Source: an uncultured Dysosmobacter sp. (GTDB lineage Bacteria > Bacillota > Clostridia > Oscillospirales > Oscillospiraceae). From it: 64,000 bases of DNA. The DNA lies in assembly GCF_947631635.1 (NCBI RefSeq), contig NZ_CANRMB010000011.1, forward strand, positions 1-64,000, given 5' to 3'. How positions within the stretch are numbered: the stretch's first letter is position 1; every line of letters begins with the position of its first letter. The notes beneath the pieces are model-generated. The model had not been told where the DNA came from. It saw nothing but the letters and a program-made list of their open reading frames with translations, and did not search any database. This document shows positions 1-64,000 of this stretch, piece by piece. The translations under genes and the position numbers were made by a program.

Positions 1-924
1 CCCGCCGGCCCCGGCCCGGATCCCCGCCTGGAAAGGCAGGAAGTCCTGACTCTCAAACTGGCTGTATTCCCGCTCATCGATGGCAATGCCGGTATGGGTG
101 TCCACGTTATTTCCATAGCCCGGGAAATGCTTCAGCACCGAGCCGATACCCAGCGTCCGCCCGTCCGACTCATAGGACACCTGATTCGCGGCGCTGACCA
201 CCGTCTCCACGTACTCCGCCGTAGCGGCGGCATCCTGACCGAAAGCCCGGTCGTAGATGAAGTCCGCTGGGTCCACGGACACGTCCGCCACCGGTGCCAG
301 ATTCACGTTGATGCCCAGCGCCAGCAGCCCCGCGCTCTTCTCCAGGGCGTCGCGCCGCACCGCCTCCAACCCCCCGGCGGCAAACACCTTCTGAGGGGAC
401 TTAAAGACAGCGGGAAAGAGGTTGGGATTCCGGCTGGCCCTGGCCACGGTACCGCCCTCCTCATCCACCCCGATGAGCAGAGAAATTTTTGCCGCCGCCT
501 GATAGGAGGCGATGTTCCCCATGAATTGTTCTCCGGTCAGCCATGTCCCGGCGGCGTCCTTAAAATCCTGGCCGAAGAGAATATAGCCGCCCAGATGGTA
601 GGCGCTGATATCCTCCACCGCCCCAGCGGCGGGGCACCGGACGAAGAACATCTGCCCCACCTTCTCCTCCAGGGACATGGAGGCCAAGATAGCCTCCACA
701 GTCTCCGCCCTTGGATCCGCCCCCGCCGGGGGCTTGTCCTCGTCCCCGTCCCCCGGGGATTGATTGTCTTCCCCGTCTTCCGGCGGAGGTGCGATTCCGT
801 TACTGTTATTATTTGAGTTGATATTACTATTTGTATTATTTAAATTGGTATTGCCGGCGCTATTTTCCACAGCGCAGCCCGCCAGGAGCAGGAGCACCAG
901 CAGAAAAGGGATGATTCTTTTCAT
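1..924 (-). CDS. Glycoside hydrolase family 3 lipoprotein (NagZ-like), 3' end outside window
   Basis: Only the first 308 codons are present; the gene runs off the left edge. The ATG at 924 opens a lipoprotein signal peptide: MKR, a leucine-rich core, then the lipobox LLAGC with the lipidated Cys at residue 17. An Asn/Ser-rich linker (about 21-46) follows, then a GH3 N-terminal TIM-barrel. The family signature KHFPGYG starts at residue 265 and is followed by DTH (275-277), the Asp/His pair that bacterial NagZ-type beta-N-acetylhexosaminidases use as general acid/base. The enzyme should therefore sit on the outer face of the membrane and trim beta-linked N-acetylglucosamine from muropeptides or other glycans. 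Substrate is inferred from the motif only; a beta-glucosidase-like GH3 is the alternative. Confidence 0.85.
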   Translation of the reverse strand, partial: MKRIIPFLLVLLLLAGCAVENSAGNTNLNNTNSNINSNNNSNGIAPPPEDGEDNQSPGDGDEDKPPAGADPRAETVEAILASMSLEEKVGQMFFVRCPAAGAVEDISAYHLGGYILFGQDFKDAAGTWLTGEQFMGNIASYQAAAKISLLIGVDEEGGTVARASRNPNLFPAVFKSPQKVFAAGGLEAVRRDALEKSAGLLALGINVNLAPVADVSVDPADFIYDRAFGQDAAATAEYVETVVSAANQVSYESDGRTLGIGSVLKHFPGYGNNVDTHTGIAIDEREYSQFESQDFLPFQAGIRAGAGG

Positions 925-992
925 CACGATGTACCTCGTTTTTCTCTGTTCGTAGACTGGGCTGTAGGGGCCTCCGGCCAACGCTTGGTTTT

Positions 993-1553
993 CCCCTGCC
1001 GGGGGGACGGAGGATGTGGGGCCTCCCCGGCCCCACGCCCCGGGTAACTTTTTCCCGCGCGGGAAAAAGTTACCAAAAAGCGCGCCAAGGGGCTCCGCCC
1101 CTTGGAACCCTAATGTTTGATTATTTTTGCGCTCACCCTGTAGTCCGTCCGGTCTAAACCGAACTCACTCCCGTGTATAAGGCGAAGCGGCTATTTTAGA
1201 GCTGTTGTACGAGAGATATCTATGCAGCGCCCAGTCGCCTTTGGCGACCTTCGCATTGGTTGCGCTGTACGGCCTGTCTCCCTCTCGCGGAGTAGAACGG
1301 AGCGACGGAGGGCAGTTAAAACAAAAAAGCAGTACCGATGAGGGCTTCTCTGGGTTCTGCTCAATACCCATCTCCCGCAAAAAAGGGGGTCCAGCCCGTA
1401 GGGCTGGCGGTTTTTCCGGCCACTTTTGGGCGTCCAAAAGTGGCCCCAGGGTGAGATGAATCAAACAAAAAGAAAAGACCAATAAGGGGCTGGAAGCCCC
1501 CGGCACCCAGGCCATGGGGGTGGAACCCCCGCACCCCCGCCCCGGCAGGGGAG
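993..1553. mobile_element. Non-coding element with imperfect inverted ends, between GH3 gene and aspS
   Basis: The 638 bases between the GH3 gene and aspS hold no convincing gene. Both ends carry CCCCTGCCGGGG in opposite orientation (near 993 and 1553), and further in both arms carry GTTTGATT...CTCACCCTG (1115-1140 and, inverted, 1446-1465), so the block looks like one element with long, diverged inverted ends. It also contains strong hairpins: a perfect 26-bp palindrome around 1046-1071 and a 12-bp-arm hairpin with the arm GGCCACTTTTGG (near 1417-1445). An open frame on the minus strand here is low-complexity translation of these repeats. Calling it mobile is inference; no transposase or target duplication is seen. 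Confidence 0.45.
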
Positions 1554-1562
1554 GGGGGAGGC

Positions 1563-3347
1563 TCACGCCTCCTCCTTCTCCTTTTCCGTCACAGCAATGT
1601 GCAGTTCATCCAACTGCTTCTGCTCTACAAAAGAAGGCGCCCCCATCATCAGATCCTGTGCGTTCTTGTTCATGGGGAAGGGGATGATCTCCCGGATGGA
1701 GTCCTCGCCGGCCAGCAGCATCACCATTCGATCCACGCCCGGGGCGATACCGGCGTGCGGAGGCGCGCCGTAGCAGAAAGCGTTGTACATGGCGGGGAAC
1801 TTGGCCTTGACGTCGTCCTCGCCCAGCCGTACCAGATTGAACGCCTTAATCATGATCTCCGGGTCGTGATTCCGCACCGCGCCGGAGCTCAGCTCCACGC
1901 CGTTGCACACCAGATCGTACTGGAACGCGGTGATGGTCAGCGGATCAATCTCCCCGGCGATGGCCTTGTCCAGAATCTCCGCGCCGCCGTTAGGCATGGA
2001 GAAGGGGTTGTGGCAAAACTCCAGCTCACCGCTCTCCTCGCCGATCTCATACATGGGGAAGTCCACAATCCAGCAGAACTCGTAGCGCTCTTTGTCCATG
2101 TGATTGGGACACATGGTGCCTAGCTTGTTCCGCAGCACACCGGCGGTCTTCTGGGCCGCGCCCTTCTTCCCGGCGGTGAGTCCCACGAAGCAGTTGGGTT
2201 CCAGCCCCAGTTCAGAGACCACCCGATCCTTCACCGGCTGAATAAACTTGGCAATGCCGCCCACAATCTCGCCCTTCTCGTCCACGCGGAACCAGTAGGG
2301 CTTCTGCCCGGCCTGGACCTCCACATCGGCGCACAGCTTGTCGATCTGCTTGCGGGTGGCGGAGAAGCCGGAGACTACAATAGCCTTCACCACATTGCCC
2401 TCAAATGGCCCAAAGCCGATGCCGCCCAGCAGATCACTCACGTCCCGCACCACCAGATCGATGCGCAGATCCGGCTTATCGGAGCCGTAGGTCTCCATCG
2501 CCTCTGTAAAGCTAATTCGCTTGAAAGGCGCTGCGGAAGCTACATTGTAGGTGCCGAATTTGGCGAAAATGGGCGGCAGCACGTCCTCCAGAACGGCGAA
2601 CACATCATCCTGGGTAGCGAAGCTCATCTCCATGTCCAGCTGATAGAATTCGCCGGGGGAGCGGTCGCCCCGGGCGTCCTCGTCCCGGAAGCAGGGGGCG
2701 ATCTGGAAGTAGCGGTCAAAGCCGGAGGTCATCAGCAGCTGCTTGAACTGCTGGGGCGCCTGGGGCAGGGCGTAAAATTTGCCGGGGTGGTTTCGGGCGG
2801 GCACCAGATAGTCCCGGGCGCCCTCGGGGGAGGAGGCGGTCAGAATGGGCGTGGTGATCTCCAGGAAACCGTGCTCCGTCATGGCCTGCCGCAGGGCGGC
2901 CACCACCTGGCACCGCAGGACGATGTTGGCCTTGACAGCGGGATTCCGCAGGTCCAGATAGCGGTACTTCAGCCGCTGGGCCTCGTCGGCCTCCCGGCTG
3001 CGGTTGATCTGGAAGGGCAGCTCATTGTGCTGGCAGCGGCCCAGGACGGACACCTGCGCGGGGACGATCTCAATGTCGCCGGTGGCCATCTTGGCGGTCT
3101 TACTGTCCCGCTCCCGGACGGTGCCCTCCACGCTGATGGTGGATTCCTTGGTAATGGCCTTGAAGGTGTTCACCATCTCCTCGGTCTCCGCCACCACCTG
3201 GGTGGTGCCGTAGAAGTCCCGAACGACAATAAAGGCCAGGCTGGAGGAGACCTCCCGGATATTTTCCATCCAGCCCACGATCTTTACCTGCTTTCCAGCG
3301 TCGCTGAGCCGGAGTTCCCCGCAGGTATGGGTACGATTCTGCATCAT
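1563..3347 (-). CDS. aspS: Aspartyl-tRNA synthetase
   Basis: Charges tRNA-Asp with aspartate; cytoplasmic class II synthetase. The 594-residue length is usual for the bacterial type: N-terminal OB-fold anticodon domain (about 1-105), class II core, an inserted GAD domain (about 300-400), and core again. Motif 2 reads FRDEDARGDRSPGEFYQLD (near residue 215) and motif 3 GIAPGVDRMVML (near 533). The start is the first of two adjacent ATG codons, with AGGAG seven bases upstream. It is the last gene of the T-box-led hisS operon, separated from hisS by an inserted Mrr-type gene. Whether it is Asp-specific or also charges tRNA-Asn cannot be settled from this window. Confidence 0.97.
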   Translation of the reverse strand: MMQNRTHTCGELRLSDAGKQVKIVGWMENIREVSSSLAFIVVRDFYGTTQVVAETEEMVNTFKAITKESTISVEGTVRERDSKTAKMATGDIEIVPAQVSVLGRCQHNELPFQINRSREADEAQRLKYRYLDLRNPAVKANIVLRCQVVAALRQAMTEHGFLEITTPILTASSPEGARDYLVPARNHPGKFYALPQAPQQFKQLLMTSGFDRYFQIAPCFRDEDARGDRSPGEFYQLDMEMSFATQDDVFAVLEDVLPPIFAKFGTYNVASAAPFKRISFTEAMETYGSDKPDLRIDLVVRDVSDLLGGIGFGPFEGNVVKAIVVSGFSATRKQIDKLCADVEVQAGQKPYWFRVDEKGEIVGGIAKFIQPVKDRVVSELGLEPNCFVGLTAGKKGAAQKTAGVLRNKLGTMCPNHMDKERYEFCWIVDFPMYEIGEESGELEFCHNPFSMPNGGAEILDKAIAGEIDPLTITAFQYDLVCNGVELSSGAVRNHDPEIMIKAFNLVRLGEDDVKAKFPAMYNAFCYGAPPHAGIAPGVDRMVMLLAGEDSIREIIPFPMNKNAQDLMMGAPSFVEQKQLDELHIAVTEKEKEEA

Positions 3348-3397
3348 AAAATAACTCCTATTTGTATAATAAAATTGATTTATTGCGATTTGTATTT

Positions 3398-4309
3398 TTA
3401 TTCTTCCGCATCGTTGAAGAAATCAGAGTCAATGGTCTTGATTTCATATTTTGCGATGGGGGAGACGCCAAGATCATATTCGATCATTAGTCGGGTAAGC
3501 CGTTTTCCGTCTACCAGCACGATGTGCTGCCTTTCGGCAGAGGCGCGAGCGCCGTCTGAAAATTTTGCAGTGGTAATAAACAGCCCCTTTGACGCGCCTT
3601 CATCACGAAGCGCGCCGGAAAATTTTTGGATATCCGGGCGGCTGATCGACTTTTCAGGATCCCAGCGTTTGGCCTGAATGTAGATTTGGTCAAAGCCCAA
3701 TTTATCTTCCCGGATAATGCCGTCGATGCCGCCGTCATTGGATTGCTGCGTGACAAAACCAGAGTCAGAGGCCGAGCCGCCATATCCCATTTTTTGAAGG
3801 AGTTTGACAACCAACTGTTCAAAAAAAACGGGGTCTTTGGACATGATTTCTGCCATTAAGTCATCAGCCAGCTTTTGGTTGAGGGAAGAGAATGCGTGGT
3901 CGATCAAATCCTGAGGCGTTTCATCTGATTCGGTGGGGTTGGAAATTCGCTCGGAAGAGGAGGATTCTGTCAGATAAAAAGCTTGAAAAGAGGGATATTT
4001 GCAAAGAAAATTGTTGTCCAGAAGTGGGGGCGGATTTTGCAGGATTTGATATCCTTCGTCTGTCAGGCGATGATGACCGCGCCTTTCGCTTTCCACCAGT
4101 CCTGCCTTTTTCAGGTATGTGCAGGCCCAGTTTACCCGATTTGAGAAGACTGATACACCGCTTGTGAGTGTGAGTTGCTGCCGTTCTTGCTGTGTAATTC
4201 CAAGGCTTTCGGCAATTGTATCAGCCATCTCCCGGTTTGTATGAACTGCGCGATCCCCGAGGGCTCTCAACAGAGGAAGATACATTTCGTTGTATTTTGG
4301 AATTCCCAT
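3398..4309 (-). CDS. mrr: Mrr-type restriction endonuclease
   Basis: 303 residues with the two Mrr domains. The N-terminal winged-helix part (about 1-95) is DNA-binding. The C-terminal PD-(D/E)XK nuclease (about 150-285) shows E164 (FFEQLV), D196 (GGIDG) and Q212-A-K214 (IQAKRW), the expected catalytic set. Mrr family enzymes cut modified (often methylated) foreign DNA and act without a partner methylase, consistent with none being present here. RBS AAGAGG precedes the ATG. It lies in the same orientation between hisS and aspS (46 and 50 bp away), genes that are usually adjacent, and its base composition is visibly more A+T-rich than either neighbour, so it was probably inserted by transfer. 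It would be co-transcribed with hisS and read under the T-box. Confidence 0.9.
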   Translation of the reverse strand: MGIPKYNEMYLPLLRALGDRAVHTNREMADTIAESLGITQQERQQLTLTSGVSVFSNRVNWACTYLKKAGLVESERRGHHRLTDEGYQILQNPPPLLDNNFLCKYPSFQAFYLTESSSSERISNPTESDETPQDLIDHAFSSLNQKLADDLMAEIMSKDPVFFEQLVVKLLQKMGYGGSASDSGFVTQQSNDGGIDGIIREDKLGFDQIYIQAKRWDPEKSISRPDIQKFSGALRDEGASKGLFITTAKFSDGARASAERQHIVLVDGKRLTRLMIEYDLGVSPIAKYEIKTIDSDFFNDAEE

Positions 4310-4355
4310 ACAAAGCCTCTTTCTGTATCTTTCTATTTCTATGGATCGTATTCGT

Positions 4356-5711
4356 TTATCCCAAAATCACCGCGCCTTTTTCCCGTTCCGCCAGGCCCGC
4401 CTTGATGCGGTAGATGGTGGCGGGGGGCTCCAGCTTGGTCTGTTCGCCGGTGGACATGTCCTTGCAGGCCACCACACCGGCGTTGATCTCGTCCTCGCCC
4501 AGGAAGATGACATAGGGGATGCCCAGCTTGTCGGCATAGCTGACCTTCTGCTTGAACTTCTTCTCCTCGCAGTGGAGCTGGGTGCGAATGCCGTTTTCCC
4601 GGAGCTGGGTGGCGAGACCGATGGCGGCGGAGAGGTCCTCCGTCATGGGCAGGATCAGCACATCGGCGGGGGCGGTGGGCAGATCGGGATTCAGCATGCC
4701 CTGCTCGCCCAGGACGTAAAACAGACGGGTCAAGCCGATGGAGATGCCCGCGCCGGGGAGCTGGCGGTCCGTGTAGTACTCCGCCAGGTTGTCATACCGT
4801 CCGCCGGAGCAGACGGAGCCGATCTCCGGGTGGTCCAGCAGGGTGGTCTCATACACGGTGCCGGTGTAGTAGTCCAGGCCCCGGGCGATGGTCAGGTCCA
4901 CGGCGAAGTTTTCGGCGGGCACGCCGAAATCCGCCAGATACCGCACCACGGTCTTCAGCTCGGCAAGGCCCTGGTCAAACATCTCATTCCGGCCCTGGTA
5001 GCCCTCCAGCGCCGCCAGCACGGCCTCGCTGCCGCCGCCGATGGCGATGAACTTCAAAATCTCGCCGGCGTCGGACGCACTGACGGCGAAATCCTCCACC
5101 AGAATGGCCTTGACCTTCTCGGGACCGATCTTGTCCAGCTTGTCCACGGTGCGCATCACGTCGCCGGACTTTTCCGTCAGGCCCAGCATGGTGTAAAAGC
5201 CGTTGAGGATCTTCCGGTTGTTCACCCGGATCTGGAACCGTTTCAGGCCCAGAGTGGAGAAGGTCTTGTAGATGATGGCGGGGATCTCCGCCTCATTGAT
5301 GATGGAGAGCTTGCCGTCGCCGATGATGTCGATATCCGCCTGGTAAAACTCCCGGAACCGGCCCCGCTGGGCGCGCTCGCCCCGGTAGACCTTGCCGATC
5401 TGGAAACGGCGGAAGGGGAAGGTCAGGTCGTTGTAGTGCAGGGCCACGTATTTTGCCAGGGGGACGGTGAGGTCGAACCGCAGGGCCAGGTCGGCGTCGC
5501 CCTTCTGGAAGCGGTAGATCTGTTTTTCCGTCTCGCCGCCGCCCTTGGCCAGCAGCACATCGCTGGATTCGATGACAGGGGTGTCCAGAGGGGTAAAGCC
5601 GTACAGGGAATAGGTGCGGCGGAGGACCTCCATGATGCGCTCCATCTGCTGTTGGGGCGCGGGAAGAAGCTCCATAAAGCCGGACAGCGTCCGGGGGGTC
5701 ATTTTAGCCAT
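4356..5711 (-). CDS. hisS: Histidyl-tRNA synthetase
   Basis: Class II synthetase that charges tRNA-His, 451 residues. Motif 2 is at 109-126 (YRGERAQRGRFREFYQAD), and the histidine-binding HisA motif ARGLDYYTG is at 276-284; an anticodon-binding domain forms the C-terminus. The open frame extends upstream, but the ATG at 5711 (MAKMTPRTL) has a good ribosome site AAGGAGA and matches the family N-terminus. Transcription probably starts at the T-box leader about 950 bp upstream, passes through a frameshifted gene, and continues into mrr and aspS. Confidence 0.97.
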   Translation of the reverse strand: MAKMTPRTLSGFMELLPAPQQQMERIMEVLRRTYSLYGFTPLDTPVIESSDVLLAKGGGETEKQIYRFQKGDADLALRFDLTVPLAKYVALHYNDLTFPFRRFQIGKVYRGERAQRGRFREFYQADIDIIGDGKLSIINEAEIPAIIYKTFSTLGLKRFQIRVNNRKILNGFYTMLGLTEKSGDVMRTVDKLDKIGPEKVKAILVEDFAVSASDAGEILKFIAIGGGSEAVLAALEGYQGRNEMFDQGLAELKTVVRYLADFGVPAENFAVDLTIARGLDYYTGTVYETTLLDHPEIGSVCSGGRYDNLAEYYTDRQLPGAGISIGLTRLFYVLGEQGMLNPDLPTAPADVLILPMTEDLSAAIGLATQLRENGIRTQLHCEEKKFKQKVSYADKLGIPYVIFLGEDEINAGVVACKDMSTGEQTKLEPPATIYRIKAGLAEREKGAVILG

Positions 5712-5874
5712 GGTAATCGTCTCCTTTTCTTCTGCTGGTCTCAAAGATCTCTGCCAGCCGCACTGCGGCCGATTCACGGTCTTTCAGCCGAGACCATCGG
5801 ATAGCTTTTTGGGTAAATCCCCTGAGTTCCAAGTGTTTGTATGCCTGTATATAGTCGTAATCTTTTTCGTCGAT

Positions 5875-6417
5875 CTATTTGACCAGCAGCCTGTCATCCT
5901 TGACCAGCCGGGCGACGAAACCGCGGGAGAAGGCGCCGCCGCTGCCCCGCTGAAAGCCCAGTAAATAGCAGCCGCCGGTCTCCGCATCCCATTCAATGTG
6001 GTCCGGCACAATGGAGCGCTCGCCGCGGAACAGCTTGCGGAGAACATGGAAGTCCGCGGTTCCATAGATGGTCAATTCTGTCTCACGGCTGGAGAGGGGT
6101 TTTCAATATTGAAAAACAGTCTGCCGTCCGGCGAGAAACAGCAGCCCTCATCCTGGGCGGCGCCCAGAGGGGAGAGTTTAAATTTCTTCACAAGCTTTGG
6201 CGGCTCCAGGGAATAGACCGCCAGCCAACCGGCGGTGGATTTTACGATAAACGGATCCCCCTTTGGGGAAAACATGGGTGTGTAGGCATATTTCAAGTCT
6301 TTGAATGCTGCAGGTTCCGTGCCGCTGGCGTCGCAGAGGCAGACTGTCTGGCCGGTGCAGCTCACAGAGTAGTGCTCATTTCTGGCAATCTCCCAGGACC
6401 GGCGCATAAAATACCTT
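5875..6417 (-). pseudogene. Beta-propeller-like protein, broken by a one-base frameshift
   Basis: Two overlapping frames make one protein of about 180 residues. The first starts at ATG 6417 (MRRSWEIARNEH, with GGAAGG upstream) and stops at 6072; the second continues from about 6095 to the stop at 5875. Adding one C to the CCCC run near 6097-6100 restores a continuous reading through ...NIENP / LSSRETELTIYG.... The restored sequence has repeated Phe-Ser-Pro-(Lys/Asp)-Gly phrases (FSPKGD, FSPDGR), typical of WD40/beta-propeller blades. It begins only a few bases after the T-box terminator, so it lies between the riboswitch and hisS. Either a decayed gene, a sequencing error in a C run, or, less likely, programmed slippage. 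Function unknown. Confidence 0.6.
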
Positions 6418-6422
6418 CCGAT

Positions 6423-6658
6423 AAAATAACGCTCCCGTCCCATCAGCATTGGGACGAGAGCGAACAGACGCTTCGTGGTGCCACCCAAGTTCAAGACCGA
6501 AACGGTCTCCTTTGGCCTCCTGGTACGGGGAGGGCGCCGTGGGCGTTTCCGCCCCCGCTCCGCCGCTGTCCTTCGCCCGGGCCGAACGGGGCGCTTTCAG
6601 CGCTGCGCCCCTCTCTGAGGATCGGCTGCCGGAGTACTGCTGCGGCATCTCTGCGGTA
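6423..6658 (-). promoter_or_regulatory. T-box riboswitch leader of the hisS-aspS operon
   Basis: Read on the minus strand the leader ends with the T-box core GGGTGGCACCACGAA (near 6475-6490) and a terminator hairpin whose arms are about 11 bp (6428-6462) followed by T-rich sequence. An AGAGA element and a stem with loop CTGAAAG precede it, as in Stem I. The candidate specifier codon is GAC in GAAGGACAGC, which would sense tRNA-Asp. Uncharged tRNA would favour the antiterminator and expression of the downstream genes hisS, mrr and aspS. Specifier assignment is by eye. Confidence 0.85.
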
Positions 6659-6664
6659 TCTGTG

Positions 6665-6693
6665 ATTGTATGCGTTTTTTCCAAAAAAGTCAA
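6665..6693 (-). promoter_or_regulatory. Promoter of the T-box/hisS operon
   Basis: Minus-strand TTGACT (6688-6693) and TACAAT (6665-6670) separated by 17 bases, a near-consensus SigA-type promoter. It overlaps the 3' end of mgsA and would start transcription near 6658, at the 5' end of the T-box leader. Confidence 0.7.
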
Positions 6694-7103
6694 GCGATGG
6701 GACGGGTGGAGGGGTTGACGATGCAGCGCCAGTCCAGATCGCCCCGGGCCAGACCCAGCACCAGCATCTCGGCAGTGGCGATGTTGCTGGCAAAGGGGAC
6801 GTTGTTCTGGTCACACAGGCGGGAGATATAGGAGATGTCGCCGGCCATGCTCTCGTTGCTGGGATCGTTGAAGAACAGGACCAGGTCAAATTCGTTATAT
6901 GCGATGCGGGCGCCGATCTGCTGGCTGCCGCCGTGCGCGTAGGACAGGAAGCAGTGCACGTTCAGACCGGTGGCCTCGGCCACCATGTGTCCCGTGGTGT
7001 TGGTGGCGTAGATCCGGTGCTGAGACAGGATGCCGGCATAGGCGGTGCAGAACTGGACCATCAGGTCCTTTTTGTTGTCGTGAGACATGATCGCGATATT
7101 CAT
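6690..7103 (-). CDS. mgsA: Methylglyoxal synthase-like protein lacking the catalytic aspartate
   Basis: 137 residues, the family's usual core. The phosphate-binding and fold motifs are recognisable: SHDNKK (7-12), ATNTTG (33-38), FFNDP (77-81) and SNIATAE. Methylglyoxal synthase converts dihydroxyacetone phosphate to methylglyoxal and phosphate. In E. coli the general base is Asp71 within GGDQQ; here the same place reads GGSQQ, with Ser60 (codon AGC) instead of Asp. The glycine of ATGTTG is also Asn. The protein may therefore be inactive or have another role. It lies directly after minD, as in many Clostridia where mgsA ends the mre/min cluster. Fold assignment is firm, activity is doubtful. 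Confidence 0.8.
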   Translation of the reverse strand: MNIAIMSHDNKKDLMVQFCTAYAGILSQHRIYATNTTGHMVAEATGLNVHCFLSYAHGGSQQIGARIAYNEFDLVLFFNDPSNESMAGDISYISRLCDQNNVPFASNIATAEMLVLGLARGDLDWRCIVNPSTRPIA

Positions 7104-7124
7104 TGGGATGGACTCCTTTCTCTT

Positions 7125-7877
7125 CTATTTGATGCGCAGAAGGGGGGCTTTGCCGCCCTGAATGCGCGTGGCGATGTTTCGATAGGCGGAGGCGGCAGGC
7201 TGGGCGCCTGCCAAAAGTAACGGGACGCCCTGATTCAGGCAAAGCGGGAGGGCGTCATCCTCCGGGACCACCCCGATCAGCGGGAGGCCGGCTTTATCAA
7301 TGGCATCGTCAATGGTGGCGTGCATGCTGCGGAGCATTTTCTTTCGTACCCGGTTGACCACCAGATGCAGGGAACCGCTGGAAAAACGGTTCAGCTCCAT
7401 GACGGTGTGCTGGGCGTCCCGGAGGGAGGAGGCGTCTGCGGTGGTGACCACGACAGCCCGGTCCGCGGCGCAGGTGGCCAGCAGAAATCCGCCGCCCAGG
7501 CCCGCCGGCGCATCCAGCAGGCAGTAGTCATACCGTCTGCGGATCTCCTGAAGCAAGTCTGCCATCTGGCGCTCGCTGACCGGACGGCCGCGGCTGCGGA
7601 CGGGGGCGGTCAGCAAAAACAGGCCGGGGATCTTGGGGTGCTCCACCACAGCGGACTCCAGAGAGCAGCGCCCCTGGGCCACATCGGAGAAATCCATCAA
7701 AGCCCGGTCAGTGAGGCCCAGGGCCAGGTCCAGGTTCCGGAGGCCCACATCGCAGTCCAGGCACAGGACGCGCTTGCCGCCCAATGCCAGGGCAGAGCCC
7801 ACACCGGCCGTGAAGGAGGTCTTTCCTGTGCCTCCCTTGCCGGATACAACGGCGATGCATTGTCCGCGTGTTTCCAT
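7125..7877 (-). CDS. minD: MinD/ParA-family ATPase (septum-site determining protein MinD-like)
   Basis: 250 residues from ATG 7877 (METRGQ), which has the strong site GGAAAGGGGG; an upstream in-frame ATG lies inside that site and is rejected. The deviant Walker A motif GKGGTGKTS is at 13-21, followed by CLDCDVGLRNLDL, typical of MinD, and DAPAGLG (switch II). MinD dimers bind the membrane with ATP and position the division septum. No minC or minE is beside it, so partners must be elsewhere or absent. The C-terminal end (PLLRIK) is short compared with the classic amphipathic membrane-targeting helix. mgsA follows after 21 bp. Confidence 0.85.
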   Translation of the reverse strand: METRGQCIAVVSGKGGTGKTSFTAGVGSALALGGKRVLCLDCDVGLRNLDLALGLTDRALMDFSDVAQGRCSLESAVVEHPKIPGLFLLTAPVRSRGRPVSERQMADLLQEIRRRYDYCLLDAPAGLGGGFLLATCAADRAVVVTTADASSLRDAQHTVMELNRFSSGSLHLVVNRVRKKMLRSMHATIDDAIDKAGLPLIGVVPEDDALPLCLNQGVPLLLAGAQPAASAYRNIATRIQGGKAPLLRIK

Positions 7878-7924
7878 GAACTGGCCCCCTTTCCTGCACA
7901 ATTATTTACTATTTTCTGCCATCC

Positions 7925-7952
7925 ATTATAACATAAATTTTCGGCATGTATA
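7925..7952 (-). promoter_or_regulatory. Probable minD promoter
   Basis: A consensus -10 TATAAT lies on the minus strand at 7925-7930, about 50 bases before the minD start; the best -35 candidate is the weak TATACA about 16 bases upstream. Confidence 0.5.
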
Positions 7953-7978
7953 GCGCAAAACAGTGGAATGTGCGTATA

Positions 7979-8674
7979 TTATAACGGATTTTTTTTGATT
8001 TTTGCAAATGCTCTGGGATATTTTTGGGGAGTTTTTTGGACTTTTTTGATGCAGACCAGCCGGTGGCGGACATCTGTGCCCGGAATGGTGTAGTCCGATA
8101 CCTTTTCCACCGTCCCGCCTAGGACTTGGATGGCGTGGGCGGCGGACCGCAGCTCCGCGTCGGAATCCACGGATTTCATGGAGAGAAAATATCCGCCCTC
8201 CTTCACCAGGGGAAGACACAGTTCCGCCAGAAGGGGCAGTCCGGCCACCGCCCGGGAGGTGACGGCGTCAAAGGACTCCCGGTGGCCGGCGGCGAATTCC
8301 TCGGCCCTGGCGTGGACGCAGGCGACATCCGTCAGACCCAGATCCCCGCAGACCTCCCGGAGAAAGTCGATGCGCTTGTTCAGAGAGTCCAGAAGCGTCA
8401 GGCGGATGGACGGCTCCAGGATGCGCAGCGGCATTCCCGGAAAACCGGCGCCGGTCCCTACATCCGCCACAGCTTTCCCCCGCAGGTCCGCCAGGGAAAG
8501 GAGTGCGGCACTGTCCAGAAAGTGGAGCGCGGCAATGTCCGCCGGTTCCGTGATGGCGGTCAGGTTCATGACCTTGTTTTTCTCCAACAGCAACTCCGCA
8601 TACCGGAGCAGGGAGGGGACCCCGTCCTCCGGCAGTCCCAGCGCGGCAAGACCGTCCCGCAGGAGCTGCTCCAT
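7979..8674 (-). CDS. rsmG: 16S rRNA (guanine527-N7)-methyltransferase
   Basis: 231 residues, a Rossmann-type methyltransferase that makes m7G527 in the 530 loop of 16S rRNA using SAM. The SAM-binding motif VADVGTGAGFPG lies near residue 70, and the start [14 protein letters not shown] matches the family. The ATG overlaps the stop of mscL by one base (TAATG), with AAGGAG inside the mscL end, so translation is probably coupled. In many bacteria rsmG (gidB) sits close to parAB, which is also the case here about 3 kb away. The C-terminus is basic (KKVQKTPQKYPR). Confidence 0.95.
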   Translation of the reverse strand: MEQLLRDGLAALGLPEDGVPSLLRYAELLLEKNKVMNLTAITEPADIAALHFLDSAALLSLADLRGKAVADVGTGAGFPGMPLRILEPSIRLTLLDSLNKRIDFLREVCGDLGLTDVACVHARAEEFAAGHRESFDAVTSRAVAGLPLLAELCLPLVKEGGYFLSMKSVDSDAELRSAAHAIQVLGGTVEKVSDYTIPGTDVRHRLVCIKKVQKTPQKYPRAFAKIKKNPL

Positions 8675-9129
8675 TACTTCTGCTCCTTCAGCAGGTCACG
8701 GATCTCAGTCAGCAGCTTTTCCTCAGCAGAGGGCTCGGGAGGAGCGGGGGGCGCGGCGGGGGCCTCTTCCTTCTTGCGGTGCAGGCCATTGAGGAACTTG
8801 ATGAGGCAGAACACCGCGAAGGCGATGATGAGGAAATCCAGAATGGTGGCTAGGAAAGCGCCGTAGCGGATAGCTACTTCGGTGGCGGGGTCAATGGCGC
8901 CATCGGCACCGGCTACAGCCGCCTTCAAAACGATTTTCCAATTGTTAAAGTCCACGCCGCCGGTGAGCATGGAGACGGCGGGCATGATAACGTCATTGAC
9001 CAGGGAGGTGGAGATCTTGCCGAAAGCGCCGCCGATGATAACGCCGACGGCCATGTCCATCACGTTGCCCCGGGCGATGAACGTCTTGAATTCAGATAAA
9101 AAGCCAGATTGTTTCTTCTCGGTTGCCAT
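8674..9129 (-). CDS. mscL: Large-conductance mechanosensitive channel MscL
   Basis: 151 residues from ATG 9129 (MATEKKQSG) with ribosome site AGGAGG; the longer open frame upstream is not used. The N-terminal amphipathic helix and first membrane helix read [21 protein letters not shown], the family signature, and the second membrane helix is [19 protein letters not shown]. The cytoplasmic tail carries a Pro/Ala linker and the C-terminal bundle helix [12 protein letters not shown]. The pentamer opens under membrane tension to release solutes in hypo-osmotic shock. It is translationally coupled to rsmG. Confidence 0.95.
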
Positions 9130-9318
9130 AAGTAACCTCCTGTTATATAATAATAAAATTATACTAAAAGTATATACATATGAAACCGTTGCGGCCCAAT
9201 GGATACAGGGAATTCGACCCAAATAGGGCGGCCAGGACGCTGGGCAACGAAGCAAGGTATGACCCGGCGTCCTGCTATCCGCTGGAAAGGGCCCGGAATT
9301 TTTGAGGGGCAGGCGCTG

Positions 9319-10626
9319 TTACTTCTTGGTGGGGACCAGGACCTTGGTGCCGCCCATATAGGGCCACAGAACCTCGGGGATCTTTACGGTGCCGTCGGCC
9401 TGGAGGTTGTTCTCCAGGAAGGCAATCAGCATACGGGGGGGCGCCACGCAGGTGTTGTTCAGCGTGTGGCACAGCTGGGTCTTGCCGTTTTCGTCCTTGT
9501 AGCGGATGCGCAGGCGGCGGGCTTGGGCGTCGCCCAGATTGGAGCAGGAGCAGACCTCGAAGTACTTCTGCTGGCGGGGAGACCAGGCCTCGATATCGCA
9601 GGACTTGACCTTCAGGTCGGCCAGGTCGCCGGAGCAGCACTCCAGCTGGCGGACGGGGATGTCCAGGGAGCGGAACAGCTCCACAGAGTAGCGCCACAGC
9701 TTCTCATACCAGTCCTTGGACTCCTCGGGTTTGCAGACCACGATCATCTCCTGCTTTTCGAACTGGTGGATGCGGTACACGCCCCGCTCTTCAATGCCGT
9801 GGGCGCCCTTTTCCTTGCGGAAGCAGGGGGAATAGGAGGTCAGAGTCTGGGGCAGCTTTTCATTGGGGATGATCTGGTCGATGAAGCGGCCGATCATGGA
9901 GTGCTCGGAGGTGCCGATGAGGTACAGGTCCTCGCCCTCGATCTTATACATCATGCCGTCCATATCGGTCTGGCTCATAACGCCCTCCACCACGTTGCCG
10001 TGGATCATGAAGGGGGGGATGCAGTAGGTAAAGCCCTTGCTGATCATGAAGTCACGGCCATAGGCCAGCACCGCCTCATGCAGGCGGGCGATGTCGCCCA
10101 GCAGATAATAGAAGCCGTTGCCGGAGACGCGGCCGGCGGCGTCCATATCGATGCCGTCAAAGGTCTCCATCAGGTCGGTGTGGTAGGGGATGGGGAAGTC
10201 GGGGACCTTGGGCTCGCCAAAGCGCTCCACCTCCACGTTGGCGGAGTCATCCGGACCCAGAGGCACGGAGTCGTCGATGATCTGGGGAATGACCATCATC
10301 CGCTTGCGGACCTCTTCATCCAGCACGGTCTCCTGCTTTTCCAGCTCCGCCAGACGTTCGGCCTGCTGGGTGACCTGCTTCTTTACGGCCTCGGCCTCCG
10401 CCAGCTTGCTGGGGTCCTTTTTGGCCTGGCCCATCAGCATGCCGATCTGCTTGGACAGGGCGTTGCGGTTTTTGCGCAGCTCGTCCGCTTCGGCGATGGC
10501 GGCGCGGCGCTGCGCGTCCAGATCAATGACCTCGTCCACCAGGGGAAGCTTGGCGTCCTGAAATTTCTTTTTGATGTTTTCCTTGACGATATCGGGGTTT
10601 TCGCGGACAAAACGAATATCAAGCAT
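9319..10626 (-). CDS. serS: Seryl-tRNA synthetase (atypical subtype)
   Basis: 435 residues: N-terminal coiled-coil tRNA-binding arm (about 30-105) and a class II core. Motif 2 reads FRKEKGAHGIEERGVYRIHQ and motif 3 HTLNNTCVAPPRMLIAFLEN, ending with IPEVLWPYMGG. These phrases resemble archaeal/eukaryal-type SerRS (YRKEAGAHGKDTRGIFRVHQ; IPEVL.PYM) more than the usual Bacillus type, so this is a divergent subtype. Start ATG 10626 has AAAGGAG upstream. A parS site lies 39 bp before the start codon. Catalysis of serine attachment to tRNA-Ser is not in doubt from the class motifs. Confidence 0.92.
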   Translation of the reverse strand: MLDIRFVRENPDIVKENIKKKFQDAKLPLVDEVIDLDAQRRAAIAEADELRKNRNALSKQIGMLMGQAKKDPSKLAEAEAVKKQVTQQAERLAELEKQETVLDEEVRKRMMVIPQIIDDSVPLGPDDSANVEVERFGEPKVPDFPIPYHTDLMETFDGIDMDAAGRVSGNGFYYLLGDIARLHEAVLAYGRDFMISKGFTYCIPPFMIHGNVVEGVMSQTDMDGMMYKIEGEDLYLIGTSEHSMIGRFIDQIIPNEKLPQTLTSYSPCFRKEKGAHGIEERGVYRIHQFEKQEMIVVCKPEESKDWYEKLWRYSVELFRSLDIPVRQLECCSGDLADLKVKSCDIEAWSPRQQKYFEVCSCSNLGDAQARRLRIRYKDENGKTQLCHTLNNTCVAPPRMLIAFLENNLQADGTVKIPEVLWPYMGGTKVLVPTKK

Positions 10627-10664
10627 GATGCGGTTCTCCTTTATTTATAGTGTTTCCAGCGAGA

Positions 10665-10680
10665 TGTTTCACGTGAAACA
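10665..10680. promoter_or_regulatory. parS site 1
   Basis: Perfect 16-bp palindrome TGTTTCACGTGAAACA between serS and the coiled-coil gene; it is the canonical ParB-loading site. Confidence 0.95.
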
Positions 10681-10681
10681 T

Positions 10682-11227
10682 TCATTTATTTGTGCGGGCT
10701 TCCAATTTATCAAGCACAGCGTCTTTCAGCTGCTGATAGCGCTCAGAGGGCGGGGTTACGCCCTGTTCGATACGTTTGGGGAGCAGTGTTTCATAGCCGG
10801 CTGCTTCCATCGCCTCCATGGTCTCCTTGCAGGCGGCATAATCTCCGGCGGAGTACTGCTGCTGCAAGGCGTACAGGGCGAGCAGCGCCTGCTGTTCTCC
10901 CTGGGCCTGGAGGAGGTCCTTTTGGGTCTGGCTGGCCTCGGCCTCCAGATCTTCAATGGCCCCCTGGGCAGCCGTCACTTCCTCCTGAAGCTGAATGATC
11001 TTCTCCTGATAGGACTGGACCTCCTGCATGGTGGAGACGGAGTTTTGCAGCTGGCCCAGCGCCTCGGTGTTGCTGCGCTGGTGCATCAGAAAGGAGAGGG
11101 CCATCAGCAGAAAGGCCGCGATAAAGAGGATCATGATATAGACAACAACGGGCTTGCTTTTGGCGGGCTTGCCCTCCTGCATGGAGGGAAGCTCCTCGCC
11201 GCCGCTGCTGCGTTTTTCAAGTTTCAT
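10682..11227 (-). CDS. Membrane-anchored coiled-coil protein of unknown function
   Basis: 181 residues. A Lys/Gly-rich cytoplasmic start is followed by one hydrophobic segment (about 26-48, VVVYIMILFIAAFLLMALSF), then a long Gln/Glu/Ala coiled coil (about 55-120), then a small helical C-terminal domain with repeats of ALYALQQQYSAGDYAAC and KETMEAMEAAGYE, which resemble tetratricopeptide-like helices. Its ATG overlaps the parB stop (ATGA) so it is cotranscribed with parA-parB. A parS site lies two bases past its stop. I do not recognise the family; position suggests a link between the segregation complex and the membrane, but that is inference. Confidence 0.75.
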   Translation of the reverse strand: MKLEKRSSGGEELPSMQEGKPAKSKPVVVYIMILFIAAFLLMALSFLMHQRSNTEALGQLQNSVSTMQEVQSYQEKIIQLQEEVTAAQGAIEDLEAEASQTQKDLLQAQGEQQALLALYALQQQYSAGDYAACKETMEAMEAAGYETLLPKRIEQGVTPPSERYQQLKDAVLDKLEARTNK

Positions 11228-12111
11228 AGCGAGGATCCTTTCTTTTTCGCTGACCGCAGGAGCGCAAGGGCCTCCAGCAGGTCATTCAGGTCATCCAGAC
11301 CGTAGTATTCCAGCTCGATGCGTCCCTTTTTGCGGCCGGACACGATCTTTACGCCCCGCCCCAGCTTGGAGGAAAGCTCTTTTTGGGCCTCGGCGGTGTA
11401 GTCCACCTGAGTGGGATCGGGCTGCTTTTTGGCTTTTTTCTCAGCTGCCAGTCGTTTCGCCAGGGCCTCTGTCTGCCGGACAGAGAGTCCGCCGGATAAA
11501 ACCGCATTGGCCGCGTTTTCCTGGAGACCAGAGGGAAGGGGGAGCAACGCCCGGGCATGTCCTGCGGAGAGCTTTCCCTCCTCCACCAGCTTGCGCACGG
11601 CAGGCGTCAACCCCAACAGCCGCAGAGCGTTGGTGACGGTGCTGCGGGATTTTCCCACTCGCTGGGCGGCTTCCTCTTGGGTCATATGATAGTTGTCGAT
11701 CAGGGCCTGGAAACCGGCGGCTTCCTCCATGGGATTGAGGTCCTCCCGCTGGAGGTTCTCGATCATCGCCAGCTCGGCGGCCTTGCGGTCGTCCGCCTCG
11801 ATCACGATGGCGGGCACCTCCTGGAGACCGGCGATCCGGGCGGCGCGCCAGCGGCGCTCACCGGCGATGATCTGGTAATAGCCGGAGGCCAGCTTCCGTA
11901 CGGTCAGAGGCTGGATGATGCCGTGCTCCCGGATGGAATCAGCCAATTCGGCCAGAGCCGCTTCGTCAAAGGACTTGCGGGGCTGGGAGGAACAGCTTTC
12001 CACCTGGGAGATCGGTAAATAGAGGTTTCCCGTGCTTTCAGTCTTCAATACATCGTCGCCCAGCAGGGCGCCGAGTCCCCGGCCCAGGCCGGAGGGCTTT
12101 TTCGATGCCAT
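11224..12111 (-). CDS. parB: Chromosome partitioning protein ParB (Spo0J)
   Basis: 295 residues from ATG 12111 (MASKKPSGLGRGLGALLG), which has AAAGGAG eight bases upstream. The basic start is the motif that stimulates ParA ATPase. The CTP-binding/nuclease-like domain includes GERRWRAARIAGL, and the DNA-binding helix-turn-helix reads GKSRSTVTNALRLLGL...KLSAGHARAL. The residues that set specificity in the ParB/Noc family (Arg in GKSR, Gly in SAGHAR) are those of parS-binding ParB. It loads at parS, slides as a CTP clamp and organises the origin. Lies 21 bp after parA in one operon; three parS sites are within 2.5 kb. Confidence 0.95.
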   Translation of the reverse strand: MASKKPSGLGRGLGALLGDDVLKTESTGNLYLPISQVESCSSQPRKSFDEAALAELADSIREHGIIQPLTVRKLASGYYQIIAGERRWRAARIAGLQEVPAIVIEADDRKAAELAMIENLQREDLNPMEEAAGFQALIDNYHMTQEEAAQRVGKSRSTVTNALRLLGLTPAVRKLVEEGKLSAGHARALLPLPSGLQENAANAVLSGGLSVRQTEALAKRLAAEKKAKKQPDPTQVDYTAEAQKELSSKLGRGVKIVSGRKKGRIELEYYGLDDLNDLLEALALLRSAKKKGSSL

Positions 12112-12132
12112 GGGATCTGCTCCTTTCAAAGG

Positions 12133-12891
12133 TCAGACATGCTGTTTTTTCAGGAACTCCGCCGCCAAAGCGGTATAGGCTTCAGCGCCGCGGGAGGAAC
12201 GGTCATAGGATGTGATGGGCTTTCCGTGGCTGGGAGCCTCGGAGAGCCGGACGTTTCGGGGGATCACAGTGGCGTATACCTTGCCGGGGAAATAGTGCTT
12301 GACCTCCTCCGCCACCTGGAGGGCCAGATTGGTCCGCCCATCGAACATGGTCAGCAGGACGCCCTCCAGCTCCAGGCGGGGATTTAAAGAGCGGCGGACG
12401 ATGCGCACCGTGTTCATCAGGTCGGAAAGCCCCTCCAAAGCGAAATACTCACCCTGGACCGGCACCAGGATCGCGTCCGCGGCGCAGAGGGCGTTGAGGG
12501 TCAGAAGCTCCAGAGAGGGGGGGCAGTCGATAAAGATGAAGTCATAATTGCCGCTGATCTGCTCCAGTGCATCTTTCAGCAGAAATTCCCGGCGTTCCAT
12601 ACTAATCAGCTCGATGCCGGCTCCGGCCAGCGCCTTGTTGGAGGGCAGCACATCGCCGAATTTGGTATGTACAACGGCGTCAGCGGCAGGGGACTCATCG
12701 ATCAGAACCTCATAAATGCCTTTGGAGACTGTCTTGTCCACCCCCATGCCGGAGGTGGAATTGGCCTGGGGATCAAAATCACACAGCAGAACGCGCTGCC
12801 CAGCCTCTTTCAGCGCAGCGGCAAGGTTCACACAGGTGGTGGTTTTGCCCACACCGCCCTTTTGGTTGACGATTGCAATGGTTTTTGCCAC
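12133..12891 (-). CDS. parA: Chromosome partitioning ATPase ParA (Soj)
   Basis: 252 residues from GTG 12891 (VAKTIAIVNQKGG). Upstream in-frame ATG codons lie at or before the predicted transcription start, so the GTG, with GTAGGTG in front, is preferred. The deviant Walker A KGGVGKTTT lies at residues 11-19, followed by LLCDFDPQANST and DCPPSLELLTLNA. ParA is the DNA-bound ATPase that moves ParB-parS complexes and, in spore formers, influences initiation through DnaA. It is the first gene of parA-parB-(coiled coil), and two parS sites are just upstream. Confidence 0.95.
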   Translation of the reverse strand: MAKTIAIVNQKGGVGKTTTCVNLAAALKEAGQRVLLCDFDPQANSTSGMGVDKTVSKGIYEVLIDESPAADAVVHTKFGDVLPSNKALAGAGIELISMERREFLLKDALEQISGNYDFIFIDCPPSLELLTLNALCAADAILVPVQGEYFALEGLSDLMNTVRIVRRSLNPRLELEGVLLTMFDGRTNLALQVAEEVKHYFPGKVYATVIPRNVRLSEAPSHGKPITSYDRSSRGAEAYTALAAEFLKKQHV

Positions 12892-12950
12892 GAAGGCACC
12901 TACTTTCCGGATATCCAAATCCATGTAAAGGCTTTTTCGCATACGCACAT

Positions 12951-12979
12951 ATTATAACAAGCTGTTGCGGCGCTGACAA
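12951..12979 (-). promoter_or_regulatory. parAB promoter
   Basis: Minus-strand TTGTCA (12974-12979), 17-base spacer, TATAAT (12951-12956). Transcription would start near 12944, leaving a short leader before the GTG at 12891. Confidence 0.8.
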
Positions 12980-13010
12980 GGGGAAATCAAAAAAAGCGGA
13001 AAAAAAGAGA

Positions 13011-13026
13011 TGTTCCACGTGAAACA
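13011..13026. promoter_or_regulatory. parS site 2
   Basis: TGTTCCACGTGAAACA, one mismatch from the perfect palindrome, 32 bp upstream of the parAB -35 box. ParB bound here could also repress parAB. Confidence 0.9.
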
Positions 13027-13059
13027 TGGAAAGCGGGCAGAAGGGAGAGCAAAGAAAGA

Positions 13060-13089
13060 CCCGGTATGTTTCACGTGAAACATACCGGG
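13060..13089. promoter_or_regulatory. parS site 3 inside a 30-bp perfect palindrome
   Basis: The core TGTTTCACGTGAAACA (13067-13082) is extended by CCCGGTA on the left and its complement on the right to a perfect 30-bp palindrome. It starts eight bases after the stop of the GH13 gene and on that strand is followed by T-rich sequence, so it may double as the GH13 transcription terminator. Confidence 0.9.
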
Positions 13090-13096
13090 CGGTCGA

Positions 13097-14965
13097 TCAG
13101 GACAGCAGCAGTCCTTGACAAGGCTCGAGATCCAGGGTCAGCACGCCGCCCGCCGCGCAGAATTGGCGGCCGGAGAGCAGGTCGACGGCTTCCGTTCCCT
13201 CCCAGGGGAGGAGAAGCTGTTGGGGCGCGGCCGACGCATTCACCACCGTGACAGTCCGCTGGTCCGGAAGCTCCCGGGCAAAGGCCAGCAGGGGGCCGGA
13301 GGTGTACAGCCAGCGGATGGCGCCCCACTGAAGGGAGGGCCGCTGGCGGCGGAGGGTCCCCAGCAGCGTAAAGTGGGCCTTGAGGGACAGGTCCTCGTGT
13401 CCCCAGGGATAGGTGCCCCGGTTGAAGGGGTCCTCACAGCCCTCCATGCCGGCCTCGTCGCCATAGTAGACGGTGGGTGCGCCGGGGAAGGTGAACAGCA
13501 GCAGAGCAGCCAGCCGGACCAGCGCCAGCCCCTTTTCCCGCTGGGCGGGGGAGAGGCGGTAAAAGGCGCGCTCGTCCTTGCTGTCCGGCACGCCGTCTGT
13601 GCCCAGGACCGTGAGGATACGGGGGGTGTCGTGGGTGCCCAAAAAGTTCATGGCGGAATAAAAGGCGGCGGGGGGATAGTTCTCCCGCAGAGTCTCCATG
13701 GACTCCCGGAAATCGTCGGCGTCGCCGCCCTGCAAATAGGCCAGCACGGCGTTTCGAAAGGGGTAATTCATAACGCCGTGGATCTCGCTGCCCAGCAGAT
13801 ATTTGCGCCGCTGGGAATAGGCGATCTTGGTGGAGGCATCCTCCCAGACCTCGCCGATCAGCAGGGAGTTTGGAGCGGTCTCCTCCATAACGGTGCGGAT
13901 CTTTTCAATGAACCAGTCCGGCAGCTCGTCGGCCACGTCCAGCCGCCAGCCGGAGGCACCGGCCCGCAGCCAATGGCGGATGACGGAGTCCGGATTTTCG
14001 ATGATATAATCCACATAACTGGGGCATTTCTCCCGGACAGCGGGCAGCGTCTTGATCCCCCACCAGGAATCATAGTCGCTGGGCCAGGGATGGAAGGAGA
14101 ACCAGTCGAAATAAGGGCTTTCCCGGCTCTGCGCCGCGCCCAGGGTGGGATAGGCCCCATCGGCGTTGAAATAGCGGCTTGTGGAGCCGGTGTGGTTGAA
14201 CACACCGTCCAGGATCACCCGCATACCGCGGCCCTTGGCCTCCCGGCACAGGGTCTTGAAATCCTCCTCCGTGCCCAGCATGGGATCGATCTTGGTATAA
14301 TCGGCGGTATCGTAGCGGTGGTTGGAGGCGGATTCAAAGATGGGGCAGAGATACAGCGTGGTGACGCCCATAGCGGCAAGGTCATCCAATTTGGAGGTGA
14401 TACCAGCCAAAGAACCGCCAAAAAAGTCACAGTTCCAAATATTTTTATAGGGGTCAGGCCGCCATGCCGGGGTGTCCTCCCAGTTCTCATGGACCCAGCG
14501 GTCTCCAATCAGGCCGTCGGGGGAGGGGATAGCCGTGCGACAGAATCTGTCTGGGAAAATTTGGTAGGTAACGCCGCTGCCGAACCATTCCGGCGTATGG
14601 CTCTTTCGGTAGACGGTCAGCTGCCAGGGGTCCGTAAGGCCGTCGCTGCGGTAGCCGGTCTTATCCAGCTCACAGCCGGTGCCGTCGTCCCGCCAAAAGC
14701 GGAAGTGATACCAGGTCAGCTCCGGTGTTTCAGAGGCGGAGATGGTGCCGGAAAAGCAGCTGCGGCCGCCTTCCATCCCAGCGGGCTGTAATTCCACCTC
14801 CTGGCGGGTGCCGGAAAATTCGTGGTTCAAGATCAGGGAGCAGTGGGTAAAGCCCTCCTGCGTCAAAGGGCGGCAACGGAAGGTCACGTTCTGCCCGCAT
14901 ACGACCGCGCCGAAGGGTTCCTTGCACAGTGCGCAGCGGGGGTCAAAAACAAACGGTTCACTCAT
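13097..14965 (-). CDS. GH13 alpha-amylase-family enzyme (cyclomaltodextrinase/neopullulanase-like)
   Basis: 622 residues, no signal peptide, so cytoplasmic. An N-terminal beta-sandwich (about 1-125) precedes the GH13 barrel, the layout of maltogenic amylase, cyclomaltodextrinase and neopullulanase. Conserved regions: DGVFNHTG (region I), GWRLDVADE with the Asp nucleophile, IGEVWED with the acid/base Glu, and NFLGTHDTPR with the third Asp. A C-terminal beta domain follows. It probably hydrolyses imported malto-oligosaccharides or cyclodextrins. Start ATG 14965 has AGGAG ten bases upstream, 18 bp after pbp2, so it may be cotranscribed with the cell-shape genes. Exact linkage specificity cannot be read from the sequence. 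Confidence 0.9.
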   Translation of the reverse strand: MSEPFVFDPRCALCKEPFGAVVCGQNVTFRCRPLTQEGFTHCSLILNHEFSGTRQEVELQPAGMEGGRSCFSGTISASETPELTWYHFRFWRDDGTGCELDKTGYRSDGLTDPWQLTVYRKSHTPEWFGSGVTYQIFPDRFCRTAIPSPDGLIGDRWVHENWEDTPAWRPDPYKNIWNCDFFGGSLAGITSKLDDLAAMGVTTLYLCPIFESASNHRYDTADYTKIDPMLGTEEDFKTLCREAKGRGMRVILDGVFNHTGSTSRYFNADGAYPTLGAAQSRESPYFDWFSFHPWPSDYDSWWGIKTLPAVREKCPSYVDYIIENPDSVIRHWLRAGASGWRLDVADELPDWFIEKIRTVMEETAPNSLLIGEVWEDASTKIAYSQRRKYLLGSEIHGVMNYPFRNAVLAYLQGGDADDFRESMETLRENYPPAAFYSAMNFLGTHDTPRILTVLGTDGVPDSKDERAFYRLSPAQREKGLALVRLAALLLFTFPGAPTVYYGDEAGMEGCEDPFNRGTYPWGHEDLSLKAHFTLLGTLRRQRPSLQWGAIRWLYTSGPLLAFARELPDQRTVTVVNASAAPQQLLLPWEGTEAVDLLSGRQFCAAGGVLTLDLEPCQGLLLS

Positions 14966-14983
14966 GGGGGAGAGGCTCCTTTA

Positions 14984-17206
14984 TTACTGGAGTAACTGAT
15001 TTTCGCTGATAACAGCGGTTCCGATCTCGTCGGGGGTAAAATAGGCGTTCAAAATCTCCACGGCGGTGGAGGCCAGGGCCGCGCCGGAGCCGCCGTGCTC
15101 GATGGCGATCGCCACGGCGATCTCCGGTTCCTCATAGGGGGCGAAGCAGACAAACACGCCGTTGTTGGTGATGTTGGCACCCAGTTGGGCGGTGCCGGTC
15201 TTGGCGCCGGCGGATACCACACAGTCCTTAAAATAGCTGTATACCATGCCGCCGGGCTGGGTGTAGTCGTACATGCCCTTTTTCACGGCGTTCAGCGTGC
15301 TGTCGCTGATATCGATCGTATTGGAGGGCTCGGCGGCGCCTACGGCGATCACCTGGGAGTTGTCGTAGGATTTGACGGCTTTCAGCAGATGGGCGTCATA
15401 GTGCTTGCCGCCGGAGACCAGGGTGGCGATGTAGTTGGCCAGCTGGAGCGGCGTGAACAGGTTGTCGGACTGGCCGATGGCGGCCTGGACCGTATCGCCG
15501 CCGTACCAGACGCCGCCGGCTTTCTCCCGCGTCTCCGGGCTGGCCAGCGTGCCGGCTTCGTCACCGATCTCAATGCCGGTCTTTTTGCCCAGGCCGAAAT
15601 CCAGGGCATACTGGTCGATGGTGTCGATGCCCAGAAGATAGCCCATCTGATAGAAGAAATAGTTGCAGGATGCTGTGATGGCCTCGGTGATGTTGAGGCG
15701 GCCATGGCCGCTGTGGTTCCAGCACCACCAGCCCCAGCGCTTGGTGCCCTCCACGTAATCCGGATACAGCCAATAGCCGGTATCCCGGATTTTTTCAGTC
15801 AGTGTGACCTTGCCCTCCTCCAGTGCTGCCACAGCGATCAGGGGCTTGAACGTAGAGCCGGGCGGATAGGTGCCATTGGTGGCCCGGTTGAACAGAGGGG
15901 CTCCCTCGGCGGCGCTCAAGGAGTTGAATTCCTGCCGGTAGGTGGAGAGATCGAAGGTGGGATAGGAGGCCAGTGCCAGCACCTCCCCAGTGCCGACCTT
16001 CACCACGGCGGCCCCGGCGCCGCGAGCGGTGTCGCCGTCCTTGTCGTTCATTTGGGAGACAGTGGCCGCCAGAGCGTCCTCTGTGGCCTGCTGGAGCTTC
16101 AGGTCGATGGTCAGCTCCACGGTACTGCCGGGCTGCGGCTCTATGGAATAGTATTCTCCGGTGACCTTGCCGTCACTATTCGTAGACACAACACGCCTGC
16201 CGTCCGTGCCTTTTAAATACTTCTCAAAGGCCAGCTCCACGCCGTCCCGGCCGATCCAGTCATCCATGTCATAGCCCTGGTCCTTCAATTCGGCGTAATC
16301 CTCTTTGTAGAGGCGCCCTACAGTGCCCAGAATATGGGCGCCATAGGAGGTCTCGTATTCCCGGACCGTGGAGCTGGTGATTTTGGAACCGGCGTAATTG
16401 CCGTCGCTGAGCAGGGAGATGAAGGCAGTGTCCACATCATCCGCCAAAACATAGGTGTCGATGTCCATCAGCTTCCGCAGGGACAGTTCATATTGGACGC
16501 CCAGGACCAGGCGGGTCTCATCCAGAGAGAAGGAGGCGGGAATGTCCAGGTCCTCCTTCATGATCTCCAGCAGCTTGGGAACGGAGATCCCCGCAGAGCG
16601 CAGAAGCCCGGTGGTCAGGGTCTCGGCGGTCAGCTTTTCCGCCAGCGCGTTGGCGGCCTTTTTCAGGGCCTTCTCGTCATGCTCCTCTCCGTCGGGAAGC
16701 AGCTCGGACAGGTCGGCGGACACCACCTCCGGGTGATCCAGCAGATAGGCGCCCAGTGCCGTTTTCACCTCCCGCAGGGATTGGAGATAGGTTAGAAAAC
16801 GCTTTTTCTGAATATCGGTCTGTTGGTCGATGGTATAGGAGAAGGGGGCCTTGCGGGTGATGGGGAGATTGTCGTTCCAGACCACGCCGTTCTCCTGGCA
16901 GAGCTGTACCAGGCGGAGGATGGCCTCGTTTTCATCGTCCGACTCCTTCAGCAGACCGGCGTCAAAGGTCAGTGCGTAGGTGGAGCGGTTGCTCACCAGC
17001 GTCCGGCCGCTGCGGTCGGTGATGATGCCCCGGGAGGCCTCCACCTTTTCCGGCTTGGCGATGGAGCGGACGGACTGGGTCAGGTAGTCGTCATAGTGAT
17101 TCACCTGGGTGTCAAACAAAACGCCCAGGTAGACCAGCAGGATCACTGCCAGAAATCCCGCCAGGATATAGAGGCGGCGGTTGCTTTGCGGATCTTTGTA
17201 GTCCAT
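14984..17206 (-). CDS. mrdA: Penicillin-binding protein 2 (class B transpeptidase)
   Basis: 740 residues. One membrane anchor (about 10-32) precedes the pedestal and the transpeptidase domain. The active-site motifs are S451-T-F-K454, S513-C-N515 and K669-T-G. It cross-links peptidoglycan during elongation with RodA and the MreCD scaffold; rodA is not in the window. The order pbp2-mreD-mreC-maf, all on one strand, supports the elongasome role. At 740 residues it is longer than E. coli PBP2 (about 630) because of extra sequence in the pedestal (about 150-300), a feature of Firmicutes homologues. The sole anchor faces the catalytic domain outward. Confidence 0.95.
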   Translation of the reverse strand: MDYKDPQSNRRLYILAGFLAVILLVYLGVLFDTQVNHYDDYLTQSVRSIAKPEKVEASRGIITDRSGRTLVSNRSTYALTFDAGLLKESDDENEAILRLVQLCQENGVVWNDNLPITRKAPFSYTIDQQTDIQKKRFLTYLQSLREVKTALGAYLLDHPEVVSADLSELLPDGEEHDEKALKKAANALAEKLTAETLTTGLLRSAGISVPKLLEIMKEDLDIPASFSLDETRLVLGVQYELSLRKLMDIDTYVLADDVDTAFISLLSDGNYAGSKITSSTVREYETSYGAHILGTVGRLYKEDYAELKDQGYDMDDWIGRDGVELAFEKYLKGTDGRRVVSTNSDGKVTGEYYSIEPQPGSTVELTIDLKLQQATEDALAATVSQMNDKDGDTARGAGAAVVKVGTGEVLALASYPTFDLSTYRQEFNSLSAAEGAPLFNRATNGTYPPGSTFKPLIAVAALEEGKVTLTEKIRDTGYWLYPDYVEGTKRWGWWCWNHSGHGRLNITEAITASCNYFFYQMGYLLGIDTIDQYALDFGLGKKTGIEIGDEAGTLASPETREKAGGVWYGGDTVQAAIGQSDNLFTPLQLANYIATLVSGGKHYDAHLLKAVKSYDNSQVIAVGAAEPSNTIDISDSTLNAVKKGMYDYTQPGGMVYSYFKDCVVSAGAKTGTAQLGANITNNGVFVCFAPYEEPEIAVAIAIEHGGSGAALASTAVEILNAYFTPDEIGTAVISENQLLQ

Positions 17207-17240
17207 GGAAACTCCTTTATGGAAACAGAGAAACGGTCTG

Positions 17241-17753
17241 TCAGTCGTAGAGATGTGTCTTGCGGAAAACGGCCCGGTACAGCAGATTCACGGGCACTGT
17301 CAGCGGCGCGGTGACGCAGAACTCCCGCAGGGTTAAAAACAGGCCCGCGCCCCAGGCGGTCTTTCCGTTGATCCACAGCAGCAGACAGTGGAAAAGCCCC
17401 GTCATCAAAAAGGCGATGGCCGTCCCGGAGAGGGAGCAGAGGATCCCGGCGGGCAGCAGGCTCTGGGAGAGCAGGGAGGCGCAGAGGCCCGCCAGGGGAA
17501 AGACCAGGGTGTAAAAGCAGGGGATGGAACCGGGAAGGATCAGGTCGCAGAACACGCCCACGGCCAAAGCGAAGATCGTGGCGGACACGGGCTTTTCATA
17601 GGAGGCGGGAATGGCCGCCAGCAGGGGGTACAGAAAGGGGATCACGCCCCAGACTGTGATCCGCTGCAGCAGCGCACCCTGGACAAAGAAGCACAGCGCC
17701 GTGGCGGCGGCATACAGCGTCCATTTGAAGATGATCTCATTTCTTGCCAGCAC
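17241..17753 (-). CDS. mreD: Rod-shape determining membrane protein MreD
   Basis: 170 residues, almost wholly hydrophobic, with about five membrane segments (YAAATALCFFVQGALL, ISVT-like turns, VGVFCDLILPGSIPCFYTLVF). The phrase AVGVFCDLILPG matches the conserved Gly-Asp turn of MreD. It starts at GTG 17753 with GGAGG upstream. MreD bridges MreC and PBP2/RodA in the elongation machine. The preceding gene mreC lies 61 bp upstream and pbp2 begins 34 bp downstream, which makes the identification firm despite low sequence conservation in this family. Confidence 0.9.
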   Translation of the reverse strand: MLARNEIIFKWTLYAAATALCFFVQGALLQRITVWGVIPFLYPLLAAIPASYEKPVSATIFALAVGVFCDLILPGSIPCFYTLVFPLAGLCASLLSQSLLPAGILCSLSGTAIAFLMTGLFHCLLLWINGKTAWGAGLFLTLREFCVTAPLTVPVNLLYRAVFRKTHLYD

Positions 17754-17814
17754 AGGCGGCGGACCTCCTTTTTAAACGGATCTACACGTGGGAAAGGGCG
17801 GAACGTTCAGCGGC

Positions 17815-18660
17815 TCACGTCACAATGTCGAAGGATTTGATGATAAAGACCTCTGTCAAGGCGTCAAAATCCACCTTGGGGACCAGAATGGCGTAGGAGG
17901 CGGCGCCGGAATCGTCCACCTGGACCTCCTCCACGGAGCCGATTACCAGGTCCGAGGGATAGTAACCGCCCAGACCGGAGGTCATCACCAGGTCGCCGCC
18001 CAGCAGCTGGCAGTCGGCGGGCAGATAGTCCAGCCGCAGGCGGTTTTTGCCCATCAGGGTGAAGTTGCCCTGGGCCAGTCCCAGGTCCTGGGTGCGAAAG
18101 ACCTTGGCACCCAGGGAGGTGTCCGTGTCCACCAGGGTCAATACAGTGGACCAGTTGACGCCCACCTCGCTGATGATGCCCACCAGGGCGCCGGTCTCGT
18201 CGATCACGCAGTCATTGACCTCCACGCCGTGGGTGGTGCCCTTGTTCAGGGTCAGGGAGGAGGTCCAGTTGGTGACGGTGTGCTCCGTGACGGTGGCCGC
18301 CTCCAGGTCGCTGGTCAGGTCCCGCCGCTGCTCCCGCAGGTTCAAAAGCTCCCGCAGGAGTTTGTTTTCTTCCAGGGCCGCCTCGGCCTGCCGCACGGTC
18401 TCCTCCATCTCAGCCATCTGCTTCCGCAGCGCCGCGTTTTCGGCTTCCAGCGCGGTGGTGTCCTTATAGTAGTTCTGCTTGTCGTTGAACCAGTCGGCTA
18501 CGGCGGTGCAGGCGCTGCGGAAGGGGGAGGCCAGGGTGTTGGCCACATTGGTCAGGGGGGAGGAAGTCGTGCTGAAAAGGGACATGACGGCCAGGGCCAC
18601 GGAGATGACCGCCGCGGCAAACAGGACCCACAGTCCATGATCTCTCAGGAATTTTTTCAA
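17815..18660 (-). CDS. mreC: Rod-shape determining protein MreC
   Basis: 281 residues: short cytoplasmic start, one membrane helix (about 8-28, GLWVLFAAAVISVALAVMSL), a coiled coil (about 65-110, rich in Glu/Leu/Ala) and a double beta-barrel extracytoplasmic domain. The conserved phrases VTNWTSSLTLNKGTTHGVEV and GLVGIISEVG-type (GALVGIISEVGVNWS) are visible. The start codon is TTG at 18660 with AAGGAGG seven bases before it. MreC scaffolds PBP2 and MreD. mreB, usually found just upstream, is missing: maf lies there instead, 20 bp away. Confidence 0.95.
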   Translation of the reverse strand: MKKFLRDHGLWVLFAAAVISVALAVMSLFSTTSSPLTNVANTLASPFRSACTAVADWFNDKQNYYKDTTALEAENAALRKQMAEMEETVRQAEAALEENKLLRELLNLREQRRDLTSDLEAATVTEHTVTNWTSSLTLNKGTTHGVEVNDCVIDETGALVGIISEVGVNWSTVLTLVDTDTSLGAKVFRTQDLGLAQGNFTLMGKNRLRLDYLPADCQLLGGDLVMTSGLGGYYPSDLVIGSVEEVQVDDSGAASYAILVPKVDFDALTEVFIIKSFDIVT

Positions 18661-18680
18661 ATCAAGGCCTCCTTAGAGGT

Positions 18681-19259
18681 TTACGCAAAAAAGGTGACGC
18701 CAAACTGCGAGAGCATCCGGGACAGCCGCAGGACGGGCAGCCCCATCACATTGAAGAAATCGCCGTTGATCTTCTCCACCAGCAGCGCGCCCTTCCCCTG
18801 GATGCCGTAGGCGCCCGCCTTGTCCATGGGCTCGCCGGTGGCGATATAGCCCCGCAGCTCCGCCTCCGGGACAGGGCGGAAATAGACCTCCGTGGACTCG
18901 CTCTCCGTAATGGAGCGGCCGTCCTGCCGCACCGTCACGCCGGTACAGACCGTGTGATGCCGCCCCTGCAGGGCCGTCAGCATCCGCAGGGCGTCGGCCT
19001 CGTCCACGGGCTTGCCCAGACGCTGGTCGTCCAGAAAGACCATGGTGTCGGCGGTGATGACGATCTCATCCGCGCCGCACAGCTCTGCCGCGGCATCCGC
19101 CTTCTCCCGGGAGATGTACTCCACGATCTGCCGGGGCGTCAGGCCGTCGGGATAGGATTCCGCTGTCTCCGGCACCCGGACCTCAAAGTCCGTGATGCCG
19201 ATGCGCTGCAATAATTCCTGCCGCCGGGGGGAACCGGAGGCCAAAACGATCTTTGCCAT
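18681..19259 (-). CDS. maf: Maf-family nucleoside triphosphate pyrophosphatase
   Basis: 192 residues from ATG 19259 (MAKIVLASGSPRRQELL), preceded by AGAGAGG; the longer frame upstream is not used. The signature LASGSPRR at 5-12 and the EKADA and ADTMV motifs mark Maf proteins, which hydrolyse dTTP/UTP or modified nucleotides to monophosphates and slow septum formation in Bacillus. The Q-G-K-G-A-L-L-V-E-K-I-N-G-D near 160-175 is the usual C-terminal motif. It heads maf-mreC-mreD-pbp2 and follows dut, another house-cleaning nucleotide hydrolase, by 25 bp. Confidence 0.95.
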   Translation of the reverse strand: MAKIVLASGSPRRQELLQRIGITDFEVRVPETAESYPDGLTPRQIVEYISREKADAAAELCGADEIVITADTMVFLDDQRLGKPVDEADALRMLTALQGRHHTVCTGVTVRQDGRSITESESTEVYFRPVPEAELRGYIATGEPMDKAGAYGIQGKGALLVEKINGDFFNVMGLPVLRLSRMLSQFGVTFFA

Positions 19260-19284
19260 GGGTGATACCTCTCTATGATATGCG

Positions 19285-19716
19285 TTATTTGCCGGTGGAG
19301 CCAAAGCCGCCCCGGTCGGGGCCGTCCAGATACTCCACCCGGGTGAAGCGCAGAGGCGGCTGGTTCTTCATGATGCGGAACTGGCAGATGCGGGCATTTT
19401 TCTCAATGGTCACGTCCCGGGTGGCGTAGACCGGCATCCGCCACTGGTCGTTGTCTCCGCAGTAGGAGCAGTCCACCACGCCCATGGAGTTGGACTGCAA
19501 AATGCCGTAGTTTTTAAAGGTGGAGCTGCGGGGGACGATGTGGGCCTCATAGCCCTCCGGCAGGGCGATGGCCACCCCCAGAGGGATCAGCCGGAATTCC
19601 CCGGCCCTCAGCGTCACCTCTTCGGCGGCGTGGAGGTCGATCCAGTCGGATTTGCCGTCCACATAGCACAGCTCGTCGATATCATCTACAAAATATTTTA
19701 CCTTGATCTCTTCCAT
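19285..19716 (-). CDS. dut: dUTP diphosphatase
   Basis: 143 residues from ATG 19716 (MEEIKVKYF); TTTGGAG lies six bases before it, whereas the in-frame TTG four codons upstream overlaps that site. The trimeric dUTPase motifs are present: PRSSTFKNYGI (motif 2), GVVDCSYCGDNDQW (motif 3, catalytic Asp), and the C-terminal RGGFGSTGK (motif 5), which closes over the substrate. The enzyme removes dUTP to keep uracil out of DNA and supplies dUMP for thymidylate synthesis. It probably begins the maf-mre operon; the 143 bp upstream are A+T-rich and may hold its promoter. Confidence 0.95.
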   Translation of the reverse strand: MEEIKVKYFVDDIDELCYVDGKSDWIDLHAAEEVTLRAGEFRLIPLGVAIALPEGYEAHIVPRSSTFKNYGILQSNSMGVVDCSYCGDNDQWRMPVYATRDVTIEKNARICQFRIMKNQPPLRFTRVEYLDGPDRGGFGSTGK

Positions 19717-19859
19717 ATGAAACTCCAAATTTTGATAATATATCGTAATATTAAAATGAATATATACAAATTGTATTTACTTGCGGGCACACATCAGATA
19801 AAACAGAGGCATGCCGCGTATTTTTCAAAGGAATCAAAAGCGTTTGGGATGCCCGCGGG

Positions 19860-20462
19860 TCAGGAGAGCAGATAGAATCCCGCATCCGCCAGAAAGGGGA
19901 GGTACATGGCGGCGAGACAAAATTGCTCCCACAGGCCCTCCCGGGCGATGATGGTGCGGCGGAACCGCGCTTTGTCCGAAAGAATGAACAGCACGAAGCA
20001 GAAGAGGGCGAAAACAAATGCAAGGAGGCGGAGTGCGGCCATACGGGGACGGCCTTCCGCCAGGGCCAGCAGCGCGCCGGAGAGGGGGAAGCCCAGCAGG
20101 GCGAAAAATCCCAGGGCCGAGGCGATGCCGTGGACCAACGCGCGGCGGTCCGACAGGTCTTTCTCCAGTCCGGTGGGAAACAGTCCGGCCAGAATACCTG
20201 CGCCCAGGGCAAACGCCCCAATGGCTCCGGCCTGCCATGCCGCCAGGACCGGGGAGACCGGAAAAGCGGCGGCATAGTACACAGATGCGGCCGCCAGCAG
20301 GAAAAGCCCCAGCCAGAGCAGCCAGCCGCGATAGATGCGGGCCACGGGGCCGCCGGATCGGCCGAGAACGCTGACGGCCATCCAACCGGGGCGGTAATCC
20401 GGGTCCCGGCAGGAGAGAAGGGCGGGCAACAGGAACGCACCCATCACTGTCAGCGCCAGCAA
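19860..20462 (-). CDS. DUF998-family membrane protein
   Basis: About 200 residues with six hydrophobic segments and the DUF998-like pattern of a loop (SVLGRSGGPVARIYRGW) after the first helix and GLFPTG before the fourth. The family's function is unknown. The start is uncertain: TTG 20462 is the longest candidate, GTG 20447 and ATG 20444 are alternatives, and none has a good ribosome site; the frame is open right back to the U32 stop codon at 20505. It lies 42 bp after the U32 gene on the same strand and probably belongs to its transcript. Confidence 0.65.
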   Translation of the reverse strand: MLALTVMGAFLLPALLSCRDPDYRPGWMAVSVLGRSGGPVARIYRGWLLWLGLFLLAAASVYYAAAFPVSPVLAAWQAGAIGAFALGAGILAGLFPTGLEKDLSDRRALVHGIASALGFFALLGFPLSGALLALAEGRPRMAALRLLAFVFALFCFVLFILSDKARFRRTIIAREGLWEQFCLAAMYLPFLADAGFYLLS

Positions 20463-20504
20463 AAGCCAGAAAGCGCGGCTCTGCGGAAGGATCCAACACG
20501 CGGC

Positions 20505-22577
20505 CTATTCCACGCCCCGCTCATACAGGCCCCGGGTAAATTCGCCCGGGGCGGCAGCGCCGTCCAGATACCCCCGGAACACCCGGACGCATTCCTCCGG
20601 CGTCTCCGTGGTGAACCGCAGCCGGGCGTAAGCCAGCCCCAGCCGCCTCCACTCCGGCCGGTCCGCCAGCCAGAGGACCTTGCTGTTCTGGATCTCCGTC
20701 CGGTGCCCATAGGCGGGCAGCAGGGGGAAGGAGGCTCCGGTGCGGTCATTCAAAAAATTGGGCCGGTCACAGCGGCAGCCCCTGTCGTTTTGGATGATGC
20801 AGTTCTCCGTGATCATCAGAGGCAGGCGGCCGTAGACGATGGCTTCGGCGGGGATGATCTTTTGCAGGTCCCGGATCTGGGCGAACCGCAGCTCAAAGGA
20901 CACACAGGCGGAGGCGAGGCCCTTGCCTCGGAGATAGTCCAGAGACCAGGTGTTGAACACATTTAAGCCAAAATCGCCGTACAGGGCAAACCCCATCTCC
21001 CGCACCAGGGGGAGATGGCCGATGTTGCCTGCCAGCACGCCGGTGACGCCCAGCGCCCTGGCATGGTCCAGCCAGCGGCGAAGCTCCGGCTCATCCCTGT
21101 CCCGCCAGACCCGGGGCAGGATGGCGCACCACGCCGTATCCGAAGCTGGCAGGGCGGAAAGGCCCGCCAACAGCTCCAGCGGCACATAGGTCCGGGCGGG
21201 ACGGAGGTCCAGCAGGCCTCCTGTCAATTGGGCGGCATGGGTGACGGACACCGTGAACTGCGGCGCGTCTGCGGCGCAGTTCAGATCCGGCAGGTCCGGC
21301 ACCGGCAGCTCCCGGCGGACGGGTGCGGCGGTGCGGGCCTGGGTCATAGCCGCCAGCGCGTCCCGCCGCAGGGCGTTGATGGCGCTGGCAGGGAGGGACA
21401 GGCCCTCGTCCACAGCGGCATCCACCTGTTCGCAGCGGAAAGCGGTGCCGCCGGTCTTTTTCAGCCGGTCCGAGACCTCGGCGGCGGTGATGCTGCGGCT
21501 GCGGGCGGCCTCCGGCACAGGGCCGGTGACGGTGATGGTGTGTCCATCTCTGTCCGCCGCAGTCAGGGCGCAGGGGATGCCGGTCCGGATCTGGCAGGCA
21601 AAGCGCACTGGGATGGTGCGCAGATCGTCTTTTTCATAGGCGGCCTTTGCGGCGTCAAACAGCTCCTTGGGGTCGGCGGCGTTCTCCGGACGGACGCCGA
21701 GCATGGGCGCGCCGTGCTTGCCCTGCCAGTACCAGTCGGTGAAGCCGGAGCGGGAGAAAGCCTGCTTCAGTTCCGACTCCTCCCGGGCGGTGGGGCCGCG
21801 GCCCTCCTCCAGCAGGCGGGCGTAGATGCGGGTGATGACCGCCACGTATTCCGGCCGCTTCATCCGGCCCTCCATCTTCAGGCATGCCACGCCCATGTCC
21901 GCCATGGCGCCCAGTTCCCCGGCCAGGCAGTTGTCCTTCAGGCTGAGGGGATACTTTTTCCGGGCCGGCTCGTTGACGCCATAGGGCAGGCGGCAGGGCT
22001 GGGCGCAGCGTCCCCGGTTGCCGGAGCGTCCGCCGATCAGGGCGCTCATGGCGCACTGGCCGGAATAGCACATGCACAGGGCGCCGTGGACAAAGACCTC
22101 GATCTCGGCGGAACAGTTTTGGCAGATGGCCCGGGTGTCCTCAGCGGAGCACTCCCGGGCCAGGACCACCCGCTCACAGCCGTCGGCGGCCATCTCCACA
22201 GCGCCGCCGGAGGTAAACACGCTCATCTGGGTGCTGGCGTGGAGGGGGAGGTCCGGCAGGGATCTTCGCATCAGGTCAAACAATCCCCAGTCCTGGACCA
22301 GAATGGAATCCACGCCCATGCGGCAGGCCGCGGCGGCGGTCTCCAGAGCCTGGGGCAGCTCCCGGTCCGTCAGCAAAGTATTCAGCGTTAAAAATACCCG
22401 GACGCCCCGGACATGACAATAGGCCAGCGCGTCCGCAAATTCCTCGTCAGAAAAATTCTTGGCGCCCCGGCGGGCATTGAAGTCGCTCCAGCCCAGATAT
22501 ACCGCGTCCGCTCCGTTCTGTACTGCGGCCCGCAGGGACTCCAGAGATCCGGCGGGGGCGAGAAGCTCCGGCTTCAT
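20505..22577 (-). CDS. U32-family peptidase / RlhA-like rRNA hydroxylation protein
   Basis: 690 residues. The N-terminal half is a U32 barrel starting MKPELLAPAGSLESLRAAV, with the family signature EVFVHGALCMCYSGQC and the Cys set GRCAQPCRLPY that likely binds an iron-sulfur cluster. The C-terminal half matches the collagenase-like (DUF3656-type) extension seen in RlhA, the enzyme that hydroxylates C2501 of 23S rRNA in E. coli. Family members are now thought to use prephenate-derived oxygen rather than act as proteases. The ATG overlaps the stop of zapA (ATGA), so the two are translationally coupled. Exact substrate here is unknown. Confidence 0.88.
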   Translation of the reverse strand: MKPELLAPAGSLESLRAAVQNGADAVYLGWSDFNARRGAKNFSDEEFADALAYCHVRGVRVFLTLNTLLTDRELPQALETAAAACRMGVDSILVQDWGLFDLMRRSLPDLPLHASTQMSVFTSGGAVEMAADGCERVVLARECSAEDTRAICQNCSAEIEVFVHGALCMCYSGQCAMSALIGGRSGNRGRCAQPCRLPYGVNEPARKKYPLSLKDNCLAGELGAMADMGVACLKMEGRMKRPEYVAVITRIYARLLEEGRGPTAREESELKQAFSRSGFTDWYWQGKHGAPMLGVRPENAADPKELFDAAKAAYEKDDLRTIPVRFACQIRTGIPCALTAADRDGHTITVTGPVPEAARSRSITAAEVSDRLKKTGGTAFRCEQVDAAVDEGLSLPASAINALRRDALAAMTQARTAAPVRRELPVPDLPDLNCAADAPQFTVSVTHAAQLTGGLLDLRPARTYVPLELLAGLSALPASDTAWCAILPRVWRDRDEPELRRWLDHARALGVTGVLAGNIGHLPLVREMGFALYGDFGLNVFNTWSLDYLRGKGLASACVSFELRFAQIRDLQKIIPAEAIVYGRLPLMITENCIIQNDRGCRCDRPNFLNDRTGASFPLLPAYGHRTEIQNSKVLWLADRPEWRRLGLAYARLRFTTETPEECVRVFRGYLDGAAAPGEFTRGLYERGVE

Positions 22578-22906
22578 CCGCGGTTCCGGCTGTCCAGCTT
22601 CTGCTGCAGGCGAAAGACCTCCCGCTTCAGCTCGCTGACCTCCGCCTGGGCCTTGCCGGCCTCATCCAGATACCCCTTGATCTGCCCCCGCAGCTGTTCC
22701 GCCGCGGCCTGGGCTTTAAACAGCTCGTCGGCGATGTTGGCGGCGGTCAGGATAGCGGCGTCGGTGCGGCCCACCTTGGCGCTGTTCAGCACTTCGTTCA
22801 TCTTGTCGCTGACGTAGGAGCCCACCTTCTGCATGTAGGCTGCGGATTCATCCGCCACGAAGGTATATTCCTCTCCACAAATGCTGACGACCACACGGTT
22901 TGCCAT
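22574..22906 (-). CDS. zapA: Cell division protein ZapA
   Basis: 110 residues. The start MANRVVVSICGEEYTFVADE matches the ZapA globular head, and residues 65-105 form a coiled coil through which ZapA tetramers cross-link FtsZ filaments at the septum. Start ATG 22906 is preceded by GAGGAGG. zapA followed by a U32 gene is a common arrangement in Clostridia. It is transcribed away from the dnaD-like gene across a 303-bp region. Confidence 0.93.
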   Translation of the reverse strand: MANRVVVSICGEEYTFVADESAAYMQKVGSYVSDKMNEVLNSAKVGRTDAAILTAANIADELFKAQAAAEQLRGQIKGYLDEAGKAQAEVSELKREVFRLQQKLDSRNRG

Positions 22907-23209
22907 GGAAAATTCCTCCTCTTTCGTTCTCTATCTGACGGCAGGACATACCCTACCTATTATTACAGCGTACAGTATACCATAAGGCGGGGAACAGCGC
23001 CAGAAAAAATGCACTAAAATCCAAAAAATTCACAAATGAAATTGAAAAATACAGCTTTTCTGGACCCTGCGCGTCCATCGACAAAAACAGGGAAAAGGAG
23101 AGGCCGATTTTCCGAAAAGACGGAGATGTGCCGGGAGTTTTTGCGCCGGGGCTTGTTCTTCCGGCATAATTCGTGTAAAATGGAAAGGCAAAACAGAAGG
23201 AGGAGCGTC
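22907..23209. promoter_or_regulatory. Divergent intergenic region with promoter for the dnaD-like gene
   Basis: For the plus strand TTGTTC (23153-23158), a 17-base spacer and TAAAAT (23176-23181) form a good promoter about 30 bases before the dnaD-like start. The zapA side is A+T-rich with a possible TATACT box near 22976 but no clear -35. The plus-strand frame is open through most of the region, but the promoter lies inside it, so it is not used. I see no RNA gene here. Confidence 0.6.
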
Positions 23210-24121
23210 ATGGCAAATATTTTGGTACATACGGCGGACGAGAGCGTCACCCTGACCGCCCAGGCGGCCAAGCGCCTGCTGGACAGGGGAGACGGCGACG
23301 CGGCGCTTCTCTACCTGGCGCTCCTGCGGCACCACGGCAGTGTGCCGCCCCGCTCTCTGGCGGGGGAACTGCGCTGGGATCGGCCGCGGATCGAGACGGC
23401 GGAGCGGACCCTCCGGGACCTGGGGCTGATCGCTCCGGCGGAGACGCCGCCGGAGCCGTCGGATGAAAAGCCCGTCTATCAGCGCATGGAGATCGCGGAG
23501 CGGCTGGAGGGCAGCGCAGAGTTCCGGGACCTCACCGCCGAAGTGGAGCGGAAGCTGGGCAAAAAGCTGACCACGCCGGATATCGGCGTCCTGCTGGGGT
23601 TGAACGACTATCTGGGTCTGCCCGCCGATGTAATCTATCTCCTGGTCTGCCACTGCGCGGAGCGCATCCAGCGCCGATACGGCGAGGGTCGCCGCCCCAC
23701 GCTGCGGCAGATCGAAAAGGAGGGCTACGTCTGGGCCCGCATGGGGATCGACACCCAATCGGAGGCCGCGTCGTATCTGAAGAAGTACGCCGAGCGGCAG
23801 GGCGCCCTGCCCCGGTATATGCGTGCCCTGCGGCTGGGAGACCGTCTCCCGGTGGCCTCGGAGGAGAAGTATCTGACATTGTGGCAGGAGATGGGATTTC
23901 CGCCGGAGACAGTGGCGCTGGCCTATGACAAGACGGTCCTGAAATGCCACGAGCTGAAGTGGCCCTATTGCAACGGCATCCTGAAGCGCTGGCATGAAGC
24001 CGGGCTTCACACGCTGGAAGAGGTGGAGCGGGGGGACAAGCCTGCGAAGCCCGCCGGGTCAAAGCCGCAGTCCGGAGACCTGCGGCAGTACGTGCAGGAC
24101 CTGCACAGAAACAGGGGGTGA
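23210..24121 (+). CDS. DnaD-domain replication protein
   Basis: 303 residues from ATG 23210 (MANILVHTAD), which has AGGAGG seven bases upstream and sits about 30 bases after a promoter. The N-terminal part (about 10-80) looks like a winged helix; the middle (about 100-175) and the 195-275 stretch are DnaD/DnaB-type (DnaB_2) domains, ending with the YxxxI-like phrase LKWPYCNGILKRWHEAGLHT, the family hallmark. In Firmicutes DnaD remodels the origin during initiation and primosome assembly. The helicase-loader gene follows four bases later, which supports a replication role. Confidence 0.85.
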   Translation: MANILVHTADESVTLTAQAAKRLLDRGDGDAALLYLALLRHHGSVPPRSLAGELRWDRPRIETAERTLRDLGLIAPAETPPEPSDEKPVYQRMEIAERLEGSAEFRDLTAEVERKLGKKLTTPDIGVLLGLNDYLGLPADVIYLLVCHCAERIQRRYGEGRRPTLRQIEKEGYVWARMGIDTQSEAASYLKKYAERQGALPRYMRALRLGDRLPVASEEKYLTLWQEMGFPPETVALAYDKTVLKCHELKWPYCNGILKRWHEAGLHTLEEVERGDKPAKPAGSKPQSGDLRQYVQDLHRNRG

Positions 24122-24125
24122 TGGG

Positions 24126-25127
24126 ATGGCATACGATGGAAAGCTCATGCGGCTGGCGCTCCAGCGGTTTGAAGCGGACAAACAGCAGCGGGAGGCCCGG
24201 TTTCAGGCGCAGCGGGAGACGGTGTTCCGCCGCCAGCCCCGTTTGAAAGAGGTGGACGCCGAGCTGCGGGCCACCATGAGCCGCATCATCTCCAGCGCCC
24301 TGCGCTACGGCACGGACCCCGCGCCGGCGGTGGAGGTCCTGCGGGAGGAGAATTTGCGCCTGCAGGCGGAAAAACGGGAATTGCTGCGCCAGATGGGGCT
24401 TCCCCAGGATTTCCTGGAGGAAAAGCCGGCCTGTGCGCTCTGCGGCGACACCGGATACCAGGGCGCGAGAGTCTGCCGCTGCCTGCGGAGCTATTACGCC
24501 CAGGAGCAGCAGAAGGAGCTCTCCCGGATGCTGGACCTGGGGAACCAGAGCTTTGACACCTTTTCCCTGGACTGGTACGCCGACCGCTTTGACACGGGAA
24601 ACGGCATGTCTCCCCGGGAGCATATGGAGACCGTTTACGAGGTGTGCGCGGAATTTGCCCACAGCTTTGGAAAGCGGCCTCAGAATCTGCTGCTGTTCGG
24701 CGCGCCGGGTCTTGGCAAGACCCACCTCTCCGCGGCCATCGCCCGGGAGGTCAGCAAGGACGGCTGGTCCGTGGTGTATGACACGGCGTCCCACGTGTTC
24801 ACGCAGTTTGAAAACCAGAAGTATGGACGGGACTCCGGCGGCGAGGCGGCCGCCCATGTGGAGCGGGTCCTGACCTGCGACCTGCTGATTCTGGATGACC
24901 TGGGTACGGAGGCAGGCGGTCCGGTGGTCTCCAGCGCGCTGTATCAGATCGTCAACACCCGCCTGATGGAGAAGCGCTCCACCATCATCAGCACGAACAT
25001 GATGCCGGGGGAGATCGCGCAGCGCTACTCCCCCCAGACCGCCTCCCGCATCGAAGGAGAGTACGCACTCCTGCCTTTCTTCGGGGAGGATATCCGCAAA
25101 TTGAAAAAGGGCACGAAACCCTTTTGA
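24126..25127 (+). CDS. dnaC: Helicase loader ATPase (DnaC/DnaI family)
   Basis: 333 residues. Residues 97-120 hold a Cys cluster CALCGDTGYQGARVCRC resembling the zinc-binding N-terminal domain of DnaI, which contacts the replicative helicase. The AAA+ domain follows: Walker A GAPGLGKTH (near 196-204), Walker B LLILDDLGTE (near 256-265) and sensor I STNM. It should load the replicative helicase with the DnaD-like protein encoded just upstream. The ATG at 24126 is chosen because the frame then matches the protein; the longer frame overlaps the dnaD-like gene. A perfect-palindrome terminator follows at 25241. Confidence 0.92.
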   Translation: MAYDGKLMRLALQRFEADKQQREARFQAQRETVFRRQPRLKEVDAELRATMSRIISSALRYGTDPAPAVEVLREENLRLQAEKRELLRQMGLPQDFLEEKPACALCGDTGYQGARVCRCLRSYYAQEQQKELSRMLDLGNQSFDTFSLDWYADRFDTGNGMSPREHMETVYEVCAEFAHSFGKRPQNLLLFGAPGLGKTHLSAAIAREVSKDGWSVVYDTASHVFTQFENQKYGRDSGGEAAAHVERVLTCDLLILDDLGTEAGGPVVSSALYQIVNTRLMEKRSTIISTNMMPGEIAQRYSPQTASRIEGEYALLPFFGEDIRKLKKGTKPF

Positions 25128-25240
25128 CAGGCCCTGCGAACTGCTTAAGGTCCATCGGAAATGAATACAAATAGCAATATAAATTATAAAAAATCCAATT
25201 TATTATCAAAAATGAGGGCTTTAGCTCACATGAGACCGGC

Positions 25241-25284
25241 AGCAGGCGGCGGAACACACCGGTGTGTTCCGCCGCCTGCTTTTA
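25241..25284. terminator. 40-bp perfect palindrome, bidirectional terminator
   Basis: Positions 25241-25280 form a perfect 20+20 palindrome (arm AGCAGGCGGCGGAACACACC) followed by TTT. It lies between the convergent dnaC-like and TVP38 genes and can stop transcription in both directions. Confidence 0.85.
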
Positions 25285-25285
25285 C

Positions 25286-25945
25286 TCAAGATACCGGCTC
25301 CGTCCGCCAAAACCGCCAGAGGCACAGGGACAGCGCTGTCAGCGCCGCCCCAATGCCCAGGGAAAGCCAAAACCGTGTTCCGCCGATCTCCCAGAGGGCG
25401 GCGCCCAGCAGCGTGGCGGAGACCACTCGGGGAAAGCTGCCCAAAAGTCCGCCGGACAGGTAGGCCCGCCAGGGGACGCCCGCCGCGCCCAGATACAGGC
25501 TCACCAGGTCGCCGGGGGAGACGCCGCCCAGCCGCAGCAGAAAGACGGTCCGGCCCGGATGGCGTGGGTCCGGCCGGACCAGATCCGCCAGTTGGGGATA
25601 CCGGGCGGCGACGGCGGCAAGGCCGCCCTGTTCCCGCTGCCCCAGGAGATAGGGAAGCGTCTGGACGATGGCAGCGCCGCAGAGATTCACGGCCAGCGCC
25701 GCCGGAAAGGGAAACAGCAGTCCCGACGCAGCCTCCAGCGCCGAGAGGGGAAAGGCCACGGACAGGCTCTTGACCGCGTACAGCGCCAGAAGAAAGCACA
25801 CGGTCACCCAGGCCTGTTGGGGGGACCGGGCGGCGATGGCCTCTGCGGTCAGCTGGCGGCGAAAGGCCCAGGCCCCGGCGGCGGTCAGGAGCAGGAGAAA
25901 AAGGGGCAGACATCCCCGCCATTTTTTCAAAAAACTCCCTCCCAC
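25286..25945 (-). CDS. TVP38/TMEM64 (VTT-domain) membrane protein
   Basis: 219 residues with about five or six membrane segments. The central part contains the VTT/SNARE-associated pattern: LSALEAASGLLFPFPAALAV, then a re-entrant-type loop FLLRLGGVSPGDLVSLYLGA, matching the conserved FLLR(L/F)....P.D..NY motif of DedA/TVP38 relatives. Members act as lipid scramblases or polyisoprenyl-phosphate transporters, so this may recycle a cell-wall lipid carrier. The second Asn-Tyr of the usual motif is Ser-Leu-Tyr here. It stands alone, with a terminator on its 3' side and a MITE-like element upstream. Confidence 0.8.
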   Translation of the reverse strand: MGGSFLKKWRGCLPLFLLLLTAAGAWAFRRQLTAEAIAARSPQQAWVTVCFLLALYAVKSLSVAFPLSALEAASGLLFPFPAALAVNLCGAAIVQTLPYLLGQREQGGLAAVAARYPQLADLVRPDPRHPGRTVFLLRLGGVSPGDLVSLYLGAAGVPWRAYLSGGLLGSFPRVVSATLLGAALWEIGGTRFWLSLGIGAALTALSLCLWRFWRTEPVS

Positions 25946-25957
25946 CTGTCGAGATCT

Positions 25958-26163
25958 GCGGATATAGTCAGCGCAGTTGAAAAAGAGCTTGTGCCCCTTT
26001 TCAACCGGCGAACCAATGGTCCGCCGTCGCGAAAAGCGCGCGTGCGTTTCCTATGAAGTCAGGCACAGAGGGCCGCATACGCAGCATGCAGCGCTGCACA
26101 GCAGCATTGCATGGAAAAGAATCCTCTGAATTCTTTTCAACTGTGCCGACTATAGTATGCGCA
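25958..26163. mobile_element. MITE-like element, about 206 bp
   Basis: The two ends match in inverted orientation over about 30 bases: TGCGGATATAGTCAGCGCAG at the left and, read on the minus strand from the right, TGCGCATACTATAGTCGGCA, both continuing into a shared CAGTTGAAAA core. There is no open frame with meaning inside. Size and long inverted ends fit a miniature inverted-repeat element. It sits in the upstream region shared by the TVP38 gene and ktrB. No certain target duplication is visible. Confidence 0.6.
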
Positions 26164-26293
26164 AAAGCGCGAAAAATGCGGCGGTCTTGAAGGGAATTTT
26201 ATAGAGGCGGAGATGTGCGGCTGCCATTTGGAGCGGCTGCGCCCGCACAGGCTGCGGAAACAGTAAACATCTGTTAATTTTTGTGTTCGATTG

Positions 26294-26322
26294 TTGCGTG
26301 ATATACGAAGAATGGCTATAAT
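26294..26322 (+). promoter_or_regulatory. ktrBA promoter
   Basis: TTGCGT (26294-26299), 17-base spacer, TATAAT (26317-26322), about 45 bases before the ktrB ATG. No c-di-AMP (ydaO-type) riboswitch could be recognised between the promoter and the gene; the leader is too short. Confidence 0.75.
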
Positions 26323-26366
26323 AGATATCATCTTGTTTTCATCAGCTGCTGATAAGGGAGGGGCCT

Positions 26367-27695
26367 ATGGCACGCCGCCGCTTTCAACTCAATGCCGTCC
26401 AGACACTGGCCGTCAGCTTTGCCTGCCTGATCTTCGCCGGCGCGATGCTGCTGTCTCTGCCCATCGCCTCCCGCGGCGGGCAGTCCCTGCCGTTTTTGGA
26501 CGCGCTGTTCACCTCGGCCTCCGCCTCCTGTGTCACAGGGCTGGTGCTGTATGATACCTATACACAGTTCACCCTCTTTGGGCAGGCCGTGCTGCTCCTG
26601 CTGATCCAGATCGGCGGACTCAGCTTTATGACCGTCTCGATTCTGGTGTCCATCCTGCTGCACCGGCGGATCGGCCTGCACCAGCGGTCCGTGCTGATGG
26701 ATACCATCGGCGCTTTGCAGATGGGCGGCGTGGTCCGCCTGACCCGCCGGGCCCTGACGGTCACCGCACTGTGCGAGGGCACCGGAGCCCTGCTGCTGTC
26801 CCTCTGGTTCTGCCCCCGGTACGGAGCGGGGCGGGGACTTTGGATGGCGCTGTTTCACGCGGTGTCGGCCTTCTGCAACGCGGGCTTTGACCTGCTGGGG
26901 ACCGGCAGCTCCCTGACCTCCGCGGCGGGGGATCCCCTGCTGAACATCGTCCTGATGGCGCTGATCATCGCAGGCGGACTGGGCTTTCTGGTCTGGGACG
27001 ATGTGATCGTCCACCGCTTTCACTTCCGGCGATACCGGCTCCACAGCAAGATCGTGCTGACGGCCACATCGGCCCTGTTTCTGGCGGGGACGCTGGCGTT
27101 TTATATCCTGGAGGGCGGTTCCGCGCAGGCGGGGCTGCCTGTGGGAGAGCGGCTGATGATGTCGGCCTTCCAGTCTGTGACCTGCCGGACGGCGGGTTTC
27201 AACACCATGGATCAGGCCGCCCTCAGCGAGAGCGGGACCCTGCTGACCATGATCCTGATGTTTATCGGCGCCGGCTCCGGTTCCACCGGCGGCGGCATCA
27301 AGGTGAACACCTTTGCCGTGCTGCTGCTCAGCGCCTTCGCACGGGCACGGCGGAAGGAGGACGTGAACCTCTTCCACCGGCGTCTGGATGAGGAGACGGT
27401 CCATAGGGCATTTTCCTCGGTCAGTCTGTATTTCATGGTCTGCCTGCTGGGATGCATGGTCCTGTGCACCCAGGGTGTCACGCTGGATGACGCGCTGTTT
27501 GAATCTGTCTCCGCCATCGGCACCGTGGGACTGACCCGGGGCATCACGGCAACGCTGCCAGAGGTCTCCAAGATCGCGGTCACCCTGCTGATGTTCGCGG
27601 GGCGGGTGGGCAGCATGTCGGTGGCAATGGCAGTCACCCGGGACCGGCCGCACCCCAAGTTGCGGAATATCCCGGAAAAGATTTTGATCGGTTGA
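26367..27695 (+). CDS. ktrB: Potassium uptake channel subunit KtrB/TrkH family
   Basis: 442 residues with the four-fold M1-pore-M2 layout of Trk/Ktr/HKT proteins. Filter-region phrases are visible: SASASCVTGLVL, FHAVSAFCNAGFDLL, TCRTAGFNTMD and SAIGTVGLTRG, each with the key filter glycine. GAGSGSTGGGIKVNTF in the third M2 is the flexible gate. It forms the membrane channel of a Na+-linked K+ importer regulated by KtrA, encoded 14 bp downstream. The final region includes the conserved AGRVGSMSVAMAV. Start ATG 26367 has GGGAGG upstream. Confidence 0.93.
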   Translation: MARRRFQLNAVQTLAVSFACLIFAGAMLLSLPIASRGGQSLPFLDALFTSASASCVTGLVLYDTYTQFTLFGQAVLLLLIQIGGLSFMTVSILVSILLHRRIGLHQRSVLMDTIGALQMGGVVRLTRRALTVTALCEGTGALLLSLWFCPRYGAGRGLWMALFHAVSAFCNAGFDLLGTGSSLTSAAGDPLLNIVLMALIIAGGLGFLVWDDVIVHRFHFRRYRLHSKIVLTATSALFLAGTLAFYILEGGSAQAGLPVGERLMMSAFQSVTCRTAGFNTMDQAALSESGTLLTMILMFIGAGSGSTGGGIKVNTFAVLLLSAFARARRKEDVNLFHRRLDEETVHRAFSSVSLYFMVCLLGCMVLCTQGVTLDDALFESVSAIGTVGLTRGITATLPEVSKIAVTLLMFAGRVGSMSVAMAVTRDRPHPKLRNIPEKILIG

Positions 27696-27709
27696 AAGGG
27701 GAGTAGGGC

Positions 27710-28360
27710 ATGAAATCCTTTTTGGTGATCGGCCTGGGCCGGTTCGGACAACACCTGTCGAAGAAGCTGGTGGACCTGGGCAACGAGGTGATGGTGATCG
27801 ACCAGGACGAGGAGCGGGTGGCCCGTCTGGCGGGCAGCGTGACCGCCTCCTGCGTGGGAGACTGCCAGGACGAGCATGTCCTGGAGGCGCTGGGGATCCG
27901 CAACTTTGACGTCTGCTTTGTCTGCGTGCGGGACGACTTTCAGTGCTCCCTGGAGGTCACTGCCACGCTGAAGGATCTGGGGGCCAAATGCGTGGTGGCC
28001 CGGGCGGACCGGGAGCGGCAGATTAAATTTCTGAAAAAGATCGGCGCGGATTATGTGATCCACACGGAGATGGACATGGCCCACCGGGTGGCCATGCGGT
28101 TCTCCGCCCGCAACGCCTTTGACTATTTTGAGCTGACGCCCAAATACGCGATCTTTGAAATGGAGATCCCCGAGGAGTGGGAGGGACGCACGGTCACCGA
28201 GGTGGATGTCCGCCGCCGCTACAATGTGAACATCCTGGGTATCAAACACGGGGACGAGGTGATCCCCCTGCTGGACCCCGGGTACCGCTTTCAGCCGGAT
28301 GTCCATCTGATCATTGCGGGAGACAAGGACGCGGGCCTTCGGCTGATGGATAAAGTGTGA
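27710..28360 (+). CDS. ktrA: Potassium uptake regulatory subunit KtrA (RCK domains)
   Basis: 216 residues. The N-terminal RCK_N Rossmann fold begins MKSFLVIGLGRFGQHLSKKL, with the nucleotide-binding GLGRFG, and continues VMVIDQDEERV (acidic end of strand 2) and DCQDEHVLEALG. The C-terminal RCK_C domain (about 135-216) can bind c-di-AMP in relatives. An octameric ring of KtrA gates KtrB according to ATP/ADP. It is coupled to ktrB by a 14-bp gap containing GGGGAG. A hairpin terminator follows at 28403. Confidence 0.93.
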   Translation: MKSFLVIGLGRFGQHLSKKLVDLGNEVMVIDQDEERVARLAGSVTASCVGDCQDEHVLEALGIRNFDVCFVCVRDDFQCSLEVTATLKDLGAKCVVARADRERQIKFLKKIGADYVIHTEMDMAHRVAMRFSARNAFDYFELTPKYAIFEMEIPEEWEGRTVTEVDVRRRYNVNILGIKHGDEVIPLLDPGYRFQPDVHLIIAGDKDAGLRLMDKV

Positions 28361-28400
28361 AAGCGCATTTCCCTGGGGCTTCCATCCTTTACGGAGGATA

Positions 28401-28441
28401 GCAAAACGGCCCGCCGGATCTTCCGGCGGGCCGTTTTCTGC
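28401..28441. terminator. Bidirectional terminator between ktrA and the VanW gene
   Basis: Arms of 15 bp (AAAACGGCCCGCCGG, 28403-28417, pairing with 28423-28437) and a five-base loop; T runs in both orientations. Confidence 0.85.
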
Positions 28442-28487
28442 TTAGAATTGTTATTTGTGATGATTTGGGGCCCGGTCACTTGTTGGC

Positions 28488-30311
28488 TTATGCGGCACTG
28501 TTCGAAAAATCCTCCGGCAATACGATGATGGGGGTGCTGGGCGTCTCCTCCACCGGCTCGTCAGGCTGGACGGGGACGGCCGGCTCATCGGGAGAGGCGG
28601 GGATGTCCCCGGGGCCGATCACGGGAGCGCTGGGCTCCGCGGCTTGGGCAGGGGCACGGAGGATGACCCGGTTCCGGGCCTTGTAATCACTGGTGTCCTC
28701 ATAGGCGCTGGAGATCAGATTGCCGTCTTTGTCATACAGATGGCGGTAGGTCCGCCACTTGGATCCGGTATAGGGCGTGGTCTTTACCTTTTCCACGCCG
28801 GGGGCAAGGGTGGGATCGTCCTCGTAGACCACCTCAAAGTTGGTGGTGGACAGCCTCTCGTGGGTCATTTTGGCGGTGACACCGGTGACATTGGTGCCCA
28901 GCAGCTTCACGGTCAGATAGCCGTTCTCATAGCTGGTAACGATCTTGATGGGATAGCCGGTGTTGTTGGTGAACTTGTAGTCCGGTCCGCCCCAGGAGAC
29001 AGTGGCGTCCATACCGGCGTCGATGTAGGAGGGGATATAGCGGTGGGCGTGCCGCTCGGTGATCTCCAGATTCCCGCGCAGGCAGGCCAGGTACAGGGTG
29101 GAGGAGGTCTGGCAGATGCCGCCGCCGATCTCGTCCACGGTCTCGCCCTTCACATAGGCGGGGGCGGGCTTGTAGCCGTTGGCAGCGGTCCGCTTACCCA
29201 CGACGCCATTGTAAGAGAACACGTCTCCCGTGTTCATAACATAGTCGTTGATGGTGGAGGCGGACAGCTTTACATTGCTCTTTCGGGCGGCGGTGCCGCC
29301 GACCTTTGTCCGGGCCTCGCCCAGCACATCCCGGAAGAGGACGGCCTTCAGCTGCTCGGCGGTGACAGAGGGATATTCGATAACGGCGGGCACCTCCACG
29401 GTCTCGCCGGGCTGGGCGGCATCCAGCGCCGCCTGGGCGGCGGCCACGTCGAATTCCGCGCCCACCTGCTCGGGGATGATGGAGTCTGTGGCGGCGTCAT
29501 ATCCGGCGTTCTTCACCTCACTGGACACCTCGTCATAGATCTCCTGCGCTGTCAAAGACCTGCCGGGCACGGCGGTATAGGAGGCTTTGAGAGAGAGGTC
29601 ACTCAGCCATTCCATCTCCCGGATAGCGGTTTTCAGAGCGGCCGCGTCGATCTGCAGGCCATCTTTGGCCACTTGAAATCGAATGGAATCCTCCGCGACG
29701 GTATAGGAGGTGTCCTGGGGCGCAATGGAGAGGGCCTGGGCCGCGGCCTCCGCGGCGGCGTCGGCCTTTGCCTCGTCCAGCGTCAGCATATTGCCGGCAT
29801 AATAGTTGCTGGACCGGATGGTCCGGCGGTGCCGGAGGTAGTCTTTGCCGGCACTGAGCAGGGAGGTGTTCCGCTGGGAGTCAAAAGCGCTTTGTGCCAG
29901 CGCCTGGGCGTCCAGTTCCATTCCGAGGTCCGAGAGGAGGACGGAGTAATGGGGCGGAGCACCCTCCTCGTCGGGGTCCTCCGGGTTGGAGAGAAATTCG
30001 TTGTCAGCGCTGTCCTCCGGCATATAGTAAATGAAGAGGTCCGTCTCGGGCAGGGCCTCCTGAAGCATCTGGGTGGCCTCTGTCACCGTCAGACCGCTGA
30101 CATCATGGCCCAAAACAGAGGTGCCGGGCCAAAAACGGTCCAAATGGAGGGCGTAAGCGCCCAGCCCTATATAAACCGCCAGACAGACCACCCCAAAGAG
30201 CCCCACGATTAAAAGGCCCCATTTTTTGCGGTGATGCTTCGCGGCATCCTCCTTTTGCAGCCGGGAGCCGCCCTTCTTCTGCACAATGGCTTCGTTCGTT
30301 GTCTGTTCCAT
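28488..30311 (-). CDS. VanW-family extracytoplasmic protein
   Basis: 607 residues. A basic cytoplasmic tail (about 1-30) and one membrane helix (about 31-54) lead to an outside region with repeated PG_binding_4-type modules (about 70-340), then the VanW domain (about 345-480) with VFSYNGVVGKRTAANGYKPA and GGGICQTSSTLYLACLRG. A G5-like stretch (VEKVKTTPYTGSKWRTYR) and a Pro-rich tail (about 555-600) finish it. VanW domains occur in vancomycin-resistance clusters, but most carriers in gut Firmicutes are of unknown envelope function; no other van gene is here. Start ATG 30311 has AGGAGG. Confidence 0.88.
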   Translation of the reverse strand: MEQTTNEAIVQKKGGSRLQKEDAAKHHRKKWGLLIVGLFGVVCLAVYIGLGAYALHLDRFWPGTSVLGHDVSGLTVTEATQMLQEALPETDLFIYYMPEDSADNEFLSNPEDPDEEGAPPHYSVLLSDLGMELDAQALAQSAFDSQRNTSLLSAGKDYLRHRRTIRSSNYYAGNMLTLDEAKADAAAEAAAQALSIAPQDTSYTVAEDSIRFQVAKDGLQIDAAALKTAIREMEWLSDLSLKASYTAVPGRSLTAQEIYDEVSSEVKNAGYDAATDSIIPEQVGAEFDVAAAQAALDAAQPGETVEVPAVIEYPSVTAEQLKAVLFRDVLGEARTKVGGTAARKSNVKLSASTINDYVMNTGDVFSYNGVVGKRTAANGYKPAPAYVKGETVDEIGGGICQTSSTLYLACLRGNLEITERHAHRYIPSYIDAGMDATVSWGGPDYKFTNNTGYPIKIVTSYENGYLTVKLLGTNVTGVTAKMTHERLSTTNFEVVYEDDPTLAPGVEKVKTTPYTGSKWRTYRHLYDKDGNLISSAYEDTSDYKARNRVILRAPAQAAEPSAPVIGPGDIPASPDEPAVPVQPDEPVEETPSTPIIVLPEDFSNSAA

Positions 30312-30376
30312 GAAGCCCTCCTGTTGTCACGATAGAATTCAAGACAGGCTGCACACACAAACAGCCTATTCTACTA

Positions 30377-30405
30377 AGTATATAGTTTAACACACTTATT
30401 TGGAA
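30377..30405 (-). promoter_or_regulatory. Possible VanW gene promoter
   Basis: Minus-strand TTCCAA (30400-30405), 17-base spacer, TATACT (30377-30382), about 65 bases upstream of the VanW start. The -35 is weak. Confidence 0.45.
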
Positions 30406-30468
30406 AAAGTGATTACAATCTCGTAACAACCACAGTTTTTTTCATGGAAGTCCCACACGGAAACGATG

Positions 30469-31266
30469 TCACGCCTGCCTGCGCCGCTGCTTGGGGATGC
30501 GGATGGTCAAAAGGATGTCCTCCTCCGTCTCCTCCCGGCCGCAGGCCGCGTCGATCCCAGCGTCCCGGATCAGCCGCAGACCCCGGTCCACGCTGTTGAG
30601 AAACAGCCGCACGTCCTTGATGATAAAGGTCCGCCGCCCCGCCGGGGGCGTGGACTGCAGGGCGGCCAGCCGCCGCTCGATGTACTGTTCGGCCTGGGCC
30701 ACGTTCAGATGGTGGTCCGCGATATACCGGACGGCGCGCAGGCGCTCCTGTTCGTCCTCCAGCCGCAGGAGGCACCGGGCATGGCGCTCGGTCAGCCCCT
30801 GGGATGTGAGGACCTCCCGGCAGGCAGGGGACAGCCGCAGGAGCCGCAGCTTGTTGGCCACCGCTGAGGGCGAGCGGCCCAGCTGGGCCGCGGCTTCCTC
30901 CTGTGTGACGCCGGACTGCCTCAGATAATCCGCGATGGCGGCGGCCTCTTCGAAATAGTGAAGGTCCCGCCGCTGTAAATTTTCCACCAGGGCCAGCAGG
31001 GCGGATTCCCTGTCGTCCGCCGAAGCCTCGATGCAGGGCACCGTCTCCAGTCCCACCAGCCTGGCCGCCCGAAGCCGCCGCTCTCCGGCGATCAGCTCCC
31101 AGCCATCCGGCATCCGCCGCACAGTCAGGGGCTGCAAAATGCCGTGGCGCCGGATCGACGACGCCAGCTCCCGCAGCCCAGCCTCCTCAAAGATCTGGCG
31201 GGGCTGCCTGGGATTGGGCCGGATCTCCGCCGCTGGTAGCCGCAGGACCCGTTTTTCCTCCTCCAT
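30469..31266 (-). CDS. noc: ParB paralogue, Noc-like nucleoid occlusion protein
   Basis: 265 residues from ATG 31266 (MEEEKRVLRL), with AAGGAGG upstream. ParB/Noc N-terminal domain (GERRLRAARLVGL, CTP site), helix-turn-helix GRSPSAVANKLRLLRL...LTERHARCLL, and a C-terminal dimer domain. Four HTH positions distinguish ParB (R,T,A,G in Caulobacter) from Noc (Q,K,K,R); here they read P,K,R,R, so three of four are Noc-like or conservative, whereas the parAB-linked ParB in this window keeps R and G at the ends. It is therefore expected to bind a Noc-type site rather than parS and to block division over the nucleoid. It lacks the obvious N-terminal amphipathic helix of B. subtilis Noc. Confidence 0.8.
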   Translation of the reverse strand: MEEEKRVLRLPAAEIRPNPRQPRQIFEEAGLRELASSIRRHGILQPLTVRRMPDGWELIAGERRLRAARLVGLETVPCIEASADDRESALLALVENLQRRDLHYFEEAAAIADYLRQSGVTQEEAAAQLGRSPSAVANKLRLLRLSPACREVLTSQGLTERHARCLLRLEDEQERLRAVRYIADHHLNVAQAEQYIERRLAALQSTPPAGRRTFIIKDVRLFLNSVDRGLRLIRDAGIDAACGREETEEDILLTIRIPKQRRRQA

Positions 31267-31350
31267 GGATCCGCCTCCTTCCAATTTTCTCCATTGTACA
31301 ATCTGTTTTCGGAGAAGTTGGATGGAATCTGTCGAAAGAAACTGGGAAAG

Positions 31351-31379
31351 AAAAAAGTGCGCGGCTTTTGCCGCGCACG
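31351..31379 (-). terminator. Terminator after the SBF transporter gene
   Basis: Nine-base arms GTGCGCGGC (31357-31365) and its complement (31370-31378), loop of four, followed on the minus strand by TTTTTT (31351-31356). Confidence 0.85.
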
Positions 31380-31385
31380 GAAGGG

Positions 31386-32369
31386 TCAGCTATTTGTCTG
31401 TTCCGCCTGCCCCGCGCGATAGGCTTTGCTTGCATTGGTGTTCATCAGGACCTTGGCGATCAGGGAGGTGGTGACCTGGAGAAAAATGGGCGTGAAGGCC
31501 ACGGGGAACATCACGTCGGCGGGGAAGTACTGGGAGGCCAGAACGGCTCCGGCGCTGATGTTCCGCATGCCGGTGTTCAGGCACATGGTCTGTATGGTAG
31601 GATAGTCCTGCTTCAGCAGCTTGCCGCTCCAGTATCCGGAGAGGAATCCCACCAGACACAGCAGGAACACCACCACCATGACCAGGACCAACGTCTTGTT
31701 CATATTCCGCAGGAAGGGGGCGCAGCCCGTGGCGTTGGAGAGGATGATGACCAGGAGCGCCGCCTTGGCAAAGGGGGACAGCACCGGCTTCACCCTGTGG
31801 GCCACACGGCCCTTGGTGGCTTGATAGAGAATCATGGCGATCAGAGCGGGGATGGCCACCATGACCAGCAGGTCCTTCATCATCCCCATGGTATCCATCT
31901 CCACCACAGAACCGAGAAGGACTCGCAGGGTCATTGGGATGACCACCGGAGAGGCCAGGGTATCCAACAGGACGATGGAGAGGCACAGCGAGGCATTGCC
32001 GCCGCACATGCCCACCCACATCAAAGACGCGACGCCGGTGGGGATGGCGTATTCCAGCACCAGTCCGGTGGTGAACAGGGGCGCGTCCGGGAACAGCAGA
32101 TTGCCCAGACACAGCGTCAGCACCGGCATCACGATGTGAAGCAGGACCAGCGTTATCAGGGCGGGCAGGGGATGCAGAAAGACTCTGCCCAGTTCCCGAA
32201 AGCCGCCGCCCAGGCTGTTGGCAAAGGTGGTGAAGGCAAAGAGCCCCACAACGATATGGCTCAGCGGCTCAAAGAAGTCTGGAAAGGCAACCCCCAGACA
32301 CACGCAGAACAGGACAAAGCAGGGGAAATATTTTCCCAGGAATTGGTCGATGTGATTGAGCTTTTGCAC
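31386..32369 (-). CDS. Bile acid:sodium symporter (SBF/BASS) family transporter
   Basis: About 327 residues with nine or ten hydrophobic segments. The crossed-helix motif phrases ATGVASLMWVGMCGGNASL-like (IPTGVASLMWVGMCGGNASL) and NTGMRNISAGAVLASQYF are the two conserved repeats of the family, and they carry the sodium-site Asn/Gln residues. Bacterial members move organic anions such as pantoate or bile acids; the substrate cannot be told. Start is likely GTG 32369 (VQKLNHIDQFLGKYFP) with GAGGGA upstream, matching family N-termini; an in-frame TTG at 32423 would overlap prmA. It lies 34 bp after prmA. Confidence 0.85.
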   Translation of the reverse strand: MQKLNHIDQFLGKYFPCFVLFCVCLGVAFPDFFEPLSHIVVGLFAFTTFANSLGGGFRELGRVFLHPLPALITLVLLHIVMPVLTLCLGNLLFPDAPLFTTGLVLEYAIPTGVASLMWVGMCGGNASLCLSIVLLDTLASPVVIPMTLRVLLGSVVEMDTMGMMKDLLVMVAIPALIAMILYQATKGRVAHRVKPVLSPFAKAALLVIILSNATGCAPFLRNMNKTLVLVMVVVFLLCLVGFLSGYWSGKLLKQDYPTIQTMCLNTGMRNISAGAVLASQYFPADVMFPVAFTPIFLQVTTSLIAKVLMNTNASKAYRAGQAEQTNS

Positions 32370-32403
32370 GGAAAGGTCCCTCGATTTCTGCGGCGCGGTC
32401 ACA

Positions 32404-33375
32404 TCAGCGGCAGGTGTAGGCAAACCACCCCTCGGAATTCCGGCTTTCCAGAATTTCCAGACCGGCCTGGCGGAGCTTGTCCGCCACCTCCTCCGCCCGG
32501 TCGTCGATGATGCCGGAGCAGAGGAACACGCCCCGTTCGTTCAGCAGAGAACGGACCATGGGAGCCAAACCGATGATGACGTCCGCCACGATATTGGCCA
32601 AGACTACGTCATAACCGCCGCCTATTCTATACTGCAAAACGCTGTTCGTCAAGATGTCGCCTGCAAAAACTGTATAAATATCTTTGCCGATGCCGTTCAT
32701 GGCCGCGTTTTCATAGGCCACATCCATGCACTTGTCGTCAATATCCACCGCCGTCGCGGCGGCGGCGCCCAGCTTCAGGGCCGCGATGGACAAAATGCCG
32801 CTGCCGCAGCCCAGGTCCAGGACCGTTTCTCCGCCGTGGATGGTTTTTTCCAGGGCCGTCAGGCACAGACGGGTGGTGGCGTGGCTGCCGGTGCCGAAGG
32901 TCAGGCCGGGTTCCAGGATCAGCGGGACTCTGGAGGCCATGGCCGCCTGGACCTTGGGATCGTCCTGCTCCCACTGGGGGATGACCAGCAGCCGGTCTCC
33001 GATCTCCATGGGCTTGTAATACTGCTTCCAGTTGTTCTCCCAGTCGGCGTCCTGCATGTTGTTCAGAGTCATCAGCAGCGTGCCGCAGTCGGTCACGGTC
33101 CGCTTCAGCTGTTCCAGCGCGATGCGGATCTCGCCCAGCTTGGCGAAGCCCTCCTCATCCGCCTGAAGATAGAAGGTGAGGCGGGACTTGCCCTGCATCT
33201 GTTTTTCCAGATCCTCATCCACATAGTCCCAATATTGATGGTTGTTTTCCAGGAAGTCCTGAAATTCGGTCTCGTCATCGATGACCACACCGTCGATCCC
33301 CAGGGCGGAGAGCATGGTCTCCAGCGGCTCCAAGCCCTTGTGGGTGGTGTCGATATGTAATTCCAGCCAGTTCAT
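32404..33375 (-). CDS. prmA: Ribosomal protein L11 methyltransferase
   Basis: 323 residues from ATG 33375 (MNWLELHIDT), with GAAAGGA upstream. The small N-terminal L11-recognition domain (about 1-60) precedes a methyltransferase domain with FGTGSHATTRLCL and the SAM motif VLDLGCGSGILSIAALKLGA (about 178-197), plus VLANIVADV, the catalytic-loop motif. It trimethylates several lysines and the N-terminus of L11. The family is usually about 295-320 long. A long hairpin stands in its 5' region between it and degV. Confidence 0.95.
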   Translation of the reverse strand: MNWLELHIDTTHKGLEPLETMLSALGIDGVVIDDETEFQDFLENNHQYWDYVDEDLEKQMQGKSRLTFYLQADEEGFAKLGEIRIALEQLKRTVTDCGTLLMTLNNMQDADWENNWKQYYKPMEIGDRLLVIPQWEQDDPKVQAAMASRVPLILEPGLTFGTGSHATTRLCLTALEKTIHGGETVLDLGCGSGILSIAALKLGAAAATAVDIDDKCMDVAYENAAMNGIGKDIYTVFAGDILTNSVLQYRIGGGYDVVLANIVADVIIGLAPMVRSLLNERGVFLCSGIIDDRAEEVADKLRQAGLEILESRNSEGWFAYTCR

Positions 33376-33409
33376 AGAGGTTCCTTTCCAGATCAAGAGT
33401 GAAGTGTGA

Positions 33410-33455
33410 GACGCGGAGACGTGAGGTCCGCAGGCGGACCTCACGTCTCCGCGTC
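33410..33455. repeat. Long intercistronic hairpin between degV and prmA
   Basis: Two perfect 22-bp arms (33410-33431 and 33434-33455, arm beginning GACGCGGAGACGTGAGG) with a two-base loop. No T run follows, so it is not an ordinary terminator; it may protect or block part of the polycistronic RNA. Confidence 0.8.
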
Positions 33456-33479
33456 ACGCCCGCCTGACCGCGCCGGTTT

Positions 33480-34352
33480 TCAGCGGGGCTCGCCGAGGAA
33501 GAACAGCGCCATGGTGCCGGGGCCGGAGTGGTTGCCGATGACCGGACCCACATAGTTGATATGGATATCGGTGATGCCGAAGCGGCGGGTGATCTCCTCC
33601 GCCACAAAGCGGGCATCCTCCGCGCAGTCGCCATGGCTGATAAAAATGGTCTGATGCTGGGGGTCGATGGCCGTCTGCTCCATGTGGTCCACCAGGGCCA
33701 GCAGGGATGCCCTCCGGCCGCGGGCCTTTCCAACGGGCGTCAGATGGCCGCCGTCGTCCACATGCATCACGGGCTTGATGGACAGCATGGTGCCGAACAG
33801 GGCCGTGGCGGCATTGATGCGGCCGCCCCGCTTCAGGTGGTTCAGGTCATCCACCGTGAACCAGTGGCAGACCTTACCCTTGGTGGACTCGGCAAAATCC
33901 CGGACCTCCTCGATGGTGCGGCCCTTCCGCTGCTCCTGGGCGCACAGGTACACCAGCAGCCCCTGTCCCAGGGAGGCGCACAGGGAGTCCACCACGAAGA
34001 TTTTTGCCTCCGGGAATTCATTTCGCAGCTCGTCGGCGGCAATGGCGGCGGACTGATAGGTGGTGGAGAGGGCGGAGGAGAAGTTGATGCAGAGGATGTC
34101 CTTTCCCGCTGCCAGGACCTTCCGCATGGCCTCGTCAAACTGGCTGACGTTGGCGGCGGAGGTGGTGGCGGTCTCGCCGCTCCGGATACGGGCATAGAAG
34201 TCCGCAAAGGCGATATCCCGGCCGTCCAGCCAATTGCGGTAGGTCCTGCCGCCCATTTCCAGGCTCAGGGGGAGGACCACAAGGCCCAGCTCCTCCGCCA
34301 TCTGGGCGGTCATATCACAGCAGCTGTCTGTAAAGATCACAAAATCACGCAT
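33480..34352 (-). CDS. DegV-family fatty-acid-binding protein
   Basis: 290 residues from ATG 34352 (MRDFVIFTDSCCDM). The N-terminal EDD fold has the conserved ITDSxxD-type opening (FTDSCCD), GETATTSAANVSQF, INFSSALSTTYQSA and VVDSLCASLGQGLLV; the C-terminal half has KRGGRINAATALFGTMLSIKP and GHSGPGT-like NHSGPGTMALFF. DegV/FakB proteins hold a fatty acid for phosphorylation by FakA; no FakA is adjacent. It overlaps closely with the DUF1836 gene upstream (one base between the stop and this ATG), so both are cotranscribed. Confidence 0.92.
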   Translation of the reverse strand: MRDFVIFTDSCCDMTAQMAEELGLVVLPLSLEMGGRTYRNWLDGRDIAFADFYARIRSGETATTSAANVSQFDEAMRKVLAAGKDILCINFSSALSTTYQSAAIAADELRNEFPEAKIFVVDSLCASLGQGLLVYLCAQEQRKGRTIEEVRDFAESTKGKVCHWFTVDDLNHLKRGGRINAATALFGTMLSIKPVMHVDDGGHLTPVGKARGRRASLLALVDHMEQTAIDPQHQTIFISHGDCAEDARFVAEEITRRFGITDIHINYVGPVIGNHSGPGTMALFFLGEPR

Positions 34353-34353
34353 G

Positions 34354-34923
34354 TCAGTCGCGCTCCTTTTCCTTTTTGGACTTGGCTCTGCCCTTGGTGG
34401 GCAGCTCTCCAGCCTGCGCTTTTTGCTGCCGCAGGAGAGAGACATAGCGGCTGCTGGCCACGCCGGCGGCATAGCTCAACAGGGCAAAGTGGATGGCAGC
34501 GTCCGCCAGGCCGTCCTCATCGGTGCGGTTGGCCATCTCTCCCGCAGTGATATTCAGAGCGCTGTCCAGGCTGGCACAAAAGGCGGTGTATCCGTCCTCA
34601 ATGGAATGGCGGCCCCGCAGCTCCTCCTGGATCAGCAGGTCCATGTCCTTGGTGGACATGACGCGCTTTAAAATACAGATGGCGGTGAGATAGGCAAGAT
34701 GCTCCCGGCTGTATTTTTTGCCCTCAGCCCGGGGGACCAGGCCGCTTTTGGTATAGTTGTTCACCATGGCGGCGGTCAGCACGTCATCCTCACCAAAGCG
34801 GATGAACTGGCGGTCCATATAGGACAGCACCTGGTCCATATACAGTGCAAAGTCCGGAAGCTGGTTCCATTCCACGGGACGCTGGGTTTGCAGGCGTTCC
34901 CGCAATTCTGTCAAATCAGACAC
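34354..34923 (-). CDS. DUF1836-domain protein
   Basis: 189 residues from GTG 34923 (VSDLTELRERL), with AAAGGAGG upstream. The DUF1836 core (about 25-130) includes LTAAMVNNYTKSGLVPRAEGKKYSREHLAYL, which reads like a MerR-type winged-helix DNA-binding segment: YTKxGLVPxxxxxxYxxxHL. The C-terminal tail is Lys-rich. The family is widespread in Firmicutes beside degV; it is probably a transcription factor or a DNA-binding accessory, but no target is known. It heads the DUF1836-degV-prmA-SBF run. Confidence 0.82.
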   Translation of the reverse strand: MSDLTELRERLQTQRPVEWNQLPDFALYMDQVLSYMDRQFIRFGEDDVLTAAMVNNYTKSGLVPRAEGKKYSREHLAYLTAICILKRVMSTKDMDLLIQEELRGRHSIEDGYTAFCASLDSALNITAGEMANRTDEDGLADAAIHFALLSYAAGVASSRYVSLLRQQKAQAGELPTKGRAKSKKEKERD

Positions 34924-35030
34924 GGCAGTGCCCTCCTTTATTTAGAGATGAAAAACGAATATAGGAGAATTGTACCACCGCAATGTGATTTTGTAAACCA
35001 TGTTTTAAAGGGATGAAAATGATATTTTTG

Positions 35031-36410
35031 TCATTTTCCGACACAGAACCGGGAGAAAATGCGGGAGACGATGGCCTCCTTTGCCGTCCGCCCGGTCAGT
35101 TCGCCCAGGGCATCCAGAGCCTCCTCCGCGTCTGTCAGCACGGCATCCGGCGTTAGACCCGCGTCCAGGGCTCCGGCGGCCCGGCGGACGGCGTCCCGCG
35201 CCCGGGTGACGGCTTCCTCCTGCCGCTGGTCTGTCAGCAGGCTCCCGGCGTCATTGCTTTCCCCGGCGGGGAAGAGAGCGGCGACGGCGGCCTCCAGCGT
35301 GTCCAGTCCCTCCCCGGTGACGGAGGAGACGGACACCTGGAAGGCGGGGGCGTGCTGGCCATCCCGCGGGCAGAGGAAGGGCGCGGGAGCGGAGGGGAGG
35401 TCGGATTTGCTGGCCACCAGGACCCATGTCTGATGCCGCGCGGCCAGTTCCAGAACGGTTTCATCCTCCGCCGTGGGCGGAACGGAGCTGTCCACCACCG
35501 CCAGCACCAGGTCGGCGGAGGCCAGAGCGGCCCGGGAGCGCTCGACGCCCTTTTGCTCCACCACATCCTCCGTGTCCCGGATGCCCGCGGTGTCGATGAG
35601 CCGCAGCAGCACGCCGCCGCAGAGGACAGACTCCTCCACCGTATCCCGGGTGGTGCCGGGGATGTCGGTGACGATGGCCCGGTCATACCCCGCCAGGGCG
35701 TTCAGCAGGGAGGACTTTCCCGCGTTGGGCCGCCCCACAATGGCGGTGCGGACGCCGGCTTTCAGCAGCTTGCCCCGCCGGCAGGTGGCCAGCAGGCGGG
35801 TCAGCGTCTCGTCGGAGTCGCGGAGGGCCTGGGCGATCTGTTCCGGCCGAATGTCCTCGATGTCCTCGTCCGGATAGTCCACCACGGCGTAGAACCGGGA
35901 GGAGATGTCCAGCAGCGCGTCCTGCACCGGCTCCAGCACCCGGCGCAGACCGCCGTCCAGCTGGGCGGCGGCGTTTCGGGCGGCGGCGGCGGTCTCCGCG
36001 TCGATCAGGTCCACCACGGCCTCGGCCTGGGTCAGGTCCAGCCGCCCGTTGAGAAAGGCCCGCTTGGTGAACTCTCCGGCTTTGGCCTGCCGTGCGCCTG
36101 CGGCGAACAGGGCGGACAGCAGCTCCCGCAGCACCACGGGGGAGCCGTGGCAGTGGAATTCGGCGGAGTCCTCCCCCGTGTAGCTGTGGGGGCCGGGGAA
36201 GCGGACGGCAAGCCCCCGGTCGATGACACGGCCCTGGCTGTCCAGCATCTCACCGAAGATCATTTTTCGGGGCGCCTGCTCTGCAAAAGCTTTTCCATTT
36301 GCGGCCCGAAATACCCGGTCACAGACGGAAAAACAACCGTCGCCGGAGACACGGACAATGCCGATGGCGGTGGGATTCCCGCCGGTGGCGATGGCGGCGA
36401 TAGGTTCCAT
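35031..36410 (-). CDS. mnmE: tRNA modification GTPase MnmE
   Basis: 459 residues from ATG 36410 (MEPIAAIATGGNPTAIGIVR), with AAGGAG upstream. The formyl-THF-binding N-terminal domain is followed by a helical domain that contains the inserted G domain: GRPNAGKSSLLNAL (G1), DIPGTTRD (G2/G3 region), DTAGIRDTEDVVE, SKSD; the protein ends FCVGK, the C-terminal CxGK catalytic motif. With MnmG it makes the 5-aminomethyl-type modification of wobble uridine 34. MnmG, often adjacent, is not here. Its ATG overlaps by one base (TGATG) an open tail from a possible decayed upstream gene. Confidence 0.96.
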   Translation of the reverse strand: MEPIAAIATGGNPTAIGIVRVSGDGCFSVCDRVFRAANGKAFAEQAPRKMIFGEMLDSQGRVIDRGLAVRFPGPHSYTGEDSAEFHCHGSPVVLRELLSALFAAGARQAKAGEFTKRAFLNGRLDLTQAEAVVDLIDAETAAAARNAAAQLDGGLRRVLEPVQDALLDISSRFYAVVDYPDEDIEDIRPEQIAQALRDSDETLTRLLATCRRGKLLKAGVRTAIVGRPNAGKSSLLNALAGYDRAIVTDIPGTTRDTVEESVLCGGVLLRLIDTAGIRDTEDVVEQKGVERSRAALASADLVLAVVDSSVPPTAEDETVLELAARHQTWVLVASKSDLPSAPAPFLCPRDGQHAPAFQVSVSSVTGEGLDTLEAAVAALFPAGESNDAGSLLTDQRQEEAVTRARDAVRRAAGALDAGLTPDAVLTDAEEALDALGELTGRTAKEAIVSRIFSRFCVGK

Positions 36411-36620
36411 CAGATCAGCTCCTTTTCCATCACATAATTGGTCAAGCGCTGTCCCCGGCGCTCCACCTGCCGGGGCCGTATAACGCGGCAGCTCCCTTTT
36501 CAAAGAGGGGACGGACGGCCTCACAGAGCAGCCGCATCAGTATGGATCCGCCCGCGGAGCGGCAGAGACGAAGCGCTGTGGCACAGTCTTCTTCCCGCGA
36601 AACGCGGCGGGGGTCAACGG
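36410..36620 (-). pseudogene. Possible remnant of a small gene upstream of mnmE
   Basis: This gap between the acyltransferase and mnmE has two minus-strand frames that could join into one protein tail: an upstream one with CRSAGGSILMRLLCEAVRPL, and a second ending VERRGQRLTNYVMEKELI whose stop TGA overlaps the mnmE ATG (TGATG). A one-base loss near 36465-36475 would explain the break. TGATG coupling suggests that a real gene once ended here. I do not recognise the product; chance is possible. Confidence 0.25.
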
Positions 36621-37691
36621 TCAAAACCCGCTTACAAGCAGTTTGCGGAGCCCCCTGCTTTTGGAAAGAAGAAAGACCAAAAGCGTGCTGCACAGAGCGG
36701 TTCCCGCAAAAAATACCAGAATGCTGCGGGACGCGCCAAGAGCGTTTGGCAGTCCTCTGACAAAGTAAATGCAGCAGTCCAGGAGCAGGACATGGGAGAG
36801 ATAGATGCCGTATGACAGCTCCGAAATATGCTTTGAAAGGCGCGGGATCACACCGGTGCTGGAACCGGTGGTTCCACAGTGTTCCTTAACCCACAAAAAG
36901 AAGGCACCGGCTGTCAAAAAATGCGTAAGTGCGCAGCCGTCATTGAAGACCAGGTTCATCTCCTGGGGCGACGAGTAATAGAAGCTCCCCCATACATTCA
37001 GGAGAAAACCCGCTATACCGCCCAGATACAGAATGCGCTTTTGTAAAGACGAGAAGTCATACTTCCCCAGAATATAGCCCAAAATGAAAAATCCGATGCG
37101 GCCTTCTATCAAAGAGCCGAAATCAATATGGACAGCGGACTGAACCGTATTGATAAAGGGAAATATCGTGGGCTGGAGCATGACCACCAGCAGCAGGAGG
37201 ATCTGCTCCCGGAGCTTGCAATGGTCAAGGATTTTTTTGAGAAACGGGATCAGCAGATAGATGGCGATGATCTTGTAAATAAACCACAGATGATATTTGC
37301 TGCCCCGCTGTGCCAGCAGCTCCAGCAAAAACTGCCTGAGATCCGGAGGTTGTGCCTGAAGATAGCAGTTCTCCAGAAAATAAATAATGTCCCAGCAAAG
37401 GAAGGGAATAAGCACCTTTTTCAGACGCTTTGTGTAAAAAGAGGGGATATCCAGTACCCGTTCATCAGAGAGTAGCAAAAATCCGCTGACCATAAAAAAG
37501 ATCGGCACGCCCATCCGCACGATGCTGTTTACAACATTACACACCCACCAGACAGGCGTTCCAAACAGCGAACTGCTGGCAAGATATGATGAGATGCAGT
37601 GCAGCGCGATGACCAGATAGGTTGCGATGCAGCGCAGGATGTCAATATACAGGTACGCAGGGCGCTGGGCCGCATTTCCTATTGCCTTCAT
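36621..37691 (-). CDS. Membrane acyltransferase (acyltransferase 3 family)
   Basis: 356 residues from ATG 37691 (MKAIGNAAQRPAYLYID), with TGGAG nine bases upstream; the much longer open frame upstream is antisense of frame to pnp and not used. Ten hydrophobic segments. The family opening RPAYLYIDILRCIATYLVIALHC carries the conserved R-x-x...H (His near residue 34) and FFMVSGFLLL follows. Members O-acetylate or O-succinylate exported sugars. The DNA is clearly more A+T-rich than pnp and mnmE on either side, suggesting acquisition. It lies alone after the pnp terminator. Confidence 0.88.
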   Translation of the reverse strand: MKAIGNAAQRPAYLYIDILRCIATYLVIALHCISSYLASSSLFGTPVWWVCNVVNSIVRMGVPIFFMVSGFLLLSDERVLDIPSFYTKRLKKVLIPFLCWDIIYFLENCYLQAQPPDLRQFLLELLAQRGSKYHLWFIYKIIAIYLLIPFLKKILDHCKLREQILLLLVVMLQPTIFPFINTVQSAVHIDFGSLIEGRIGFFILGYILGKYDFSSLQKRILYLGGIAGFLLNVWGSFYYSSPQEMNLVFNDGCALTHFLTAGAFFLWVKEHCGTTGSSTGVIPRLSKHISELSYGIYLSHVLLLDCCIYFVRGLPNALGASRSILVFFAGTALCSTLLVFLLSKSRGLRKLLVSGF

Positions 37692-37718
37692 ATCCCATAA
37701 CTCCATCAAGTAATGCAA

Positions 37719-37747
37719 AAATAAGGCGGAAAAATTCCGCCTTATTT
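37719..37747 (-). terminator. pnp terminator
   Basis: Thirteen-base arms AAATAAGGCGGAA and its complement with a three-base loop, T-rich on the minus-strand exit side. Confidence 0.85.
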
Positions 37748-37765
37748 TCGGTTCATACAAAATGC

Positions 37766-39916
37766 TTATTTGACTCGCTCTCCGGCGGCTTCCTTGGCGG
37801 CGACTTCCTTCACCGCGTCCTTGTGGCTCAGGTTGACCCGGCCCTTCTCGTCGATGTCGGTGACCTTGACCCACATCATATCGCCTATCTTGCAGGCGTC
37901 CTCCACCTTCTCGATGCGGTGGTCGGCCAGCTTGGAGATGTGCACCAGGCCGTCCTTGCCGGGGGCCAGCTCCACGAAGGCGCCGAAGGTCATCAGACGA
38001 ACCACGCGGCCGTAGTACAGGGCGCCCACCTCGGGCACGAACACGATGTCGTCGATGCACTTCTTGGCGGCGTCGCAGCTGTCGGGGTTGGGAGCGGAGA
38101 TGAACACGGAGCCGTCGTCGTTGATGTCGATCTTGGCGCCGGTGTCGGCCACGATCTTCTGGATGACGGAGCCGCCCTTGCCGATGACGTCCCGGATCTT
38201 GTCGGGATCGATGTGCATGGTCAGCATCTTGGGGGCGTACTTGGAGACCTCCTTGCGGGGCTCGGCAATGCAGGGCAGCATGATCTGGTCCAGGATCTGG
38301 CACCGGGCGTCGTAGGTGATGTCCAGGGCGTTCTGGATGATCTCCATGGTCAGGCCGTCATTCTTCAGGTCCATCTGGATGGCGGTGATGCCCTTCTTGG
38401 TGCCGGCCACCTTGAAGTCCATCTCGCCGTGGAAGTCCTCCACGCCCTGGATGTCGATGAAGGTGGTGAAGGAGCCGTCGTCATCCTGGATCAGGCCGCA
38501 GGAGATGCCGGCCACAGGGGCCTTGATGGGCACGCCGGCGTCCATCAGCGCCAGGGTGGAGCCGCAAATGGAGCCCTGGGAGGTGGAGCCGTTGGAGCTG
38601 ACCACCTCGCTGACCACGCGGATGGCGTAGGGGAACTCCTCCACGGAGGGGATCACGGGCAGCAGGGCGCGCTCGGCCAGAGCACCGTGGCCGATCTCGC
38701 GGCGGCCGGGGGAGCGGGCGGGCTTGGCCTCGCCCACGGAGTAGCCGGGGAAGTTGTAGTGGTGCATATAGCGCTTTTCGGTCTCTTCCCAAATGGTGTC
38801 CAGCTTCTGGTTGGCGGACAGGGTGTCCAGCGTGCAGGCGGACAGGACCTGGGTCTGGCCGCGGGTGAACAGGCCGGAGCCGTGGACCCGGGGCAGAACG
38901 CCGACCTCGGCGTCCAGGGGCCGGATCTCGTTCTTCTGGCGGCCGTCCACGCGGTGGCCCTCCAGCAGCCATGCCTTGACGATCTTCTTCTGGAACTTGT
39001 AGGTGATCTCCTCCAGGTACTGGTCCATATCGGGGTGGGACTCCAGATACTTCTCGTGCCACTTCTCGATCATGGCGTTCCAGCGGGCCTCTCGGACGTT
39101 CTTGTCGTCGGTGTCCATGGCGGCCTTGGCCTCGTCCATGAAGTTGGCCACGATATCGTCGAACAGCTCCTGGTCGAAGGCGGCGTGGGGATATTCAAAC
39201 TTGGGCTTGCCGATCTCAGCCACCATCTGGTTGATGAGGGCGATCTGCTTCTGGTTCTCCTCGTGGGCCAGCTTGATAGCCTCGAACATCTTGTCATTGG
39301 GGACCTCATTGGCGCCGGCCTCGATCATGACCACCTTCTTGCCGGTGGAGACCACGGTGACGTCCAGGTCGGAGACCTTCCGCTGCTCGCTGGTGGGATT
39401 CAGCACCAGCTTGCCGTCCACCAGGCCCACCTTCAGAGCGCCCACGGGGCCGTTCCAGGGAATGTCGGAGATGGCCAGAGCGGCGGAGGTGCCGATCAGG
39501 GCGGCGATCTCGGGAGAGCAGTCATGGTCCACGCTCATGACGGTGGCCATGATGGAGACGTCGTTGCGGAAGTCATAGGGGAACAGGGGGCGGATGGGCC
39601 GGTCGATGACACGGCTGGTCAGGATGCCCTTTTCGCCGGGGCGTCCCTCCCGGCGGTTGAAGCTGCCGGGGATGCGGCCCACGGAATACATCTTCTCCTC
39701 AAAGTCCACGCTGAGGGGGAAGAAGTCGATGCCGTCCCGGGGACGGGCGGAGGCGGTGGCGCACACCAGCACGCGGGTGTCGCCGTAGCCCACCATGACG
39801 GCGGCGTTGGCCAGCTCGGCCAGCTTGCCCACCTCCAGAGTCAGGGGGCGGCCGGCCAGATCCATCTCATACTTGCGGTAGTTGGGAAACTGTCTGCGGG
39901 TGATGATGGTTGACAT
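37766..39916 (-). CDS. pnp: Polyribonucleotide nucleotidyltransferase (PNPase)
   Basis: 716 residues with the full layout: first RNase PH domain, helical linker, second RNase PH domain (SNGSTSQGSICGSTLALMDAG, FTTFIDIQGVEDFHGEMDFKVAG with catalytic Asp residues), KH domain (IRDVIGKGGSVIQKI, near 560) and S1 domain (VGALYYGRVVRLMTFGAFVEL, near 625). It degrades RNA 3' to 5' using phosphate. Start ATG 39916 has GGAGCA upstream. rpsO lies upstream as in most bacteria, but here the two are separated by about 550 bp occupied by a tandem repeat. Confidence 0.97.
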   Translation of the reverse strand: MSTIITRRQFPNYRKYEMDLAGRPLTLEVGKLAELANAAVMVGYGDTRVLVCATASARPRDGIDFFPLSVDFEEKMYSVGRIPGSFNRREGRPGEKGILTSRVIDRPIRPLFPYDFRNDVSIMATVMSVDHDCSPEIAALIGTSAALAISDIPWNGPVGALKVGLVDGKLVLNPTSEQRKVSDLDVTVVSTGKKVVMIEAGANEVPNDKMFEAIKLAHEENQKQIALINQMVAEIGKPKFEYPHAAFDQELFDDIVANFMDEAKAAMDTDDKNVREARWNAMIEKWHEKYLESHPDMDQYLEEITYKFQKKIVKAWLLEGHRVDGRQKNEIRPLDAEVGVLPRVHGSGLFTRGQTQVLSACTLDTLSANQKLDTIWEETEKRYMHHYNFPGYSVGEAKPARSPGRREIGHGALAERALLPVIPSVEEFPYAIRVVSEVVSSNGSTSQGSICGSTLALMDAGVPIKAPVAGISCGLIQDDDGSFTTFIDIQGVEDFHGEMDFKVAGTKKGITAIQMDLKNDGLTMEIIQNALDITYDARCQILDQIMLPCIAEPRKEVSKYAPKMLTMHIDPDKIRDVIGKGGSVIQKIVADTGAKIDINDDGSVFISAPNPDSCDAAKKCIDDIVFVPEVGALYYGRVVRLMTFGAFVELAPGKDGLVHISKLADHRIEKVEDACKIGDMMWVKVTDIDEKGRVNLSHKDAVKEVAAKEAAGERVK

Positions 39917-39994
39917 GATATTGCTCCTTTACATTTCAGGCTCGGGAGCGGCTCTTTTCGTATTTGAAAGCATGTCCGAAGCCTTCGGGCACAG

Positions 39995-40417
39995 TTTCAA
40001 ACACAAAAAGGCAGCGGCTCCCGGCAGAGATACACGAGAGGGACCCTGCGGGCAAAGCCCGCTGGGTTCGCCGCAGGTGCGGCGTCCAAGCGTTTTGCCG
40101 AAAGGCAAAACCTTGAAATGGTCGGGCTCCGCTTGACCATTTGTGTTCGATCCGGGGTCCCCGCGCGGCATGCCGCGTGGGGGATCACAGTTTCAAACAC
40201 AAAAAGGCAGCAGCTCCCGGCAGAGATACACGAAAGGGACCCTGCGGGCAAAGCCCGCTGGGTTCGCCGCAGGTGCGGCGTCCAAGCGTTTTGCCGAGAG
40301 GCAAAACCTTGAAATGGTCGGGCTCCGCCTGACCATTTGCGTTCAATCCGGGGTCCCCGCGCGGCCCGCCGCGTGGGGAATCACAGTTTCAAACACAAAA
40401 AGGCAGCGGCTCCCGGC
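39995..40417. repeat. Tandem repeat, period 196 bp, about 2.2 copies
   Basis: The phrase TTTCAAACACAAAAAGGCAG starts at 39995, 40191 and (about 31 bases only) 40387, so the period is exactly 196 in both steps. Copies differ at a few positions (for example GCAGCGG/GCAGCAG and CGAGAGG/CGAAAGG). Each copy contains several hairpins: TTTTGCC-GAAA-GGCAAAA, a GGGCAAAGCCC stem, and a GC-rich stem closing with GATC at both sides. Open frames across it are different translations of the same repeat. It fills the rpsO-pnp gap. Confidence 0.9.
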
Positions 40418-40469
40418 GGATTTGTACAAAAGGGTGACGGAGGCCAGCCTCCGTCACCCGATTTGTCTC

Positions 40470-40736
40470 TTATTTCCGGATGCCCAGCTTGGCGATCAGA
40501 GCACGATAGCGCTCGATGTCCTTTCTCTGCAGGTAGTCCAGCAGGCTGCGGCGCTTACCGACCATCTTCAGCAGGCCACGGTTGGAGTGCTTGTCCTGGG
40601 GGTTCTTGCGCATGTGCTCGGTCAGCACATTGATGCGCTCGGTCAGAATGGCGATCTGGACCTCGGGAGAACCCGTGTCCGTGGGATGGGTGCGGTTGGC
40701 GTCGATAACAGCGGTCTTTTGTTCTTTGCGCAGCAT
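40470..40736 (-). CDS. rpsO: Ribosomal protein S15
   Basis: 88 residues from ATG 40736 ([12 protein letters not shown]), with AAGGTGG upstream; an in-frame ATG four codons earlier overlaps that site. Family sequence [43 protein letters not shown]-type core is intact and the end [12 protein letters not shown] is conventional. S15 binds the three-way junction of 16S rRNA early in 30S assembly and often represses its own mRNA. Confidence 0.97.
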
Positions 40737-40844
40737 AGTGATTTCCACCTTTCCAATAATTCCCCGCAGGACTGCGTTCCGGGATCGGTGAAAGTCCGCA
40801 AAACGAAGCTCTGGGGCATAATCTGCACGGTCGCGTGCTTAAAA

Positions 40845-40873
40845 AATATATCACACCGGATGCCGCTTGTAAA
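40845..40873 (-). promoter_or_regulatory. rpsO promoter
   Basis: Minus-strand TTTACA (40868-40873), 17-base spacer, TATATT (40845-40850). It leaves a leader of about 100 bases before rpsO, room for an S15 autoregulatory structure, though I could not identify one. Confidence 0.7.
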
Positions 40874-40956
40874 GAGAAAAATCGAGGATTTTTATAACAT
40901 ATATGCGGTTCCCGGATATTTTTGCGAAAGATCCGGCCGTTTGCTCCAGGAAGTGC

Positions 40957-40985
40957 TTGACAAGGGGAGCGGGGTATGATATGTT
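40957..40985 (+). promoter_or_regulatory. Promoter of the gntR-ABC operon
   Basis: TTGACA (40957-40962), 17-base spacer, TATGTT (40980-40985), predicted start near 40992. Confidence 0.75.
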
Positions 40986-41005
40986 AACTGTACTAGTACG
41001 GTTAA
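40984..41005. promoter_or_regulatory. Operator for the GntR/YtrA-type repressor
   Basis: A 22-bp palindrome with one mismatched pair, half-site TTAACTGTACT / AGTACGGTTAA, centred over the predicted transcription start. Position directly over the -10/+1 suits autorepression by the GntR protein encoded next. Confidence 0.75.
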
Positions 41006-41048
41006 TACAGTTTGCGGCAAAACAGGCCGCAGAAGGGAAGGTGAAGCC

Positions 41049-41414
41049 ATGATCAGCCTGAATTATCGGGATTCCAGGCCGATTTACGAGCAGATCAAGG
41101 ATGGCCTGCGGAAGCTGATCGTCACCGGAGCCATGGCGCCGGATGAAAAGCTGCCGTCCGTCCGGGCATTGGCCACTCAGCTGTCCATCAACCCCAATAC
41201 CATCCAGCGGGCCTATAACGAGCTGGAGGGCGAGGGGTACATCTACTCCGTCCCCGGCAAGGGCAGCTTTGCCACCGGAAATGTGGACGCGGACGCGGCC
41301 CGGAAGCAGGACCTGCTGGCGAAGGTGCGGGAGCTGCTGGCGGAGCTGCGATATCTGGGCGTGGGCGACGAGGAGCTGCTGGCGCTGTTGAAAGAGAAGG
41401 AGGAGACGCCATGA
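41049..41414 (+). CDS. GntR-family regulator, YtrA subfamily
   Basis: 121 residues, the short YtrA type: an N-terminal winged helix (about 10-75; DSRPIYEQIKDGLRKLIVTGAM, LPSVRALATQLSINPNTIQRAYNELE) and a short helical dimer region (about 80-118) instead of a ligand domain. YtrA-type repressors control ABC exporters and usually respond to envelope stress or are relieved with antibiotics. Its stop overlaps the ABC ATPase start (ATGA). A palindromic operator lies over the promoter. Confidence 0.92.
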   Translation: MISLNYRDSRPIYEQIKDGLRKLIVTGAMAPDEKLPSVRALATQLSINPNTIQRAYNELEGEGYIYSVPGKGSFATGNVDADAARKQDLLAKVRELLAELRYLGVGDEELLALLKEKEETP

Positions 41415-42307
41415 TCGAAGTGAAGAGCGCCGTCAAGCGGTTTGACGGCTTCGCGGCCCTGGACGGGGCCTCGCTGACCGTTCCGGCGGGCAGCGTATAC
41501 GGCCTGGTAGGGCCCAACGGCGCGGGAAAATCCACCGTGATCCGCTGCCTGACGGGAGTCTACCGGCAGGATGAGGGCGCCGTTCAGATCGGCGGCGCGG
41601 ACGTGTGGGAAAACGCGGCGTTGAAGGCCCGCGTGGCCGCCATCCCCGACGACTGGTACTATTTTTTGCAGGCCACCGTTCGGGATATGATGCGCTTTTA
41701 CCGGGGTTTTTATCCCTCGTTTTCCATGGAGCGCTATGAAAAGCTGAAGGAAGTCTTCAGCATCGATGAGAAAAAGACCATCCGCCGCCTGTCCAAGGGC
41801 ATGCAGAAGCAGGTGGCCTTCTGGCTGGCCCTCTCCTGCATGCCGGACTACCTGATCCTGGACGAACCCGTGGACGGCCTGGACCCGGTGATGCGGCGGC
41901 AGGTGTGGTCCCTGGTGATGGGCGACGTGGCCCAGCGGGGCACCACGGTGCTGGTCAGCTCCCACAACCTGCGGGAGCTGGAGGACGTCTGCGACCACGT
42001 GGGCATCATGGACCACGGCAAGGTGCTGCTGGAGCGGTCCCTGGCGCAGCTGCAGGACAACATGGTGAAGCTCCAGGTGGTGTTCCCGGACGGCATGACG
42101 GAGGTCCCGGCGGAGCTGCCGGTGCTCCATGCGTCCAGGATCGGCCGGATCCATACCTTAATTATGCGGATGAACGCGGAGGAGGCCACGGCCAAGCTCT
42201 CCACCTACAATCCGCTGCTGGTGGACGCGGTGCCCCTGACGCTGGAGGAGATCTTTATCTATGAATTGGGAGGTGCGGACTATGCGGTCAAAGATATCGT
42301 TCTTTAA
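41411..42307 (+). CDS. ABC transporter ATP-binding protein
   Basis: 298 residues. Walker A GPNGAGKST at 34-42, Q-loop region around 75-85, signature LSKGMQKQ (near 127) and Walker B YLILDEPVDGLDP (near 150), followed by SSHNL (switch His). The C-terminal 70 residues are a variable regulatory tail. It drives the permease encoded next, whose start lies 26 bases inside this gene. The signature LSKGM in place of LSGGQ is common in YtrB/BcrA-type exporters linked to GntR regulators. Confidence 0.93.
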   Translation: MIEVKSAVKRFDGFAALDGASLTVPAGSVYGLVGPNGAGKSTVIRCLTGVYRQDEGAVQIGGADVWENAALKARVAAIPDDWYYFLQATVRDMMRFYRGFYPSFSMERYEKLKEVFSIDEKKTIRRLSKGMQKQVAFWLALSCMPDYLILDEPVDGLDPVMRRQVWSLVMGDVAQRGTTVLVSSHNLRELEDVCDHVGIMDHGKVLLERSLAQLQDNMVKLQVVFPDGMTEVPAELPVLHASRIGRIHTLIMRMNAEEATAKLSTYNPLLVDAVPLTLEEIFIYELGGADYAVKDIVL

Positions 42308-44237
42308 CGGGACACTGTTCCGCAAGAACCTGACGCGGTTCTGGCCCCTGTGGGGCGGCGCAAGCTTCTTGGGCGCGCTGTTCCCCCTGGCCCTGTGGCT
42401 GAACATCAGCCGAGGCGACAGCTTTTACCAGAGAACTCCCCTGGAATACACCAGCGCCTATTACAGCATCCTGACCGAAATTGTGCCCATCATCTGCCTG
42501 CTGTACGCCATCCTCTGCGCCATGGCGGTGTGGAGCTACCTGTACAATGCCCGGAGCGTGGGGATGCTCCACACCCTGCCCATCCGGCGGGAGGGTCTGT
42601 TCGCCGCCAACTTCCTCTCCGGCATGGCCATGATGCTGATCCCCTACGCCGTCACAGGCGCGCTGTGCGTGCTGGTCTCCGTGCTCTACGGCAATTTTGA
42701 GCCGGCGGGCCTCTTCACCACCATCCTGGGCGTGCTGGGGCTGAGCTTCTTCTACTTTGCCAGCGCCACCTGTGTGGCCTTCGTCACCGGAAACCTCCTC
42801 GCCCTGCCAGTGCTTTACTTCCTGCTGCACTTTCTGGCCGCGGCGCTGGAGTGGATCCTGACGGAGCTCGCCTCCTGCTTCCTGGTGGGCGTGAACGCCT
42901 TTTACACCGGGGCGTCGGACGTTCTCTCTCCCACCATCCATTTCCTGAGGCATCTGGGCGTGGACCGGACCTACGAGGAGGTGGAGCGGATCTCCTCCAA
43001 CGGCTATCATTACACAGACAGCGTGCTGACCGCCGTGAGGCTGGAGAATTTCTGGATCATCGGCGTCTACGCCCTGGTGGGCGCGGCGCTGGCTGCCATT
43101 GCCCTGGCCCTTTACCGCCGCCGCAGGAGCGAGAGCGCCGGAGACGTGGTGGCCGTGGGCTGGATGAAGCCCCTGTTCCGCTACGGCCTGGCGGCCACGG
43201 CGGCCCTGGTGGGCGGCCGGGCGCTGTACGCCCTGTTCTGGGAGGACAGCTTCCAAAACGGCAGCTACGCCGAGGCGCTGCCCATGGCCGTGTGCATGGC
43301 GGTGGCGGGCGTCATCGGCTACTATATCGCCTCCATGTTGCTGGCAAAGTCCCTGAAGGTCTTTCGCGGGAGCTGGATCGGCGCGGGGGCGGTGCTCGTG
43401 GCCTGTGCCGCGCTGTGCGCCGTGCTGCGGTTCGACCTGCTGGGCATTGAGAGCCGGGTGCCGGAGGCCGGGACCTTCACCGACGTCCGCCTCTATGCGG
43501 CAGACAACTCCTATACGCTCTGCACCGGGGAGGACGACGCGCTGATCAGCGATGTGCTGGCGCTCCACCGGGCTGTCATCCATGAGGCGGAGCGCCTGCG
43601 GGACACCAGCTGGCGCCATGAGACCACGGAGGACGGCAAGCTGCTCTATGCCCGTACATATATGACGCTGACCTATACGCTGGAAAACGGCCGCGAAGTC
43701 CGCCGCAGCTACGACCTTCCCCTGACGAAGGAGCGGATGGCGGAGGAGGGCACCTATGAACAGTTGCTGGATCAGCTGGTGAACCAGCAGGTTATGAAGG
43801 AGAAGCGCCTGCATCTGAATGACAGCCGTTATACGGTCTCCGGCGGATCGCTCTGGCGGTATACCCCGGACGGCGCCGGCGACGAGGGCTTCGACCTGAA
43901 CAGCCGGGAGGCGAAAACCATTTTGGAGGCCGTTGGGCAGGATGTGCAAAGCGGAAACTGGGGCGATGTGACCTGGTTTGACTCCGACCGGGACAGCGCC
44001 TATGCGCTGGAGCTCTCTTTGTACTTTGATCGCCGGGAGGAGAACAGCAGGGTCCCTGCCAGCGACCAGATCAGCATCACCGTCCGGCCGAAAATGGTCC
44101 ACACCCTGGACTGCCTGGACGCGCTGGGCCTGATCGACCGGAACGAACTATTCACCTGGGGACAGCTTGACGCGTATAACGATGCGGAGGTCCAATACAC
44201 CGAGATGGCGGTCCCCGTTGAGGAGATGAAGCGCTGA
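42282..44237 (+). CDS. ABC transporter permease with large C-terminal extracytoplasmic domain
   Basis: 651 residues from ATG 42282 (MRSKISFFNGTLFRKN), with GGGAGG upstream; it overlaps the ATPase gene by 26 bases. About seven or eight membrane helices occupy residues 20-385 (ABC-2 type, no transport signature recognised), with LHTLPIRREGLFAANFLSG near 100, a phrase found in YtrC/BcrB-like permeases. Residues about 395-651 form a soluble domain rich in charged residues with no helices of membrane type, probably outside. The substrate is unknown. Envelope-related function is inferred from the GntR gene before and the amidase gene after. Confidence 0.8.
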   Translation: MRSKISFFNGTLFRKNLTRFWPLWGGASFLGALFPLALWLNISRGDSFYQRTPLEYTSAYYSILTEIVPIICLLYAILCAMAVWSYLYNARSVGMLHTLPIRREGLFAANFLSGMAMMLIPYAVTGALCVLVSVLYGNFEPAGLFTTILGVLGLSFFYFASATCVAFVTGNLLALPVLYFLLHFLAAALEWILTELASCFLVGVNAFYTGASDVLSPTIHFLRHLGVDRTYEEVERISSNGYHYTDSVLTAVRLENFWIIGVYALVGAALAAIALALYRRRRSESAGDVVAVGWMKPLFRYGLAATAALVGGRALYALFWEDSFQNGSYAEALPMAVCMAVAGVIGYYIASMLLAKSLKVFRGSWIGAGAVLVACAALCAVLRFDLLGIESRVPEAGTFTDVRLYAADNSYTLCTGEDDALISDVLALHRAVIHEAERLRDTSWRHETTEDGKLLYARTYMTLTYTLENGREVRRSYDLPLTKERMAEEGTYEQLLDQLVNQQVMKEKRLHLNDSRYTVSGGSLWRYTPDGAGDEGFDLNSREAKTILEAVGQDVQSGNWGDVTWFDSDRDSAYALELSLYFDRREENSRVPASDQISITVRPKMVHTLDCLDALGLIDRNELFTWGQLDAYNDAEVQYTEMAVPVEEMKR

Positions 44238-44240
44238 ACC

Positions 44241-44918
44241 ATGGAAACGCACGGAAGAAGGCGCCGGAGGCGGCGGTATGCCGATCCCCGGCTGAAGATC
44301 GGCGTCCTGGCGGCGGTGCTGCTGGTGCTGGCGTTCGCCGTCATAGGCACGGTCCTGACAAAACTGGGACCCGCCGCCAAGGACGTGGAGGTGCCGGATT
44401 ATGTGCGGAAGGACTATCTCACGGTGAACGAGTGGTCCCGTCCCGGCACGGAGCTGGAGAAGATCCGGGGCGTGGTCATCCACTATGTGGGCAACCCCGA
44501 CACCACCGCCCAGGCCAACCGCAACTATTTTGAATCCCTGTCCTCCGGCGCAGAGGGCGTCTATGCCAGCAGCCACTTTGTGGTGGGGCTGGAGGGGGAG
44601 ACCATCCAGTGCATCCCCCTGACGGAGATCGCCTACGCCTCTAACGGGCGGAACGGCGACACGGTGTCCATCGAGGTCTGCCATCCCGACGAGACCGGGG
44701 AATTTTCCCCGGTCACCTATGACCGGGTGGTGGAGCTGACTGCCTGGCTGTGCCGGGAGTTCCGGCTGGACCCGGAGACCGAGGTCATCCGCCACTATGA
44801 CGTGACAGGCAAGATCTGTCCGAAGTACTACGTGGAAAACCCGGAGGCCTGGGACGCCTTCCGGACGGATGTGGCCGCTGAAATGGAGGCGCAGAAGACG
44901 GCGGAAGCGGCGGATTGA
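44241..44918 (+). CDS. Membrane-anchored N-acetylmuramoyl-L-alanine amidase (Amidase_2)
   Basis: 225 residues. An Arg-rich cytoplasmic start (residues 5-13) and one membrane helix (about 18-42) anchor an outside amidase domain (about 55-205). Zinc-site residues are in VVIHYVGNP (His near 77) and VIRHYDVTGKICPKYY (His near 179 and Cys near 187), the usual HxDVTGKxCP motif. It would cleave the bond between MurNAc and the stem peptide. It follows the permease by three bases, so it belongs to the GntR-controlled operon. Confidence 0.9.
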   Translation: METHGRRRRRRRYADPRLKIGVLAAVLLVLAFAVIGTVLTKLGPAAKDVEVPDYVRKDYLTVNEWSRPGTELEKIRGVVIHYVGNPDTTAQANRNYFESLSSGAEGVYASSHFVVGLEGETIQCIPLTEIAYASNGRNGDTVSIEVCHPDETGEFSPVTYDRVVELTAWLCREFRLDPETEVIRHYDVTGKICPKYYVENPEAWDAFRTDVAAEMEAQKTAEAAD

Positions 44919-45021
44919 CGGCCTGTGGAAAAAATTTTTAAAAATTTTTCAAAAAAGGTGAAACAAAACGCCCCTTTGAATCGTCTTATTATCAGAAGCT
45001 GTGTGAAAGGAGCCATTCTCT

Positions 45022-45192
45022 GTGGAGAAAACAAGAGCAAATGAAGACCTGTGGCGCGTCTGGGTGGATACCCGGCGGCGGATCGTATCCTTCCATGAAG
45101 AGGAAGGCTGTCAGCTGCTGGAGTTCCGGAGCCGGGAATTGTTCCTGAGCTGCGTGGACCAGTACACAGGGATGCAGTACCGGTATCAATAA
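45022..45192 (+). CDS. Small protein (56 aa), paralogue of the one at 45752
   Basis: GTG start at 45022 with GAAAGGAG upstream; product begins MEKTRANEDLWRVWVDTRRR. From residue 10 onward about 32 of 47 residues are identical to the protein encoded at 45752 (shared LWR.WVDT..R..VSFHE.EG.QLLEF...F..C.D.YT...YRYQ), and most codon differences in shared residues are at third positions, which argues for real coding. No signal peptide or membrane segment; the pattern of alternating strands suggests a small beta-rich fold. Family not recognised. A bidirectional terminator follows, shared with the XRE gene on the other strand. Confidence 0.75.
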   Translation: MEKTRANEDLWRVWVDTRRRIVSFHEEEGCQLLEFRSRELFLSCVDQYTGMQYRYQ

Positions 45193-45196
45193 GTGG

Positions 45197-45227
45197 AAAA
45201 AGGACCGCCGTGGGCGGTCCTTTTTTT
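45197..45227. terminator. Bidirectional terminator between small gene 1 and XRE gene a
   Basis: Thirteen-base arms AAAAAGGACCGCC (45197-45209) and its complement (45213-45225) with a three-base loop; T run on the plus-strand exit. Confidence 0.85.
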
Positions 45228-45441
45228 ATCTGAGGTAGGGGGTGGGGTCATCGGTCAGGCCCAGCAGGTAGTCGATGCTGGTCTCGTAAAACCGGGCCAG
45301 GGCGATCAGCGCCGCGCTGGGGATGTCCAGCGTGCCGCTCTCATACCGGGAGTAGGTGGCCTGGGAGACGTGGAGCAGCTCCGCCAGCATCCGCTGGGGC
45401 AGGTCCTTGTCCTCCCGCAGGTCCCGCAGACGCTGATACAT
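45226..45441 (-). CDS. Small XRE-family regulator a
   Basis: 71 residues: a Cro/CI helix-turn-helix (RLRDLREDKDLPQRMLAELL, HVSQATYSRYESGTL) and the C-terminal RFYETSIDYLLGLTD typical of single-domain XRE repressors. ATG 45441 has GGAGCGG upstream. It lies between the two paralogous small genes, opposite in direction, and its own upstream region holds an array of hairpins, including one over the promoter of small gene 2. It very likely regulates those genes. It shares the ..FY..S.D.L. ending with the XRE proteins at 49465 and 54235. Confidence 0.88.
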   Translation of the reverse strand: MYQRLRDLREDKDLPQRMLAELLHVSQATYSRYESGTLDIPSAALIALARFYETSIDYLLGLTDDPTPYLR

Positions 45442-45486
45442 GGCCCACCGCTCCTTCCGTTCCCGATTCCGCTGTTATCATCAAAT

Positions 45487-45712
45487 CACTTGAAACGTGA
45501 TCAATTCACTTTTCAAGTGTCACAGCGCATGTGCGCTGTGACAGGCCGCGGACCGCGGTCTTGATTTGCATTTCATCGTCAATCGCTGTGCGCTTTGCGC
45601 ACAGCGGGCATCACCCGCTTGAAAAAACGCATGCGATTTTTCAAGTTCATTGACCATATTCTAGGATATGCAAAAAATGCATATTGCATTTTATGCGATA
45701 ATCGCATAAAAT
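45487..45712. repeat. Array of five hairpins upstream of small gene 2
   Basis: Five palindromes lie within 226 bp: CACTTGAAA with its complement (45487-45519, loop 15); GTCACAGCGCA with two-base loop (45519-45542); GCTGTGCGC-TTT-GCGCACAGC (45585-45605); a 28-bp near-perfect palindrome with arm CTTGAAAAA (45618-45645); and an 11-bp-arm palindrome with arm ATTTTATGCGA (45688-45712). Some could be operators, others RNA structures. No gene lies between 45442 and 45751. Confidence 0.75.
45684..45712 (+). promoter_or_regulatory. Promoter of small gene 2, overlapped by a palindromic operator
   Basis: TTGCAT (45684-45689), 17-base spacer, TAAAAT (45707-45712). The palindrome with arms ATTTTATGCGA / TCGCATAAAAT (45688-45712) covers the spacer and -10, so a bound repressor would block RNA polymerase. 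The divergent XRE regulator is the obvious candidate. Confidence 0.6.
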
Positions 45713-45751
45713 AGCAGAGAAAGGCAATCGGGCAGCGGGAGGTGAGCGGCA

Positions 45752-45919
45752 GTGGCCCAACGGAAACAGGAACCCCTTTGGCGCATTTGGGTGGATACGG
45801 AGCGGCGGGTGGTCTCCTTTCACGAGGTGGAGGGCGGACAGCTGCTGGAATTTTGCAGCTATGAGATGTTTCAGGCCTGCATCGACCGGTACACCGCCCA
45901 GCGGTACCGCTATCAGTGA
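45752..45919 (+). CDS. Small protein (55 aa), paralogue of the one at 45022
   Basis: GTG start at 45752 with GGGAGGTG eight bases upstream; product begins MAQRKQEPLWRIWVDTERR and ends AQRYRYQ. It shares about two thirds of residues with the protein at 45022 over 47 positions, with conserved Trp, Phe-His-Glu and one Cys. It has its own promoter/operator and is followed by the ileS T-box region. Unknown family. Translation of both copies with conserved protein but drifting third bases is the main coding evidence. Confidence 0.75.
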   Translation: MAQRKQEPLWRIWVDTERRVVSFHEVEGGQLLEFCSYEMFQACIDRYTAQRYRYQ

Positions 45920-45970
45920 CAAAAAGGGGCGGTTTGCCCCGGTTTTCAGGAAAAAATTCGTCCAAAACGG

Positions 45971-45998
45971 TTGACAAACCACCGAAACGTGGTATGAT
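45971..45998 (+). promoter_or_regulatory. ileS promoter
   Basis: TTGACA (45971-45976), 16-base spacer, TATGAT (45993-45998), transcription start expected near 46006. Confidence 0.8.
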
Positions 45999-46005
45999 GA
46001 TTCGG

Positions 46006-46286
46006 TAATTGAACAGTTTGGCGTGGATAAGGACGAGTAACCCTTTGAGCCCTGCAAAGAGAGCCGCCGTTCGGTGCGAGGCGGAGAGGAGCGGAGGATG
46101 AAAATCACCTTGGAGCCTCCTGCTGAAAGACGACGCGAGTAGGTGTGGACGCGTGATGCCCGTTAAAGCATCGGCCCGTGACGGCGGGCGGTGAGCGGCC
46201 GCTTCCCGCAAGGGGAGGGCAACCGAGAGTGGTACCGCAGAGTGTTTGCAAACGCTTTGTCTCTTGACGGAGACAGGGCGTTTTTT
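46006..46286 (+). promoter_or_regulatory. T-box riboswitch leader of ileS
   Basis: Stem I features are clear: AGAGAG (near 46060), GGTGCGAG distal loop (near 46075), and specifier loop GGATGAAAATCACC with the isoleucine codon ATC. The T-box GAGAGTGGTACCGCAG is at 46225-46240 and a terminator (arms around TTGTCTC / GAGACA, then TTTTTT) at 46253-46286. Low tRNA-Ile charging should allow read-through into ileS. Confidence 0.95.
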
Positions 46287-46373
46287 GTTTTGCAAAGACC
46301 TGTCTCCGCCGGATTCGTGAGACAGGGATCATAAAAAATATTATTTTATTTTCGTATAGGAGGAGACACAGAT

Positions 46374-49178
46374 ATGGATTACAACAAGACCATCAATCTG
46401 CCGAAGACCGACTTCCCCATGCGGGCGGGCCTGCCCAAGCGGGAGCCGGAGATGCTGGAGCGCTGGAAGAAGATCGACGTCTACCACGAGCTGCTGAAGA
46501 AGAACGAGGGCAAGCCCCTGTTCAACCTCCACGACGGCCCTCCGTTCTCCAACGGCGCCCTGCACATGGGCCACGCCCTGAACAAGTCCATCAAGGACTT
46601 TATCACCCGGTCCTACGCCATGCGGGGCTATTACACCCCCTATATCCCCGGCTGGGACAACCACGGCATGCCCATCGAGTCCGCCATCATCAAGCAGAAC
46701 AAGCTGAACCACAAGGCCATGAGCGTGCCTGATTTCCGCTCCGCCTGCCATGAGTTCGCCCAGCACTATGTGGACGTGCAGAGCGAGGGCTTCCAGCGGA
46801 TGGGCGTCATCGGCGACTGGGAGCATCCCTACCTGACCATGAACCCCGGCTTTGAGGCCGAGGAGGTCAAGGTGTTCGGCGAGATGTACAAGAAGGGCTA
46901 TATCTACAAGGGCCTCAAGCCCGTGTACTGGTGCCCCCACGACGAGACCGCCCTGGCCGAGGCCGAGATCGAGTACCAGGACGATCCCTGCACCACCGTC
47001 TATGTGAAGTTCCCCATGCACGACGACCAGGGCAAACTGGGCAGCTTTGACCACAGCAAGCTCTTCTTCGTGATCTGGACCACCACCATCTGGACCCTGC
47101 CGGGAAACCTGGCCATCGCCCTGCATCCCGACGAGAGCTACGCCCTGGTGAAGGCCCCCAACGGCGAGACCTATATCATGGCCGAGGCCCTGACCGACAA
47201 GGTCATGCGCATTGGCGGCTTTGAGAGCTACGAGATCGTGGAGACCCATCCCGGCTCCTTCTTTGAGAACATGCTGGCGGACCATCCCTTCCTGCCCAAG
47301 ACCAGCCGTCTGGTGCTGGCGGACTATGTCACCATGGATTCCGGTACCGGCTGCGTCCACACCGCTCCCGGCTTCGGCGCGGACGACTATCAGACCTGCA
47401 AGCGCTACGGCATGGACATGGTGGTGCCCGTGGACGACCAGGGCAAGCACACCGATTACGCCGGCAAGTACGCCGGCATGAGCACCGACGAATCCAACCC
47501 CGTCATCCTGGCGGACATGAAGGAGAGCGGCGCCCTGTTCGCCGACCAGGATATCGTCCACAGCTATCCCCACTGCTGGCGCTGCAAGAACCCCATCATC
47601 TTCCGGGCCACGCCCCAGTGGTTCTGCTCTGTGGACGCCTTCAAGGAGGAGGCCTGCGCCGCCTGTGATGACGTCCGCTGGGTCCCCGGCTGGGGCATCG
47701 ACCGCATGAAGTCCATGATCCGGGAGCGCAACGACTGGTGCATCAGCCGCCAGCGCCGCTGGGGCCTGCCCATCCCCGTGTTCTACTGCAAGGACTGCGG
47801 CAAGCCTGTGGTCACCGACGAGACCATCGCCGCCATCTCCGCCCTGTTTGAGAAAGAGGGCTCCAACGCCTGGTTCGCCAAGGACGCAGAGGCGATCCTG
47901 CCCGACGGCTTCACCTGCCCCCACTGCGGCAAGAACAGCGGCTTTACCAAGGAGGAGGACACCCTGGACGGCTGGTTCGACTCCGGCTCCACCCATTTCG
48001 CCGCCATGAAGCGGGATCAGGGCTTCTGGCCTGCCACCGTGTATATGGAGGGCCTGGACCAGTACCGCGGCTGGTTCCAGTCCGCGCTGCTGACCGCCGT
48101 GGGCGCCTTCGGCAACGGCGCGCCCTTCAAGGAGTGCATCACCCACGGCTGGACCGTGGACGGCGAGGGCAAGGCCATGCACAAGTCCCTGGGCAACGGC
48201 GTGGACCCCTATGAGGTCTTTAACAAATACGGCGCGGACCTGCTGCGCCTGTGGGCCGCCTCCGCCGACTACCACGCCGACATGCGCTGCTCCGACGCCA
48301 TCTTCAAGCAGCTCTCCCAGAACTACCTGAAGTTCCGCAACACCGCCCGGTACTGCCTGGGCAATCTGGACGGCTTCGACGCCGACCACCTGGTGCCTGC
48401 CGCGGAGATGGAGGAGCTGGACCGCTGGGCCGTCACCCGCCTGAACGCCCTGATCGAGAAGTGCGAGCAGGCCTACCATGACTACGAGTTCAACGCCGTC
48501 ACCCACGCTGTCAACGACTTCTGCGTGGTGGAGATGAGCAACTTCTACCTGGACATCATCAAGGACCGCCTGTACTGCGAGGAAAAGGACGGCGCCAAGC
48601 GCCGCAGCGCCCAGACCGCCCTGTTCCTGATCCTGGACACCATGACCAAGATCATGGCCCCCATCCTGTGCTTCACCTGCGACGAGATCTGGCTGGCCAT
48701 GCCCCACCGCGCCTGCGACGACGGCCGGAACGTGGTGTTCAACGAGATGAACAAGCCCTTTGCCGACTATGCCCTCAGCGAGACCGGCATGATGCAGTGG
48801 TCCGTGCTGAACCAGCTCCGCGACGGCGTGAACGCCGCCCTGGAGGCCGCCCGCGCCGACAAGCGGATCGGCAAGTCCCTGGAGGCCCACATCACCCTGG
48901 TGACCGAAAAGCCCGTGGCCGAGAGCGCTCTGGCCGAGACCAAGGCGCGCTTTGAGAGCCAGTGGGCGGACCTGTTCATCGTCTCCGACGTGGAGGTCAG
49001 CGATGACGCCGCCCTGTACGCCCAAGGCGCCGAGACGCCGCTGGCGGGCGTCCGGGTGGTGGTCTCCGAGGCCAAGGGCGCCAAGTGCCCCCGCTGCTGG
49101 AAGCACTCCACCCAGTCCGGCAAGGACGACCTGTGCCCCCGCTGCGCCGCCGTGGCGGCGACCCTGCCCGAATTCTGA
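46374..49178 (+). CDS. ileS: Isoleucyl-tRNA synthetase
   Basis: 934 residues, class I. The HIGH-type motif is GPPFSNGALHMGHALNK (near 55-71), the editing domain occupies about 195-400, the KMSKS-type loop reads KAMHKSLGN (near 600), and a C-terminal zinc ribbon has CPRCWKH and CPRCAAV (near 905 and 922). It attaches isoleucine and edits valine. The order and length match the bacterial type found in Clostridia. Start ATG 46374 has AGGAGG. It is regulated by its own T-box and ends at a terminator at 49191. Confidence 0.97.
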   Translation: MDYNKTINLPKTDFPMRAGLPKREPEMLERWKKIDVYHELLKKNEGKPLFNLHDGPPFSNGALHMGHALNKSIKDFITRSYAMRGYYTPYIPGWDNHGMPIESAIIKQNKLNHKAMSVPDFRSACHEFAQHYVDVQSEGFQRMGVIGDWEHPYLTMNPGFEAEEVKVFGEMYKKGYIYKGLKPVYWCPHDETALAEAEIEYQDDPCTTVYVKFPMHDDQGKLGSFDHSKLFFVIWTTTIWTLPGNLAIALHPDESYALVKAPNGETYIMAEALTDKVMRIGGFESYEIVETHPGSFFENMLADHPFLPKTSRLVLADYVTMDSGTGCVHTAPGFGADDYQTCKRYGMDMVVPVDDQGKHTDYAGKYAGMSTDESNPVILADMKESGALFADQDIVHSYPHCWRCKNPIIFRATPQWFCSVDAFKEEACAACDDVRWVPGWGIDRMKSMIRERNDWCISRQRRWGLPIPVFYCKDCGKPVVTDETIAAISALFEKEGSNAWFAKDAEAILPDGFTCPHCGKNSGFTKEEDTLDGWFDSGSTHFAAMKRDQGFWPATVYMEGLDQYRGWFQSALLTAVGAFGNGAPFKECITHGWTVDGEGKAMHKSLGNGVDPYEVFNKYGADLLRLWAASADYHADMRCSDAIFKQLSQNYLKFRNTARYCLGNLDGFDADHLVPAAEMEELDRWAVTRLNALIEKCEQAYHDYEFNAVTHAVNDFCVVEMSNFYLDIIKDRLYCEEKDGAKRRSAQTALFLILDTMTKIMAPILCFTCDEIWLAMPHRACDDGRNVVFNEMNKPFADYALSETGMMQWSVLNQLRDGVNAALEAARADKRIGKSLEAHITLVTEKPVAESALAETKARFESQWADLFIVSDVEVSDDAALYAQGAETPLAGVRVVVSEAKGAKCPRCWKHSTQSGKDDLCPRCAAVAATLPEF

Positions 49179-49190
49179 GAAAAGCCATGA

Positions 49191-49220
49191 AAGCCCGGAA
49201 GCATCAGCTTCCGGGCTTTT
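49191..49220. terminator. ileS terminator
   Basis: Twelve-base arms AAGCCCGGAAGC (49191-49202) and complement (49207-49218), loop ATCA, then T run. The stop codon of the opposite small gene lies in the loop. Confidence 0.9.
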
Positions 49221-49368
49221 CTCTGTAATACCGGCAGGCCGGGGCATTCCCCCGCCGGAGCTTCAGGCGGGGATAGACGCAGTGCCCGGACCCCACCGGG
49301 TTATACCGGAACCCGAATTTCACGTAATGCCGCCGAAAATGTACGCAGGTCTCGCAGTTTTTTTCCAT
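49204..49368 (-). CDS. Small Cys-containing protein (54 aa)
   Basis: Too short for most gene callers. ATG 49368 has GAGGTGA eight bases upstream. The product begins MEKNCETCVHFRRHYV and has CETC (5-8), GHCVYPR (C30) and APACRYY (C45), a spacing C-x2-C-x21-C-x14-C that could hold a metal. Basic overall. It is divergent from the XRE gene at 49465 with a dyad operator between, and its stop falls in the ileS terminator loop. I recall similar short Cys proteins in Oscillospiraceae but know no function. Confidence 0.65.
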   Translation of the reverse strand: MEKNCETCVHFRRHYVKFGFRYNPVGSGHCVYPRLKLRRGNAPACRYYREKPGS

Positions 49369-49391
49369 ACATGTATCACCTCAAAAGAAAT

Positions 49392-49413
49392 TTTACACCT
49401 GATAAGGTGTAAA
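49392..49413. promoter_or_regulatory. Dyad operator between the Cys protein and XRE gene b
   Basis: Perfect inverted repeat TTTACACCT - GATA - AGGTGTAAA in the 96-bp divergent region. Symmetric position suits control of both genes by the XRE protein. Confidence 0.75.
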
Positions 49414-49464
49414 GTCAATGTATCCAACAAGATTTAAAGCAGGATATTATTTGAGGTGATGTAG

Positions 49465-49659
49465 GTGAGCTATTATCCAAGATTACGAGATTTGCGGGAA
49501 GATGCGGATAAAACGCAAGACGAAATTGCAAAGCTATTGCAAACGACCCAACAGCAGTACTCCAAATACGAAAAGGGTGTCCAGGAGATCCCGGTCCACC
49601 ATTTGATTACACTTGCAGATTTTTATAAGGTGTCAGTTGATTACCTGCTTGGAAGATAA
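49465..49659 (+). CDS. Small XRE-family regulator b
   Basis: 64 residues from GTG 49465 (VSYYPRLRDLREDADKTQDEI), with GAGGTGATG upstream. A single helix-turn-helix domain (IAKLLQTTQQQYSKYEKGVQEIP) and the ending DFYKVSVDYLLGR. More A+T-rich than the surrounding genes. It is divergent from the small Cys protein, and is followed by a terminator and then a long non-coding inverted-repeat element. Probably represses itself and its partner through the dyad at 49392. Confidence 0.9.
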   Translation: MSYYPRLRDLREDADKTQDEIAKLLQTTQQQYSKYEKGVQEIPVHHLITLADFYKVSVDYLLGR

Positions 49660-49692
49660 GACCGGAGACGGATGTTCCCGGTCTTATTTTTT
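49656..49692 (+). terminator. Terminator of XRE gene b
   Basis: Ten-base arms ATAAGACCGG (49656-49665) and complement (49678-49687), 12-base loop, T run. Confidence 0.8.
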
Positions 49693-49711
49693 GTAAGTGC
49701 CCACTTACGGG

Positions 49712-50442
49712 GAATGAACCCCCATTTTCTTTTCGGTTGCGCCGAAAAGAAAACGGCCGTTCACGGTCAAAAGAAAAGGCGCTTTGGTGTCCACAGTTGG
49801 CCCCTAGGGCCAACTGTGGACGAGACGCGGGGTCCCAGAAAGAGACCGATGGAGGTCGAGGGCAGACTCTGCGTTGGGCGCGGGCACAGTCTTGCTGAAT
49901 CTTTCGGTTTTTAGCCACGCGAATGGGAATTGCGGGAACGGGCAAAGACTGCAAGGACCAGCGGCTTCTGTCGCTGCCGCTCTTTGATTCCTTGCGGAAG
50001 CGCCTGCGTGTGGGCCTTATACGGGACCAGACATTGTTGAAAGCCTTTCGATATCCACCCCAAATTTGTACCCATGCCCTCAAATGCGGGCACGCACTCC
50101 TACCCTCGTACTTAGTCCAGCGGCCCCGCCGGAGGCCAATTTGACCGCCCAGGTAGTGTGTAGCGAAGCGGAACACACGGGGCCAGCGGTAAAAGCCTTT
50201 CATCGACCACCCCAAATTTGCACCCAAGCCATCAACCTGCGGCGGCGCAGTTCTAAACCCGTACCCGGTTCGGCGCACCCGGCAGAAGATTTCCGGGACT
50301 TGGTGGCACATCTAACCACCACCTCCCGTCCGGCCAACTTTACCCCAAAGGGGCAAAGTTGGACACCCAAAAGCACTTTTCTTTTGGACCGTGCACGGCC
50401 CGTTTTCTTTTCCAGCCGGAAAAGAAAATGGGGGGTGCATTC
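49712..50442. mobile_element. Non-coding element with ~95-bp terminal inverted repeats, copy A (731 bp)
   Basis: The left end (49712-49805) begins GAATGAACCCCCATTTTC and the right end, read in reverse, begins GAATGCACCCCCCATTTTC; the two arms stay alignable for about 95 bases through AAAAGAAAACGG, CACGGTC, AAAAGAAAAG and GGTGTCC. The left arm also folds on itself (GTCCACAGTTGGCCC hairpin, 49789-49824). Between the arms lie two related units of about 140 bp that share AAAGCCTTTC and CCACCCC. No reading frame is conserved with copy B. Both copies sit directly after a small XRE gene. Confidence 0.8.
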
Positions 50443-50487
50443 TGCGGTGATGCACCGCATCCCCCACGGCAAAGCCGCCCGCAGCAG

Positions 50488-50516
50488 TTGCAATTCCCGC
50501 TCAAAGCGTGTAAACT
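50488..50516 (+). promoter_or_regulatory. lspA-rluD promoter
   Basis: TTGCAA (50488-50493), 17-base spacer, TAAACT (50511-50516), about 30 bases before the lspA start, just outside element A. Confidence 0.6.
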
Positions 50517-50549
50517 GGTCAGGAAATCGAAATTTGAGGAGAACCATTC

Positions 50550-51050
50550 ATGTTATATGCCATTTTTGCCGCCCTGGCCATGGCCCTGCTGGCGCTGGAC
50601 CAGTGGTTCAAGCACTGGATCACGGTAAACCTGCCGCTGGGGGAGACCATGGACTTTCTGCCCGGTTTTATGCAGCTGCGCACCGTCCATAACTACGGCG
50701 CCGCCTGGTCCAGCTTTTCCGGGATGCGGTGGCTGCTGCTGGGCGTCACCGGCTGCATCGTTCTGGCGGTGCTGTTCGTCCTGATCCGGCGGATCGTCCG
50801 CCATCCCGTGGGGCTTTGCGCCTGCTTCCTGATCCTCTCCGGCGGCCTGGGCAACATCATCGACCGGGCCCGCCTGGGATACGTGGTGGACATGTTCGAC
50901 TTCCAGTTCATGAATTACCCCGTATTCAACGTGGCGGATATCTGCGTGGTGTGCGGCTGCATCCTGGGGGCGGTGTATTACATCTTCCTCTACGAAAAAT
51001 ACGACAAAAAGGGAAAGAACGATGGAGATCCTGACGCTCCAACCGAATAA
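50550..51050 (+). CDS. lspA: Lipoprotein signal peptidase (signal peptidase II)
   Basis: 166 residues with four membrane helices. Catalytic region GGLGNIIDRARLGYVVDMFDF and FNVADICVV; Asp114 and Asp130 are the expected pair. Asn48 in HNYGAAWS is the conserved motif-II-type residue. It removes signal peptides of lipidated prolipoproteins such as the GH3 protein at the start of the window. Start ATG 50550 has GAGGAG. It overlaps rluD by 29 bases, a common lspA-rluD coupling. The last 15 residues are a hydrophilic tail (KYDKKGKNDGDPDAPTE). Confidence 0.95.
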   Translation: MLYAIFAALAMALLALDQWFKHWITVNLPLGETMDFLPGFMQLRTVHNYGAAWSSFSGMRWLLLGVTGCIVLAVLFVLIRRIVRHPVGLCACFLILSGGLGNIIDRARLGYVVDMFDFQFMNYPVFNVADICVVCGCILGAVYYIFLYEKYDKKGKNDGDPDAPTE

Positions 51051-51939
51051 GGAGGACGCAGGCGTCCGGGTGGACGCCTGGCTGGCCGCCCATCTGGAGG
51101 GCGTCACCCGCTCCGCCGCCCAGCGCCTGCTGGAGGAGGGGCGGATCACCTGCGCCGGAAAGGCCCTGGCGAAGAATTATAAGCTCACGGGGACCGAGAC
51201 CCTGGAGGCGGTCCTCCCGGACCCGGAGCCGGTGGACGTGGCTCCCCAGAACATCCCCCTGGACATCGTGTACGAGGACGGGGACGTGATCGTGGTGAAC
51301 AAGCCCAAGGGGCTGGTGGTCCATCCGGCCCCCGGCCACCCGGACGGCACCCTGGTGAACGCCCTGCTGTTCCACTGCGGCGACTCCCTCTCCGGCGTCG
51401 GCGGGGAGCTGCGGCCCGGCATCGTCCACCGCATCGACCGGGACACCTCCGGCCTCATCATCGCGGCGAAGAACGACTTTGCCCACCAGCACCTGGCGGC
51501 CCAATTGCAGGACCACACCCTGGCCCGCACCTATGAGTGCATCGTGGTGGGGAGCCTGCGGGAGGACGCCGGCACCGTGGACGCCCCCATCGGCCGCCAC
51601 CCGGCGGACCGGAAGAAGATGGCGGTGGTATCCAGCGGGCGGCCCGCCGTCACCCATTGGACCGTGCTGGCCCGCTATCCGGGCTTCACCCATGTCCAGT
51701 GCCGCCTGGAGACCGGGCGGACCCACCAGATCCGGGTCCACATGGCCCACATCGGCCATCCGATTTTGGGCGACACGGTCTATGGAAACAAAAAGCCCGT
51801 TCCGGGGCTGCAGGGCCAGTGCCTCCACGCCGTGGGCCTGCGGTTTGTCCACCCCCGCACCGGGGAACTGGTGGAGCTGCGCTGCGGCCTGCCGGAGGAG
51901 TTCCAGGCACAGCTTCAAAAGCTGTCGAACAGACGCTGA
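51022..51939 (+). CDS. rluD: RluA/RluD-family 23S rRNA pseudouridine synthase
   Basis: 305 residues: N-terminal S4 RNA-binding domain (about 13-60) and the synthase domain. The catalytic motif is HRIDRDTSG with Asp139; GRTHQIRVHMAHIGHP (near 232) is the second family motif. The likely targets are uridines of helix 69 in 23S rRNA, but Firmicutes carry several paralogues with different sites. It starts inside the lspA end and is followed by a strong terminator. Confidence 0.92.
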   Translation: MEILTLQPNKEDAGVRVDAWLAAHLEGVTRSAAQRLLEEGRITCAGKALAKNYKLTGTETLEAVLPDPEPVDVAPQNIPLDIVYEDGDVIVVNKPKGLVVHPAPGHPDGTLVNALLFHCGDSLSGVGGELRPGIVHRIDRDTSGLIIAAKNDFAHQHLAAQLQDHTLARTYECIVVGSLREDAGTVDAPIGRHPADRKKMAVVSSGRPAVTHWTVLARYPGFTHVQCRLETGRTHQIRVHMAHIGHPILGDTVYGNKKPVPGLQGQCLHAVGLRFVHPRTGELVELRCGLPEEFQAQLQKLSNRR

Positions 51940-51967
51940 AAGGGAGGGCTCCGGCCCTCCCTTTTTT
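51939..51967 (+). terminator. rluD terminator
   Basis: Eleven-base arms AAAGGGAGGGC (51939-51949) and complement (51954-51964), loop TCCG, T run. Confidence 0.9.
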
Positions 51968-52054
51968 GACAGCCCCTGAAGCGGAAACGTTTAAAATATG
52001 CAATATACACAGAAAGCAATCGATTACCTAACACAATTATGGCGATTTATATTG

Positions 52055-52083
52055 TTGACAGTGCTGGATGAGACTGCTAATAT
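52055..52083 (+). promoter_or_regulatory. Promoter of the HPr-like gene
   Basis: TTGACA (52055-52060), 17-base spacer, TAATAT (52078-52083). Confidence 0.75.
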
Positions 52084-52143
52084 GATGGCGATCCCGCGGG
52101 GAACGGGACCGCCGAAATTTTTGTGAATAAGGAGGAAACGGGC

Positions 52144-52365
52144 ATGGTTCGAGAGATCGATATCAAGAGCAAAGAGCAGGCGGAGAAGATCAACCAGCTG
52201 GCCTGCAGAGCGCCCTATGAGGTCTGGGTGAGCACCGACACCGTGATGCTGGACGCACGGTCTTTGCTGGGCCTGCTGGCACTGGTGGGCCAGAAAGCCC
52301 ATGTGGTTGCCGAGGATGATGTGAATCCCATTGCTTTCGGCAAGCTGGTTTCTAAAATGAAATAA
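52144..52365 (+). CDS. HPr-fold protein lacking the phosphorylated histidine
   Basis: 73 residues from ATG 52144 (MVREIDIKSKEQAEK), with AAGGAGG upstream. The helix phrase LDARSLLGLLALVGQKAHVVAED matches the HPr segment around regulatory Ser46 (NAKSIMGLLSL), with Ser40 at that place. The active-site segment GLHARP of a true HPr is absent: the corresponding stretch reads SKEQAE. It therefore cannot carry phosphate from enzyme I, and may be a Crh-like regulatory relative. Monocistronic, with its own promoter and terminator. Confidence 0.8.
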   Translation: MVREIDIKSKEQAEKINQLACRAPYEVWVSTDTVMLDARSLLGLLALVGQKAHVVAEDDVNPIAFGKLVSKMK

Positions 52366-52376
52366 GCGGATGACAG

Positions 52377-52415
52377 GGAGAGCGGCGCCATGTGGCGCCG
52401 CTCTCCGCTTTTTTA
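52377..52415 (+). terminator. Terminator of the HPr-like gene
   Basis: Thirteen-base arms GGAGAGCGGCGCC (52377-52389) and complement (52394-52406), loop ATGT, then GCTTTTTT. Confidence 0.9.
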
Positions 52416-52417
52416 TA

Positions 52418-52462
52418 TTGTGCTTTTTGTGGTTTTATGCTATGATACTTTAGTTAAAGTAT
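52418..52462 (+). promoter_or_regulatory. miaB promoter with adjoining palindrome
   Basis: TTGTGC (52418-52423), 17-base spacer, TATGAT (52441-52446). An 18-bp palindrome with arms ATACTTTA / TAAAGTAT (52445-52462) covers the end of the -10 and the start site and may be an operator. Confidence 0.55.
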
Positions 52463-52482
52463 CTATATTCGGAGGAACGATT

Positions 52483-53895
52483 TTGGAACGGAAAGACGTA
52501 TTGGTCCCGGAGGCGGATCTCACCCGCCAGCGGGACTTTGAGAAGAAGATCAGGGCCATGTTTGCGGCCCGGGAGGCCCATCCCGCGGCCTGCGTGGACA
52601 CCTTCGGGTGCCAGCAGAACGTGGCCGACGGCCAGAAGCTGATGGGGATGCTGCGGGACTGCGGCTTCACCTTCACGGAGGAGCCGAAGGAGGCGGACCT
52701 GGTGATCCTCAACACCTGCGCCGTCCGGGAGCACGCGGAGCAGCGGGTGTTCGGCAATCTGGGGGCCCTGACCCACACAAAAAAGGAAAACCCAGAGCAG
52801 GTCATCTGCCTCTGCGGCTGCATGGCCCAGGAGGAGCGGGTGAGCAGGCGGGTGAGGGAGTCCTACCGCCATGTGGACCTGGTGTTCGGCCCCCATGCCC
52901 TGTGGAAGTTCCCGGAGCTTTTGTGGCAGGTCTATGAGACCCGCAGACGGGTGTTCTCCGTGGACGACGAGCACGGCACCATTGCCGAGGGCATCCCCGT
53001 GGTGCGGGAGAAGGGCGTGAAGGCCTGGGTCTCCATCATGTACGGGTGCAACAACTTCTGCTCCTACTGCATCGTACCCTATGTCCGGGGCCGGGAGCGG
53101 AGCCGGGACCCCCAGTGCGTTTTGCAGGAGGTCCGGGAGCTGGTGGAGGCCGGGTACAAGGACATCACCCTGCTGGGGCAGAACGTCAACTCCTACGGCA
53201 ATGATCTGGACCTTGGATATGATTTCGCAGATCTGCTGGCGGAGATCGATGAGATCCCCGGCGAGTATCTGATCCGCTTCATGTCCAGCCATCCCAAGGA
53301 CGCCACAAAAAAACTCTTTGATACCATGGCCCGGTGCAGGCATGTTGCAAAGCAGCTGCACCTGCCCTTCCAGTCCGGCAACGACCGGGTGCTGCGGGAG
53401 ATGAACCGGCGGTACACCAGGGCGCAGTATCTGGACCTGGTGAACTACGCAAAGAGCGTCATGCCCGGCCTGGTGCTGACCAGCGACGTGATCATCGGGT
53501 TTCCCGGCGAGACGGAGGCGGAGGCCATGGACACCGTGTCCCTGGTGGAGGAGGTGGGGTTCGACGCCTTGTTCACCTTCATTTACTCCCCCCGGCCCGG
53601 CACAAAGGCGGCGGAGATGCCGGACCCTGCCTCCCGTCAGGAGAAGCAGAAGTGGTTCGACAAGCTGCTGGAGGTCCAGAACGGCATGTCCGCCAGGCTC
53701 CACGCCGGCTATATCGGAAAGACCGTGCGGGTGCTGGTGGACGGTGAGAGCGACGACCCGGCATATCCCCTGGCTTCTCGGACCGAGGGCAACCGCCTGG
53801 TGCGGCTGAAAGGGGAGAAGGATCTGATCGGACAGTTTATCGATGTGAGGATCACGGACAGCAATACCTGGGCGCTGTACGGCGAGCCGGTCTAA
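52483..53895 (+). CDS. miaB: tRNA-2-methylthio-N6-dimethylallyladenosine synthase
   Basis: 470 residues from TTG 52483 (ERKDVLVPEAD), chosen because GGAGGA lies six bases before it and the start site is downstream of other candidates. Radical-SAM methylthiotransferase: first [4Fe-4S] cysteines C43, C79 and C113; second cluster C189, C193, C196 in MYGCNNFCSYC; C-terminal TRAM domain (about 400-465). It adds a methylthio group to i6A37 that MiaA (encoded at 62864) makes. The C-terminal end overlaps a convergent small gene by four bases. Confidence 0.96.
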   Translation: MERKDVLVPEADLTRQRDFEKKIRAMFAAREAHPAACVDTFGCQQNVADGQKLMGMLRDCGFTFTEEPKEADLVILNTCAVREHAEQRVFGNLGALTHTKKENPEQVICLCGCMAQEERVSRRVRESYRHVDLVFGPHALWKFPELLWQVYETRRRVFSVDDEHGTIAEGIPVVREKGVKAWVSIMYGCNNFCSYCIVPYVRGRERSRDPQCVLQEVRELVEAGYKDITLLGQNVNSYGNDLDLGYDFADLLAEIDEIPGEYLIRFMSSHPKDATKKLFDTMARCRHVAKQLHLPFQSGNDRVLREMNRRYTRAQYLDLVNYAKSVMPGLVLTSDVIIGFPGETEAEAMDTVSLVEEVGFDALFTFIYSPRPGTKAAEMPDPASRQEKQKWFDKLLEVQNGMSARLHAGYIGKTVRVLVDGESDDPAYPLASRTEGNRLVRLKGEKDLIGQFIDVRITDSNTWALYGEPV

Positions 53896-54143
53896 CGGGC
53901 CATCCATTTGCCGAGGGCGAAGGTCTCTTGAAACAGGGCCATGGTCTCTAAGGCATACAGGCCTGCTTCCGCCAGGAGGAACTGTTCCAGCGCCGCCTGC
54001 TGTTCCGGCGAGAGCATGGTTTCAAGGGCCGATAATGCGGATTCCCGGCTGGCTGAAGCCCTGCGGTGTTCCGATGTGTGGAGGTGCCGGGGAACACAGT
54101 TCTCCTGCACATAGGTATATAGGCAGTCCCATAGATCATCCAT
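53892..54143 (-). CDS. Small acidic protein (83 aa), DUF6809-like
   Basis: ATG 54143 (MDDLWDCLYTYVQEN) has AGGAGA upstream. Mostly helical, negatively charged, ending ETMALFQETFALGKWMAR, which resembles the C-terminal ...F..GF.LG..L pattern of small Oscillospiraceae proteins annotated DUF6809; this is from memory and unsure. It is divergent from the XRE gene at 54235, with a nested dyad in between, the same layout as the pair at 49204/49465. Its stop overlaps the miaB stop by four bases. Confidence 0.7.
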   Translation of the reverse strand: MDDLWDCLYTYVQENCVPRHLHTSEHRRASASRESALSALETMLSPEQQAALEQFLLAEAGLYALETMALFQETFALGKWMAR

Positions 54144-54170
54144 AAATGATTCTCCTAAAAAAGAATTGAA

Positions 54171-54214
54171 AAGCACATTTGGGTATGATTATAATAACAT
54201 ACCCGTTTGTGCTT
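54171..54214. promoter_or_regulatory. Nested dyad operator between the small gene and XRE gene c
   Basis: Outer half-sites AAGCACA (54171-54177) and TGTGCTT (54208-54214) and inner half-sites GGGTATG (54181-54187) and CATACCC (54198-54204) share one centre at 54192.5. The 10-base A+T core between the inner half-sites may include a -10 box. Confidence 0.75.
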
Positions 54215-54234
54215 GTCAATAGAAAAGAGGCCAC

Positions 54235-54441
54235 ATGGAATTTCATGAAAAACTACTTAGTCTGCGCCAGAAAAGGGGACTGACACAGCCGCAGGTCGCA
54301 GATGGCACCGGACTTAGTTTGCGTGGCTATCAAAATTACGAGCGGGGCTTGCGGGAACCGCAGCTGACTGCTCTGGTTGCCCTGGCGGACTTTTACGATA
54401 TTTCTCTGGACGAGCTCGTCTGCCGGGAGCGGCAGCGCTGA
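54235..54441 (+). CDS. Small XRE-family regulator c
   Basis: 68 residues, one helix-turn-helix (RQKRGLTQPQVADGTGLSLR, GYQNYERGLREP) and the ending DFYDISLDELVCRERQR. ATG 54235; the ribosome site AAAGAGG is weak. Divergent from the 83-aa gene. Immediately followed by a short hairpin (54442-54458) and then inverted-repeat element B. Related in ending to the XRE proteins at 45226 and 49465 but clearly distinct in its HTH. Confidence 0.88.
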   Translation: MEFHEKLLSLRQKRGLTQPQVADGTGLSLRGYQNYERGLREPQLTALVALADFYDISLDELVCRERQR

Positions 54442-54459
54442 CTGCGGACTTTCCGCAGG

Positions 54460-55228
54460 GAATGAACCCCCATTTTCTTTTCGGTTGCGCCGAAAAGAAA
54501 ACGGCCGTTCACGGTCAAAAGAAAAGGCGCTTTGGTGTCCACAGTTGGCCCCAACGGGCCAACTGTGGACGAGACGTGGGGTCCCAGAAAGAGACCGATG
54601 GAGGTCGAAACTGGATTCAGCGTTGGGCGCGGGCATGGTTTTGCTGAATCTTTTGGCTTTTAGCCACGCGAATGGGAATTGCGGGGGCGGGCAAAGACTG
54701 AAAGGACCAGCTTCTCTTTCCGCGCTCCGCGCTTCGCTTAGCGCTACCTGGGCAGTTGCGGCAGTGTGTTTTGGAGCCTGTTCCTCGACAGGGGACCAGG
54801 TAGTGTGTAGCGAAGCGGAACACACGGGGCCAGCGGTGAAAGCCTTTCATCGACCACCCCGAATCCGCACCCAAGCCATCAACCTGCGGCGGCGCAGTTC
54901 TAAAACCGTACCCAGTCCGGCGCGCATTTAACTGCCCAGGTAGTGTGTAGCGAAGCGGAACACACGGGGCTTGTTGCTGAAAGCCTTTCGCTGACCACCC
55001 CGAATCCGCACCCACGCCCCCAAATGCGGGCACGCACTCCTACTTTCGTACCCGGTATAGCGCACCCAGCAGAAGATTCCCGGGACTTAGTGGCACATCT
55101 AACCACCAACTCCCGTCCGTCCAACTTTACCCCAGAGGGGCAAAGTTGGACACCCCAAAGCGTTTTTCTTTTGGACCGTGCACGGCCCGTTTTCTTTGGC
55201 GCAACCAAAGAAAATGGGGGGTGCATTC
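54460..55228. mobile_element. Non-coding element with ~95-bp terminal inverted repeats, copy B (769 bp)
   Basis: Left end starts GAATGAACCCCCATTTTC at 54460, the same as copy A over about 150 bases; the right end in reverse begins GAATGCACCCCCCATTTTC. Inside, the phrase AGGTAGTGTGTAGCGAAGCG occurs twice (near 54798 and 54940) and heads two units of about 142 bp; copy A has the phrase once. No protein is conserved between the copies. The 160 bases after it, up to mutS, are further GC-rich stems. Function unknown; a MITE-like or structured-RNA element are the options. Confidence 0.8.
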
Positions 55229-55388
55229 CCGCACGGCAAAGCCGTGCACCCCCCGTCCCCGGCCCGTGGCCGGACAAGTCCCCGCCCCATGGGCGAAAGC
55301 TCTCGTCCCGCGCCCGCGGCGCGAAACCCTCCGCTCCAAAATATTTTTAACAGCTTGATAGTAGATAGAAAGATAACGAGGTGAGTTC

Positions 55389-57995
55389 ATGGCGGAATTG
55401 ACCCCCATGATGAGGCAGTATCTGAAGATCAAAAAGGACAACCCGGATTCCATTCTGTTTTTCCGTCTGGGTGATTTCTATGAGATGTTCGACGACGACG
55501 CGCGCCTGGCGTCTAAAGAACTGGACCTGACGCTGACCAGCCGGGACCACGGCAAGCACGCCAAGCCGGCGGAGGAGCAGATCCCCATGTGCGGCATCCC
55601 CTACCACGCCAGCGAGGCCTACATCGCCCGGCTCATCGGCAAGGGGTATAAGGTCGCCATCTGCGAGCAGATGGAGGACCCGGCCACGGCCAAGGGCCTG
55701 GTGAAGCGGGACATCATCCGGGTGGTCACGCCCGGAACCGTCATCGACGCGGCCTGTCTCGACGACAAGGCCAGCAACTTCCTCTGCGGCATTTATATCG
55801 ACTCCCGCTCCGCCGGCGTGGCCTTCTGCGACATCACCACCGGCAAGGCACACCTCACGGCCTTTTCGGGCAAGGACCGGGTGGAGCATGTCATCAACGA
55901 GCTGGGCCGTTTTTCCCCGGCTGAGGCCATTCTGAACGACGGCGCATCCGCGGAAGGGGCCCTTGCCGCCGCCTTGACGGACAAGCTCCGCTGCCGCACG
56001 GAAAACGGCGGCGAGCGGCGCTTCCTGCTGGCGGAGGCGGAGAAGAATATCCGCAGACAGTTTGGCGAGGAGGCGCTGAAAAACCTGCCCGCCGGAAATC
56101 CGGCGGCGGCCATGGCCCTGGGCGGGCTGCTGAACTACTTATACGAGACCCAAAAGACGGATCTCTCCCACATCAACGATCTGGATTACTATGAGCAGGG
56201 CCGCTTCATGGAGCTGGACCTGACGGCCCGGCGGAATCTGGAGCTGACGGAGACCCTGCGGAACAAGGAGAAGAAGGGAAGCCTGCTGTGGGTGCTGGAC
56301 AAGACCAAGACCCCCATGGGGGCGCGGTGCCTGCGGAGCTGGCTGGAGCGGCCCCTGCTGTCCGTCACCGCCATCTGCAGGCGGAATGCCGCTGTGGCAG
56401 CGTTGGTAGACAACACCATCAACCGGGAAGAGCTGATCGCCGCCATGACGGGCCTGGGCGATATGGAGCGGCTCATCGGCCGCATCGTCTACGGCACCGC
56501 CGGCGGGCGGGACATGGCCTCCCTCCGGGCGGCCATTGAAAAGCTGCCTGCCGTGAAGGAACAGCTCACCGCCTTCTCCGACCGCCGTCTGTCCGAGCTG
56601 ACGGCGGAGCTGGACACTCTGGACGACATCGGCGCCCGCATTGCCGCCGCCATCTGCGACGAGCCGCCGTTTTCCGTTCGGGAGGGCGGCTTCATCCGGG
56701 ACGGCTTTGACGGGGAAGTGGACCGCCTGCGGCACATCCTGAAGGGCGGCAAAAGTGTCATCGCGGAAATGGAGGCCAAGGAGAAGGAGCGCACCGGCAT
56801 CCGCACGCTGAAGATCGGCTACAACAAGGTCTTCGGCTATTACATCGAGGTCTCCAACTCCTTTAAGGAGCAGGTGCCGGAGACCTACATCCGCAAACAG
56901 ACCCTGGTGAATGGCGAGCGTTTCATCACCCAGGAGCTGAAGGATCTGGAGCATGAGATCGTGACCGCCTCGGAGCGGGTGGTGGCCCTGGAATATGAGC
57001 TGTTCACCAGGCTGCGGGAAGAGGTTTCGGCCCAGGCCCAGCGCATCCAGAAAACCGCCGCGGCAATCGCCGAGATCGACGCGCTGGCGTCCTTCGCCGC
57101 CGTGGCGGTGCGGAACAACTACTGTCGTCCTGATGTGGACGAATCCGGCGTCATCGAGATCCGCGAGGGCCGCCACCCCGTGGTGGAGCGGGTGCTGAAG
57201 GACAGCCTGTTTGTCCCCAATGACACGTTCATGGGAGAAAAAGAGGAGCGGGTGGCCATTATCACCGGTCCCAACATGGCGGGAAAGTCCACCTATATGC
57301 GCCAGGTGGCGCTGATCGTCCTCATGGCCCAGATGGGCAGCTTCGTCCCGGCGGCCCACGCCCACATCGGCGTGGTGGACCGCATCTTTACCCGCATCGG
57401 CGCGTCGGACGACCTGTCCGCCGGACAGTCCACCTTCATGGTGGAGATGACGGAGGTGTCCGACATCCTCCACCACGCCACGAAGAAATCCCTGCTGATC
57501 CTGGACGAGATCGGCCGGGGCACATCGACGTTCGACGGCATGTCCATCGCCCGGGCGGTGCTGGAATACTGTGCGGACAAAAAGCTGCTGGGAGCCAAGA
57601 CGCTCTTTGCCACCCATTATCACGAGCTGACGGAGCTGGAAAACACGCTCCCCGGCACCGTGAATTACAACATCGCCGTCAAGGCCCGGGGCGAGGACAT
57701 CATCTTTCTGCGGAAGATCATCCCCGGCGGCGCGGACCGCAGCTACGGCATCGAGGTGGCCAAGCTGGCGGGCCTGCCGGACAAGGTGGTCCAGCGGGCA
57801 AAGACCGTCCTCAGGGAGCTGGAGGAGGAAAACGGGGTCCAGTACACCGCGCCCCGCCGGGAGGCGGACCAGGTGTCCCTGGGGGCTATCGGGGAGGGCG
57901 AGGTTTTGGACGCCATCCGCCGCTGTCAGCCGGACACCCTGACGCCGATCGAGGCCATGAGCCTGCTGTATGAGCTCAAGAAAAAATTGCAGTAG
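55389..57995 (+). CDS. mutS: DNA mismatch repair protein MutS
   Basis: 868 residues. Mismatch-binding motif FFRLGDFYEMF (about 19-29, with the stacking Phe and the Glu), connector, lever and clamp domains, then the ATPase: Walker A TGPNMAGKSTYMRQ (near 625), Walker B ILDEIGRGTSTFDG (near 700) and the helix-turn-helix end. Start ATG 55389 has GAGGTGA. It begins the run mutS-CPBP-AEC-mutL, and together with MutL detects and processes mismatches. Confidence 0.97.
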   Translation: MAELTPMMRQYLKIKKDNPDSILFFRLGDFYEMFDDDARLASKELDLTLTSRDHGKHAKPAEEQIPMCGIPYHASEAYIARLIGKGYKVAICEQMEDPATAKGLVKRDIIRVVTPGTVIDAACLDDKASNFLCGIYIDSRSAGVAFCDITTGKAHLTAFSGKDRVEHVINELGRFSPAEAILNDGASAEGALAAALTDKLRCRTENGGERRFLLAEAEKNIRRQFGEEALKNLPAGNPAAAMALGGLLNYLYETQKTDLSHINDLDYYEQGRFMELDLTARRNLELTETLRNKEKKGSLLWVLDKTKTPMGARCLRSWLERPLLSVTAICRRNAAVAALVDNTINREELIAAMTGLGDMERLIGRIVYGTAGGRDMASLRAAIEKLPAVKEQLTAFSDRRLSELTAELDTLDDIGARIAAAICDEPPFSVREGGFIRDGFDGEVDRLRHILKGGKSVIAEMEAKEKERTGIRTLKIGYNKVFGYYIEVSNSFKEQVPETYIRKQTLVNGERFITQELKDLEHEIVTASERVVALEYELFTRLREEVSAQAQRIQKTAAAIAEIDALASFAAVAVRNNYCRPDVDESGVIEIREGRHPVVERVLKDSLFVPNDTFMGEKEERVAIITGPNMAGKSTYMRQVALIVLMAQMGSFVPAAHAHIGVVDRIFTRIGASDDLSAGQSTFMVEMTEVSDILHHATKKSLLILDEIGRGTSTFDGMSIARAVLEYCADKKLLGAKTLFATHYHELTELENTLPGTVNYNIAVKARGEDIIFLRKIIPGGADRSYGIEVAKLAGLPDKVVQRAKTVLRELEEENGVQYTAPRREADQVSLGAIGEGEVLDAIRRCQPDTLTPIEAMSLLYELKKKLQ

Positions 57996-58012
57996 GGCGG
58001 AGGGATCGACAT

Positions 58013-58723
58013 ATGGCTAAACGCAAGACCGCGACTTACATGACGGCGGGGGAGCAGATCGCCGGGGTGGTGTTCTTCGTCATCTACCTGCTGGTGCTGC
58101 CCTTTGCCACCGCGCCGCTGTTCCGCCTGGCGGGCAGACTGCTGGGGGTGTCCATCTCCAGTGCCATGCAGAATATCATCTACTATTACGTGCTGTTTGC
58201 TGTGACCATCATCATTTTCCATGGGTTTCTGGGCCGCACCTCCCGCCATTTCGCGGACAATCTGGGTGGTGCCTGCAAGACCCTGGTCATCGGACTCATC
58301 GGGCTGTACGGCCTGAACGAGCTGGTCTACCGGCTGACGAACCTGATCTTCACCAACCACACCAACCTTAACGACACCACCATCTCCGCCCAGATCGACG
58401 ATGCGCCCCACATGACGCTGCTGATCGTCATTTTCCTGGCGCCCTTTGTGGAGGAGGTGCTGTTTCGCGGACTGGTGTTCGGCAACCTGAAGAGCAAGAG
58501 CCGGACGGTGGCCTATCTGGTGAGCTGTTTGCTGTTTGCGCTGCTGCATGTGTGGCAGTTCGCCGTGGTGAAGCAGGACATCACCTATTTCCTGCTGATG
58601 ATCCAGTATCTGGTGCCCGGCCTGGTGCTGGCCTGGGCCTATGAGCACAGCGGAACGCTGTGGACCTCCATCGGGCTCCATGCCGCGGCCAACGCCCTGA
58701 GCGTGTGGACCATGATGCGGTGA
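58013..58723 (+). CDS. CPBP-family intramembrane metalloprotease
   Basis: 236 residues with about eight membrane segments. The CPBP (Abi) motifs are FVEEVLFRG (Glu147, Glu148, Arg152), the His in FALLHVWQF (His179) and GLHAAANAL (His near 223), all facing one site. Relatives process prenylated or bacteriocin-related proteins, and in bacteria most have no known substrate. It lies 17 bp after mutS. The N-terminal MAKRKTATYM is a basic cytoplasmic end. Confidence 0.88.
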   Translation: MAKRKTATYMTAGEQIAGVVFFVIYLLVLPFATAPLFRLAGRLLGVSISSAMQNIIYYYVLFAVTIIIFHGFLGRTSRHFADNLGGACKTLVIGLIGLYGLNELVYRLTNLIFTNHTNLNDTTISAQIDDAPHMTLLIVIFLAPFVEEVLFRGLVFGNLKSKSRTVAYLVSCLLFALLHVWQFAVVKQDITYFLLMIQYLVPGLVLAWAYEHSGTLWTSIGLHAAANALSVWTMMR

Positions 58724-58751
58724 CCGTGAGAAAAGAGAGAAGAAGTTCCCT

Positions 58752-59663
58752 ATGAGTTTTATTGACACGTTTTCCGAGATGCTGATCCTCCTCTTTGCCA
58801 TGGCGATCGGCTATCTGGCGCACCGCCTGGGCTACCTGGGGGAGGGGATCGACGCCAGGCTGTCAAAGCTGATCCTGAACATCACCCTGCCCGCCATGAT
58901 CGTCGGCTCGGTGGTATCCGGCAGCGCCCTTCCCGGCACGGCGGAGATCCTGTCCACCCTGAGGGTGGCAGCAGTATTTTACGGGATCCAGCTGCTCGCC
59001 GCGTTTGCCGTGCCCCGCTTTCTGGGGGGCACGCCCGGACAAAAGGGCGTCTGGCGCTACGGTCTGGTGTTCTCCAATCTGGGCTTTATCGGCTATCCCG
59101 TGGTCATCAGCCTCTTTGGAGCGGATAAGCTGTTTTACGCGGTGATCCTGCAGCTGCCGTTCAACATGCTCTCCTATACCCTGGGACCGCTGATGCTGGC
59201 GGGAGCCAAGCAGTTTCGGTGGAAACAGTTTTTGTCGCCCAGCATCATCGCCTCAGTGATCGCCCTGACGATCGCCCTGACAGGGGTCCGGGTGCCGGCG
59301 CAGATCGGAGACCTTATGAACTTTGTGGGGGACCTCACGGTGCCGCTGTCCCTGCTGGTGGTGGGGTCGCTGCTGGCGGGCCTTCCCGATATGCAGGCGC
59401 TTTCCGCCTTCCGGTTCTGGGCGCTTTCCGTCCTCCGGCTTTTGGTGCTGCCGGTGCTGCTGTGGCTGATCCTGCGGCAGATGGATGTCGACCCCGTTGT
59501 ACAGGGAATCGCCGTCATTGAAATGGCCATGCCGGTGGCAGTTAATGGGTCGATGCTGTGTTTGGAATACGGTGGAGATACCGAGACAATGGCACAGGTC
59601 ATATTCATAACCACTCTGCTGTCCATCGTCACGATCCCCCTGGTGGCGATGGTGCTGCTGTAA
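58752..59663 (+). CDS. AEC-family (auxin efflux carrier type) transporter
   Basis: 303 residues with about ten membrane helices, in two five-helix repeats. The sequence LILNITLPAMIVGSVVSG near 37-54 and FSNLGFIGYPVVISLFG near 107-123 are the family's crossed-helix motifs (N..LP and N.GF.G.P). It probably exports an organic acid; substrate unknown. It is in the mutS-mutL run but functionally unrelated to repair. Confidence 0.87.
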   Translation: MSFIDTFSEMLILLFAMAIGYLAHRLGYLGEGIDARLSKLILNITLPAMIVGSVVSGSALPGTAEILSTLRVAAVFYGIQLLAAFAVPRFLGGTPGQKGVWRYGLVFSNLGFIGYPVVISLFGADKLFYAVILQLPFNMLSYTLGPLMLAGAKQFRWKQFLSPSIIASVIALTIALTGVRVPAQIGDLMNFVGDLTVPLSLLVVGSLLAGLPDMQALSAFRFWALSVLRLLVLPVLLWLILRQMDVDPVVQGIAVIEMAMPVAVNGSMLCLEYGGDTETMAQVIFITTLLSIVTIPLVAMVLL

Positions 59664-59887
59664 AATTTTTGATATCCAAAGGCGTGGGGAGATGCCCAAC
59701 ATCCAACAACTGGACGTCCGTGCGGCGGCGAGATGGCGGGGCGGTTTCGACGGGTTCCAGCTGCCGGAGACCCCATGATTTGACTTAAATTGTCCGAAAT
59801 AAATTCGAGATTTCAAGATTTTGCCTGCGGTAAAACGCTTGGACGCTGCACATGCGGCGGCTGGACACTCCACGAAAGGAGAAAAAC
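59664..59887 (+). pseudogene. Leader of mutL with a degenerate copy of the mutL start
   Basis: At 59692 ATG CCC AAC ATC CAA CAA CTG GAC encodes MPNIQQLD, nearly the mutL start MPHIQQLD; about 28 of the first 37 bases match mutL, and after a short deletion a further match (GGCGAGATGGCGGGGCGG against GGCGAGGTGGTGGAGCGG) continues. The copy then loses the frame. A weaker echo is at 59821. The remainder shows no gene. Confidence 0.4.
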
Positions 59888-61948
59888 ATGCCTCACATTC
59901 AACAATTGGACGCTCATGTGGCGGACTTGATCGCCGCCGGCGAGGTGGTGGAGCGGCCTGCCAGCGTGGTCAAGGAGCTGGTGGAAAACGCCATCGACGC
60001 CGGAGCCTCCGCCGTGGTGGTGGAGATCCAGCGGGGCGGCATGGGGGCCATCCGCGTAACGGACAACGGCTGCGGCATCGCGCCCGCCGAACTGCCCACG
60101 GCCTTCCTCCGCCACGCCACCAGCAAGCTGCGCACGCCGGAGGATCTGGGAAAGATCGGCACCCTGGGCTTCCGGGGCGAGGCGCTGGCGGCCATCTCCG
60201 CCGTCAGCCGGGTGGATATCCTGACCCGGCAGAAGGGCGCCGGAAGCGGCGCGTCCCTTCATCTGGAGGGCGGCGTACCCAGCCAGGTGGAGGAGGCGGG
60301 GGCGCCGGAGGGGACCACCATTCTGATCCGGGACCTGTTTTACAATACGCCGGCCCGGCTGAAATTTATGAAAAAGGACAGCGCCGAGACCGCCGCTGTG
60401 GCGGGATTGATGCAGCACCTGGCCCTGTCCCATCCGAATATCTCCTTCAAATTCGTGAAGGACGGCATGGAGGCCCTCCATACCCCCGGCGACGGAAAGC
60501 TGGACTCCACCGTCTACGCCGCGCTGGGCCGTGACTTTGCCAAAAGCCTGGTGCCGGTGGAGGGCCGGGGCGGGGACGTGGCCGTCTCCGGCTTCGTGAC
60601 GGCCCCCCTCATGGGGCGGGGCTCCCGGTCCATGCAGGTGTTCTTTGTCAACGGCCGCTTTATCAAGTCCCAGCTGCTGACAGCGGCGCTGGAGGAGGGC
60701 TACCGCAACCAGATCATGAAGGGGAAATTTCCCGGCTGCGTCCTGGCTGTGACGCTGCCGGTGGCGGCGGTGGATGTCAACGTCCATCCCGCCAAGACCC
60801 AGGTCAAGTTCGCCCGGGAGCGGGAGGTGTTCGACGCGGTGTACCACACCGTGCTGGACTGCCTGGCCGCCAAGGGATCGCCCATTTCGGCCCCCAAGCC
60901 TGCGGAACAGGCGGTGAATCCACGGCAGGATTTCTTCCAGGCCATGGATGCCAGGACCTACCGGGAGCGGGGCGCAAAGCCTGCGGAAAGGACGCCGGAA
61001 GCAGGAAAGCCGGCGGCCTGGCCCATGGGGCGGCAAACGGCCGCGCCCCAGCAGCCGGCCCGGCCCGCCGAAAGACCGGCCGCCCCCCGCCCAAGCTGGA
61101 ACACGGAGTGGCGGTCCGGCTCAAAGGTGGCGGACAGCGCGGCGGAGAAAACCGTGTACCGGACATCCCAGACGCCCGGCAGGCCCATCGGCTCCGCCCT
61201 GGGCAAGCCCCCGGCCTCTGTGGCGGCAAGGCCCGCGGAACAGGCGGCGTCTGAAAGGCCCGCTGTTCCCGCGGCGGAGGTCCCGGCCACGCCAGAGGCG
61301 CCGAAGCGCCCCTTTGTGCCGGCCATCCCGATGGAACAGCAGACCCTGGACCTGCCGGAACAGCAGACCATCGAGCCGGTGAGGGAAGCGCCCTGGCGCA
61401 TCGCCGGAGAGGTGCTGCATACCTATATCATCTGCGAGAGCGGGGACGGCTGCGTCTGGCTCATCGACAAGCACGCCGCCCATGAGCGGATCAATTTTGA
61501 CCGCATGAAGGCGTCTCAGGAGCCGCCGATGCGGCAGACCCTGCTGAAGCCCATCGCGGCGGAGCTGGAGCGGGAGGACGGACAGCTCCTGCTGGAAAAC
61601 CTGCCGCTTTTGGAGCAGTTCGGCTTTGCCTGCGAGGATTTCGGCGATGGCGCCATTCTGGTGCGGGAGGTCCCGGCGGATATCGACGCGGCGGACGCCG
61701 TGGCGACGCTGGAGGAGTTCGCGGAAAACCTGCGGACGGGCCGGGACCTGGCGGAGAAGCGGGAGAACCTGCTCCACACCATGGCCTGCAAGGCCGCCAT
61801 CAAGGGCGGCTGGACCAGCGATGTGTCGGAGCTGAGGGTGCTGGTGGAGAAGGTTCAGAGCGGAGAGGTCCGCTTCTGCCCCCACGGCCGCCCGGTGGCG
61901 GTGAAGCTGACGAAATACGAATTGGAGAAAATGTTCAAGAGGGCCTGA
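59888..61948 (+). CDS. mutL: DNA mismatch repair protein MutL
   Basis: 686 residues from ATG 59888 (MPHIQQLDAHVADL), with AAAGGAG. GHKL ATPase N-terminal domain with ELVENAIDAGAS, DNGCGI and GFRGEAL; a long Pro/Ala-rich linker (about 340-500); C-terminal endonuclease domain with IDKHAAHERINFD (the DQHA(X)2E(X)4E-type metal motif, its last Glu replaced by Asp) and the second motif CPHGRPV near 662. Such MutL proteins nick DNA themselves, fitting a genome without MutH. The linker is compositionally biased, as in other Firmicutes. Confidence 0.96.
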   Translation: MPHIQQLDAHVADLIAAGEVVERPASVVKELVENAIDAGASAVVVEIQRGGMGAIRVTDNGCGIAPAELPTAFLRHATSKLRTPEDLGKIGTLGFRGEALAAISAVSRVDILTRQKGAGSGASLHLEGGVPSQVEEAGAPEGTTILIRDLFYNTPARLKFMKKDSAETAAVAGLMQHLALSHPNISFKFVKDGMEALHTPGDGKLDSTVYAALGRDFAKSLVPVEGRGGDVAVSGFVTAPLMGRGSRSMQVFFVNGRFIKSQLLTAALEEGYRNQIMKGKFPGCVLAVTLPVAAVDVNVHPAKTQVKFAREREVFDAVYHTVLDCLAAKGSPISAPKPAEQAVNPRQDFFQAMDARTYRERGAKPAERTPEAGKPAAWPMGRQTAAPQQPARPAERPAAPRPSWNTEWRSGSKVADSAAEKTVYRTSQTPGRPIGSALGKPPASVAARPAEQAASERPAVPAAEVPATPEAPKRPFVPAIPMEQQTLDLPEQQTIEPVREAPWRIAGEVLHTYIICESGDGCVWLIDKHAAHERINFDRMKASQEPPMRQTLLKPIAAELEREDGQLLLENLPLLEQFGFACEDFGDGAILVREVPADIDAADAVATLEEFAENLRTGRDLAEKRENLLHTMACKAAIKGGWTSDVSELRVLVEKVQSGEVRFCPHGRPVAVKLTKYELEKMFKRA

Positions 61949-62024
61949 CCGGTCCCGGAGGAAAGCTGGCTGGGGCCGCTTGGACAGAACGCCCCAAATA
62001 CAGGGTGAGAAGGAGAATCAGCAT

Positions 62025-62213
62025 ATGGCAAAGGCGGAGGAGCGGTTTGTAAAGACCTATGCCCAGGGAGTGGTGAACATCATGGAGATCTGGGTGGACC
62101 GCAGGACTGGCGTGAACTACCTGTTCCACGCCAACGGCAATGCCAGCGGCCTGACGCCGCTGCTGGACCGGGAGGGCAGGCCAATCATCACAACGGTATA
62201 TGGCGAGGACTGA
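62025..62213 (+). CDS. DUF6440-like small protein (62 aa)
   Basis: ATG 62025 (MAKAEERFVKTYAQGVVNIM) has AAGGAGA upstream. The sequence MEIWVDRRTGVNYLFHANGNASGLTPLLDREGRPI matches the short DUF6440 pattern (W.D..TGV.Y......G.TPL.D..G.P), a beta-rich protein of unknown role that occurs in Firmicutes and phages. Its stop touches the next gene's start. The opening IWVD..R resembles the paralogous 55/56-aa proteins at 45022 and 45752, but that similarity is weak. Confidence 0.75.
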   Translation: MAKAEERFVKTYAQGVVNIMEIWVDRRTGVNYLFHANGNASGLTPLLDREGRPIITTVYGED

Positions 62214-62822
62214 ATGATGAAACTTTTATTTGTGGAGTGCTGTATCAGCCAGCGGGGCGGGGACTCCCGCACGCTGGTTCTGGCAAATGCGTTTTTGGAG
62301 GCGTTTCGGGAGTCGTACCCGGATGCGGAGATCGAGACGGTGAGACCCGGGGAGATGAACCTGCGGCCCTTTGACCGGGACATGCTGAATGACCGGGACG
62401 CGCTGGCAGGCATCGGCGCCTTTGACGCGCCGGTGTTCGATCTGGCCCGGCAGTTTCGGGGGGCGGATGCCGTGGTGGTGGCCGCGCCCTTCTGGGACCT
62501 GAGTTTTCCGGCGGTCCTGCGGACCTATATCGAATATATCTCCGCCAACGGCCTGACGTACCACTATGAGGCGGACGGCTGCCACGGCGACTGCCGGGCG
62601 GAGCGTCTGGTGTATCTCACCAGCGGCGGAGACGCGGAGCGGGAGGACAGTCTGGGCGTGCTGTACTGGCGGCAGCTGTGCGGCATGTTCGGCATCGGAC
62701 AGTTCGACTACGTGTTCGCCGGGGGATTGGACCTGGACCCCGCCGGGGCGCCGGAGCTGCTGGCCGCCGCCTGTGATCTGGCGCGGAAGCTGGCGAGGAC
62801 TTTTAAAGGGACGCGGGGATGA
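62214..62822 (+). CDS. Flavodoxin-fold NAD(P)H oxidoreductase
   Basis: 202 residues. A flavodoxin-like/NADPH-quinone reductase fold: MKLLFVECCISQRGGDSRTLVLANAFLEAF (phosphate-binding loop of FMN), ADAVVVAAPFWDLSFPAVLRTYIEYI (FMN ring contact, PFWxxxxPaxLK-type), and VYLTSGGDAE. The layout resembles AzoR/NQO-type FMN-dependent NADH dehydrogenases, which reduce quinones or azo dyes. Start is either ATG of the ATGATG at 62214. It abuts the DUF6440 gene and precedes miaA. Confidence 0.85.
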   Translation: MMKLLFVECCISQRGGDSRTLVLANAFLEAFRESYPDAEIETVRPGEMNLRPFDRDMLNDRDALAGIGAFDAPVFDLARQFRGADAVVVAAPFWDLSFPAVLRTYIEYISANGLTYHYEADGCHGDCRAERLVYLTSGGDAEREDSLGVLYWRQLCGMFGIGQFDYVFAGGLDLDPAGAPELLAAACDLARKLARTFKGTRG

Positions 62823-62863
62823 GGCCGGAAAACCCGGATGAGGAAAGATAACGGAGGGAGACC

Positions 62864-63808
62864 ATGGCACCAAAGATCGTCTGTGTCGTCGGGCCGACGG
62901 CCTGCGGAAAAACGACACTGGGCGTTTTACTGGCAAAAAGATTCAACGGAGAAGTGGTCTCCGCCGACTCCATGCAGATCTACCGGGGCATGACCATCGG
63001 CACCGCCGCGCCCACGGAGGCGGAAATGGACGGCGTGCCCCACCATATGGTCGCCGTGGCGGACCCGGCGGAGCAGTGGTCCGCTGCCCGCTACGCCGAA
63101 ATGGCCACGCCCATCATCGATGACATCCTGGCCCGGGGAAAGCTGCCCATCCTGGTGGGCGGCACCGGGCTGTGGCTGGACGCGGTGGTGAAGGGCCACG
63201 GATTTGCAGGCGGACACGCCGGCGGACAGGTCCGCCGCGAACTTCAGCGGCGGCTGGAGCAGGAGGGGATCCAGCCCCTGCTGGCGGAACTGCGGCAGGT
63301 GGACCCCGCGTCGGCGGAGCGGCTGCACCCGGCGGATGAAAAGCGCATCCTCCGGGCGCTGGAGGTGTATTTGGAGACGGGCAGGACCATCACAGCCCAC
63401 AACGAGGAGACCAAAGGGCTCCCGCCCCGGTATAACGCCGTCTGGCTCGGCCTGCAATTTGAGGACCGGGCGGACATGCGGGACCTGATCAGCCGCCGGG
63501 TGGACAGGATGGTGGAGGAGGGGCTGCTGGAGGAGGTCCGGGGCCTGCTGGAAAGCGGCCTGCCCCGGAATGCGACGGCCCTCCAGGCCATCGGCTATAA
63601 AGAGTTTTTAGGGGTCCTGGACGGCACTGCCACAGAGGCGGAGGCTATCGAGGAGGTAAAGCTCCGCTCCCGGCAGTACGCCAAGCGCCAGCTGACCTGG
63701 CTGCGGAGGAATCCGGATATCCACTGGATTTTTTGGAAAAAAGAGCGGGATTTTGCGCGGGCCATACAGGTTTCGACGGAAATCCTGGCCGCTGCGGGCG
63801 TATCCTAG
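62864..63808 (+). CDS. miaA: tRNA dimethylallyltransferase
   Basis: 314 residues. P-loop GPTACGKTT at 10-18, DSMQIYRGMTIGTAAP (substrate channel), GGTGLWLDAV (near 101) and LRSRQYAKRQLTWLRR (near 265) are the family markers. It adds dimethylallyl to A37 of tRNAs reading U-starting codons; MiaB (52483) then adds the methylthio group. Start ATG 62864 has GGAGGGAG. miaA-hfq adjacency is a classical arrangement. Confidence 0.96.
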   Translation: MAPKIVCVVGPTACGKTTLGVLLAKRFNGEVVSADSMQIYRGMTIGTAAPTEAEMDGVPHHMVAVADPAEQWSAARYAEMATPIIDDILARGKLPILVGGTGLWLDAVVKGHGFAGGHAGGQVRRELQRRLEQEGIQPLLAELRQVDPASAERLHPADEKRILRALEVYLETGRTITAHNEETKGLPPRYNAVWLGLQFEDRADMRDLISRRVDRMVEEGLLEEVRGLLESGLPRNATALQAIGYKEFLGVLDGTATEAEAIEEVKLRSRQYAKRQLTWLRRNPDIHWIFWKKERDFARAIQVSTEILAAAGVS

Positions 63809-63898
63809 CCCTGGGGACCTAACAATCACTGAGGCCCTGGGGCGGGCGGTACATAGCAGAAGATCGTCCGGCCGAAAAAGAAAAAAGGAGCGGACGAC

Positions 63899-64000
63899 AT
63901 GCAGACAAAAGCAAATTTACAGGACATTTTTCTCCTCCAGGCCAAACGGGACAAGCTTCCCGTGACCATGTTTTTGATGAACGGCTTCCAAATGCGGGGC
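63899..64000 (+). CDS. hfq: RNA-binding protein Hfq, 3' end outside window
   Basis: Only the first 34 codons are present: MQTKANLQDIFLLQAKRDKL, then PVTMFLMNGFQMRG, the Sm1 motif of Hfq. The ATG at 63899 has AAAAGGAGCGG upstream. Hfq is a hexameric RNA chaperone; in Firmicutes its effect is limited. It follows miaA by 90 bp, as usual. Confidence 0.95.
   Translation, partial: MQTKANLQDIFLLQAKRDKLPVTMFLMNGFQMRG

Follow-up and report, generated by a model that had tools for sequence, protein, structure and literature searches.

Long palindromic repeats with a strong excess at the 3′ side of small divergent repressor genes in an uncultured Dysosmobacter sp.

Introduction

The closest described counterparts of the repeats studied here are the REP, BIME and REPIN sequences. 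These are extragenic hairpins that form inverted pairs, occur in many copies per genome and often stand downstream of coding regions (PMC3116915, PMC3733652). The doublets are given there as 71 or 110 bp long, and one end of the REP hairpin is described as tagged with GTAG or CGTC (PMC3733652). The STAR elements of Staphylococcus are described as direct repeats whose loci vary between species and whose spacers are locus-specific and bear no trace of gene conversion (PMC3532100). Interspersed bacterial repeats of this kind are hard to track over species because their places change. Other systems offer points of comparison: in type II toxin-antitoxin systems, regulator and partner form one co-directional operon, and in integron gene cassettes, which combine an attC site with an integron integrase, variable genes lie beside a structured site.

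Here, we describe a family of long palindromic repeats that links such repeats to small repressor pairs in common gut bacteria. The same junctions can be compared between species, with a coding neighbor whose evolution mostly follows descent and a repeat that converges on the form typical of its genome or lineage. Having the repeat at comparable junctions makes its persistence, whether by conversion or by re-insertion, directly testable. A literature search in a limited collection returned no published account of this element family or of DUF6809.

Results

We analyzed a window, by which we mean the whole stretch of 64,000 nucleotides at positions 1-64,000 of the forward strand of contig NZ_CANRMB010000011.1 (assembly GCF_947631635.1), from an uncultured Dysosmobacter sp. 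(GTDB lineage Bacteria; Bacillota; Clostridia; Oscillospirales; Oscillospiraceae). A preliminary description had reported two modules of the same order, namely a small gene, a dyad, a divergent XRE gene and an element, and the ORF list and sequence confirm both where they were placed. In module 1, a Cys-rich ORF of 54 aa on the minus strand (49204..49368), the partner of the XRE gene, matches no family in Pfam, NCBIfam or PHROG. Between the divergent starts lies a dyad (49392..49413) with perfect 9-bp arms (49392-49400/49405-49413), which partly coincides with a promoter-like minus-strand site and is a putative operator of the XRE protein. The XRE gene itself (49465..49659, plus strand) encodes 64 aa with an HTH_3 match at E 5.6e-14. 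Element copy 1 (49710..50444, plus strand), delimited by homology and a covariance model, contains no recognizable gene and has inverted arms of ~120 bp, with 76% identity between its inverted ends over 127 aligned columns. The outer conserved hairpins of its left arm (49710..49768, plus strand) and right arm (50387..50444, minus strand) match model R1 with 74.0 and 74.3 bits, scores that are not independent, as both arms are in the model's own alignment.

In module 2, the small minus-strand gene (53892..54143) encodes 83 aa from an ATG at 54143, or 94 aa from an alternative upstream GTG start, and is DUF6809-like (PF20648, E 2e-4, below cut-off). A long dyad (54165..54220), again a putative XRE operator, has arms at 54165-54187/54198-54220 that are 83% complementary and carries divergent promoter-like sites. 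The XRE gene (54235..54441, plus strand; 68 aa, HTH_3 E 3.5e-14) is represented in other species by orthologues that lie upstream of mutS. Element copy 2 (54458..55230, plus strand; same basis as copy 1) is quasi-palindromic throughout, with ~60% self-complementarity from end to end, and its outer conserved hairpins at 54458..54516 (left arm, plus strand) and 55174..55230 (right arm, minus strand) match model R1 with 74.0 and 76.0 bits. The homology of the two elements, as first reported, is borne out by 78% identity between the copies. The elements begin close behind the XRE stops as described, at 50 bp (module 1) and 16 bp (module 2). Two measurements needed revision: the inverted ends extend over ~120 bp built of hairpins rather than ~95 bp, and the covariance model shifts the bounds of the outer hairpins to the coordinates given above.

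In the genome of origin (3.34 Mb), 18 element copies and 34 model matches were found. We define an arm as a hairpin-ended unit, whose usual form is an inverted pair of 0.5-1.2 kb; pairs that enclose no genes measure ~540-1190 bp. Beyond the inverted ends stand further hairpins, which are variable, and the terminal (outer) hairpin is the sole part of the element conserved across the genus. This hairpin is maintained over the genus by covariation: 12 of its 20 pairs covary, with changes on both sides, and 96.7% of alignment cells are paired, compared with at most 60.6% in slid controls. Neither the paired cells nor the covariation score was matched in any of 500 shuffles, and the number of further pair types was reached by 25 of the 500; the structure tested was drawn from the same sequences.

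A small DNA-binding gene adjoins 14 of the 18 copies (12 HTH, 2 ribbon-helix-helix [RHH]) at distances of 14-200 bp. The regulator reads into the element at 12 copies and away from it at two, and at four none was found, as judged by an HTH_3 search and the ORF list. HTH_3 genes above cut-off lie within 400 bp of 11 of the 18 copies, one of them reading away, against 0.49 expected under a binomial with uniform placement that is not matched for intergenic sites. The order seen in the window thus recurs beyond chance, as had been supposed, and the converse outcome, copies beside random genes with no excess of XRE genes, did not materialize within the genus. These counts show that arms lodge and persist with a strong excess at the regulator's 3′ side.

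This excess would be coincidental if accessory pairs and repeats both gathered in a few insertion-tolerant core junctions with no functional tie. Both do lie between core genes, either is found without the other, and insertion-tolerant junctions would raise the expected numbers, which rest on uniform placement; in other genera, hardly any XRE gene lies beside the elements. Counting against such a coincidence are the short distances in this genome, the orientation of the regulators (12 reading in versus 2 away here, 15 versus 2 in three relatives), and the equally open convergent site 3′ of the small gene, at which no arm was found in this genome, although at three loci of relatives (L148, L208 and L219) arms are present on that side. 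We consider it improbable.

The relatives extend the pattern within limits. In the complete genome of relative G061, an XRE gene lies beside all five paired elements, a count reached by none of 200,000 random placements; five solo arms, outside that test, have an XRE gene reading in at one. Across three relatives, 56 arm loci have an XRE gene reading in at 15, reading away at 2 and inside at 1, a count that is complete for the arms found in G061 and G013 and covers 20 of ~35 places in G018. Reading-in XRE genes stand at 3 of 21 loci in G018 and 6 of 25 in G013. Outside the genus, one of 28 loci in other genera has an XRE gene reading in, a raw count uncorrected for XRE density. The repeat as such thus has no general preference for XRE genes, given the near absence in other genera and the low fractions in G018 and G013.

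It had also been suggested that the element may be a regulated RNA, and we considered whether it is a large structured RNA under XRE regulation. Its terminal hairpins covary, and whole-element folding gives a z of -7.5 (20 shuffles). The folding excess stems from the ends, the interior of copy 1 having z = +0.67. Moreover, the orientation of the element relative to the regulator is not fixed (the 12 that read in do so at the left arm in 8 cases and at the right arm in 4), the interior is unconserved between distant species, and the element has no Rfam family: in the whole window, none of 4227 families reached its gathering score, and a search of 49400-50560 below that score gave only two matches, at chance level. 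We regard an RNA of this type as highly unlikely.

Pair and element are separable, since each is found without the other at comparable junctions. Elements stand without an XRE gene at the same junction, between rplI and dnaB, in G013 and G018, and regulators without any arm found lie upstream of mutS in G029 and G034. Because the two can occur apart, we reject the idea that they generally form one fixed transposable unit. The earlier suggestion that the pair is cargo of the element receives direct, limited support from three loci of relatives where the inverted arms enclose the pair: a small gene and an XRE gene in G018 (L208) and in G006 (L148, upstream of mutS and with an arm on either side), and a small gene and an RHH gene in G018 (L219). 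Counting against a fixed unit are the separate occurrence of the parts and the scarcity of XRE genes at the elements of other genera.

These enclosed pairs raise the alternative of a mobile cassette that is bounded by the arms and carries regulator pairs as cargo, the elements of 0.5-1.2 kb being empty and the adjacent pairs being former or rearranged cargo. Consistent with it, arms also enclose other ORFs at a further G018 locus (L215); the RHH pair enclosed at L219 resembles a pair outside one of our copies (C39:2273), with one flanking gene common to both; and at ileS-lspA the small gene, XRE gene and element are all extra relative to G013 and G062. However, most observed pairs sit outside arms, elements occur without an XRE gene at the same junction, a search for Y1 transposases found no recombinase beside the elements, and the XRE genes mostly follow the junction whereas the elements do not. 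We judge the cassette unlikely.

For 12 of the 18 copies, three relatives have an element or arm next to matching flanking genes; one of these (L218) is a different site, which leaves 11, of which 8 match both flanks and 3 match one. Interior BLAST bits average 317 among copies of the genome, versus 0-67 at 13 matched places elsewhere, where the copy at the matched place outscored the others of its species in 2 of 13 cases; the interior is not conserved across distant species. The XRE genes, by contrast, find their best counterpart at the same junction in five of the six shared ones, namely C24, C47 and miaB-mutS in four species and C1:305 and C41:8695 (the latter narrowly) in two, with C7 as the one where they do not. 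Elements of G061 and G018 score a mean of 310 bits between the genomes and 345 and 311 within them, and the single junction compared was not a best match. Because these two are equally alike between and within, the likeness of repeats is at least partly lineage-level rather than per-genome. Most neighboring repressors thus follow the junction, and elements follow the genome or lineage. The shared places could also be hot spots, struck independently.

Discussion

We favor, with moderate confidence, a reading in which two separable things share one slot: (i) a small divergent repressor pair; and (ii) a family of long palindromic repeats. On this best reading, the repeats are REP/BIME-like, with a strong preference for the 3′ flank of pairs of an XRE or RHH gene and a DUF6809-like gene. 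The pair, an XRE or sometimes RHH protein with a small, usually DUF6809-like protein, lies between core genes and, as sequence and synteny show, is mostly inherited vertically. It is probably self-regulated through the intervening dyad. The repeat turns over quickly outside its outer hairpin, and copies are alike within a genome or lineage; the process behind this may be gene conversion or else repeated re-insertion through a hairpin-recognizing enzyme acting in trans. Arms stand as a pair behind the regulator or bracket the small-gene/regulator pair. The likeliest cause of the preference would be a dispensable 3′ side of the regulator combined with shielding of the next core gene, by a hairpin-rich block, from transcription of the repressor. 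Together, we propose, a dispensable side and shielding would keep pairs and repeats together. Counting against shielding, a scan found no terminator-like site inside either window element.

A more elaborate alternative is that the arms are structure-recognized sites at which cassettes of self-regulated small pairs are captured, bracketed and reshuffled at recurring core junctions, and that a trans-acting enzyme of this system also homogenizes the arms across the genome of each lineage; we think this quite unlikely. As for a mover, a Y1_Tnp search of the genome gave a single match (C22:52488), nothing in the surrounding 5 kb significantly resembles an arm or element, and mobilization by this RAYT-like gene was rejected because no arm adjoins it. 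Inspection by eye of the longest interior ORFs in 10 elements of relatives revealed no recognizable transposase. Phage carriage was also rejected, as exact-pattern searches of viral_contigs returned 0 and 1 contig (L172).

The locus shares features with several known systems. Like small XRE or RHH pairs, including toxin-antitoxin pairs, it combines a small DNA-binding gene, a small partner and a dyad. Unlike toxin-antitoxin pairs, its genes are divergent in both window modules rather than in one operon. The partner is DUF6809-like or without family, and the partners searched against Pfam, NCBIfam and PHROGs matched no toxin family. MITEs and bacterial fold-back elements are likewise non-coding, with terminal inverted repeats and modular interiors. 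Both window copies have terminal inverted repeats without coding capacity, and three G018 elements do enclose genes. The present family differs from MITEs in that its junctions recur over species and its copies are alike within a lineage; with edges blurred by variable outer hairpins, no parent transposon or target duplication was found.

The resemblance to the REP/BIME/REPIN sequences of Pseudomonas and enterobacteria lies in extragenic hairpins in inverted pairs, many copies and a frequent position past genes. The elements of this genome show the REPIN-type inverted hairpin doublet, extragenic and multi-copy. Here, the pairs are far longer than the doublets described there, are palindromic over hundreds of bp and stand beside repressor genes; the 37 aligned arms start with GGGAATG or variants and carry no GTAG or CGTC tag. 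The Y1 transposase gene of this genome is not bordered by the repeats, as a cognate RAYT gene would be. With the STAR elements (PMC3532100), the family has in common that both are intergenic interspersed repeats compared over species. Their spacers are locus-specific according to that account, whereas the elements described here show the opposite pattern.

The two modules and their regulators

We re-read the coordinates of both modules and found in each the order of small gene, dyad, divergent XRE gene and element that the preliminary description had given. Module 1, at the ileS-lspA junction, consists of a minus-strand small gene (49204-49368, from ORF reading), a dyad (49392-49413, dyad scan), a plus-strand XRE gene (49465-49659, HTH_3) and the element, a long palindromic repeat with hairpin-ended inverted ends, or arms (49710-50444, ends set by covariance model). 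Module 2, at the miaB-mutS junction, was delimited by the same means: a minus-strand small gene (53892-54143), a dyad (54165-54220) whose sequence is unlike that of module 1, a plus-strand XRE gene (54235-54441, HTH_3) and the element (54458-55230). The names ileS, lspA, miaB and mutS were assigned by sequence recognition, and relatives of these genes were tracked with tblastn. Both XRE genes encode single-domain HTH_3 proteins, for which the nearest NCBIfam family is RstR, at a score under its cut-off. The product of small gene 2 is DUF6809-like, under the Pfam cut-off; for small gene 1, searches of Pfam, NCBIfam and PHROGs to an E-value limit of 0.1 gave no match. Between the modules, 52123-52362 encodes a protein of 80 aa that weakly resembles HPr (E 0.039, under cut-off). 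At 45022-45919, two paralogous 55-56 aa ORFs of LWRIWVDTERRVVSFHE type flank an XRE gene (45226-45441, minus strand), with no element nearby.

Merged matches of sequence searches gave 18 element copies in the source genome (3.34 Mb, 59 contigs), and a regulator adjoins 14 of them. These are HTH proteins on contigs C11 (two), C1 (three), C7, C17, C19 (under the HTH_3 but over the HTH_31 cut-off), C24, C41 (two) and C47, and ribbon-helix-helix (RHH) proteins on C39 and C12 (the latter slightly under its Pfam cut-offs). The regulator reads into the element at 12/18 copies, at a distance of 14-200 bp, and points away at two (C1:308899, C12:11799); the HTH_3 search and ORF list found none at C34 (two copies), C12:22807 and C20. 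An excess of small XRE genes beside further copies, which the preliminary description had named as an outcome that would favour a module, is present in the source genome, where 11/18 copies have an over-cut-off HTH_3 gene within 400 bp (one pointing away; 0.49 expected given 95 such genes). It does not extend to other genera, where an XRE gene reads in at 1 of 28 loci and away at one (a raw count that leaves out two G132 matches at contig ends). A model search found no arm at 20 source-genome loci with a DUF6809 hit or small XRE gene; as these were picked for lying away from known copies, the result means no more than that the copy list is complete for those loci.

In the complete genome of a relative, G061, an over-cut-off HTH_3 gene lies by 5/5 paired elements, a result reached in 0 of 200,000 random placements with 90 such genes in the genome, and an XRE gene reads in at 1/5 solo arms, the absent end of a solo arm being set at 700 bp by assumption. 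Across three relatives, XRE genes read in at 15/56 arm loci (G061 6/10, G013 6/25, and G018 3/21, sampled at 20 of about 35 places), point away at two and lie inside at one. The XRE hits at two loci (L194, L216) are weak, and that of L216 has no likeness to other XREs; at L193 an XRE gene reads in by eye, yet falls outside the counting rule. A custom profile, seeded with the small-gene proteins of seven source-genome modules, identifies the divergent small gene as DUF6809-like in nine modules (those seven included), and on iteration it matched 22 distinct proteins in relatives' loci. Pfam, weaker here than the custom profile, matched DUF6809 at E <=0.05 in five of ten such small proteins, two of which passed the cut-off.

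A kept hairpin and arms in varied arrangement

Element DNA matched 24/36 other genomes of the genus and 0/23 genomes from other families of the order. A model search of a family sample (E 1e-6, strict filters) was positive in 6/150 genomes including the source genome, and in 5/106 genera. The exact element end occurs in 15 named stretches, with record titles of Dysosmobacter, Oscillibacter, Oscillospiraceae bacterium and Clostridia bacterium.

The inverted ends are built of hairpins, one end being worn in C34:31525 and C1:305258. Whole-length self-complementarity is about 60-62% in 4/18 source-genome copies (C11:54458, C7, C39, C19) and stronger in relatives (for example 69% in the 946-bp copy at locus L085). 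The covariance model of the outer hairpin was built from 37 arms of the source genome and relatives. In its alignment 96.7% of cells are paired (<=60.6% in slid-structure controls) and both sides have changed in 12/20 pairs. Of 500 shuffles, none equalled the alignment in its share of paired cells or in covariation score, and 25 did so in the count of further pair types; the structure was derived from the same sequences, which biases these comparisons in its favour. Because palindrome repair in DNA could also produce double changes, the covariation establishes conservation of the hairpin without implying an RNA. At L142, L144 and L151, elements or the DNA behind XRE genes are crowded with GC-rich hairpin repeats, those of GTAGGGGCGG...CCGCCC type among them.

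Arms can stand as a pair behind the regulator, bracket the pair of small gene and regulator, or occur alone, because elements in G018 enclose a small gene with an XRE (L208) or an RHH gene (L219), two arms flank a small gene and XRE upstream of mutS in G006 (L148), and single arms, inner face toward the XRE, were found upstream of mutS in G022 and G020. The source-genome pair at C39, located outside its element, is similar to the L219 pair, and both loci have the far-side gene in common. The arms of a 1.88-kb element in G018 (L215, 1564-3445) enclose further ORFs that look membrane-like by eye.

Interiors and regulators at shared junctions

Flanking genes match across species, and the same places can therefore be compared. 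Matching flanks place elements or arms of three relatives at 12/18 source-genome copies, or 11 after removal of L218 (G018), which proved a different site; both flanks match at eight and one at three (C20, C34:31525, C39). At L218, 1508-2088, an element seemingly lies, by eye, inside an acyltransferase-like gene before lspA, and may be an insertion into coding DNA.

Element interiors at 13 matched pairs score 0-67 bits (BLAST), and the matched copy is the species' best match in 2/13 (C11:54458 with L176, C39 with L219); source-genome interiors average 317 bits against each other. Likeness between G061 and G018 elements (310 bits) is on a par with that within each genome (345 and 311), which counts against a strictly per-genome process; at the sole G061/G018 junction compared (L175, L220), the two are not best matches. 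For XRE genes the trend is mostly reversed: in 5/6 shared junctions the best match comes from the corresponding junction in a different species, narrowly for C41:8695 (93 vs 91 bits), the exception being C7.

Upstream of mutS, we read 30 loci from the 36 genomes with a match: 15 have an XRE in reach, 11 have arms and 10 have both. Neither part was found at six sites with a miaB-mutS gap of 29-101 bp, at five of 847-930 bp, or in three stretches that do not reach miaB. Five loci have an XRE without an arm within the stretch; in the two read (G029, G034), the gene behind the XRE looks by eye like a metallo-beta-lactamase fold. In G024 and G061 the small-gene and XRE DNA is nearly identical and the elements differ (by eye). 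Between rplI and dnaB, the source genome carries all three parts (small gene, XRE, element), and G013 and G018 have an element about 30 and 100 bp after rplI, with no XRE found. By eye, the ileS terminator and lspA promoter of G013 and G062 lack the module block between them.

Proposed working and comparison with known repeats

These are multi-copy palindromic repeats in which the terminal hairpin is kept and the interior changes fast but is similar within a lineage; the regulators are mostly vertical, and the repeats are in excess on their 3' side. The pair would be autoregulated through its dyad, interior likeness could arise by gene conversion or re-insertion, and the element might shield the next gene. 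At the ruvB-glmM junction of G061 (L173, 498-1474), a tandem array of three XRE genes (66-78% alike) lies beside one element, each gene having its own different dyad (by eye), which looks like duplication and change of DNA specificity. Because these three dyads differ, as do those of the window, such pairs may avoid cross-talk.

A literature search found nothing in print on this family within the collection searched. The only Y1 transposase hit of the source genome (C22; L171, 2456-3013) is a 185-aa RAYT-like gene between two topoisomerase-like genes (by eye), with GTAGGGG-type hairpin sequences within its own reading frame. For comparison we used REPIN and REP features in excerpts of PMC3116915 and PMC3733652, respectively. 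The element works like a REP/BIME-type repeat family, yet departs from REPIN/RAYT membership in two tests: no arm lies beside that transposase hit, and the arms are without the GTAG or CGTC tag. STAR elements, as portrayed in an excerpt of PMC3532100, display the reverse of the present family's pattern.
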